NCBI GenBank assembly: GCA_900320735.1
Contig: ONTJ01000032.1
Coordinates: forward strand, 1-35,128
Length of the DNA stretch: 35,128 nucleotides
From: an uncultured Eubacteriales bacterium
Lineage (GTDB): Bacteria; Bacillota_I; Bacilli_A; RF39; UBA660
Direction of reading: 5' to 3'
Part shown: piece by piece, positions 1 to 35,128 of the stretch
Numbering within the stretch: position 1 is the stretch's first letter
Layout: each line of letters starts with the position of its first letter
Program-made: the position numbers and the translations under genes
Notes under the pieces: generated by a model
Database searches by the model: none
Seen by the model: the letters and a program-made list of their open reading frames with translations, nothing else
Told to the model about the DNA's origin: nothing

Positions 1-743
1 AATCTACCACCATCAAGTTGAATCATTGGTCTTAGTTCTGGTGGAATAACTGGAATACAATCTAGTATCATCCATTCAGGTCTATTACCTGATTCATTAA
101 ATGAATCTAATATTTCAAGTCTCTTAAGTAATCTTGTTCTTTTTTGTTCTTGAGCATCTTTTAATTCTTCTTCTATTTTTTCTATTTCAGCTTTTACATC
201 TACTTCCATAAGTAGTTTTTTTATAGCTTCGGCTCCCATACCAACTTCGAAACCATCACCATATTTTTCATAATATATTCTATATTCTTTATCTGATAAT
301 GTTTGTTTCTTTTCTAGTGGTGCAACACCTGGATTAATTACTACATAACTTACGAAATATAATACTTCTTCTAAATCTCTAGGAGACATATCAAGAACTA
401 ATCCCATTCTAGATGGAACACCTTTAAAAAACCATATATGAGATACAGGTGTAGCAAGTTCAATGTGACCCATTCTTTCTCTTCTGACTTTAGATTTGGT
501 AACTTCTACACCACATCTATCACATATAATATCTTTATATCTCAATCTTTTATATTTACCGCATGAACATTCATAGTCTTTAGTTGGACCAAAAATCTTT
601 TCACAAAATAATCCATCTCTTTCTGGTTTTAAAGTACGATAGTTAATTGTTTCAGGTTTTTTAACTTCACCGTAAGACCATTCACGAATTTTTTCAGGAG
701 ATGCGATAGATATTTTTAAACCTTCAAATCTACTAATATCCAT
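1..743 (-). CDS. rpoC: RNA polymerase beta' subunit, N-terminal part (cut by window edge)
   Basis: Encodes the first ~247 residues of the beta' subunit of RNA polymerase, the subunit that carries the active-site magnesium further downstream, outside the window. The N-terminal zinc ribbon is visible with ligands C59, C61, C74 and C77 (CSCGKYK and CDRCGVEV). It is followed by the conserved [15 protein letters not shown] block, and the window ends inside the IPPELRPM region. The ATG overlaps the rpoB stop by one base (TAATG), so rpoB and rpoC are translationally coupled and share the promoter upstream of rpoB. The zinc ribbon is intact. The missing 3' part lies left of position 1. Confidence 0.98.
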
Positions 744-3700
744 TATTCAAACGCCTCCTCTTCGTCAAATTCTATATCATCTATATCTTCATACTCTTCT
801 TCGTCTTCTTCTTTTTCTAACATTTCTTCAACTTCATTTTTCTTGATATCTTTTATTTCTATTTCATCTATTGAAAGAGCTGTATCATCATTATCTTCTT
901 TTTCAAGTTCAGTAATTCCAACTTCTTTTCCATCAGATTCAATAAATGCAAGATCAAGACCCAATGCTTGAAGTTCTTTAACAAGTACCCTAAAACTTTC
1001 CGGTACTCCAGCAGCATCTACTTTATTACCCTTTACAATTGATTCATAAGCTTTTACTCTTCCTATAACATCATCTGACTTAAATGTAATAATTTCTTGA
1101 AGTATATTTGCCGCTCCATAAGCTTCTAGTGCCCAAACTTCCATTTCACCAAATCTTTGTCCACCGAATTGTGCTTTACCACCAAGTGGTTGTTGTGTAA
1201 CTAGCGAATATGGTCCGGTTGCACGAGCATGTAATTTATCATCAACCATGTGATCTAGTTTAATCATGTACATAACACCAACAGATACTCTATTATCAAA
1301 TGGAAGACCTGTTCTACCATCATAAAGTACTGTTTTACCATCTGGTTCTAATTCTGCTTCTTTCATCATATCAGATATGTCTTGCATACTAGCACCATCA
1401 AATACTGGTGTAGAACAATAAACACCCAATTTTTTAGCAGCCATTCCTAAGTGAAGCTCTAATACTTGACCTAAGTTCATACGAGATGGAACACCAAGTG
1501 GATTAAGTATAATATCTACTGGTCTACCATCTGGTAAGTAAGGCATATCTTCTTGTGGAAGTACAAGTGATACAACACCTTTGTTACCATGACGTCCAGC
1601 AACTTTATCTCCAACTTGAATTTTTCTTTTTTGAGCTATATAAACTCTTATTTCTTTGCTAACACCGCTAGCTAGTTCATCATTATCTTTCTTTGTATAT
1701 ATTTTTATATCATGAACTATTCCGTCGCCACCATGTGGAACACGTAGAGATGTGTCACGAACTTCCCTTGTTTTTTCACCAAAAATAGCATGTAATAATT
1801 TTTCTTCTGCAGTTAATTCTACCATACCTTTTGGTGTAACTTTTCCAACTAAAATGTCATTTTCTTTTACTTCTGTACCTATTCTTACAATACCATTGGC
1901 ATCAAGATTTTTTCTTGCATCTTCTGATATATTAGGTATATCTCTAGTTATTTCTTCTGGTCCAAGTTTTGTATCTCTACATTGGATTGAATAACTTTCT
2001 ATGTGAACAGATGTAAATACATCATCTTTAACTAATCTTTCATTTAATATTACAGCATCCTCATAGTTATAACCATTGAATGTCATAAATGCTACTACTA
2101 AGTTCTTACCTAAAGCAAGTTCACCTTTATCAGTAGAAGGACCATCTGCAATTATCATATTTCTTGTTACTTTATCCCCAGCCTTAACAATTGGTCTTTG
2201 ATGATAACAAGTTCCACCATTACTTCCTTCAAAGTTCATTAGTGTATATTCATCTTTTCCACCTTTTGTTTTAACAATTATTTTTTTACCATCAGCATAT
2301 TCTACTACACCATCAGCTTTAGCAACTACTGTAGCACCAGAATCTCTAGCTGTCATATATTCTACACCAGTTCCTACAAATGGAGCTTCTGATTTTAAAA
2401 GTGGTAATGCTTGACGTTGCATGTTTGATCCCATTAGGGCACGGTGTGCATCATCGTGATCAAGGAATGGAATACAAGATGCTGTTACTGATATAATTTG
2501 TTGTGGAGATACGTCTATATAATTTACTTCTTCAGGTTTAGCAAGTATTGTTTCTCCTCTAAATCTTGCTGGTACTTCAGTAGCTACTATTTTTTCTCCG
2601 TCCATTTCAACATTTGCTTGTGAAATAACGAAATCAAGTTCTTCATCAGCTGTTAAATAATCTATATCCTCTTGAAGTACACCATCTTTAACTTTTCTAT
2701 ATGGGCTCATTATAAATCCATATTCATTTATTTTTGCATAAGATGCAAGTGATGTTATCAAACCTATATTAGCTCCTTCTGGAGATTCAATAGGACAAAT
2801 TCTACCATAGTGAGATTCGTTAACGTCACGTACTTCCATGGCAGCTCTATCTCTTGATAATCCACCTGGACCTAACGCTGATAAACGTCTCTTATTAGTA
2901 AGTTCTGATATTGGATTAATCTGATCCATGAATTGTGAAAGTTGTGATGAACCAAAAAATTCTTTAATAACCGCAGTTATTGGTCTTATATTTATTAACG
3001 ACTTTGGTGTTGCTTCTGCTTCATCTAAAGTAGTCATTCTTTCTCTGATTACTTTTTCCATACGTGTTACACCTATTCTAAATTGATTTTGAATAAGTTC
3101 CCCAACTTGTTTAACACGTCTATTTGATAAATGGTCAATTTCATCTATGCTACCTATACCAGATAAAAGATTTAAATAATATGATACAGATGCATATATA
3201 TCAGATATAGTTAATCTTTTTTCATTAATAGATGGATCAATACCGATTATATTAATTACCTTGTCTTGATTATTTGGTGCATATACCTTTACTATTTGTA
3301 CTTTATTATAAGTATCTAAATCTTCATTAATTTTTACTTTTTTTACATTAATACCATTCATTAGAAGTGGTTTTAATTCATTTAATACATTTCTATCTAC
3401 AACAGTACCCTTTTTAAATAATACTTTTTCTCCATCTACTATATCTTCAGCAAGTGTTTGTCCAAATAATCTGTCACAAACATTTAATTTTTTATTATAC
3501 TTATATCTACCTACCTTTGATAAGTCATATCTAAATGCATCAAAGAATCTAGTTATAATATGATTCTTCGCACTATCTATAGTAGCTGGTTCACCAGGTT
3601 TTAATTTTTCATATATTTCAATTAAAGCCTCATCAGTATTTGTAGTAGAATCTTTTTCAATAGTGTTAAGTAAATACTCATCTTCACCAAATAAATCTAA

Positions 3701-4321
3701 TATATCTTCATTACTAGAAAGTCCAAATGCTCTTAAGAAAGTAGCAGCTGTTACTTTTCTATTTCTATCTATTCTAACATCAATACCATCCTTAGAATTT
3801 AACTTGTATTCTAACCAAGTACCTCTATTAGGTATTATTTGAGATGTAAATATATTTCTTCCGTTTTTATCCATCTCCATACCATAATAAGCACTAGGTG
3901 AACGAACTAATTGTGATACAATTACTCTTTCAGCTCCGTTAATTACGAATGTACCACTTTCAGTCATTAGCGGCATATCACCGAAGAATAATTCTTGTTC
4001 CTTAACTTCCCCTGTCTCATTATTGAATAATCTAGCTTGTACCTTTAAAGGTGCTGCGTAAGTTGATTTTCTCTCTTTACATTCTTTGATAGATAATCTT
4101 GGTTCATCAAACGAATAATCACCTATCTCTAAAGATAGTGAACCTGAGAAATTATCAACTGGAAACAATTCGTCTAAAACTTCACGAATTCCATGTTGGA
4201 TGAATTCTTGATAAGATGCTTTTTGAATCTCTAATAAGTCTTTTAATTCCAACGAATTTTCTATTCTTGAAAATTCTCTTCTTTCACGATCTTTACATAC
4301 TTTTTTTATTTTATAAGCCAC
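743..4321 (-). CDS. rpoB: RNA polymerase beta subunit
   Basis: Beta subunit of the core RNA polymerase, 1192 residues with the start chosen here, which is normal for Bacillota. I chose the GTG at 4321 because AGGGGTG lies six bases upstream and the resulting MAYKIKKV...RERREFSRI matches the family start; a TTG at 4339 has no such support. Visible landmarks are [20 protein letters not shown], the rifampicin pocket ([19 protein letters not shown]), [19 protein letters not shown], and [17 protein letters not shown] near the C-terminus, followed by a long Asp/Glu-rich tail. Oddity: the residue equivalent to E. coli His526 is Asn (residue 476, codon 2894-2896), a change known to lower rifampicin binding. 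It overlaps rpoC by one base. Its own promoter (4396-4424) and a 5' hairpin (4355-4381) precede it, so it is not simply read through from rplL. Confidence 0.98.
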
Positions 4322-4354
4322 GTGCTTCACCCCTAACAATAATATTCAAAGAAC

Positions 4355-4381
4355 ATGTTTCTAGGCCAAAAATAGAAACAT
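4355..4381 (-). promoter_or_regulatory. Perfect 9-bp hairpin in the rpoB 5' leader
   Basis: Arms ATGTTTCTA (4355-4363 on the plus strand) and TAGAAACAT (4373-4381) are exact inverted repeats around a 9-base loop. On the transcript the stem begins about 8 bases after the expected start site of the rpoB promoter. There is no U-tract after it, so it is not an ordinary terminator. It could be a 5' stabilising stem-loop, a regulatory RNA structure, or an operator for a dimeric protein; the sequence does not decide. Confidence 0.6.
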
Positions 4382-4395
4382 AGTACCAATATAAA

Positions 4396-4424
4396 ATGTT
4401 ATCAGAAAACGATAATAAAGTCAA
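4396..4424 (-). promoter_or_regulatory. Sigma-A promoter of rpoBC
   Basis: TTGACT (4419-4424) and TAACAT (4396-4401) are separated by exactly 17 bases, with TG one base before the -10 (extended -10, TGATAACAT). It reads toward rpoB, whose GTG is about 70 bases downstream. The unknown gene at 4460-4879 has the same TGATAACAT element. Confidence 0.8.
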
Positions 4425-4433
4425 TACAAAAAC

Positions 4434-4459
4434 GAAAAAAATCATCAAAAGATTGATGA
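4434..4459 (-). terminator. Rho-independent terminator after the 139-aa gene
   Basis: Stem TCATCAA/TTGATGA (4442-4448 with 4453-4459), 4-base loop, followed on the transcript by seven U. It starts directly at the stop codon of the gene at 4460 and isolates it from rpoB. Confidence 0.8.
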
Positions 4460-4879
4460 CTATTTTCTTTTCTTATTTTTAGATTGCTTATAGGCTAATT
4501 TATTCATTTTTCTTTCACTAATTTTACCAGTGTTATATTCATGAATATAATTACAATAACCTACTGTTTCATCATTTTCTTTTTCACTAGCAAAACTCAA
4601 ACCAATTTGCCCTTCAAGCATATCTAATATAGCTTTAGCATAAATTTTTGTTTCACCAGTAAGTTCTCCATTATATTTTTTTAGTGCAATCTTATTTATT
4701 ATTTCGTCTTTTAACAAATTGAAAGCTTTGCTTTCTGCTTTTGTTAATTTACCTTCTGGTTTGAATACATAAAATTGATTTCTCCTTGTATCAATAGTTA
4801 AACCAACTAAATCTTTATCTGATTCAACTACATCAATATCATATACTCCTCTTTCTTTTACGCAATCAAAATACATCAT
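4460..4879 (-). CDS. Hypothetical protein, 139 aa, basic C-terminus
   Basis: I do not recognise the family. The 139-residue product is soluble, with no signal peptide or membrane segment. The N-terminal half (to about residue 45) looks beta-rich and contains VVESDKDLVGLTIDTRRNQFYVF. The middle is helical, and the last ~20 residues are strongly basic (ISERKMNKLAYKQSKNKK), which suggests nucleic-acid contact, but that is only inference. Expression signals are strong: AGGGGGT seven bases before the first of two ATGs, its own promoter (TTGACA-N17-TAACAT) and a terminator immediately after the stop. It lies between rpoB and the small paralogue pair, a place usually empty or occupied only by the rsmC-like gene in Bacillota, so it is probably lineage-specific. 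Base composition resembles its neighbours. Confidence 0.8.
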   Translation of the reverse strand: MMYFDCVKERGVYDIDVVESDKDLVGLTIDTRRNQFYVFKPEGKLTKAESKAFNLLKDEIINKIALKKYNGELTGETKIYAKAILDMLEGQIGLSFASEKENDETVGYCNYIHEYNTGKISERKMNKLAYKQSKNKKRK

Positions 4880-4905
4880 AGTGATTACCCCCTGTCAGGT
4901 TTGGT

Positions 4906-4934
4906 ATGTTATCATAATTATTTTATTTTGTCAA
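4906..4934 (-). promoter_or_regulatory. Sigma-A promoter of the 139-aa gene
   Basis: Consensus -35 TTGACA (4929-4934), 17-base spacer, -10 TAACAT (4906-4911) with an upstream TG (extended -10). It lies just after the terminator of the preceding gene. Confidence 0.8.
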
Positions 4935-4961
4935 ATAAAAAATATACCAAATGGTATATTT
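4934..4961 (-). terminator. Terminator after the 92-aa gene
   Basis: Stem AAATATACC/GGTATATTT (4940-4948 with 4953-4961), 4-base loop, then a run of U on the transcript. It overlaps the stop codon of the gene ending at 4960. The U-run is followed within a few bases by the next promoter's -35 box. Confidence 0.8.
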
Positions 4962-5238
4962 ATTTAATTTTTGGATCTTTCCAATAACGTAGTTGCTTAT
5001 CTTTTTCTTTTTTTACTTTAAAATTACAACAATATACTACCTTTACATCAAAGTCTTTGGCAGTTACTGGTTCTATTGATAATACCCTTACATCAGATAT
5101 TGGCATATATCTATCTGCAATTAAATTTAAAGTATCAATTGCAACTTGTTTTGCTTCTTCATCACATGTTGCCCTTACATTTAATGTGTCAAAACCATAT
5201 ACAATTTCTTTCGATTTTAGTTTGAAAATTTTTGTCAT
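4960..5238 (-). CDS. Hypothetical protein, 92 aa, paralogue of its upstream neighbour
   Basis: Family not recognised. The product aligns over nearly its whole length with the gene at 5258-5545. Shared pattern: FK-K-K--IYG-DTL-V-A---EEAKQ-A---L--I---Y-PIS, then a hydrophobic strand and D--VK-VY-C-. Predicted order is two strands, a helix (about residues 25-43), then two strands, with a Lys-rich tail. There is no signal peptide. Two cysteines (YCC) sit in the last strand, and one is shared with the paralogue (YEC). The start is supported by GGGGGGT four to five bases before the ATG. It follows its paralogue by 19 bases and is probably in one transcript with it, ended by the terminator at 4934-4961. 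A tandem duplication is the simplest origin. Confidence 0.8.
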   Translation of the reverse strand: MTKIFKLKSKEIVYGFDTLNVRATCDEEAKQVAIDTLNLIADRYMPISDVRVLSIEPVTAKDFDVKVVYCCNFKVKKEKDKQLRYWKDPKIK

Positions 5239-5257
5239 ATTAACCCCCCTATCTTTA

Positions 5258-5545
5258 TTATTTAGCTCTCGGACCTAGGCCGTGATATTTTTCTTTTCTT
5301 TCATGAAATTTATAACCACATTCATATACTATTTTTACCTCATAATCTGTTCTTTTTGATTCAGATTCATATACAGGCGATACATCTAATATAGATATAT
5401 TTGATATTGGAAGATATTCCTTTGATATTATTTCAAGCTGAGTTAGTGCAATTTGCTTTGCTTCTTCTTCAGATGCAGCAATAACGTATAATGTATCATA
5501 TCCATATATTGTATTCTTACCTTTTATCTTAAATCTCTGTGGCAT
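5258..5545 (-). CDS. Hypothetical protein, 95 aa, paralogue of its downstream neighbour
   Basis: Family not recognised; see the 92-aa neighbour for the shared beta-beta-alpha-beta-beta pattern. An upstream TTG at 5587 would add 14 residues, but I reject it. A promoter (TTGACA-N17-TAAAAT, 5568-5596) lies inside that extension, GAGGG sits five bases before the ATG at 5545, and the paralogue aligns from MPQRFKIKGK onward. Relative to the 92-aa copy it has an insertion (about SESKRT) before the last strand and a His/Lys/Glu-rich C-terminus. The two proteins have diverged considerably while keeping IYGYDTL/VYGFDTL and the EEAKQ-A helix, which suggests both are under selection. A heterodimer is possible but not shown. 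Confidence 0.8.
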   Translation of the reverse strand: MPQRFKIKGKNTIYGYDTLYVIAASEEEAKQIALTQLEIISKEYLPISNISILDVSPVYESESKRTDYEVKIVYECGYKFHERKEKYHGLGPRAK

Positions 5546-5567
5546 AATATCCCTCATTTCGATTGGT

Positions 5568-5596
5568 ATTTTAACATATTTATTCAATTATGTCAA
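5568..5596 (-). promoter_or_regulatory. Sigma-A promoter of the paralogue pair
   Basis: TTGACA (5591-5596), 17-base spacer, TAAAAT (5568-5573) with TG one base upstream. The -35 hexamer contains the TGA stop codon of the upstream methyltransferase gene (5593-5595). Confidence 0.8.
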
Positions 5597-6174
5597 TTTC
5601 CTCTAATTATATAAAAACCCTTATCCTTTGTAACAATTTCAAAATCATATATTTCACTAAAATCCTTAATAAGTGATTTAGCTCCCTGATCCTTTCTTAT
5701 TACGATCCAAAGTTCACCATTTTTTGTTAAATGTTCTTTTGCTTCTTCTATTATATCATAAACTTTCATTTTACCCGCATGTATTGGTGGATTTGTTATG
5801 ATCATATCATATTTATCGTTTACATTTTCATATACGTCACTTTTAAAAACATTTATATTACTCAAATTATTTTCTTTTATGGACATCTTACATAAATGTA
5901 AAGCTCTATCATTAATATCGATCATATCTACTTTCATATTTGTCTTTTTAGATATGTAAATGCCAATTGGCCCACAGCCACACCCAACATCTAAAAATGA
6001 ATTTTTATTTTTTAAATCTATATTTTCTAGAAGCAATCTTGTTCCATAATCTAAACCTTTTTTATTAAAGACACCATTATCTGTATAAAAAACAAAGGAA
6101 GTATCCTTCACTTTAGCATTTATTTTATTAATGTCACTTTTTAGGTTTTTATTATTTTCAAAATATTGATTCAT
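5593..6174 (-). CDS. ybxB: Class I SAM-dependent methyltransferase, RsmC-like (YbxB family)
   Basis: Predicted N2-guanine 16S rRNA methyltransferase of the RsmC group, 193 residues, equivalent to the single C-terminal catalytic domain of E. coli RsmC. Visible motifs are the SAM-binding FLDVGCGCGPIGIYI (about residues 60-74), an acidic end of strand 2 (MIDINDRAL), and the catalytic-type NPPIHAGK, the RsmC signature normally NPPIRAGK. The N-terminal FVFYTDNGVFNKKGLDYGTRLLLE is also typical. In B. subtilis ybxB sits between rplL and rpoB, as here, which supports the assignment. It has its own extended -10 promoter placed immediately after the rplL terminator, with TATAAT only six bases before the GGTGAT ribosome binding site. 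The rRNA target is inferred from family, not shown by sequence. Confidence 0.88.
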   Translation of the reverse strand: MNQYFENNKNLKSDINKINAKVKDTSFVFYTDNGVFNKKGLDYGTRLLLENIDLKNKNSFLDVGCGCGPIGIYISKKTNMKVDMIDINDRALHLCKMSIKENNLSNINVFKSDVYENVNDKYDMIITNPPIHAGKMKVYDIIEEAKEHLTKNGELWIVIRKDQGAKSLIKDFSEIYDFEIVTKDKGFYIIRGN

Positions 6175-6189
6175 GTCATCACCATAATA

Positions 6190-6198
6190 ATTATAGCA
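6190..6198 (-). promoter_or_regulatory. Extended -10 promoter of the rsmC-like gene
   Basis: TGCTATAAT reading toward 6174, directly after the rplL terminator U-run; no good -35. TATAAT is six bases from the GGTGAT ribosome binding site, so the transcript would begin at the ribosome binding site itself. Confidence 0.55.
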
Positions 6199-6199
6199 T

Positions 6200-6224
6200 A
6201 AAAAAAGACTTTAAATAAAGTCTT
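6200..6224 (-). terminator. Terminator of the rplJ-rplL operon
   Basis: Stem AAGACTTT/AAAGTCTT (6205-6212 with 6217-6224), 4-base loop, then seven U on the transcript. It lies three bases after the rplL stop codon. Confidence 0.9.
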
Positions 6225-6226
6225 AA

Positions 6227-6595
6227 TTAAGCTATTTCTACAGAAGCTCCAGCTTCTTCTAATTTAGCTTTGATTTCTTCAGCTTCTTCTTTAGAAATGT
6301 TTTCTTTAACTGCACCACCATTATCAGCTATATCTTTAGCTTCTTTTAATCCTAAACCAGTAATATCTCTTATAACTTTGATTACAGGTATTTTAGTAGC
6401 ACCAGCATTTGTTAATGTTACAGTAACTTGACTTGGTCCTTCTTCAACTGCACCAGCAGCAGGAGCAGCAGCTACAGCAACTGCACTTGGATCTACACCA
6501 AATTCTTCTTTCATTGCATCTACTAATTCTTTTATTTCTAATATTGTCATTTCTTTTAATGAAGCTATAAATTCATCTCTTGTTAATTTAGCCAT
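6227..6595 (-). CDS. rplL: 50S ribosomal protein L7/L12
   Basis: Ribosomal stalk protein L7/L12, 122 residues, the usual length. It shows the N-terminal dimerisation helix (LTRDEFIASLKEMTILEIKEL), an Ala-rich hinge at about residues 40-50 (VAVAAAPAAGAVEE), and the C-terminal factor-binding domain with KIPVIKVIRDITGLGLKEAK. It recruits elongation and initiation factors to the ribosome as dimers bound to L10. It follows rplJ by 18 bases with AGGAGG upstream and ends at a strong terminator. The operon is controlled by the L10 leader and a perfect promoter at 7256-7284. Confidence 0.98.
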   Translation of the reverse strand: MAKLTRDEFIASLKEMTILEIKELVDAMKEEFGVDPSAVAVAAAPAAGAVEEGPSQVTVTLTNAGATKIPVIKVIRDITGLGLKEAKDIADNGGAVKENISKEEAEEIKAKLEEAGASVEIA

Positions 6596-6613
6596 TTTTA
6601 AATTCCTCCTATA

Positions 6614-7108
6614 TTAATTTTCTTCTTTTTGTTCGCTATATAAGTTTAAAGCGATTGATAGATCTCTTACGGTACCAATTAGGCCACCAGCAAGCATAGT
6701 AAGTAAACCTTCTCTTGATGGTATTGTTGATAATGCTTTTAATTCTTCTAAACTAGTCACATTCCCATCAACTATTCCACCTTTTAATTCTAAAGCTGGA
6801 TGTGCTTTAGCAAAATTACTTAATGCTTTAATTGGTGCGATAGCATCATTTGAGTATGCAATTGCACTTGGACCTTCTAGGCAACCATCAAGATCATAGT
6901 TTAGATTATCCATTGCTCTTTTTGTTAAAGTATTCTTCCAAACTTTATATTTTGAATCATTCTCACGAAGTATTTTTCTAAGTTCAGAAGTTTCTTCAGC
7001 AGTTAAACCACGATAATCAAATAGTATGAATGAAGCATTATTTTTTGCAACTTCAGTTATTTCTTCAACGACTTTAGCTTTTGCTTCTATGATTTTTTGA
7101 TTTGCCAT
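6614..7108 (-). CDS. rplJ: 50S ribosomal protein L10
   Basis: L10 anchors the L7/L12 stalk to 23S rRNA. The product is 164 residues with the start chosen here. I take the ATG at 7108 (MANQKIIEAKAKVVEE) because AGGAGG is six bases upstream; the ATG at 7114 touches the AGGAGG directly. Visible features are the N-terminal rRNA-binding domain with FDYRGLTAEETSELR and the YKVWKNTL-KRA block, the central LEGPSAIAY segment, and a C-terminal helix that binds L12 dimers. It is co-transcribed with rplL. In the family, L10 complexed with L12 represses its own leader RNA, and the matching leader is seen at 7115-7249. Confidence 0.97.
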   Translation of the reverse strand: MANQKIIEAKAKVVEEITEVAKNNASFILFDYRGLTAEETSELRKILRENDSKYKVWKNTLTKRAMDNLNYDLDGCLEGPSAIAYSNDAIAPIKALSNFAKAHPALELKGGIVDGNVTSLEELKALSTIPSREGLLTMLAGGLIGTVRDLSIALNLYSEQKEEN

Positions 7109-7114
7109 TTTCAT

Positions 7115-7249
7115 CCTCCTATCAAATTTATATCAAAAAAGTCTTCATGCGAGGCATAAAGACTTAAATTTTATATTTAAGAATTCATCCCTCGGTAAGA
7201 AATTGAGCTTTAAAGCACTTACTGTCTTCGGCATTCAAACTTTTTAGAT
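7115..7249 (-). promoter_or_regulatory. Ribosomal protein L10 leader (attenuator RNA)
   Basis: The transcript between the rplJ promoter and rplJ carries the conserved L10-leader strings CCGAAGACAGTAAGTGC (7215-7231) and TTACCGAGG. It ends in a terminator stem (arms 7139-7150 and 7154-7165, loop CUC) with six U, placed before the rplJ ribosome binding site. CGAGG at about 7190-7194 can pair with CCUCG in the terminator loop region, a candidate alternative fold. The known role in Bacillota is feedback control by L10(L12)4. Confidence 0.85.
7134..7165 (-). terminator. Attenuator terminator within the L10 leader
   Basis: 12-pair stem with one U-G wobble (AAGTCTT, T-G, ATGC / GCAT, AAGACTT), 3-base loop, then six U. 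It lies 25 bases upstream of the rplJ start, so it can only act as an attenuator or as partial readthrough control. Confidence 0.8.
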
Positions 7250-7255
7250 AACATT

Positions 7256-7284
7256 ATTATATATTATTTTTTTTTATTTGTCAA
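7256..7284 (-). promoter_or_regulatory. Perfect consensus sigma-A promoter of rplJL
   Basis: TTGACA (7279-7284), exactly 17 bases, TATAAT (7256-7261): all twelve consensus positions match. The -35 lies inside the last sense codons of rplA (TTT GAC AAA). Very strong constitutive transcription of the L10 leader is expected. Confidence 0.9.
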
Positions 7285-7972
7285 AACTATTTAAATCTAT
7301 TTTTATTCCAGGACCCATTGTAGGTGCGATTGAAATATTTTTTAAATATTGACCTTTAACTGTAGATGGTTTTGATTTAATTATTACACTTACAAACGCA
7401 TCTAAGTTTTCTAATAATTTGTTTGAATCAAATGATACTTTACCAATTATAGAATGTACATTACCAAATGAATCTGTTCTATATTCTATTCTACCTTTTT
7501 TAATATCATCGATTGCTTTTTTTACATCAGTAGTAACTGTTCCTGTTTTAGGGTTTGGCATTAACCCTCTTGGTCCTAATACCTTACCTAATTTACCTAA
7601 AAGAGGCATCATTTCTGGAGTTGCGATTATAACATCAAAATCAAGCCAATTTTCTTTTTCAATTTTTTCTACTAAATCTACATCTCCAACAAAATCAGCA
7701 CCTGCTTCTCTAGCAATATTTGCTTGATCTGTTTTTGATAATACTAATACTCTTTTAGTTTTACCTGTCCCATTAGGAAGTACAATTGCACCTCTTAATT
7801 GTTGGTCAGACTTTCTTGTATCTAAATTTAATTTAATAGCTACTTCTACTGAACCATCAAATTTAGATGTACTAACTTTTTTAACTAGTTCTACTGCTTC
7901 TTCTTTTGTATAAAGTTTATTTTTTTCAATTTGGTTTGAAACTTCTATATATTTTTTACCTTTTTTAGCCAA
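7274..7972 (-). CDS. rplA: 50S ribosomal protein L1
   Basis: L1 stalk protein and, in many bacteria, translational repressor of its own operon. I chose the TTG at 7972. AAAGGAGG lies eight bases upstream, [11 protein letters not shown] matches the B. subtilis start, and the resulting 232 residues equal the usual length. In-frame ATGs at 8017 and 8005 would run through a probable L1-binding RNA element (7989-8015). Landmarks are [20 protein letters not shown]-type domain I ([13 protein letters not shown]), the domain II region [23 protein letters not shown], and [10 protein letters not shown]. The final codons include the -35 box of the rplJ promoter. Confidence 0.96.
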
Positions 7973-7988
7973 TTTAAATTCCTCCTTT

Positions 7989-8015
7989 GTGGTTTTAGCG
8001 GACATAACCTCCCAC
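7989..8015 (-). promoter_or_regulatory. Probable L1-binding RNA element upstream of rplA
   Basis: On the plus strand it reads GTGGT...CGGACAT...CCTCCCA, nearly the same as the element before rplK (8497-8523). In RNA the outer GUGG/CCAC can pair around an asymmetric GA-rich internal loop, resembling the known L1 target on rRNA and its own mRNA. Identification is by family knowledge and repetition. Confidence 0.6.
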
Positions 8016-8039
8016 ATAGTCTAACTATATGATAATATC

Positions 8040-8465
8040 CTACTCTTTAATTTCGATACCCATGTTACGTGCAGTACCTTCAATTGTTTTCATTGCAGCT
8101 TCAACGTCATATGCATTTAAATCTTGTAATTTTGTTTCTGCTATTTCACGCAATTGAGCTTTTGTAATAGATCCTGCGATTTGTTTAGATCCTGTAGCGG
8201 ATGCTTTCTTTACTCCTGCAGCTTTCTTTATTAAGAATGCAGCTGGTGGAGTCTTAACTTTAAAATCAAATGATCTATCATCGTATACATAAACTTCAAC
8301 AGGTAATATATCTCCCATTTTATCCTTTGTTGCTTCATTAAATCTATTAACAAAGTCTGGTAAAGCTATACCTGCTGGTCCTAAAGCTGTACCTACTGGT
8401 GGAGCAGCTGTTGCTCTTCCTGCTGGAATTTGTAGTTTGATTTTATTAACGATTTCTTTTGCCAC
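8040..8465 (-). CDS. rplK: 50S ribosomal protein L11
   Basis: L11, which binds the GTPase-associated centre of 23S rRNA and is needed for RelA-type stringent activation. I start at GTG 8465 (MAKEIVNKIKLQIPAG) because AGGAGGTG lies six bases upstream and the 141-residue product equals the family length; the reading frame start at 8474 lies in the ribosome binding site. Visible motifs are LQIPAGRATAAPPVGTALG and the C-terminal rRNA-binding part with KTPPAAFLIKKAAG and ETKLQDLNAYDVEAA. It is first in the rplK-rplA unit, with its own promoter (8561-8589) and an L1-type leader element. Confidence 0.97.
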   Translation of the reverse strand: MAKEIVNKIKLQIPAGRATAAPPVGTALGPAGIALPDFVNRFNEATKDKMGDILPVEVYVYDDRSFDFKVKTPPAAFLIKKAAGVKKASATGSKQIAGSITKAQLREIAETKLQDLNAYDVEAAMKTIEGTARNMGIEIKE

Positions 8466-8496
8466 GAAAAACACCTCCTATTATTTTTTTTCGTGA

Positions 8497-8523
8497 GTGG
8501 TCAAACGGACATTTGCCTCCCAA
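8497..8523 (-). promoter_or_regulatory. Probable L1-binding RNA element in the rplK leader
   Basis: Second copy of the GTGGT...CGGACAT...CCTCCCA element (plus-strand sense), about 30 bases before the rplK start. The arrangement (GGGAGG... then ACCAC before the ribosome binding site) is like the leader before rplK in other Bacillota. It likely lets free L1 shut down rplK-rplA translation. Confidence 0.6.
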
Positions 8524-8560
8524 CTTCATCTATATATAATAAAATACATAGCGCTTATTT

Positions 8561-8589
8561 ATAATAACACTTTTGATTATAAAAATCAA
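8561..8589 (-). promoter_or_regulatory. Promoter of rplK-rplA
   Basis: TTGATT (8584-8589), 17-base spacer, TATTAT (8561-8566), with TG one base upstream (extended -10). It lies immediately after the nusG stop codon. Confidence 0.7.
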
Positions 8590-8593
8590 GATA

Positions 8594-9133
8594 TTAATTA
8601 TCATGTTCTATTTGTGTTAAATCTACTTCTACTGAAGTCTCTTGTCCAAATAAATCTATACTTACAATAGCTTTATTATTTTCAGTATTTATTTCAAGTA
8701 CTTTTCCTACCATTAACTTAAATGGACCATCAGTAATTTTTACCCTGTCTCCTTCTTTTAAGTCAACAATTACCTCTTTTGTACTCATACCCATTGTATT
8801 TAATATTTTTTCTATTTCATGTGGAAATAAAGGAAATGGTTTTGCACCTTTACCAGATGATCCTAAGAATCCAGTAACTCCTGGAGTATTTCTAACAACA
8901 AACCAAGCTTCATCTGTCATTATCATCTCAACTAGTACATAACCTGGGAACATTTTTTTAATTTTTTCTTTTTGTTTACCATCTTTAATTTCTACTTCTT
9001 TTGTTTCAGGAACAATTACTCTGAAAATATAATTTTCCATTCCCATTGATTGTATTCTCATTTCAAGTTTTTCTTTTACTTTAGTTTCATGTCCTGAATA
9101 AGTATTAACTACATACCATTGTTTCTCTTCCAT
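8594..9133 (-). CDS. nusG: Transcription elongation/termination factor NusG
   Basis: 179 residues, the normal length for a two-domain NusG. The N-terminal NGN domain starts KQWYVVNTYSGHETKVKEKLE and contains KMFPGYVLVEM and VRNTPGVTGFLG, which contact the RNA polymerase clamp. The C-terminal KOW domain starts at about residue 125 (EGDRVKITDGPF) and, by family, contacts S10 or Rho. It is preceded by secE with a 12-base gap, the standard secE-nusG pair, and followed by rplK-rplA as in most bacteria. The ribosome binding site is weak-to-moderate (CGGAGG close to the ATG). Confidence 0.97.
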   Translation of the reverse strand: MEEKQWYVVNTYSGHETKVKEKLEMRIQSMGMENYIFRVIVPETKEVEIKDGKQKEKIKKMFPGYVLVEMIMTDEAWFVVRNTPGVTGFLGSSGKGAKPFPLFPHEIEKILNTMGMSTKEVIVDLKEGDRVKITDGPFKLMVGKVLEINTENNKAIVSIDLFGQETSVEVDLTQIEHDN

Positions 9134-9145
9134 AATTGCCTCCGA

Positions 9146-9358
9146 TTAGAATAAATCTGCTATTCTTTCTATTAAACTTTTAAAATCTATTTTCATGATC
9201 ATTGATACAACATATTCGATCAATGTAAAAAATAATGCAAAAAATATTATAAATACTATAGTGACAACTGCATTCTTAACAAGTTCTTTGCCTTTACACC
9301 ATCTTATTCTATCTAATTCTTTTTTCATATCAGATATGAATTTCTTAATTTTGCTCAT
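9146..9358 (-). CDS. secE: Preprotein translocase subunit SecE
   Basis: Small essential SecYEG subunit, 70 residues with a single membrane segment (about residues 30-52, AVVTIVFIIFFALFFTLIEYV). Before it lies the amphipathic helix with the conserved KKELDRIRWCKGKEL, whose Arg-Trp matches the family KKVxWPxxxEL pattern loosely (RIRW replaces VxWP). AAGGAAGG precedes the ATG. The next gene is nusG. The ribosomal protein L33 gene (rpmG) that often precedes secE is absent; instead a promoter and a small hairpin fill the gap to sigH. Confidence 0.93.
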   Translation of the reverse strand: MSKIKKFISDMKKELDRIRWCKGKELVKNAVVTIVFIIFFALFFTLIEYVVSMIMKIDFKSLIERIADLF

Positions 9359-9382
9359 AAATACCTTCCTTTATTCCAAAAT

Positions 9383-9400
9383 AAAAAACACTTGCGTGTT
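9383..9400 (-). terminator. Short hairpin with U-run between sigH and secE
   Basis: Stem AACAC/GTGTT with a GCAA (GNRA) loop, then six U. It looks like a small terminator for sigH, but it lies just downstream of the expected start site of the secE promoter, so it may instead be a 5'-end structure of the secE transcript. Confidence 0.5.
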
Positions 9401-9411
9401 GCTTTAAATGT

Positions 9412-9440
9412 AATATAGCATAAACAAGTATTTTAGTCAA
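9412..9440 (-). promoter_or_regulatory. Sigma-A promoter of secE-nusG
   Basis: TTGACT (9435-9440), 17-base spacer, TATATT (9412-9417) with TG one base upstream. The -35 overlaps the end of sigH (ATT GAC TAA). Confidence 0.75.
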
Positions 9441-10044
9441 TATCTTTTTTTATTTTTGCTAATTTTTGTTTTATTCTAGATATAGTTCCATCTACTGATT
9501 TAACACTTATATTTAGAAGACTTGCTATCTCTTGATATGAAAATCCCTCAAATCTTAAATCAAATACTTCACTTTCTCTTTCAGTCAAATACTCTTTCAT
9601 TTTATTTTTTAAATCTTTTTGTTCTTCTATGGATACAAAAGATTTCTCAGGATTGTTTGCTTCATTATCATTTAACATATCATATAGTGACATGCCATTA
9701 CTATTTTGTGCGTCTATAGATATTGAATTATTTAGTAATTGATGTTTTTGTCTATTAACCGATCTAATAAATGATAGCATTTGTCTTTCTATGCATACAT
9801 TTGCAAATGTATTGAATTTAACATCTTTTTCATCCTTATAATCTTTTATTGCTTTGTTAAGTGCAAGCATCCCTTCCTGAATTAGATCATTTAATTCATA
9901 ACCATTATTATTGTAAGTAGAGTAAAACTTATTAGCCTTCATTTCAACTATAGGCTTGTATTTTTCAAAAAAGATTTCTTTTGCTTCTTCATTTTCTTCT
10001 TCTATTAAATATAATAGTTCATAATCATTTTCATTATTATACAC
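9433..10044 (-). CDS. sigH: RNA polymerase sigma factor, SigH (Spo0H)-like
   Basis: Sigma-70 family factor of 203 residues. Region 2 is clear (GYELNDLIQEGMLALNKAI...FNTFANVCIERQM, about residues 48-90), with an aromatic-containing -10 recognition stretch. Region 4 is a helix-turn-helix (LTERESEVFDLRFEGFSYQEIA then VKSVDGTISRIKQKL, about 150-198). Its place between rlmB and secE-nusG matches B. subtilis sigH, which drives early sporulation and competence genes, so I use that name. The start is GTG, supported by GTAGGTG just upstream; an out-of-frame ATG overlaps it. It follows rlmB by seven bases and is likely co-transcribed with mrnC-rlmB. Confidence 0.88.
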   Translation of the reverse strand: MYNNENDYELLYLIEEENEEAKEIFFEKYKPIVEMKANKFYSTYNNNGYELNDLIQEGMLALNKAIKDYKDEKDVKFNTFANVCIERQMLSFIRSVNRQKHQLLNNSISIDAQNSNGMSLYDMLNDNEANNPEKSFVSIEEQKDLKNKMKEYLTERESEVFDLRFEGFSYQEIASLLNISVKSVDGTISRIKQKLAKIKKDID

Positions 10045-10051
10045 ATTACAC

Positions 10052-10741
10052 CTACTTTCTTTGTCTTACTACTTCATATATTACTATTGCGGCTGCTACA
10101 GACGCATTTAAACTATTAATTTTACCTGTCATAGGAATACTTATTATAAAATCTGATTTTTCTCTTACTAGTCTGCTTATACCGCTTCCTTCTGCGCCTA
10201 TTACAAGTGCTGTCTTATTATCGTACTCTACACTTGTATAATTTTCTCCATCCATATCAGTTGCATATACCCAATAACCATTTTCTTTTAATTTTTCTAT
10301 TGCTGTAGATAAATTATTAGTTTCAATTATCTTCATGTTATTAAGAGCACCTGCCGACACTTTCATAACAGTTGAATTAATTTCTACACTTCTATTTTTT
10401 GGAATTATTATATATTCAACTGATGCTGCTTCACATGTTCTTATAATAGCGCCAAAATTATGTGGGTCTTCAAGGTGATCCAAAATAACCACAAAATTGC
10501 TGTCATAGCAATCTTCTAATTTATAATATTTATAATCTTCTATGTCAAGAACAATACCTTGATGATTTCCTTTATATTTTTGATCCATTATATTTTTATC
10601 AATATATTCCATTTTAATATTGTTACTTTCTATATAATCTAAAATATACTTATCACTAAAATTCTTAAGTAACATTACCTTATTTATCTTTACATTACTA
10701 TTAATTACTTCCGTAGCTACATTTTTTCCAAATACTATCAT
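10052..10741 (-). CDS. rlmB: 23S rRNA (guanosine-2'-O)-methyltransferase, TrmH/SpoU family
   Basis: Predicted 2'-O-methyltransferase of the SPOUT superfamily, 229 residues. The N-terminal L30e-like substrate-binding part (about 1-75) is followed by the knotted catalytic domain. Its three motifs are visible: HLEDPHNFGAIIRTCEA (motif 1), LVIGAEGSGISRLV (motif 2) and NSLNASVAAAIVIYEVVRQR (motif 3). The start ATG overlaps the mrnC stop (4-base overlap), as in the B. subtilis mrnC-rlmB pair. The exact guanosine modified cannot be read from sequence. The gene rae1 (yacP) that normally separates rlmB from sigH is missing. Confidence 0.92.
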   Translation of the reverse strand: MIVFGKNVATEVINSNVKINKVMLLKNFSDKYILDYIESNNIKMEYIDKNIMDQKYKGNHQGIVLDIEDYKYYKLEDCYDSNFVVILDHLEDPHNFGAIIRTCEAASVEYIIIPKNRSVEINSTVMKVSAGALNNMKIIETNNLSTAIEKLKENGYWVYATDMDGENYTSVEYDNKTALVIGAEGSGISRLVREKSDFIISIPMTGKINSLNASVAAAIVIYEVVRQRK

Positions 10742-11118
10742 AAATTATCTCCCAATATTATATTTATTAATTCTTCTATTCTATCAAGTTTTTGTTTTAG
10801 ATATAAATAACCAAATAAACATTCCAAAGATGTCGCCCATTTATATGTTAAAATATCTGTATTTTTTGGATGTGAATATACTTTTGAATTTCTACCTTTT
10901 TTTACTATATCAATTTCTTCATCAGTTAAATAATTATTTTCAAGTAGATAATTAATATGTTTACTTTGCGATACGGCAGATACGTAATTCGTAACTACCT
11001 TTTGAAGATTATTAACCTTATTAATACCTTTATTTACAAAATGATTTCTAATTAGTAATTCATATACACTATCGCCTAAATAAGCAAATACTAACGAATT
11101 TATTTGGTTTGTATCCAT
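10738..11118 (-). CDS. mrnC: Mini-ribonuclease III
   Basis: 126-residue RNase III catalytic domain without a dsRNA-binding domain, the form that matures 23S rRNA in Bacillota. The N-terminal LVFAYLGDSVYELLIR contains the metal-binding Asp in the family AxxGDxVYE signature. GRNSK and KWATSLECLFGYLYL near the C-terminus contain the second acidic motif. GAGGAG lies eight bases before the ATG. In B. subtilis the upstream neighbour is cysS; here it is divIC. Confidence 0.92.
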   Translation of the reverse strand: MDTNQINSLVFAYLGDSVYELLIRNHFVNKGINKVNNLQKVVTNYVSAVSQSKHINYLLENNYLTDEEIDIVKKGRNSKVYSHPKNTDILTYKWATSLECLFGYLYLKQKLDRIEELINIILGDNL

Positions 11119-11140
11119 ATATAAAACTCCTCACGTAGGT

Positions 11141-11149
11141 ATAATATCA
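11141..11149 (-). promoter_or_regulatory. Possible promoter of mrnC-rlmB-sigH
   Basis: TATTAT (11141-11146) with TG one base upstream, about 25 bases before mrnC. No recognisable -35. It lies directly after the divIC terminator, which supports a need for a promoter here. Confidence 0.4.
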
Positions 11150-11169
11150 TATTTTTTACTTTTTTAAAA

Positions 11170-11197
11170 GAAAAAAGAATACTATTCCGGTATTCTT
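11170..11197 (-). terminator. Terminator overlapping the end of divIC
   Basis: Stem AAGAATAC/GTATTCTT (11175-11182 with 11190-11197), 7-base loop, followed by a U-run. The upstream arm is made from the last divIC codons and the loop contains its stop codon. Confidence 0.8.
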
Positions 11198-11466
11198 ATT
11201 ATTATTTCACCATCTTTTGAATATAAATATTTTTCCCTAGCATATCTCGCTACATAATCTGGATTTTGAAGTTTAGTAACCGTTTCATTTAATTCTTCTT
11301 CTTTTTCCTTTAATTCTTTAAGCATATTTGAAAATACTTCTTTTTCTTTTTCTTTGTCATATATTTTTATACCTGTTTCAACTATACTTTTAAGCAAAAC
11401 TATCCCCAATACTAAGAATACTGCAGCAAAAATTGTTATCTTCCTTTTTATCTTACCTTTGTTCAT
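11182..11466 (-). CDS. divIC: Septum formation initiator, DivIC/FtsB family
   Basis: 94-residue bitopic division protein. A short basic cytoplasmic N-terminus (MNKGKIKRK) precedes one membrane helix (about residues 10-30) and an extracellular coiled coil rich in Lys/Glu (KEKEKEVFSNMLKELKEKEE). It ends with the family motif DPDYVARYAREKYLYSKDGE, here NPDYVARYAREKYLYS. It works with DivIB and FtsL in the divisome. It follows yabP-yabQ as in B. subtilis. AAGGTG precedes the ATG, its own promoter (11486-11514) overlaps the end of yabQ, and a terminator follows at once. Confidence 0.92.
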   Translation of the reverse strand: MNKGKIKRKITIFAAVFLVLGIVLLKSIVETGIKIYDKEKEKEVFSNMLKELKEKEEELNETVTKLQNPDYVARYAREKYLYSKDGEIIIRIPE

Positions 11467-11485
11467 ATTTTCACCTTATAATTTG

Positions 11486-11514
11486 AGTATATCATCATAC
11501 ATATTTTTAGTCAA
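11486..11514 (-). promoter_or_regulatory. Sigma-A promoter of divIC
   Basis: TTGACT (11509-11514), 17-base spacer, TATACT (11486-11491) with TG one base upstream. The -35 is made from the last yabQ codons (ATT GAC TAA). This separates divIC expression from the sporulation genes ahead of it. Confidence 0.75.
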
Positions 11515-11791
11515 TTTTATTTAGTAGCTGTCTGTCAAATATATACACATAAAATATTATTCCAAGTATAAATAAAAGAAAAAAATATACGTGTAAAATA
11601 CCTTTGTTTATTAATTTTATTAAAATAAAATATATAAGAATATGGTCTAAAACAAATAAAAAATTTAATATTAATTTGAAATATAAATTTTTGGATAATA
11701 AATATTTTTTGTTTATTCTATAAGTCAGAGCAAAAAATATTCCATATATAAATGAAAAAAATAAAGATTTTATTTGAATTATTAATATCAT
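11507..11791 (-). CDS. yabQ: Spore cortex biosynthesis membrane protein YabQ
   Basis: 94 residues, almost all hydrophobic, with about three membrane helices (about residues 5-22, 38-60 and 65-86). Sequence alone is weak, but the overlap with yabP by four bases (ATGA) and the position just before divIC reproduce the yabP-yabQ-divIC order of spore formers. YabQ is a mother-cell membrane protein required for cortex formation. It is shorter than B. subtilis YabQ, which has a longer C-terminal part. Confidence 0.75.
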   Translation of the reverse strand: MILIIQIKSLFFSFIYGIFFALTYRINKKYLLSKNLYFKLILNFLFVLDHILIYFILIKLINKGILHVYFFLLFILGIIFYVYIFDRQLLNKID

Positions 11792-12075
11792 TTAAATAAT
11801 TTAGTAAACATAGAGGATTCTTTTTTTGTATTCTCATCTATATATGATACTAAGTTAATTCTACCTTTTATAGTTACATTGCCTTGATATGTATCTAGCT
11901 TAACTACCTCTAAATTTTCTCCCTTTATATTCATATACCCTTGTACTGTCTCTAGCAAAAATTCTTCATTATCAAAACTTTCTATTTTTACTACTCCTGA
12001 AATTATTATGTTTTTCCTCTCTGAAACTGAAAAGGAATGATTTAAGTTAGTACTTACTTCTTTCATAATTTCCAT
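11788..12075 (-). CDS. yabP: Sporulation protein YabP
   Basis: 95-residue member of the YabP/YqfC family. The family core is clear: SERKNIIISGVVKIESFDNEEFLLETVQGYMNIKGENLEVVKLD, then the short beta strands GNVTIKGRINLVSYID and a terminal FTKLFK like B. subtilis FFSKLFK. In B. subtilis it is made in the mother cell under sigma-E and acts in cortex or coat assembly. AGGAGG lies five bases before the ATG. A second in-frame ATG three codons later is possible. I found no convincing sigma-E promoter ahead of it. Confidence 0.9.
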   Translation of the reverse strand: MEIMKEVSTNLNHSFSVSERKNIIISGVVKIESFDNEEFLLETVQGYMNIKGENLEVVKLDTYQGNVTIKGRINLVSYIDENTKKESSMFTKLFK

Positions 12076-12122
12076 ATTATCCTCCTCAATTAGATAATAT
12101 GCATATATTCAAAATTTAGAAC

Positions 12123-12150
12123 AAAAAAATAAACTCTTTTAGAGTTTATT
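12123..12150 (-). terminator. Terminator of spoVG
   Basis: Stem AATAAACTC/GAGTTTATT (12128-12136 with 12142-12150), 5-base loop, followed by six to seven U. The stem includes the spoVG stop codon. Confidence 0.9.
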
Positions 12151-12412
12151 CTGTTTCTTCTTTATTGTATTCTTCTATTATTGCACCTTCAATTACATCT
12201 CTTGATTCTTGTGAAATTGGATGAACTATATCTCTATAATCTCCTGTTGCTGTTTTTCTACTAGGCATAGCTACAAATAACCCATTATCACCAGATATTA
12301 TTCTTATATCGTGGATTGCTATCATATCGTCTAGCAAAATAGATGCTATCCCTTTCATTCTGGAATTTTCTTTTTCAATTTTCTTAACTTTTACGGATGT
12401 AACTTTCATCAC
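12146..12412 (-). CDS. spoVG: Regulatory protein SpoVG
   Basis: 88 residues with the conserved SpoVG fold: VTSVKVKKI, RMKGIASILLDDMIAIHDIRII, GDNGLFVAMPSRKT, GDYRDIVHPIS. In the family it is a small RNA/DNA-binding regulator affecting septation, cell-surface genes and virulence, found in both spore formers and non-spore formers. The start is either GTG 12412 (AAGGAG eight bases upstream) or ATG 12409; spacing favours the GTG slightly, alignment the ATG. It is a single-gene unit with a promoter at 12446-12474 and a strong terminator. Unlike B. subtilis spoVG I see no sigma-H promoter, only a sigma-A type. Confidence 0.95.
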   Translation of the reverse strand: MMKVTSVKVKKIEKENSRMKGIASILLDDMIAIHDIRIISGDNGLFVAMPSRKTATGDYRDIVHPISQESRDVIEGAIIEEYNKEETE

Positions 12413-12445
12413 AATATCATCTCCTTCTCGTATAGTTATATATAT

Positions 12446-12474
12446 ATTATATTATATATTTATATTTTTAGCAA
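12446..12474 (-). promoter_or_regulatory. Candidate promoter of spoVG
   Basis: TTGCTA (12469-12474), 17-base spacer, TATAAT (12446-12451). The region is so AT-rich that other -10 registers exist, so this is a moderate call. Confidence 0.5.
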
Positions 12475-12478
12475 GAAT

Positions 12479-12850
12479 TTAATTACAATTTGCTATTTCG
12501 TAATTATAAGAATAATTGCTATATGTAATTCTTATACATTTACTTGTTGTATTTACATTTTTATTATTTAGATTTTTTAATTCTTTAGTTAAATATCCTG
12601 AGTCTTGTAAATCCTTATATGATACTATTATAGTCTCACCAGATTTTAATAACTGTTGTTTTTTACTGTCTGAATTTATATACATCTTCGCTGATACCTT
12701 TATAAGCTCTGCATATTTTTCATTTGATAAGTCTTTTAATTCATTACTTTTACTTAATATTCCATTAAATGCTAATATAGATAATATTGCAATTATAGCA
12801 AGTACTGCTAGTAATTCTACTAATGTAAATCCTTTTTTCATATTCTTCAC
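12479..12850 (-). CDS. Type IV prepilin-like protein (competence/pseudopilin type)
   Basis: 123 residues with a textbook class III signal: MKNMKKG before the cleavage site, then FTLVELLAVLAIIAIL, with Glu at position +5 for pilin assembly. The rest is a small globular domain (about residues 35-123) with two cysteines (C108 and C122) that could form a disulfide. Similar to ComGC-type major pseudopilins, but no ComG assembly genes or prepilin peptidase lie nearby, so it is an orphan here. It sits between veg and spoVG, a place occupied by other genes in B. subtilis. An extended -10 (TGTTATAAT) lies six bases before the AGGTGA ribosome binding site. It may serve DNA uptake, together with the ComK-like gene at the right edge. 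Confidence 0.85.
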   Translation of the reverse strand: MKNMKKGFTLVELLAVLAIIAILSILAFNGILSKSNELKDLSNEKYAELIKVSAKMYINSDSKKQQLLKSGETIIVSYKDLQDSGYLTKELKNLNNKNVNTTSKCIRITYSNYSYNYEIANCN

Positions 12851-12858
12851 CTATTTAA

Positions 12859-12867
12859 ATTATAACA
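12859..12867 (-). promoter_or_regulatory. Extended -10 promoter of the prepilin gene
   Basis: TGTTATAAT with no good -35 at 17 bases. TATAAT is six bases from the ribosome binding site AGGTGA. I looked for a ComK box (AAAA-N5-TTTT pairs) and did not find a clear one. Confidence 0.5.
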
Positions 12868-12882
12868 CAAAAAATAAAACAA

Positions 12883-13092
12883 TCATACTAATTTTAATAT
12901 AATTGTCTCACATATTAAATCTGAATAACTAAATGATAAAACCTTATCATCTATCTCAATTGTAAATATTCTTCCATATATGTTTTTTATTCTACATTTT
13001 TCCTTTCTTTTTCTACTTCTTCCTTCATCAATTATAGCTATTAATTCTCTATCTTTTAGTTTATTTAATTTATCTCTAATAACCTTATACAT
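12883..13092 (-). CDS. veg: Veg family protein
   Basis: 69-residue Veg-like protein, a little shorter than B. subtilis Veg (86). Alignable parts are an N-terminal helix (VIRDKLNKLKDRELIAII), a basic turn EGRSRKRKEKCRIKNIYGRIF, and the ending FSYSDLICETIILKL, matching the family VSYSYADVLTETVEL. It follows yabG by seven bases, the same order as in B. subtilis. The family role is reported in biofilm and spore outgrowth but the mechanism is not settled. Confidence 0.85.
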   Translation of the reverse strand: MYKVIRDKLNKLKDRELIAIIDEGRSRKRKEKCRIKNIYGRIFTIEIDDKVLSFSYSDLICETIILKLV

Positions 13093-13099
13093 TAATCAC

Positions 13100-13879
13100 C
13101 TATCTTGGATAACCAACATACATACTTCCATAGGTTTTTATTCCTCCTATTCCTTCTTTTCCGCATTTAGTTTTATTTAGTATATCTATTATATTAAGTT
13201 CTTTGTTATTCTCTGTTTTGGATATTGAAACCGCCACTATTGCTGGATCAAGTGCATGTATATTAATTCTTTTAGGACTAGATGCAAAATTTGCTCCTGC
13301 ATTTATTAGTTCTTCATAATTTGATTGACACGCCCCAGCAATTATCTTGAGTTTATCATATGATTTTTCATATTTTCTTGCTTCTCGTATAGCTTTTGCA
13401 AAATTGTTACTATTTTTGTATGTTTTTTCATCCGAGCCTTTCATCTTATAATATGCATCATGTCCCGTTATTATGAGTATATCAGGTTTAATATCTTCTA
13501 AATATTTTGTCATATTCTTATATAGATTTTCTTCTTTTTCATTAACACCATACGCTTTTAATCCAGCGTTTTTATAAAATTTTAAACACCTTTGAAGATA
13601 AGTATTATCACTATCTAATTGAAGTATTCTTCCATATATATAAAAATACTCATCTCTATGTTCATCTAAGTTTGCATTTAATATTTTTAGTATTCTCTCG
13701 TCATCGGTATCATTTAATATAACATTATCTTCTTTTTTCAAATCAGATAAAGTACTATCTGCGCATAACCTTATTTCAAGCCCACATAAATAATAAATAT
13801 CTTTATCTATCTTCACTACTTTAAAAAGAGTATCATTGTTATATTTATTTCTTGATACTACATCGCCAACTTTTATCAT
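13100..13879 (-). CDS. yabG: Sporulation-specific protease YabG
   Basis: 259 residues, slightly shorter than B. subtilis YabG (290). The N-terminal part (to about residue 60) is the KOW-like GDVVSRNKYNNDTLFKVV domain. The catalytic part contains DILIITGHDAYY, the FAKAIREARK helix and the very conserved GACQSNYEELINAGANFASSPKRINIHALDP (about residues 180-212), with candidate catalytic Cys in GACQS. The protein processes spore coat proteins during late sporulation under sigma-K. It lies between rsmA and veg as in spore formers. GGTGAT precedes the ATG. A CATAAAATA string close upstream resembles a sigma-K -10, but the evidence is thin. Confidence 0.93.
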   Translation of the reverse strand: MIKVGDVVSRNKYNNDTLFKVVKIDKDIYYLCGLEIRLCADSTLSDLKKEDNVILNDTDDERILKILNANLDEHRDEYFYIYGRILQLDSDNTYLQRCLKFYKNAGLKAYGVNEKEENLYKNMTKYLEDIKPDILIITGHDAYYKMKGSDEKTYKNSNNFAKAIREARKYEKSYDKLKIIAGACQSNYEELINAGANFASSPKRINIHALDPAIVAVSISKTENNKELNIIDILNKTKCGKEGIGGIKTYGSMYVGYPR

Positions 13880-13903
13880 GTTATCACCACTATATTTTAT
13901 GCA

Positions 13904-13943
13904 AATAAAAAAATGAGTTTACTAATTTAGTATATTACTCATT
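13904..13943 (-). terminator. Terminator at the end of rsmA
   Basis: Outer stem AAAATGAGT/ACTCATTTT and inner stem TACTA/TAGTA separated by a small internal loop, followed by U-rich sequence. The upstream arms are formed by the last rsmA codons. Confidence 0.6.
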
Positions 13944-14731
13944 TTTATAAACATATCTATTGTAAGTTCTTCAGCTCTTACATTCAAATCTAAATTGTAT
14001 TGATTTAGTACTTCCTTTATTTTTTCCAAATCATATCCCTTTAAGTTATTTTTTAAATTTTTCCTTTTATATCTAAATGAATCTCTAATTAAATTAAAAA
14101 ACAATTCTTCATTATCAACACTATATTTATTTTTCCTTTTTTCCATTTGAATAACAACACTGTCAACATTAGGCGCAGGTACAAATGAATTTCTTGATAC
14201 ATTCATAAGTTTACTTATTTCAAAATAATAATTTAAAAATATAGTTAGTGAGTTGTATTCTTTCGATCCTACTTTTGCATTAAATCTATCTCCAACTTCC
14301 TTTTGAACCATAATTACTATTTTATCCACAGGAATCTTATCGCCTATTATTTTTTCTATTATTGGTGTTGTTATATAATATGGTAAATTGGCAACTACAT
14401 ATAATTTTTTATAATCATATTTTTTAATATCTTCTAATACATTTGATTTTAAGAAATCAATATACTTAACTTCAATATTATTTTGATTGCTTATCGCTTC
14501 AGTTATTATTGGTTTTAACTCTTCATCTATTTCATATGCAAGTACATTTTTAGCTTGAACACCTAAAAGTGTTGTAAGAGATGCCGCACCTACACCTATT
14601 TCTATAACTAAAGTGTCTTTATCAACTTCACTCTTAGAAACAATATTATTTAGGATGTTATTATCCTTCAAAAAATTTTGACCAAATTTCTTTTTAAACT
14701 TAAAATCATATTTATTAATTAATTCTTTCAT
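13922..14731 (-). CDS. rsmA: 16S rRNA dimethyladenosine transferase
   Basis: KsgA/RsmA dimethylates two adjacent adenosines near the 3' end of 16S rRNA. 269 residues with the ATG at 14731, chosen because AAGGAG sits five bases upstream. Motifs: KKFGQNFLKD, VIEIGVGAASLTTLL (SAM site), YEIDEEL, NLPYYITTPII (the NLPY catalytic motif), and the C-terminal part FVPAPNVDSVV and FRYKRKNLKNNL. It overlaps the end of tatD by 17 bases, so the two are coupled. The 5S rRNA maturase gene rnmV normally between them is absent. A perfect DnaA-box nonamer at 14332-14340 is probably chance. Confidence 0.96.
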   Translation of the reverse strand: MKELINKYDFKFKKKFGQNFLKDNNILNNIVSKSEVDKDTLVIEIGVGAASLTTLLGVQAKNVLAYEIDEELKPIITEAISNQNNIEVKYIDFLKSNVLEDIKKYDYKKLYVVANLPYYITTPIIEKIIGDKIPVDKIVIMVQKEVGDRFNAKVGSKEYNSLTIFLNYYFEISKLMNVSRNSFVPAPNVDSVVIQMEKRKNKYSVDNEELFFNLIRDSFRYKRKNLKNNLKGYDLEKIKEVLNQYNLDLNVRAEELTIDMFIKMSNILN

Positions 14732-15470
14732 ATAATCTCCTTGCATTATTAGTAGTAATACTTATCATTTCTTCTTCTGATATATTTAACTCTTCTGAAA
14801 TCTTTTTAATTATATATATTAGGTTAAGTGAAGTATTTTTTTCACCTCTTTTTGGTTCTGGTGTTAGGTATGGTGAATCAGTTTCTACTAAAATATAATC
14901 AATATCTATTTCTTTAATCATTTCTTTTTGTTTCCTGTTATTTGAATATGTTATTGGTCCATCAATGCCTATATAAAATCCTAATTTTATGAATTCTTTT
15001 GCCATTTCCATACTTCCTTGATAACAATGCATCGAACCTATTACATCATGTCTTTTCAATATTTCATATGTATCTTGAATGGCTTCTCTTGCGTGAACTA
15101 TTACAGGTAGACTATGTTTTTCAGCTAAATTTAACATTTTTTCAAATAATTCTTTTTGTCTTTCTTTATTATCTTTTATCCAATAGTAATCAAGTCCAAT
15201 TTCACCTACTGCGACTACTTTTTCATTATTTAATTGTTCATCAAGTAATTTAATATCATCACCTGTTATTTTATCAACAACAGAATGATCGTATCCTAGT
15301 GCAGCATATACATTTTTGTATTTATGTGATAATTCTAATATTTCTTTATTACTTTTTGGATCTATTCCATTTAAAATCACACATATATTATTTTTTTCGC
15401 ATTCTTTTATTATTTCTTCTGCATTTTGTATTTCAGAAGGATATATATGACAATGTGTATCTATAAGCAT
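14715..15470 (-). CDS. tatD: TatD family metal-dependent DNase
   Basis: TIM-barrel metal-dependent hydrolase, 251 residues. Metal ligands are visible: DTHCHI near the N-terminus, VGEIGLDYYW (Glu), IVHAREA (His), MHCYQGS (His), and ETDSPYLTPEPKRGEKN (Asp). In the family it is a 3'-5' exonuclease acting in DNA repair and possibly tRNA or protein quality control. The ATG at 15470 is preferred over an upstream GTG because GGTGATT lies four bases before it. It is transcribed from a promoter inside the hairpin 15486-15517 or read through from metS. Its end overlaps rsmA. Confidence 0.93.
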   Translation of the reverse strand: MLIDTHCHIYPSEIQNAEEIIKECEKNNICVILNGIDPKSNKEILELSHKYKNVYAALGYDHSVVDKITGDDIKLLDEQLNNEKVVAVGEIGLDYYWIKDNKERQKELFEKMLNLAEKHSLPVIVHAREAIQDTYEILKRHDVIGSMHCYQGSMEMAKEFIKLGFYIGIDGPITYSNNRKQKEMIKEIDIDYILVETDSPYLTPEPKRGEKNTSLNLIYIIKKISEELNISEEEMISITTNNARRLYERIN

Positions 15471-15485
15471 AATAATCACCACTTA

Positions 15486-15517
15486 AAAAGATTATACCAT
15501 ATTTAGTATAATCTTTT
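15486..15517 (-). promoter_or_regulatory. Perfect 12-bp palindromic hairpin containing an extended -10
   Basis: Arms AAAAGATTATAC and GTATAATCTTTT with an 8-base spacer. On the minus strand the second arm contains TGGTATAAT, a good extended -10 for tatD (start site about 14 bases before the ATG). The same structure could act as a weak metS terminator, but the U-run after it is only five long. Confidence 0.55.
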
Positions 15518-15561
15518 AATTAATATTATTAAAATGTTAATTATCTAACATCTCTACCTAT

Positions 15562-17139
15562 TTATTTCATTAATCCTTTTATATAATCTATTTCAGTTTC
15601 TTGATCTAGTCGAGCAAATATTGGTTTTCCTTGCTCTATTACACTAGTATTTTCGACTATTTTATGGGTAGTAATTGTATCCCATGACATATCATTATTA
15701 TCAATATTTAATTGATTTAATATTTCTTTAGCTGTACTTTCCATAAATGGATAAAGAATAATTGAAATTTTGCGAAGTGATTCAGCTAAATTAAACATTA
15801 CTGAATCTAATTTTAATTTGTCATTTTCGTCATCAGATTTCGAAAGAGTCCATGGCATTGTTTCATCTATATATTTATTTACTCTAGAAATTATAGACCA
15901 TATTCCTGAAAGTGCATTACTTACATGATACGTATCCATACTATTTTCTACCTCTTTTATTTGTTTATCTATGAAATCATTTAGTTCATCATCAAAATCT
16001 GTTTTTACAACTATATTAGTAGGTATTACTCCTCCAACATACTTATTCATCATACCTATTGTCCTATTAAGTAGATTACCTAAATCGTTGGCTAAATCAT
16101 AATTATATTTTTCTACAAAATCTTCTGGAGTAAATACTGAATCCTTTTCGAAACTCATCATTCTAAGTAAATAATATTTTGTAGCATCTAGTCCATATCT
16201 TTCAATAAGTGGTTCTGGATATATAACATTACCTACAGATTTGCTCATCTTGCCATCTTTCATAACAATCCAGCTATGAGCAAATATCTTTTTAGGTAAT
16301 TCAAGTCCTAAAGCGTGTAAGAATATTGGCCAATATATTCCATGAAATCTAATTATTTCTTTACCTACTACATGAAGATCTGCTGGCCAATATTTTTTAA
16401 ATAATGTATCATCTTCACTCATATAACCAAGTGCAGTTATATAATTTGTAAGTGCATCAAGCCATACATATAGTACATGACTTGGATCATTTGGCATTTT
16501 TATTCCCCAATCAAATGTATTTCTACTTATGCATAAATCTTCTAACCCAGGTTCAATAAAATTCTTAAATATTTCGTTTTTTCTAGATTCAGGCACTAGA
16601 AAATCTGGATGTTCCTTATAAAAGTCTATAAGCCAATTTTCGTATTTTTTCATATTAAAGAAATAAGCATCTTCACTCATCTTTTTAACTTCTCTACCAC
16701 AATCAGGACATTTTCCATCTACTAATTGGCTTTCAGTAAAGTAATTTTCATCACTCATACAATACCAACCCTCATATTTTCCTTTGTATATATCACCTTG
16801 ACTTAAAAATCTCTCGACTATTTTTGAAACAGCACTCATATGATAGTCATCTGTAGTTCTTATAAATTTATCATACTTTATATCCATTTGTTTCCACAAT
16901 TTTAAGGCTGCTTCTGCCATCTTATCCACGTGTTCCTGTGGAGTTAGATTATTATTTTCTGCAACTGTCTGAATTTTTTGACCATGCTCATCTAGACCAG
17001 TAAGCATAAAGCAATCATATCCCCTAGATTGTTTATATTTTTTTATTGCTTCTGTTAATACTTCGCAATATGCTGTACCAATATGAAATTTACCACTTGG
17101 ATAATATATTGGTGTTGTTATATAAAATGTTCCCTTCAT
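15562..17139 (-). CDS. metG: Methionyl-tRNA synthetase
   Basis: Class I aminoacyl-tRNA synthetase, 525 residues. Rossmann signature YYPSGKFHIGTAYCE (HIGH-like HIGT), the connective domain with one CPDC knuckle (residues about 139-142) plus WYCMSDENYF, and GKMSKSVGNV (KMSKS). The anticodon-binding helical domain contains the conserved Trp-rich region ending MPWTLSK. It lacks the C-terminal EMAP/tRNA-binding domain that extends B. subtilis MetS to about 660 residues, so it is a short form. It starts 13 bases after dut and is likely co-transcribed with it. I see no T-box leader. Confidence 0.97.
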   Translation of the reverse strand: MKGTFYITTPIYYPSGKFHIGTAYCEVLTEAIKKYKQSRGYDCFMLTGLDEHGQKIQTVAENNNLTPQEHVDKMAEAALKLWKQMDIKYDKFIRTTDDYHMSAVSKIVERFLSQGDIYKGKYEGWYCMSDENYFTESQLVDGKCPDCGREVKKMSEDAYFFNMKKYENWLIDFYKEHPDFLVPESRKNEIFKNFIEPGLEDLCISRNTFDWGIKMPNDPSHVLYVWLDALTNYITALGYMSEDDTLFKKYWPADLHVVGKEIIRFHGIYWPIFLHALGLELPKKIFAHSWIVMKDGKMSKSVGNVIYPEPLIERYGLDATKYYLLRMMSFEKDSVFTPEDFVEKYNYDLANDLGNLLNRTIGMMNKYVGGVIPTNIVVKTDFDDELNDFIDKQIKEVENSMDTYHVSNALSGIWSIISRVNKYIDETMPWTLSKSDDENDKLKLDSVMFNLAESLRKISIILYPFMESTAKEILNQLNIDNNDMSWDTITTHKIVENTSVIEQGKPIFARLDQETEIDYIKGLMK

Positions 17140-17152
17140 TTATTTCACCTTC

Positions 17153-17623
17153 TTATTTATTTGTTGAACCAAATCCGCCAGTTCTATCACCTGTTGCTAT
17201 ATCATCATCTGTTAATAAATATTTTTGAAATATACCTTGTGCATATTTATCACCCTTTTGTACTTCAAATACCTTTTCGCCTTCATTTTTAAGTGCGATA
17301 AACATGTGTCCTTCATTATCTGGATTATTATAATAATCTGAATCAATTATACCTACTTGATTACAAAGTCTTACATTATATTTGAAACCCATACTACTTC
17401 TTACAAGAATTGCTAAAAATTCATCTGCATTCATTGTAACTTTTATACCTGATGGTACTTTAATAGTCTCGCCAGGATTAAGGGTAAATGAAAACGGACT
17501 TATAAAATCATATCCAGCAGAATTTTTTGTAGATCTAACTGGTAATTTTATATCTTCATAATCACATTTTTCCTTTAATACTTTTTCATATTCATTTATA
17601 CTTATCTTCTCAAAACGTCTCAT
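17153..17623 (-). CDS. dut: dUTP diphosphatase (trimeric dUTPase)
   Basis: Hydrolyses dUTP to dUMP, keeping uracil out of DNA and feeding thymidylate synthesis. 156 residues with all five dUTPase motifs: NSAGYDFIS (1), VRSSMGF (2), NQVGIIDSDYYNN (3), KGDKYAQGIF (4) and the C-terminal DRTGGFGST (5). It lacks extra domains. GAGGAGG precedes the ATG. It is upstream of metG with a 13-base gap, an unusual neighbour compared with B. subtilis. A terminator for spoVT precedes it. Confidence 0.95.
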   Translation of the reverse strand: MRRFEKISINEYEKVLKEKCDYEDIKLPVRSTKNSAGYDFISPFSFTLNPGETIKVPSGIKVTMNADEFLAILVRSSMGFKYNVRLCNQVGIIDSDYYNNPDNEGHMFIALKNEGEKVFEVQKGDKYAQGIFQKYLLTDDDIATGDRTGGFGSTNK

Positions 17624-17637
17624 AAATCCTCCTCAAA

Positions 17638-17672
17638 TAAAAAACTCTAACTACATTATAATACAAGTTAGA
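17638..17672 (-). terminator. Terminator of spoVT
   Basis: Stem TCTAACT/AGTTAGA (17646-17652 with 17666-17672), 13-base loop, then U-rich tail. The loop contains TATAAT (17655-17660), which could serve as a -10 for dut, but there is no matching -35. Confidence 0.6.
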
Positions 17673-17686
17673 ATCTTTTTCTAGTA

Positions 17687-18205
17687 TTAGTTTATATAAT
17701 TAACTATTAATTTTGATATTACTTTAGTACTTATAATAGCATCATCATTTATTTCATTATTACCATAAATTATGATTGTTCCAATAACATCTCCATTATT
17801 CAAAATTGGATGTACATAATAATTACCATTTAGCTTTGCACCTTTTACAATTTCTATAACACCAGTTGATTTTATTTTTTCCTTGTCGCGTATAACTTTA
17901 TATATATCCAAACCAATATCTCCATCTAAATATTTGAAATTCTTATGACCACCTACACATATAACTTTATCTGTATTTGTTATTAAAACATTATTGTACG
18001 TTATATCTTCTAGTACATTAAGATAATTTTTAAGTATTTTGTCCATATCATTTAAAGAAGAAAATTTTTTTAATATTATGTTTTCATTTTCTATAAATAT
18101 TTCTAATGTTTCATTTTCTTTTATCTTTAAATTTTTTCTTATTTCTTTTGGTATTACTATTCTTCCTAAATCATCTATTCTTCGTATAATTCCAGTTGAT
18201 TTCAT
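17687..18205 (-). CDS. spoVT: Stage V sporulation transcription factor SpoVT
   Basis: 172 residues. The N-terminal swapped-hairpin AbrB DNA-binding domain (MKSTGIIRRIDDLGRIVIPKEIRK, about residues 1-50) is nearly identical to B. subtilis SpoVT. The C-terminal GAF-like domain (about 55-172) contains NNVLITNTDKVICVGG and GDVIGTIIIYG. The length and the position just downstream of mfd support SpoVT rather than AbrB, which lacks the GAF domain. In B. subtilis it is a sigma-G dependent forespore regulator. AGGAGG lies a few bases before the ATG. It ends at a terminator. Confidence 0.92.
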   Translation of the reverse strand: MKSTGIIRRIDDLGRIVIPKEIRKNLKIKENETLEIFIENENIILKKFSSLNDMDKILKNYLNVLEDITYNNVLITNTDKVICVGGHKNFKYLDGDIGLDIYKVIRDKEKIKSTGVIEIVKGAKLNGNYYVHPILNNGDVIGTIIIYGNNEINDDAIISTKVISKLIVNYIN

Positions 18206-18245
18206 AAGTACCTCCTACAATTATATTGTGGAAAACTTATTATAT

Positions 18246-21200
18246 TTATACCTTTAATTTATATATTTCATCTAAAAATTCATTAAGATAATATATGAAA
18301 TGTTTATCTAAACCATGTAATAGTAATTTTATTTTTAATAAGTTATTATTAAATTCAAATTTAAAGTTAGCAGACAGTAAACTTACATTCATAAATAATT
18401 CATCTACATTTAATTTATCAATAAATTCTTTATTCATATTGATTTCAACATATAAATTAGTCTGTTTGATATCATTTAAACCTATAGAATTAACTCTATT
18501 TTCAAATAGTTTTGTATACATATATACCTGTAAATTATCATCAATTTTACCAAATCTATCTTCTATTTCTTCCTTAACTTTATTAAGTTTATCATAACTA
18601 TCTATTTCACTTATCTTCTTATGTATTTCAATTTTTAAAGATTCATCGGATACATATTCATCTTTTATGTGATCTTCTACATCAATAACAGGTATATCAT
18701 CTTTTTCTTCTTCTTTTATTTCTTTACCTTTTAATCTATCTACTTCATCATTTAATATTTTAATATATAATTCATAACCTACTGAATCAATAAATCCTGA
18801 TTGCTCACTACCTAAAATATCTCCAGCTCCTCTGATAGATAAATCTCGCATTGCAATTTGAAATCCACTTCCTAATTTCGTAAATTCTTTTATTGCATTT
18901 AATCTTTTTTGTGCATTTTCATTTAATTGTTTGTTATGTCCATACATTAAATATGCATATGCGATTTTATTACTTCTTCCAACTCTTCCTCTTATTTGAT
19001 ATAACTGAGAAAGACCAAATTTATCTGCATCATATATAATTAGTGTATTAACATTTGGTATATCTATACCTGTTTCTATTATTGTAGTACATAATAATAT
19101 ATCAAATTCATTATTAATAAAGCTAATCATAGTATCTTCTATTTCTTCTTTACTCATTCTTCCATGAGCTATTTTTATTTTAGCTTCTGGTACTATTTTT
19201 TGTATATTGAACATTTTTTCTTCAATATGTTCAACACTATTAAATAATATAAATATTTGTCCACCCCTAGACATTTCTTTATAAATAGCTTCTCTTATAA
19301 TTGCATTACTTTCTTCAATTACATATGTTTGAACAGGATATCTTTCTGCAGGTGGTGTTTCTATTAATGCAAGTCCTCTAACACCTACTAAAGACATTTG
19401 AAGAGTCCTTGGTATTGGTGTTGCAGATAATGTTAATACATCTATTGTAGATTTATATTCTTTTATTTTTTCTTTATGAGTTACTCCAAATCTTTGCTCT
19501 TCATCTATTACAAGTAAACCTAAGTCCTTAAATTTTATTGAATCATTGAGTAATTTATGTGTTCCAATTATAATATCAATCTTACCATTTAATAAATTTT
19601 CTCTTATTTGATTTAATTCTTTTGCAGTTGTAAATCTATTTAATAAAGCAATAGTTACACCAAAATTAGAAAATCTTTCTACTGCTGATTTATATTGTTG
19701 CGATGATAAAATTGTTGTTGGACAAAGATATGCAACTTGCTTTCCTGAATTAACTGCTTTGAATATTGCCCTAAAAGCAACTTCTGTTTTTCCATATCCA
19801 ACATCGCCGCAAAGCAGCATGTCCATTGGATTTATGCTCTCCATTGCTTTATTTATTTTGTCTATTGCAATAAATTGATCTACAGTTGGATTATATTTAA
19901 ATTCAGATGCAAATTCATTTTCATCTTCGATATTTCTTTTAAATGCAAATCCTTTCTGTAATTTTCTTTCTGCTTGTACTTTTAAAAGTTTATCTGCAAT
20001 ATCTCTTACTTTATTTTTAATTCTTAATTTAGTTTTTTCCCATTCTGGTGAACCTAATTTATTTATTCTAGGAACAAATCCTTCATTAGAAGAATATTTA
20101 TTAATCAAATCTATCTTTTCCACAGGAATATACAATTTATCATTATCTTTGTATTTTATCTCTAAATAATCTTTTTTATTACCATTTTTATTTAATGTTT
20201 TAAGTCCAGAATATATTCCAATACCATGACTCAAATGTACTACATAATCCCCTACATTTAAATTATTAATATCTGTTATTTTAGTACCATATTTAAATTT
20301 ATTTTTATAATTAATATCTGTTTTTCTATCTTTAAATAATTCATTTTCACATAGTACAACATAGTCATCTATTTCAAAACCTTCATCAATATCATAATTT
20401 ATTATATTGATTTTATCTGAATATAAATTATTAAAATCTGTTAATACATATGAAAGTGATATATATTTTTCAATATTCTTTATCTTATTTTTATCCGATA
20501 ATGTAATTATTACGTTTTTATTGTTATATAAGCATTTTTCTAAATATTCATTTAAATAATTATAATTTGAATTAAACTTGTCTAATATTTTTGAAGAAAA
20601 AATATAAGATTTATTTACTTTTATTTTATTTAAAATATTATCTATTGTTAATAGATAGATATTATTATTATTTCTTTGTAAATCATAGAAATCATGCATA
20701 TATTCAGTTTTTAATTCATTTTCTTTTTCACTGTCATAGTCTGTTATTTCGTTTCTTAAATTAAGATAAGAATTAGTTAATTGATTATAATCTTTATATA
20801 TAACTATAGGATTATCTAAATAATCTATAATAGATGATATTTTTTCAACAGCAAAAGGTAGATATTTTTGAGAATTATCTTCTAGTTCTATTTCTTTTTC
20901 ATTAATAAACTCAGAATAAGGATTTATTACTATGTCATCTATTGTCTTTGTTGAAATTTGAGTATCTATGTTAAATTCTCTAATTTCATCTATTGTATCT
21001 CCCCAAAATTCTATTCTTATAGGATTTTCACGGTTAATTGGAAATAAATCTATTATATAACCTCTAGTTGCTATTTCACCTGTTTTACTTATTATTGAAC
21101 TTGGTTCGTAACCAATTGATATTAATTTTTTATATAAATCATCTTTTGATATATCTTGATTCTTTTTTAATTTTATTACGCTATTTTTCCATAATTTTTT

Positions 21201-21554
21201 AGTTGGTAAATATCTTAAATATCCCATTAAATTAGTAATAATTATATTTGATTCGTTACTCTTTGATATTTCATTTAATGTATTTATTCTAATAGATTTT
21301 AATTCAGGAGAAGATGCAAGTGCTTCACTTGTCAAAAAATCATCCATACCAAATAAATAACAGTTGTTATTTATTTTTGAAAGAGAAGAATAATATCTAT
21401 TAGCCTCATACAAAGAATTAGTTACTATAAGGATATCTTTTTTTGTATCATTATATAATTTATCAACGCAAAAAGCGATTAACTGATTAGTTAACCCACT
21501 GATTGAAACATTATTATATTCATTTATTTTAAGCAGTTTATCTAAGATATTCAT
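18246..21554 (-). CDS. mfd: Transcription-repair coupling factor Mfd
   Basis: 1102 residues. Mfd removes stalled RNA polymerase and recruits UvrA. Domains in order: UvrB-like N-terminal modules (about 1-430), the polymerase-interacting domain starting at VGDYVVHLSHGIGIYSGLKT (about 450), the RecG-like translocase with Walker A MLLCGDVGYGKTEVAF, DEEQRFGVTHKEK (DEEQ box), TLSATPIPRTLQM, and QIRGRVGRSNKIAYAYL. Last comes the TRCF domain with a Lys/Glu-rich stretch (GKEIKEEEKDD). It follows pth directly (9-base gap), as in Bacillota. The N-terminal part is Asn/Ile/Lys-rich, reflecting base composition. Confidence 0.97.
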   Translation of the reverse strand: MNILDKLLKINEYNNVSISGLTNQLIAFCVDKLYNDTKKDILIVTNSLYEANRYYSSLSKINNNCYLFGMDDFLTSEALASSPELKSIRINTLNEISKSNESNIIITNLMGYLRYLPTKKLWKNSVIKLKKNQDISKDDLYKKLISIGYEPSSIISKTGEIATRGYIIDLFPINRENPIRIEFWGDTIDEIREFNIDTQISTKTIDDIVINPYSEFINEKEIELEDNSQKYLPFAVEKISSIIDYLDNPIVIYKDYNQLTNSYLNLRNEITDYDSEKENELKTEYMHDFYDLQRNNNNIYLLTIDNILNKIKVNKSYIFSSKILDKFNSNYNYLNEYLEKCLYNNKNVIITLSDKNKIKNIEKYISLSYVLTDFNNLYSDKINIINYDIDEGFEIDDYVVLCENELFKDRKTDINYKNKFKYGTKITDINNLNVGDYVVHLSHGIGIYSGLKTLNKNGNKKDYLEIKYKDNDKLYIPVEKIDLINKYSSNEGFVPRINKLGSPEWEKTKLRIKNKVRDIADKLLKVQAERKLQKGFAFKRNIEDENEFASEFKYNPTVDQFIAIDKINKAMESINPMDMLLCGDVGYGKTEVAFRAIFKAVNSGKQVAYLCPTTILSSQQYKSAVERFSNFGVTIALLNRFTTAKELNQIRENLLNGKIDIIIGTHKLLNDSIKFKDLGLLVIDEEQRFGVTHKEKIKEYKSTIDVLTLSATPIPRTLQMSLVGVRGLALIETPPAERYPVQTYVIEESNAIIREAIYKEMSRGGQIFILFNSVEHIEEKMFNIQKIVPEAKIKIAHGRMSKEEIEDTMISFINNEFDILLCTTIIETGIDIPNVNTLIIYDADKFGLSQLYQIRGRVGRSNKIAYAYLMYGHNKQLNENAQKRLNAIKEFTKLGSGFQIAMRDLSIRGAGDILGSEQSGFIDSVGYELYIKILNDEVDRLKGKEIKEEEKDDIPVIDVEDHIKDEYVSDESLKIEIHKKISEIDSYDKLNKVKEEIEDRFGKIDDNLQVYMYTKLFENRVNSIGLNDIKQTNLYVEINMNKEFIDKLNVDELFMNVSLLSANFKFEFNNNLLKIKLLLHGLDKHFIYYLNEFLDEIYKLKV

Positions 21555-21563
21555 AAATGTCTC

Positions 21564-22118
21564 CTAATTATATTTTCCCATAAGCCTATCAAATGATAAT
21601 TTTAAATAGTCATCTATTATATTTTGGCATATATCAATTTTCTCATCCAATATTTTTCTTTCATCCTTTGTAAATTGACCCAAAACATAATCCTTTGTAT
21701 CTAAATTTTTATTATTAGATATTCCTATTTTTAATCTCTTATAATTTTTTGTACCTACATTTTTTTCTATATTCTTTATTCCATTATGACCACCCGATGA
21801 GGAATTCTCTTTTAATTTCAATTTTCCCAATTCTTGATCCAAATCATCATGAATAATTAATATATCACTTATATCTATTTTAAAATAATCTATATATTTT
21901 TTTACCACTTCACCTGATAGGTTCATATATTTTTGTGGTTTTAAAAATATTACCTTTTCTCCATTTAATGTAACGTCAATATATTTCCCATCAAATTTGA
22001 ATTTATCTGCGCTTAAATTATGACTAGATAAATAAGCATCAACAACATCAAATCCTACATTATGTCTAGTATTTTTATATTCATTACCTGGATTACCTAA
22101 ACCAACAATTAATTTCAT
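21564..22118 (-). CDS. pth: Peptidyl-tRNA hydrolase
   Basis: Releases peptides from dropped-off peptidyl-tRNAs. 184 residues. Signature MKLIVGLGNPGNEYKNTRHN with catalytic His19, PQKYMNLSG, IIHDDLDQELGKLKLK (catalytic Asp region), and SSSGGHNGIKNI. The start ATG overlaps the rsmI stop by ATGA, so the two are translationally coupled. Full family length, nothing missing. Confidence 0.97.
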   Translation of the reverse strand: MKLIVGLGNPGNEYKNTRHNVGFDVVDAYLSSHNLSADKFKFDGKYIDVTLNGEKVIFLKPQKYMNLSGEVVKKYIDYFKIDISDILIIHDDLDQELGKLKLKENSSSGGHNGIKNIEKNVGTKNYKRLKIGISNNKNLDTKDYVLGQFTKDERKILDEKIDICQNIIDDYLKLSFDRLMGKYN

Positions 22119-22957
22119 ATTCTCACTCCCTTTACCATCATATATACATCGTTTTTAGAAAGTTTGTGAAGTTTAGCAACTGTTTTAATTGCTTCTTTTT
22201 CACTAATTCCATCCTCAATTAACATTTTTACATGTGAAATCACATCTATATCATCATAATTTTCTTCTGAGTTATTTCCTTCAACTACTATTACAAATTC
22301 GCCTTTTGGATCAGGCAATTCTTGTAAAACGCTTTTTGGTGTTCCTCTATAGATTTCTTCATATTTTTTACTTATTTCTCTTGATATACTGATTTTTCGC
22401 TCACCCATTATGTCATTAATTAATTCGATTGTTTCTTTTATCCTAAATGGTGATTCATAAAATATAATAGTATATTTTAAATTTTTTAATTCCTGAAGTT
22501 GTTTTTTCTTTTGTGATTTTTTACTATCCAAAAATCCAAAAAACAAAAACTTATTTGGATTAATTGCAGATGTAATTAATGCTGGAACAAAAGCAGTTGG
22601 TCCTGGAAGACCTACTACATTATACCCTTCTTTTATAACATTGTATGCGGATACATAACCAGGATCACTAATAATAGGTGTCCCTCTATCCGTCACAAGT
22701 CCTACATTTAATCCGTTATTTAAATATTCTATTACTTTTAAATATGCTTTATCTTCATTAAATTTATGACATGATATTAATTTTTTACTTATACCTAAAT
22801 AATTTAATAGTTTTAATGTTTCTCTTGTATCTTCAGAAAACACTACATCTACTTCCTTTAATTTATTTATACTTCTAATTGTTATGTCTTCCATATTACC
22901 TATAGGAGTTGGAATTAAATATAAAGTAGGTTTATTATCATAACTTTTTTGACTCAT
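22115..22957 (-). CDS. rsmI: 16S rRNA 2'-O-ribose C1402 methyltransferase
   Basis: Tetrapyrrole-methylase fold enzyme, 280 residues with the ATG at 22957, chosen because GGTGAT lies four bases upstream; an earlier GTG at 22966 is part of the ribosome binding site. Motifs: LYLIPTPIGNMEDIT, FSEDTRETLKLL, VTDRGTPIISDPGY and GLPGPTAFVPALITS. It modifies the decoding-site cytidine. Extended -10 TGCTATAAT directly after the lipoprotein terminator gives it its own promoter. In B. subtilis it follows trmN6-yazA; here a lipoprotein takes the place of yazA. Confidence 0.95.
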   Translation of the reverse strand: MSQKSYDNKPTLYLIPTPIGNMEDITIRSINKLKEVDVVFSEDTRETLKLLNYLGISKKLISCHKFNEDKAYLKVIEYLNNGLNVGLVTDRGTPIISDPGYVSAYNVIKEGYNVVGLPGPTAFVPALITSAINPNKFLFFGFLDSKKSQKKKQLQELKNLKYTIIFYESPFRIKETIELINDIMGERKISISREISKKYEEIYRGTPKSVLQELPDPKGEFVIVVEGNNSEENYDDIDVISHVKMLIEDGISEKEAIKTVAKLHKLSKNDVYMMVKGVRI

Positions 22958-22973
22958 AGTTATCACCGGTTTA

Positions 22974-22982
22974 ATTATAGCA
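22974..22982 (-). promoter_or_regulatory. Extended -10 promoter of rsmI
   Basis: TGCTATAAT reading toward 22957, six bases from the GGTGAT ribosome binding site, with no clear -35. It lies in a 22-base stretch identical to the one before the rsmC-like gene (6188-6209). Confidence 0.55.
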
Positions 22983-22983
22983 T

Positions 22984-23007
22984 AAAAAAAGACATATTTA
23001 AATGTCT
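22984..23007 (-). terminator. Terminator of the lipoprotein gene
   Basis: Stem AGACAT/ATGTCT (22990-22995 with 23002-23007), 6-base loop, seven U. The stem overlaps the lipoprotein stop codon. Confidence 0.75.
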
Positions 23008-23347
23008 ATTTTCTTTTATACTGTACATCACTACCAAAACTATCCTTTATTGTTAAAATATTATCTTTTATTGAATAATCAAATTCATTTGGTGAAGTAG
23101 CACCCTCGTAACTTATAATTACTTTATTTCCTCTATCTTCGTAAATAAAGTTCTTAGTTTGACCATAGAAAGTATATCCACCTGTATTATCTTTATTAAA
23201 AGTATAATATATATCATTTCTTACCTTCCCATTATCTAATGCTTCAAATGTACCAACAATTGAATTTAAATTTCCACAACCTGTTAATAATGTAATTATA
23301 AAAGTAATTATTGCAACAACTTCAATTTTTTTAAAGAAATTTTTCAT
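23006..23347 (-). CDS. Small lipoprotein of unknown function
   Basis: 113 residues with a lipoprotein signal: KNFFKK, a hydrophobic stretch (VVAIITFIITLLT) and lipobox LTGC with the modified Cys at about residue 24. The mature part resembles small beta-rich extracytoplasmic domains (SIVGTFEAL..., YTFNKDNTGGYTFYG..., a lipocalin-like GT-F-D--TG-Y pattern), but I cannot name a family. Its ribosome binding site (GAGAGG) is 13 bases from the ATG, too far. It is well placed for a 3-codon minicistron (23344-23355) whose stop overlaps the ATG. It lies between trmN6 and rsmI. Confidence 0.82.
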   Translation of the reverse strand: MKNFFKKIEVVAIITFIITLLTGCGNLNSIVGTFEALDNGKVRNDIYYTFNKDNTGGYTFYGQTKNFIYEDRGNKVIISYEGATSPNEFDYSIKDNILTIKDSFGSDVQYKRK

Positions 23348-23355
23348 ATCAACAT
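23344..23355 (-). other. Possible 3-codon minicistron upstream of the lipoprotein
   Basis: ATG TTG ATA TGA, with GAGAGG five bases upstream and its TGA overlapping the lipoprotein ATG (ATGA). It may feed ribosomes to the lipoprotein start by coupling. Confidence 0.35.
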
Positions 23356-23407
23356 ATCATCCTCTCTATTATAAATTTAGCATAAAATAAAAAGAAATAC
23401 AATAAAA

Positions 23408-24127
23408 TTATTCAAACATTTTTTTTATTTTTTCTAAATAATTGCCATTATCATCATGCACATAAAGTGGTGATAATATCTTAAGCCCTGGATTACCATT
23501 TTTAGTTCCTTCAATCAATATAGTATTACATTCGCTATTTAATTTAGGATATATAAATTGTAATCTTTTTGGTTCAATATTATTTTTTTTCATTTCTTCG
23601 ATTATTTCAATTAATCTTTCAGGCCTATGAACCATCGCAATAGAGCCATTATTTTTAAGTAACTTCTTTGATATTTTAAAAACATCAGATAAATTCATAT
23701 GAACTTCGTGTCTTGCAACTGTTTTTATATCACTATCATTTAATTTAGATTTATCATTTATCTTGAAATATGGTGGATTACAAGTTATTAAATCAAAAGT
23801 ATCAGTATCATATATATTAGTCACATCTTTTATATCCATATTGAGAAGTTCAATTTTACCATCTAATTTATTTATAGTTATTGATTTTTTAGCCATATCA
23901 TATATTTCTTTTTGTAATTCTACTCCTACTATTTTAGAATTTGTCTTAGTACTAAGTATTAGTGGTACTGGTGCATTTCCAGTGCACAAATCCAAAATGT
24001 TTTTAGTGTTTTTATTTATCTTAACAAAGTTAGCAAGCAGCACTGAGTCTAGTGAGAAGGCAAACCAATCTGTATTTTGTATTATCTTTAATTTTTTATA
24101 ATTTAGTAAATTATTTTCTACTTCCAT
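23408..24127 (-). CDS. trmN6: tRNA1(Val) (adenine-N6)-methyltransferase
   Basis: 239-residue class I methyltransferase of the TrmN6/YabB group. Visible are QNTDWFAFSLDSVLLANFV (substrate-side N-terminus), ILDLCTGNAPVPLIL (SAM motif I), VELQKEIYDMAKK, and the catalytic NPPYF (N6-adenine methyltransferase type). It is placed after ricT with a 10-base overlap, as yabB in B. subtilis. Target assignment comes from family and context. Confidence 0.9.
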   Translation of the reverse strand: MEVENNLLNYKKLKIIQNTDWFAFSLDSVLLANFVKINKNTKNILDLCTGNAPVPLILSTKTNSKIVGVELQKEIYDMAKKSITINKLDGKIELLNMDIKDVTNIYDTDTFDLITCNPPYFKINDKSKLNDSDIKTVARHEVHMNLSDVFKISKKLLKNNGSIAMVHRPERLIEIIEEMKKNNIEPKRLQFIYPKLNSECNTILIEGTKNGNPGLKILSPLYVHDDNGNYLEKIKKMFE

Positions 24128-24918
24128 GATTCAAATATTTCCATTATTTCTTTATCTTCGGTTTCAATTTTATATGACTTTTTAAATACATCTACAGATA
24201 TTACTTTTCCTTTTTTGTCGTTTTTTGTTATTATTTGTCCGATTGAAGGTAAATCCTTCTTTAACTTTGAGTATGATTCATCTTCGTATGATAAACAGCA
24301 AAGAAGTCTATTACAAGAACCATTTATCTTACTTGGGTTTAATGCTATATTTTGATTTTTAGCCATATTTATCGTTATATTATCAAATGTATATAGGTAT
24401 GATGAACAACAAAGTGGTCTTCCACATGGTCCTAGTCCACCTACTTCTTTAGCTTTATCTCTTGGCCCAATTTGTCTTAGTTCTATTCTTGTCTTATATA
24501 ATTTAGCCAATTCCTTAGCTAAATCTCTAAAATCTACCCTCTCATTTGACATAAACGTAAAAAACAATTGAGTTCTCTCAAAATTATAACTAACATCAAC
24601 AAGTTTCATGTCTAGTTTAAATTTATCAATTAACTCATTACATTTCTTAAATGCTATTTTTTCATCTTTGATATTATTTAGATGAATAGTATAGTCTTTC
24701 TTTGTTGATATTCTTATTACACTCTTTAGTGAAAAATGTATTTTGCTTTTTTCAATTTGAATTATATCTGTGATTACTGTACCAAATTGAAGTCCTCTTT
24801 CGGTTTCTACTATTACAGTAATATTCTTTTTAAGTTTTAAATCGTGGCAATCAAAATAATATTTCTTACCATATTTTTTAAATACTACTCCAACTACATT
24901 AACTAGTGTTTTATCCAT
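24118..24918 (-). CDS. ricT: PSP1 domain protein RicT (YaaT)
   Basis: 266 residues with the ATG at 24918, chosen because GAGGTG precedes it by four bases. PSP1 domain in the C-terminal half: LAKLYKTRIELRQIGPRDKAKEVGGLGPCGRPLCC, and CNRLLCCLSYED. The Cys cluster (GPCGRPLCC, CNRLLCC) fits the iron-sulfur binding of the RicA-RicF-RicT complex, which in B. subtilis stimulates RNase Y processing, sporulation and competence. ricA and ricF are not in this window. It starts one base before the holB stop region and runs into trmN6. Confidence 0.93.
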   Translation of the reverse strand: MDKTLVNVVGVVFKKYGKKYYFDCHDLKLKKNITVIVETERGLQFGTVITDIIQIEKSKIHFSLKSVIRISTKKDYTIHLNNIKDEKIAFKKCNELIDKFKLDMKLVDVSYNFERTQLFFTFMSNERVDFRDLAKELAKLYKTRIELRQIGPRDKAKEVGGLGPCGRPLCCSSYLYTFDNITINMAKNQNIALNPSKINGSCNRLLCCLSYEDESYSKLKKDLPSIGQIITKNDKKGKVISVDVFKKSYKIETEDKEIMEIFESWK

Positions 24919-24919
24919 A

Positions 24920-25846
24920 CTACACCTCACTTAATTCAATTATTAATTTATCAAAAAGTAATTTAGAATTCACATTTAATAATAATTGTTTTTTTATTTC
25001 CTCAATTATATTTATTTTTCTTATTAATTGATCCTCTGTATTATTATTTTTTATTTGTTCAATTTTATCTGTATAGTCATACATATAATTTAAATTTCTA
25101 GATATTTTAATATTTAATGCATCTGTATAACAGTATATTAAAATATTTAAAAATACTAAAATATCACCTGTTATTTTAAAATTATCCCATAACAATGATT
25201 TTTCATAAATTAGGGCATTTATTTTTTTTCTTTCAATTTCTTCAAGAAAATTTATTGAATTTTCTATTAGTTTACTTAATTCCTCATCATTTAATTCCTC
25301 GGATATATCTAGATATTTTTTCAATTTTTCAAATGAGTCATAATTATTTTTTATATTCTTAAAACTCAATATCTGACATCTTGATTTTATTGTTGGAATT
25401 ACCATATTCAAATTATCAGTTATTAGGATTGCTATAACATCATCATAAGGTTCCTCCAAAAATTTTAAAATTGAATTAGCGGAAGAGGAATTTAATTTAT
25501 CACAACTTTTGATTATGTAGAATATTTTATTTGCTTCAACAGGTTTATTTTTAACACTAATTTGAAGATCTATTAACTGTTCTTTTTTTATATAATTTCC
25601 ATCAGGTGATATTACCTTTAGTTCTGTATATTCATCATTATCTATCCTGCTAAATATATTCTCCAATACTTCTTTATTTTGATTGGATTTGCCTATAATT
25701 TCTTTTATAAAATCTTTAGCGAATTCATAGGCGTATTGTAAATCATCACAAGAAAATAAATATGCTTGTACTAATTTGTTATTATTTAAACTTTCTTTTA
25801 ATAATTTAATTATTACCTGTTGGTCATTTTCATATTTATCAAGCAT
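24920..25846 (-). CDS. holB: DNA polymerase III delta' subunit
   Basis: Clamp-loader delta' subunit, 308 residues with the ATG at 25846 (GAGGTGAT just upstream). Visible are the N-terminal AYLFSCDDLQYAYEFAKDFI where a Walker A would be but is not, as usual for delta', then IIKSCDKLNSSSANSILKFLEEP, ILITDNLNMVIPTIKSRCQIL (the SRC motif, arginine finger) and a helical collar domain. It is directly before ricT. The thymidylate kinase gene (tmk) that normally precedes holB is absent. Confidence 0.9.
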   Translation of the reverse strand: MLDKYENDQQVIIKLLKESLNNNKLVQAYLFSCDDLQYAYEFAKDFIKEIIGKSNQNKEVLENIFSRIDNDEYTELKVISPDGNYIKKEQLIDLQISVKNKPVEANKIFYIIKSCDKLNSSSANSILKFLEEPYDDVIAILITDNLNMVIPTIKSRCQILSFKNIKNNYDSFEKLKKYLDISEELNDEELSKLIENSINFLEEIERKKINALIYEKSLLWDNFKITGDILVFLNILIYCYTDALNIKISRNLNYMYDYTDKIEQIKNNNTEDQLIRKINIIEEIKKQLLLNVNSKLLFDKLIIELSEV

Positions 25847-25858
25847 ATCTATCACCTC

Positions 25859-26050
25859 TTATCTATAATTTACAAGATAAAAAGCCACTAAACCTAGAAA
25901 ACCACACCCATCAAATATAGTAATTATTAAAACTGTTATTATATTTATTGGTATGTTCAAATTAAAAGATTGAGTAACTATATTGTATCCATATAATATT
26001 ATAATACTTAGTATAATTTTTTTAATTAGCTTTAATATTTTATTTATCAT
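25859..26050 (-). CDS. bofA: BofA-type inhibitor of pro-sigma-K processing
   Basis: 63 residues, shorter than B. subtilis BofA (87). Two membrane segments (about residues 8-24 and 34-60). The C-terminal part NIPINIITVLIITIFDGCGFLGLVAFYLV matches BofA VPINLVTTAISGILGIPGIAALVVI in spacing and pattern. BofA holds the SpoIVFB protease inactive in the mother-cell membrane until engulfment is complete. Position after recR is the classical one. GAGGTGG precedes the ATG. A CATACTAT string preceded 14 bases earlier by TCATAAA resembles a sigma-E promoter, weakly. Confidence 0.8.
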   Translation of the reverse strand: MINKILKLIKKIILSIIILYGYNIVTQSFNLNIPINIITVLIITIFDGCGFLGLVAFYLVNYR

Positions 26051-26092
26051 ACTTGTCCACCTCTAATACATAGTATGAAGTGGTTTATTTAT

Positions 26093-26692
26093 TTATGATA
26101 ATTTATTTCTTCCTTCCATTGCCCTTGCAATTGTAAGTGGATCTAAATACTCCATATCTGCACCTACAGGTATACCTGCAGCTATTTTAGTAACAGCTAC
26201 ATTTGTCCCTTCAAGTAATTTTAATATGTATGCACTTGTTGTCTCACCTTCGATGCTAGGTGTTAATGCAAGTATTACTTCCTTTATTTTTTCTTCTTTT
26301 ATTCTTTTTATTAATTGATTTATTTTTATATCTTCAGGATTTATACCTTCCATTGGTGAAATTAATCCCTCTAAAACATGATATCTTCCATCAAATATGC
26401 TTGCTTTTTCAAATAAAATTAAATTTTTTGTGTTTTCAACAACACACAATACTTCTGAATTTCTGCTATTATCTTTGCATATTTCACAAATATCATCTTC
26501 TGTTAAATTATTACATATATTACACTTTCTTATCTTCTGTTTTACTTCTTTTATGGAACTTGAAAAACATTCTATCTGTTCTTCATCGAATTTTAATGTT
26601 GCAAATGCCAATCTCTCAGCATTTTTTTCACCTATTCCAGGTAACATCTTGTAGCATTCAATTAATTCTTGTAATGTCTTTGGATATTTCAT
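26093..26692 (-). CDS. recR: Recombination mediator protein RecR
   Basis: 199 residues, the normal length. N-terminal helix-hairpin-helix (LPGIGEKNAERLAF), a four-Cys zinc finger (CNICNNLTEDDICEIC, about residues 57-72), the Toprim domain (VLCVVEN...) and a C-terminal Walker B-like part (LALTPSIEGETTS, IAAGIPVGADMEYLDPLTIARAMEGR). It acts with RecO and RecF to load RecA at gaps. Its ATG overlaps the ybaB stop by one base (TAATG). Confidence 0.97.
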   Translation of the reverse strand: MKYPKTLQELIECYKMLPGIGEKNAERLAFATLKFDEEQIECFSSSIKEVKQKIRKCNICNNLTEDDICEICKDNSRNSEVLCVVENTKNLILFEKASIFDGRYHVLEGLISPMEGINPEDIKINQLIKRIKEEKIKEVILALTPSIEGETTSAYILKLLEGTNVAVTKIAAGIPVGADMEYLDPLTIARAMEGRNKLS

Positions 26693-26985
26693 TAGAATAA
26701 ACCTGGTATACCTGAACTGAATTTACCTAATTTTTGTTCCATTGTATCTGATGCTTGTTTTAATGCATCATTCATAGCAAGTAAAATCATATCTTGTAAT
26801 ACTTCAATATCATCTTGTGATATGTTATCACTTATTTTAACATCAAGGACTTTTTTATCGCCATTTACTGTAACCTCAACAAGTGGTTGCTTTGCAGTAA
26901 ATGTCATTTTTGATACTTCTTCTTGAGCTTTTTCCATATCTTTTTTCATTTTATTTGCCTGTTGCATAAGCATTTGTATATTCAT
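26692..26985 (-). CDS. ybaB: Nucleoid-associated protein, YbaB/EbfC family
   Basis: 97-residue DNA-binding protein that forms a tweezer-like dimer. N-terminal helix MNIQMLMQQANKMKKDMEKAQEE, central strands (VEVTVNGDKKVLDVKI), and a C-terminal helix ending MEQKLGKFSSGIPGLF, all typical. It lies between dnaX and recR as in most bacteria, with a 4-base gap to dnaX and a one-base overlap with recR. Confidence 0.95.
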   Translation of the reverse strand: MNIQMLMQQANKMKKDMEKAQEEVSKMTFTAKQPLVEVTVNGDKKVLDVKISDNISQDDIEVLQDMILLAMNDALKQASDTMEQKLGKFSSGIPGLF

Positions 26986-26989
26986 ATTA

Positions 26990-28609
26990 TTATCCTCCTA
27001 TTTCTAATAAATCTTCAAATTCATTAGATTCTTCCTTTTTTACATTTTTATTTAACTTACGTATTATATCAGATTCATCCATCATATCAATTTTTTCTTT
27101 ATTTTTAATCTTGTCAACATATATTTTCCTTATATCATTCCAATCGTCAACTAATTGAACACAAATCTTAATATCTTTTCCAAGTACCTCTGATAGTAAT
27201 TTGTCTACATCAAGTATTTCATTATATATTTCATGAAGCAAATTTTCACTTGTTGTAGTCAAAACTACACCTGTTGATGACGCTGCTTTTATTTCAAAAT
27301 CTGATAATATATTAACAATTTTGAGTTGATCTAAATTTAATATATTATCTGCCATATTTTTTATTTTAGCACTATAATTTTGTAAATCATTTTTATTTGC
27401 GCTTGATAGTATGTTATTTATTCTTATCTTCATTAATTCGTCATGTAATGTAAAATCTTCGTTCACTGATTCTATTTCTACCGGCTTTGGTTTTTTAGTA
27501 TGAATTTCTTCTTTTTTAGGTAGTTCTTCATCCTTAATAGTACAAACATTTGTTTGTATATTATTTATTAAATCATATATCTTCATTATCATGATATCAA
27601 AAAATATTCTCTTATCCTTTGAATTTTTCATATCGTTAATTGATTTATTAATCAATAATATTATTTCTAAGACCCTATCCTTACCTAAACGTGAAACCAA
27701 TGTAGAATTTTTACTTATTTGATAATTTATTAATTCATCCCTTAACAGTTTAATAAGATCCTCAGATACATAAATGAAATTTTTTCCTTCATTTTCTATA
27801 TTATCTATTAAACTAAATGTATCATTTAAATTTTTATCTATAATTTTATTAAAAATTTGATTTAGTTGTTCCATTGATATTCTTCCATTTAATAGTAGAA
27901 CATCTTCATATTTTATATTACCACCAGAGTATGCATTTAATTGATCTAATAATCCAATTGCATCTCTCAACCCACCATTTGAGTCAAGAGCAATCATTTC
28001 AAGTGATTTGTCATCTATATTGATATTTTCTTTTTCACATATATCTTTTAATCGTTTCATTATTGTATTTTTAGGAATTGGTTTGAATTCAAATGATTGG
28101 CATCTTGAAATTATCGTAAGTGGTATTTTATGTGGTTCAGTAGTTGCTAATATAAATATTACATGTTTTGGTGGTTCTTCCAATGTTTTTAATAGTGCAT
28201 TAAATGCTCCTGTTGTAAGCATATGCACCTCATCAATTATATATACCTTATATTTAGAAATTGTTGGTAGTAAAGTTACGTGATTTCTAATTTCCCTTAT
28301 TTCGTCTACACCATTATTAGATGCCGCATCCATTTCTATTATGTCTATATTTTCATTATTATTACTATTTTTGCATATTTCACATTTTTCACACGATATT
28401 CCATCTATAGAATTAGCGCAATTGATTGATTTTGCAAAAATTTTAGCAATACTTGTCTTACCTGTTCCACGAGGTCCTATAAATAAATATGCATGTGTTA
28501 ATTTGTTGTTTTTAACTATATTTTTTAATGTTGTTATTATTATTTCTTGTCCATAAACATCATCAAATGTTTTTGGTCTATATTTTCTATACAATGCCTG
28601 ATATTCCAT
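26990..28609 (-). CDS. dnaX: DNA polymerase III subunit gamma/tau
   Basis: Clamp-loader ATPase, 539 residues. Visible are ALYRKYRPKTFDDVYGQE, Walker A FIGPRGTGKTSIAK, the zinc module CANSIDGISCEKCEIC (four Cys), IIDEVHMLTTGAFNALLKTLEEPP (DEXH-type Walker B) and ISRCQSFEF (SRC). The C-terminal ~170 residues are the poorly conserved tau part. I see no programmed frameshift signal. AGGAGG lies six bases before the ATG. An extended -10 promoter at 28636-28644 drives it, with parS site 1 just upstream. Confidence 0.97.
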   Translation of the reverse strand: MEYQALYRKYRPKTFDDVYGQEIIITTLKNIVKNNKLTHAYLFIGPRGTGKTSIAKIFAKSINCANSIDGISCEKCEICKNSNNNENIDIIEMDAASNNGVDEIREIRNHVTLLPTISKYKVYIIDEVHMLTTGAFNALLKTLEEPPKHVIFILATTEPHKIPLTIISRCQSFEFKPIPKNTIMKRLKDICEKENINIDDKSLEMIALDSNGGLRDAIGLLDQLNAYSGGNIKYEDVLLLNGRISMEQLNQIFNKIIDKNLNDTFSLIDNIENEGKNFIYVSEDLIKLLRDELINYQISKNSTLVSRLGKDRVLEIILLINKSINDMKNSKDKRIFFDIMIMKIYDLINNIQTNVCTIKDEELPKKEEIHTKKPKPVEIESVNEDFTLHDELMKIRINNILSSANKNDLQNYSAKIKNMADNILNLDQLKIVNILSDFEIKAASSTGVVLTTTSENLLHEIYNEILDVDKLLSEVLGKDIKICVQLVDDWNDIRKIYVDKIKNKEKIDMMDESDIIRKLNKNVKKEESNEFEDLLEIGG

Positions 28610-28635
28610 AAAACCTCCTATATAAATTCTATTTA

Positions 28636-28644
28636 ATTATACCA
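28636..28644 (-). promoter_or_regulatory. Extended -10 promoter of dnaX-ybaB-recR
   Basis: TGGTATAAT; no good -35. The place where a -35 would lie (about 28659-28664) adjoins parS 1, so Spo0J bound there could affect this promoter. Confidence 0.55.
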
Positions 28645-28665
28645 TAAATAAGTAAAAATAAATAA

Positions 28666-28681
28666 TGTTTCACGTGAAACA
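28666..28681. promoter_or_regulatory. parS: parS site 1 (Spo0J/ParB binding)
   Basis: TGTTTCACGTGAAACA, an exact match to the Bacillota parS consensus. The symmetry continues outward into a perfect 34-bp palindrome (28657-28690). Nucleation site for ParB-CTP sliding clamps and SMC loading. Confidence 0.95.
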
Positions 28682-28703
28682 TTATTTATTATTTTGTTTT
28701 CAA

Positions 28704-28719
28704 TGTTTCACGTGAAACA
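28704..28719. promoter_or_regulatory. parS: parS site 2
   Basis: TGTTTCACGTGAAACA, exact parS; palindromic over 22 bp (28701-28722). 38 bases from site 1, centre to centre. Confidence 0.95.
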
Positions 28720-28726
28720 TTGTGCA

Positions 28727-29158
28727 TTATTTTATTTTTGATGTTTCACGTGAAACATTGGTATTTCGTTTATTTTTAAAAAAATTAGTTAATTCACTTG
28801 AAAAATTATCATTATGAATATATTTATACATTGTTTCGGACTCAGTTTCATAATTGTTTTGTTTTGTGTAATAATAAACTGTATTTATTCTTGATTTTTT
28901 AATTATTTCTTTGCACATTGAACATGGTTCTAATGTTACATATAATTCACAATCATTTAAACGCCAATTTTTTAATTTTTTTTGTGCTTTTTTTATGCAT
29001 ATTATTTCTGCATGATTTAATATATTATTTTTTTTATTTACCTTATTATATGATTTACTTATAATATTATTATTTTTAACTATAATTGCCGCAATTGGTA
29101 CTTCATTTTTTCTTATAGCCTTATTTATTAATTTATTTAATTTATTTTCAATGTCCAT
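28727..29158 (-). CDS. tadA: tRNA-specific adenosine deaminase
   Basis: Converts A34 to inosine in tRNA-Arg(ACG). 143 residues with the ATG at 29158 (GGAGG upstream). An upstream in-frame start at 29233 would run through the SRP RNA gene and is rejected. Zinc-binding and catalytic motifs: NHAEIICIKKA (His and catalytic Glu) and LEPCSMCKEII (two Cys). The last codons (Asn-Val-Ser-Arg-Glu-Thr) are encoded by parS site 3. Gene order SRP RNA-tadA-dnaX resembles B. subtilis. No terminator follows before dnaX. Confidence 0.93.
   Translation of the reverse strand: MDIENKLNKLINKAIRKNEVPIAAIIVKNNNIISKSYNKVNKKNNILNHAEIICIKKAQKKLKNWRLNDCELYVTLEPCSMCKEIIKKSRINTVYYYTKQNNYETESETMYKYIHNDNFSSELTNFFKNKRNTNVSRETSKIK
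28742..28757. promoter_or_regulatory. parS: parS site 3, inside the tadA coding end
   Basis: TGTTTCACGTGAAACA, exact parS, forming the codons for NVSRET near the TadA C-terminus. 38 bases from site 2, the same spacing as 1 to 2. Confidence 0.95.
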
Positions 29159-29169
29159 ACTTCCTCCAT

Positions 29170-29247
29170 AAAAAAAGCACACACGAAAATTGATTGTTAA
29201 GGCTGCTATATCTCTATCCTGACCTGATTCCAATATTTCCGTTGTGC
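29170..29247 (-). ncRNA. ffs: Signal recognition particle RNA (small 4.5S type)
   Basis: Domain IV is unmistakable: GGTCAGG, then stem ATA/TAT closed by a GAGA (GNRA) tetraloop, then AGCAGCC. The ends pair (GCACA with TGTGC), followed by seven U (29170-29176). The start G at 29247 is seven bases after the -10 of a good promoter. About 71-78 nt, the short form without an Alu domain, unlike the ~270 nt RNA of B. subtilis. It binds Ffh for co-translational membrane targeting. Confidence 0.92.
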
Positions 29248-29253
29248 ATATAT

Positions 29254-29282
29254 AATATACTATTTATTTTATAATTAGTCAA
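29254..29282 (-). promoter_or_regulatory. Promoter of the SRP RNA
   Basis: TTGACT (29277-29282), 17-base spacer, TATATT (29254-29259). The -35 touches parS site 4 directly. Confidence 0.8.
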
Positions 29283-29298
29283 TGTTTCACGTGAAACA
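29283..29298. promoter_or_regulatory. parS: parS site 4
   Basis: TGTTTCACGTGAAACA, exact parS, immediately upstream of the SRP RNA -35 box and about 540 bases from site 3. Confidence 0.95.
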
Positions 29299-29309
29299 TT
29301 ATAAATTAT

Positions 29310-29330
29310 TTTTGTTCGCTTTTTGTTCGT
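29310..29330. repeat. 21-bp direct repeat, copy A (left of the Noc site)
   Basis: Two TTTTGTTCG units 11 bases apart. Identical over 21 bases to copy B at 29352-29372. The two copies flank a 21-base interval that holds the Noc-binding palindrome. Function unknown. Confidence 0.85.
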
Positions 29331-29336
29331 AAAAAC

Positions 29337-29350
29337 ATTTCCCGGGAAAT
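29337..29350. promoter_or_regulatory. Noc-binding site (NBS)
   Basis: ATTTCCCGGGAAAT, exact match to the B. subtilis Noc-binding consensus. Noc is a ParB paralogue that blocks division over the nucleoid. Its presence beside parS sites implies that this organism has both Spo0J and Noc. Confidence 0.88.
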
Positions 29351-29351
29351 A

Positions 29352-29372
29352 TTTTGTTCGCTTTTTGTTCGT
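29352..29372. repeat. 21-bp direct repeat, copy B (right of the Noc site)
   Basis: Identical 21-base copy of 29310-29330, 42 bases away. GTTCG units at both sites are all in the same orientation, so they are not a LexA box (which needs inverted GAAC/GTTC). Confidence 0.85.
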
Positions 29373-29376
29373 TTTT

Positions 29377-29413
29377 AAAAAATAAAAGTTATTGAATTAC
29401 TCTTCAATAACTT
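29377..29413 (-). terminator. Terminator of the recF-gyrB-gyrA operon
   Basis: Perfect 11-bp stem AAGTTATTGAA/TTCAATAACTT (29386-29396 with 29403-29413), 6-base loop containing the gyrA stop codon, followed by U-rich sequence. Confidence 0.85.
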
Positions 29414-31835
29414 CTGTATCTTCACTTTCACTTGTTGCAATTGTTGTAACTTTTTGATCATCTTTTAAGTGGATTAATCTTACACCTTGTGTAACTCTAC
29501 TCATTTTAGATACTTGACTCATAGGTATTCTAATAATTATTCCACTATCTGTTATAATCATCAAATCTTCATTATCACTTACATTTTTAACTGATACTAA
29601 ATTACCATTCTTTTCAGTAATATTTAAGGCCTTAACACCTTTACTTCCTCTATGTGTAAGTCTGTATTCATCAATATTTGTTCTCTTTCCATATCCTTTT
29701 TCAGTTATTATTAATATGTCACTTGTCTTATCGACTTTTTCAGCACTAACACACATAACGTCTTCTGGTATATCAATTCCTCGTACACCACTTGCAGTTC
29801 TACCCATTACTCTTATTTCATTTTCATTAAATCTGACAAGTCTTCCATTTGATGCACCTATTACTATTTCATTTTCTCCATTTGTCTTTGATACAAATAA
29901 TAATTCGTCTTCTTCTTTTAATGTTATCGCAATTTTACCACTTTTTCTAATACTATCAAATTCTGAAAGTTCTGTTCTCTTAACAAGACCATTCTTTGTT
30001 ACAAATGTAATATACTTATCTTCATCATCCTTAGATACATTCAAAATAGTATTAATTTTTTCATTTTTTTCTAGTTGTAATAAATTTATTATTGGTAATC
30101 CTTTTGCTTGTCTTGAAAATTCTGGTATTTCATAACCTTTAATTCTATATACTTTTCCTTTGTTTGAAAAGAATAATATGTGATCATGTGTTTTTACTGT
30201 TACCATTTGTTCAACAAAATCTTCCTCATTTGTAGACATACCTTTAACACCAACTCCACCTTTATTTTGAAGTTTATAAGTGTCTGTAGTAAGTCTCTTA
30301 ATATAACCCTTATTAGTTAAAGTTATTATAATATCTTCAACTGGTATTAGTGATTCATCTTCAATGTAATCAATAGCTGTCATATCTATATTTGTTCTTC
30401 TTTCATCAGCATATTTATCTTTTATTTCTTGAAGTTCTTCTTTTATGATAGCTAATACTTTTTCTTCACTTGCAAGTATTGATTTTAATTCTTCTATTTT
30501 TGCAAGTAATTCTCTTAATTCATTTTCAATTTTTTCTCTTTCTAATCCAGTTAATCTACGAAGCTTCATTTCTAATATTGCATCAGCTTGTAAATCTGTA
30601 AGTCCAAATTTACTCATTAATCCATTTTTAGCTTCTTCATCTGTTTTAGATCCTCTTATTAGTTTAATTACTTCATCTAAGTGATCAAGTGCAATCTTTA
30701 AGCCCTCTAATATATGAACTCTTTTTTCTGCTTTATCAAGTTCATATTTACATCTTCTGATTATTATTTCCTTTTGATAATCAATATATTTAGATATGAT
30801 ATCCTTTAATCCAAGTGTTTTTGGTACACCTTGATCTAGCATTAAAAATATTATTCCATAATTTGTTTGAAATTGAGTATGTTTATATAGATTATTTAAT
30901 ACTACTTGTGCATTTGCATCTTTTTTTAGTGTTATTGTTATTTTAACACCATCTTTAAGATCTGTATGATAGTCTGCAATTCCATCTATGGTTTTATTGT
31001 GTACAAGTTCTGCTACTTTATTTTTTAAGTCAGATGTATTAACACCATAAGGTACTTCATCTATTATTATTTGATGTTTACCACCAACTTCTTCAATTCT
31101 CGCTCTTGATCTAATTGTAATTGTTCCTCTACCTGTTTCATAAGCTTTCTTTATTCCACTATTACCAAGTATTAGAGCTCCTGTTGGAAAGTCGGGACCT
31201 TTTATATATTTCATTAATCCATCAGTATCTATTTCCGGATTATCAATATATGCTATACATCCATCTATTACTTCTCCCAAGTTGTGAGGTGGAATATTTG
31301 TAGCCATACCAACGGCAATTCCCATTGTTCCATTTACTAATATATTTGGAAATCTTGATGGTAACACAACTGGTTCTTTTTCTGTTTCATCAAAATTTGG
31401 AATAAAGTCTATTGTATTTTTTCCTATATCTCTTAATAATTCTAGTGAAATCTTAGAAAGTCTAGATTCAGTATAACGCATTGCTGCAGCACCATCACCA
31501 TCAATATTTCCAAAATTTCCATGACCATCTACAAGTGGCGCTCTATAACTAAAGTTTTGAGCCATTCTTACCATTGCTTCATATATTGATGAATCCCCAT
31601 GTGGATGATATTTTCCCATTACATCTCCGACAATTCTTGCCGATTTTCTGTGTGGTTTATCAGGCATATGTCCTGACTCAAACATTGACCATAAAATTCT
31701 TCTATGTACTGGTTTTAATCCATCTCTTAGATCTGGTAATGCACGAGAAACTATAACACTCATTGAATAATCTATAAAAGATTGTTCTATTTCAGTAACT
31801 ATATCATTTTCTTCTAATTTATCTTTAATATCCAT
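29397..31835 (-). CDS. gyrA: DNA gyrase subunit A
   Basis: 812 residues. Breakage-reunion domain with catalytic Tyr121 ([10 protein letters not shown]), the quinolone-determining region [14 protein letters not shown] (Ser82/Ser83 and Glu86 at the usual contact places, no obvious resistance change), and a coiled-coil gate (about 365-490). The C-terminal beta-pinwheel starts at about 500. Its GyrA box is QNKGGVG (residues 523-529) rather than the canonical QRRGGRG-like form, so DNA wrapping may be weaker. It is 15 bases after gyrB, same operon, ending in a strong terminator. GyrA rather than ParC because of the gyrB-gyrA-recF context and pinwheel repeats. Confidence 0.96.
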
Positions 31836-31850
31836 CTATAAAACTCCCTT

Positions 31851-33770
31851 CTATATATCCAAATTACTATAAGTAGCATTTGCTTCTATAAATTCTCTTC
31901 TAGGCTCTACTTCTTCGCCCATTAATTTTGAGAATGCCGCATCAGCTTCTATTGCATCAGCTACTGTAATTTTTCTAAGTACTCTTGTATTAATATCCAT
32001 TGTTGTTTCATTTAATTGATCTGCATCCATTTCTCCTAAACCTTTCATACGGTTTATTACACAACCTTTTCTCGCAGATTCTGGTAATTTTGAAAGATAA
32101 TCTTCTTTTTCCTCTTCTGTTAAAACATATTTAGTAGTTTTACCGTGTTTTATACTAAATAATGGTGGTTGTGCAGCATATACATGTCCAGCTTCAACAA
32201 TTGGTCTAAAAAATCTATAAAATAATGTTAGTAACAATACTCTTATATGTGATCCATCAACATCGGCATCAGTCATTATTATTATCTTATTGTATCTAAG
32301 TTTACTTAAATCAAATTCTTGACCTATACCTGTTCCAAAAGCAGTTATTATTGTTCTTATTTCTTCATTTGATAAAGCTTTATCCATTCTAGCTTTTTCA
32401 ACATTCAATATTTTTCCTCTAAGTGGAAGTATAGCTTGAGTCATAGAATTACGACCTACTTTAGCAGATCCTCCAGCTGAATCTCCCTCGACTATAAATA
32501 TTTCACATATTGAAGGATCTTTTTCCTTACAATCAGCCAATTTACCACCAAAGTTTACTACATCTAAATCACTTTTTCTTCTTGTTAATTCTCTTGCTTT
32601 CTTAGCTGCAATTCTTGCACGAGATGCAGTCATTGCTTTTTCTATTATTATTCTTGCTTCATCAGGATTTTCTAATAAAAATCTTTCAAAACCATTTGAA
32701 AATATATTATCAGCTAATTTTCTAACTTCTGAATTACCTAATCTTCCTTTTGTTTGACCTTCAAATTGTGGATTAGGATGTTTACAAGATATAATCATTG
32801 TAAGTCCTTCTTTAACATCATCGCCTGTTAGAGATTCATCTTTATCTTTTAATATATTATTCTTCTTAGCATAATTATTAATAACTCTTGTTAATGCTCT
32901 TCTTACACCTTCTTCATGTGTACCACCATCATGTGTATTTATGTTATTAACGAATGAATAAATACTATCTGAATAACCAGAATTATATTGCATAGCAACT
33001 TCGAACATTACCCCATCTTCTTCACCTGTCAAATGTATTATTTCATCATGTATTGGAGTTTTATTTTTATTTAAATATTTAACATATTCACTTATTCCAC
33101 CTTCATAATGGAATGTTTCACCTGTAGAATTGTCATCATTTCTATCATCTCGTAAAGTCAATTTAAGTCCTTTATTTAAAAATGCAAGTTCTCTTGTTCT
33201 AACTCTTAGAGTATTGTAATCATAAATATCTGTATCAAATATTTCAGAATCAGGTTTAAATGTTACTGTTGTTCCAGTTCTATTTTCTTCACAATCACCT
33301 ATTACAGTTAATTGTTTTTCTGTTTTTCCACCATCTTTAAATTTTGCTTCATATATTTTTCCATCTTTATATACTCTAACAACTACCCATGAAGAAAGTG
33401 CATTAACTACAGAAGCACCTACACCATGTAGACCTCCAGATACCTTATATCCTCCTCCACCAAATTTACCACCTGCATGAAGTACTGTATAAACTGTTTC
33501 TACGGTTGATATTCCTGTTTTTTTATGTATTCCAACTGGAATACCTCTACCATTATCCTTAACTGTTATAGAATTATCTTTATTTATAATAATTTCTATA
33601 TTATTACAAAATCCAGCAAGAGCTTCATCTATTGAATTATCTACTATTTCCCATACTAGATGATGAAGACCTTTAACATCTGTTGTACCTATATACATAC
33701 CTGGTCTTTTTCTTACTGCCTCAAGTCCTTCTAATACTTGAATTGCGGATGCATCATAATTGTCTTTCAT
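31851..33770 (-). CDS. gyrB: DNA gyrase subunit B
   Basis: 639 residues, full length. GHKL ATPase domain ([39 protein letters not shown]), transducer domain, and Toprim domain with [13 protein letters not shown] (Glu) and [12 protein letters not shown] (DxD). C-terminal [10 protein letters not shown] motif. It supplies the ATPase for negative supercoiling with GyrA. One-base gap after recF and 15 bases before gyrA, typical operon. Confidence 0.97.
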
Positions 33771-33771
33771 T

Positions 33772-34875
33772 TTATTTTACCTCCCTTACTACCTTTGCAT
33801 TATCTACTTTAAATATATCTGCTTCTTTTAGTAATTTTCTACTTACATTTTTTAAATCAGTTGATGTTATAAATACCTGCAGATCATTATTTATATATTG
33901 AATAATATTATTTTTTTTATTTTTATCAAGTTCACTAAATATATCATCAAGTAAAAGGATCGGATTAACTTCCTTAATATTTTTAAATATTTCTACTTCT
34001 GATAATTTTATTGCCAGAATAGCTATCCTATGTTGACCTTGAGAACCATAATTATTTATTTTTATATTATCAATATATACAGAAAAATCGTCTTTGTGTG
34101 CACCATGTAATGTTACTTTCTGAAATAATTCATTTTCAAATGATTTATCAAATTTTTCTTTTATTTTCTTATACATATTTTCTTGTGTATCTACTTCAAT
34201 AAAAGTTTCATATTTCACATAAATATTATCTTTTTTTGTTAATCCATAATATATTTTCTTTATATATTTATTTATCTCTTTTATATATTCATCCCTATAT
34301 TTTATAATTTTAATATTTTCTTTTATTAATTCTTCAGTTAAAACATTAAAATATACTCTATCAAAATTTTTATTATTTTTTAAATAATCATTTCTACTTT
34401 TTAATATTTTATTATATTTATAAATACATTTAATATAATTATTATAAAGTTGACCTATTTCAATATTTAAAAAATACCTTCTATCAGATGGAGTTCCTTT
34501 TATTATTTCTAAATCATCAGGACAAAACATGATTACATTAATATTAGATAAATAATCACTTATTTTTTTAATAGGATTATCATTAATACTAACTTTTTTA
34601 CCCTTACTATTTAGAATAATTTCATATTTGCTTGATAAAGATGAATTTTTTTTAACCTTTCCACTTACTTTTAAAAATTCTTCATTATTTTTAATAATGA
34701 AATTTTCTTTAGTAGTTCTATGTGACTTAGTTATAGATAAAAAATATATACTCTCTAATATATTAGTTTTACCTTGAGCATTATTTCCAATGAAAATATT
34801 AATTTTTTTGTTAAATTTAAGCTTCAAATTAGAATAATTTCGATAATTTTTTAACTCAATTTCTTTCAAAAACAT
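33772..34875 (-). CDS. recF: DNA replication and repair protein RecF
   Basis: SMC-like ATPase that helps load RecA at gaps, 367 residues. Walker [15 protein letters not shown] (about residues 28-41), signature [11 protein letters not shown], Walker [17 protein letters not shown]. The central part is Lys/Asn/Ile-rich. The ATG is preceded by only a weak AGGT. A better ribosome binding site belongs to a 10-codon minicistron (34866-34898) that overlaps its start, so translation may be coupled. The usual upstream dnaN and S4-domain genes are absent; a ComK-like gene lies there. Confidence 0.96.
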
Positions 34876-34898
34876 TTTAAACCTATTTTTTTGCCCAT
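34866..34898 (-). other. 10-codon minicistron overlapping the recF start
   Basis: ATG at 34898 with AAAGGTG five bases upstream encodes [10 protein letters not shown] and stops at TGA (34866-34868), which is 10 bases inside recF in another frame. It could couple ribosome loading to recF. It is not known to be translated. Confidence 0.4.
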
Positions 34899-34943
34899 AT
34901 TTTCACCTTTCTATAAAAATAATGCTACTCTACACACAATATA

Positions 34944-34952
34944 ATTATAACA
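34944..34952 (-). promoter_or_regulatory. Extended -10 promoter of recF-gyrB-gyrA
   Basis: TGTTATAAT about 45 bases before the minicistron; no good -35 at 17 bases. The only promoter-like sequence between the ComK-like gene and recF. Confidence 0.55.
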
Positions 34953-34998
34953 TAAAATGAGGTGTTTTTGTGCCTATTTTTTCAAAAAAAAGAAAAAT

Positions 34999-35128
34999 TT
35001 AGTATATTTTTCTTTTATTTAATATTGAATCAAGTTTAGTAGCTCTTAAATATTGATTATCAAATGAACCATATGATATATCTATAATTAATTCTTCACC
35101 ATTTTCAAATATAATTAAAGATTTTCCA
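34999..35128 (-). CDS. comK: ComK-family competence transcription factor, C-terminal part (cut by window edge)
   Basis: The last 42 residues before TAA at 34999. The segment IIFENGEELIIDISYGSFDN followed by QYLRATKLDSIL aligns with B. subtilis ComK VTFSNGKTMELPISYNSFEN followed by QVYRTAWLRTKF. The shared core is F-NG, then ISY-SF-NQ, then R and L at the same spacing. ComK is the master activator of DNA-uptake genes. The protein ends soon after this motif, much earlier than B. subtilis ComK, so it is a shorter family member. The N-terminal part is beyond the window. Reasonable but not certain, as only a third of the protein is visible. Confidence 0.75.
   Translation of the reverse strand, partial: GKSLIIFENGEELIIDISYGSFDNQYLRATKLDSILNKRKIY

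Follow-up and report, generated by a model that had tools for sequence, protein, structure and literature searches.

A predicted Noc-binding site accompanied by tandem CGAACA repeats next to gyrA in an uncultured Eubacteriales bacterium

We describe a 63-bp element from an uncultured Eubacteriales bacterium that looks, judging by its sequence, like a two-part docking site in which a predicted Noc-binding site (NBS) is combined with tandem CGAACA repeats at a fixed distance. Our preferred interpretation, to which we assign a probability of roughly one half, is that Noc loads here at a composite site belonging to a centromere region near the origin, with a putative second protein on the repeat pair. 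We know of chromosomal Noc sites only in the form of isolated palindromes. An accessory repeat that is conserved in fixed register could serve as bait in the search for a factor responsible for loading, blocking or tuning a CTP-clamp protein.

Anatomy and genomic setting of the element

The window, i.e., the whole stretch of 35,128 nucleotides that was analyzed (contig ONTJ01000032.1), belongs to an assembly of 797 kb that is 72% complete and has a G+C content of 23%. The first-pass annotation described an exact Noc-site palindrome within a 21-base interval between two identical 21-base repeats downstream of gyrA, and both the arrangement and the placement (gyrA at 29397..31835 on the minus strand) are borne out by the sequence. 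An exact NBS, ATTTCCCGGGAAAT, occupies 29337-29350, and no other match with at most two mismatches occurs in the window or in the 797-kb assembly. Gaps of 6 bp and 1 bp separate it from the two copies of the 21-bp repeat TTTTGTTCGCTTTTTGTTCGT (29310-29330 and 29352-29372), each of which reads on the minus strand as CGAACAAAAAGCGAACAAAA, that is, as a tandem CGAACA-N5-CGAACA. With at most two mismatches the repeat pair is found at only two places in the assembly, both in the 63-bp element, and the exact count of CGAACA-N5-CGAACA in the assembly is likewise two, both in the element. Inverted CGAACA half-sites were not found at the element, where the repeats are direct only. TTTTGTTCG occurs four times, beginning at 29310, 29321, 29352 and 29363, so the spacings of 11, 31 and 11 bp originally reported are correct but each of the reported starts was one base too high. 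The accompanying claim that all units lie on one face of the DNA holds for this copy but not for other genera, where the unit spacing is 12 rather than 11 bp, and consequently only the unit nearest the NBS is strictly phased. The features of the element and its surroundings are as follows.

26990..29161, minus strand: dnaX (26990-28609) and tadA (28727-29161), downstream of ffs; tadA scores 87 bits, under its 150-bit cut-off, and is assigned from position and similarity
28666..28757, no strand: three parS with a 38-bp period (28666-28681, 28704-28719, 28742-28757), exact matches, between dnaX and tadA, the third falling inside the tadA 3' end
29161..29257, minus strand: small SRP RNA gene, ffs (Rfam RF00169, 49.7 bits)
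29254..29282, minus strand: sigma-70-like SRP RNA promoter read from the sequence, with -35 TTGACT at 29277-29282, -10 TATATT at 29254-29259 and a spacer of 17
29283..29298, no strand: parS TGTTTCACGTGAAACA, exact match, directly adjoining the SRP RNA promoter at its -35
29310..29330, minus strand: direct-repeat pair 3' of the NBS on the minus strand, CGAACA units at +21 and +32, from sequence
29337..29350, no strand: NBS ATTTCCCGGGAAAT, exact match, single copy in the genome, same location in 8/8 genus genomes
29352..29372, minus strand: direct-repeat pair 5' of the NBS on the minus strand, CGAACA units at -21 and -10, from sequence
29397..31835, minus strand: gyrA (NCBIfam equivalog, 1176.7 bits), its 3' end carrying a stem-loop that resembles a terminator
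31851..34875, minus strand: gyrB (31851-33770) and recF (33772-34875), in an origin-proximal gene order

Read along the minus strand, the order is recF-gyrB-gyrA, terminator, element, parS, SRP RNA promoter, SRP RNA, tadA, the three parS, dnaX, ybaB and recR. Because the element is placed between the gyrA terminator and the SRP RNA promoter, whose TTGAC and TATA are kept across the genus alignment, it probably lies outside transcribed DNA. The suggested link to parS is a loose one: parS is adjacent here, but it is found in the gyrA-ffs gap in only two of the eight genus genomes, and the distance from the NBS and its pair to ffs or parS varies among genomes. Elsewhere in the window, a ribosomal protein L10 leader (RF00557) is located at 7126-7249 on the minus strand.

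Conservation of the repeat pair with the NBS

The close relatives are "Bacilli bacterium" MAGs, at least one of them from an animal gut, and the lineage may be a reduced one of the RF39 type. All genomes compared here are MAGs. All eight genomes of the genus (MAGs, 64-94% complete) contain one exact NBS at the same place with a pair on one or both sides; the 3' pair, equivalent to 29310..29330, is kept in seven of them and G006 has the other pair instead. Set against the divergent DNA around them, the NBS block, the pair and the SRP promoter are conspicuous in the genus alignment. Measured from the NBS start, the closest CGAACA invariably lies at -10 or +20/+21, and the second unit follows 11 or 12 bp beyond. 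The association extends to two more genera and to NBS elsewhere near the origin. G106 (genus g93) has four NBS, of which three carry a pair at +21, including one that is inverted in the genome, upstream of dnaX, while the NBS without a pair sits in coding DNA. Pairs likewise accompany NBS in G237 and G395, at +21/+33, and in all three of these genomes they are found with the NBS at sites away from ffs. In genus g39, the pair is present at -22/-10 in G045 and G382 and is lacking in G217 and G311. G170 contains a degenerate version of the pair between two NBS.

Within the pair lineages, a pair lies within 50 bp of 16 of the 26 NBS compared to 2 of the 38 parS (Fisher p 1e-6, NBS sites inside one genome possibly being copies of one module and hence not fully independent), and both of these parS adjoin an NBS. 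When 84,980 species were scanned for exact copies of the NBS together with the pair, only six records emerged, all from the pair lineages. Since the pair occurs only at the element in the assembly and its fixed offsets are conserved in relatives, we consider that it did not arise by chance. The first-pass annotation proposed that the repeats travel with NBS copies, are conserved in relatives and are not explained by Noc alone, and named as contrary evidence other NBS without repeats, want of conservation or the absence of a noc gene. These were looked for, and the findings agree with the proposal: pairs are kept with NBS at fixed offsets in three genera, and a noc gene is present (see below).

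Most NBS-bearing genera of the family are without the pair, which indicates that Noc can generally function without it. In a tree of GyrA C-terminal parts, g39 is placed next to g1, the genus studied here (support 0.97), and g93 falls in a neighboring clade whose other members lack the pair; this distribution suggests that the pair is either old and often lost or was gained more than once.

parS/NBS arrays and the Noc and ParB proteins of the family

The gyrA-ffs gap is a parS/NBS array across the family: in the stretch upstream of the SRP RNA, parS is found in 100 and the NBS in 53 of 118 family genomes (at most two mismatches). The family NBS palindrome continues to be symmetric for 5 bases further on each side (76-99% per position, falling to background beyond).

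By its A/T-rich symmetric flanks, the family NBS is thus about 24 bp long. Several family genomes have a regular parS-NBS spacing of 34-47 bp in the gyrA-ffs gap, and in G029 (L028, G029:C1 from 89140) at least 12 alternating NBS/parS units with a period of about 79 bp lie beside the SRP RNA and reach the contig end.

The genome encodes a ParA-ParB pair (L004) and a Noc-like protein (L005), so that the region combines parS with parA-parB in the genome and an origin-proximal position, as in a ParABS centromere. The Noc-like protein has NCBIfam nucleoid_noc as its best match (281 bits, under the 315 cut-off) and best matches the solved Noc chains 7nfu and 7ng0. The contact residues are Q-K-N-R in Noc (G000) and R-I-K-G in ParB, which fit the NBS and parS, respectively. 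The Q/K/R pattern is found in 29 of 30 family Nocs, the exception being G030 with T at 179; a single lysine at 179 or 184 suffices for NBS binding, given Q173 and R201 (PMC7383237). The motifs GERR and ENIQR of the CTPase region are retained. As in B. subtilis, noc follows rsmG; the remaining neighbors are mnmG and a penicillin-binding protein, and we rejected the idea that a partner is encoded beside noc.

An N-terminal membrane helix was not found in any of the 30 family Noc proteins examined. The start of Noc lies 17 residues before NRFQPR, with an in-frame stop close upstream in G006, and this short N-terminus leaves no room for a membrane helix. In nearly all family Nocs the start codon is 14-24 residues before NRFQPR (the start is uncertain in 3 of the 30, which have no ATG in the N-terminal stretch), and the match to 7nfu begins at chain residue 25. 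In B. subtilis, removal of the helix abolishes Noc function and there are about 70 NBS (PMC4331003). NBS scattered round the chromosome were not found in the eight genus MAGs, each of which has its one exact site. The proposed link with nucleoid occlusion is therefore not supported in the form given: a Noc without a membrane helix and with one exact site is more likely to act in origin organization, segregation or replication control, and it resembles rather an additional ParB close to the origin. In this family, the helix-less Noc and the parS/NBS arrays that lie between gyrA and the SRP RNA suggest how Noc can serve the centromere in the manner of a second ParB instead of inhibiting division. 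In other family Nocs the C-terminal domain is preceded by a long linker of low complexity. The linkers of the Noc proteins L215-L244 contain recurring short motifs, among them NPGFMDVxKIE..AQDI and FFN.L..E.ANM, which are possible partner-binding motifs.

Discussion

The element shares features with several known systems. With Noc/NBS of B. subtilis it has in common the identical 14-bp NBS, the rsmG-noc gene order, the NBS-type contact residues and the CTPase-region motifs, but it differs in the single exact NBS per genome of the genus rather than about 70, in the missing N-terminal membrane helix and in the CGAACA pair on the NBS. As in chromosomal ParABS systems, there is a canonical parS beside the element, a ParA-ParB operon in the genome and an origin-proximal cluster; however, the element itself uses a Noc-type site, and parS is a neighbor at variable distance. 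The parS of plasmid P1, with its A-boxes and B-boxes, is also a composite centromere with two different motifs in helical register, although its sequences differ from those of the element.

Known Noc and ParB proteins load in a CTP-dependent manner and subsequently act as sliding clamps (PMC8429893). Following this biochemistry, Noc would nucleate at the NBS and, with CTP, close into a sliding clamp. A putative sequence-specific second protein would sit on the CGAACA pair, two helical turns from the NBS, where it could touch Noc or halt its sliding on that side, and would in this way help, anchor or confine Noc and so set where or when the chromosome's single Noc complex forms. Possible, if doubtful, is the more specific proposal that a membrane-free Noc loads beside a dedicated second factor, perhaps LexA, in which case the element would be a two-key loading site for a CTP-clamp protein. 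If LexA were this factor, the organization of the origin would respond to DNA damage.

That LexA, or a closely related protein with the same half-site, occupies the pair beside Noc, with the Noc complex tied to the DNA-damage state and LexA leaving upon SOS induction, is in our estimation unlikely, even though CGAACA is the exact LexA half-site of this genome, as seen in the operators of lexA (CGAACAATTGTTTG, two in G000) and recA (CGAACAATTGTTCT). Intergenic CGAACA is rare, with 15 occurrences in the genome, of which four are in the element, two at lexA and one each upstream of recA, uvrA and pcrA, and among 12 genomes that bear the pair or are sisters of those that do, LexA was found in 11. 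However, LexA operators are inverted, whereas the units of the element are direct, 11-12 bp apart and without a TGTT half in place, for which reason we treat the half-site identity as a lead only. Moreover, LexA was not found in G007 (90% complete) despite two intact pairs there, and the pair almost always reads CGAACA, whereas CAAACA is readily accepted in LexA operators. A precedent exists in plasmid P1 ParB, whose two domains recognize two kinds of boxes, and by analogy Noc itself could bind the pair through a second DNA-binding surface; a fixed distance on either side of the NBS and a near-exclusive association with it would then need no second protein. We regard this as rather unlikely, given that many family Nocs of the same architecture coexist with NBS without the pair and that no extra DNA-binding domain is visible in the genus Noc sequence.

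The remaining explanations are less probable still. In the genus, the A-tracts that precede the ffs promoter are phased by 11, 31 and 11 bp, which could be explained without any specific protein if the A-rich repeats were curved by their own sequence or acted as an UP-like element for SRP RNA transcription. This is improbable considering that the pair follows the NBS away from ffs in G106, G237 and G395, that its distance to the ffs promoter varies, and that the distal A-tract is lost (CGAACACCT, CGAACATTT, CGAACTTTT) whereas CGAAC is kept. The UP-element version is contradicted by G106. The first-pass annotation raised the possibility of a bent nucleoprotein structure; bent DNA by itself is unlikely, since conservation does not extend to the A-tract of the distal unit. 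The layout TGTTCG-N5-TGTTCG is shared by the sites of WalR, PhoP and similar proteins, and an OmpR/PhoB-family response regulator could bind such an 11-bp direct repeat. This is highly improbable: no PF00486 protein is present in G001 (94% complete) or G002 (89%), both of which bear the pair, the spacing is 12 bp in other genera, there is no regulon for an OmpR-type regulator, and the restriction of CGAACA-N5-CGAACA to the element argues against a regulator with many such sites. RemA was rejected as a partner of the pair, its known sites being poorly conserved 7-bp blocks (PMC8481266). Coincidence or neutral hitch-hiking, which would fit the loss or original lack of the pair in some genera of the family, is scarcely credible in view of the fixed offsets in three genera and both orientations within rapidly diverging intergenic DNA.

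We also considered a promoter regulon for the pair and rejected it. Pair-like hits without an NBS (at most one mismatch) number about 15 in 386 family genomes, compared to about 27 for a reversed-pattern control (both counted by hand from the result table). They include hits upstream of OLE RNA (G407), tmcAL (G264), nrdD (G009), a gene in G148 and recombinase elements and, being no commoner than the control, are taken as background. The hit in G407 (L194, G407:C116) is an exact CGAACA pair just upstream of the -35 of OLE RNA (RF01071, 227 bits); the count fits chance, yet the place is suggestive.
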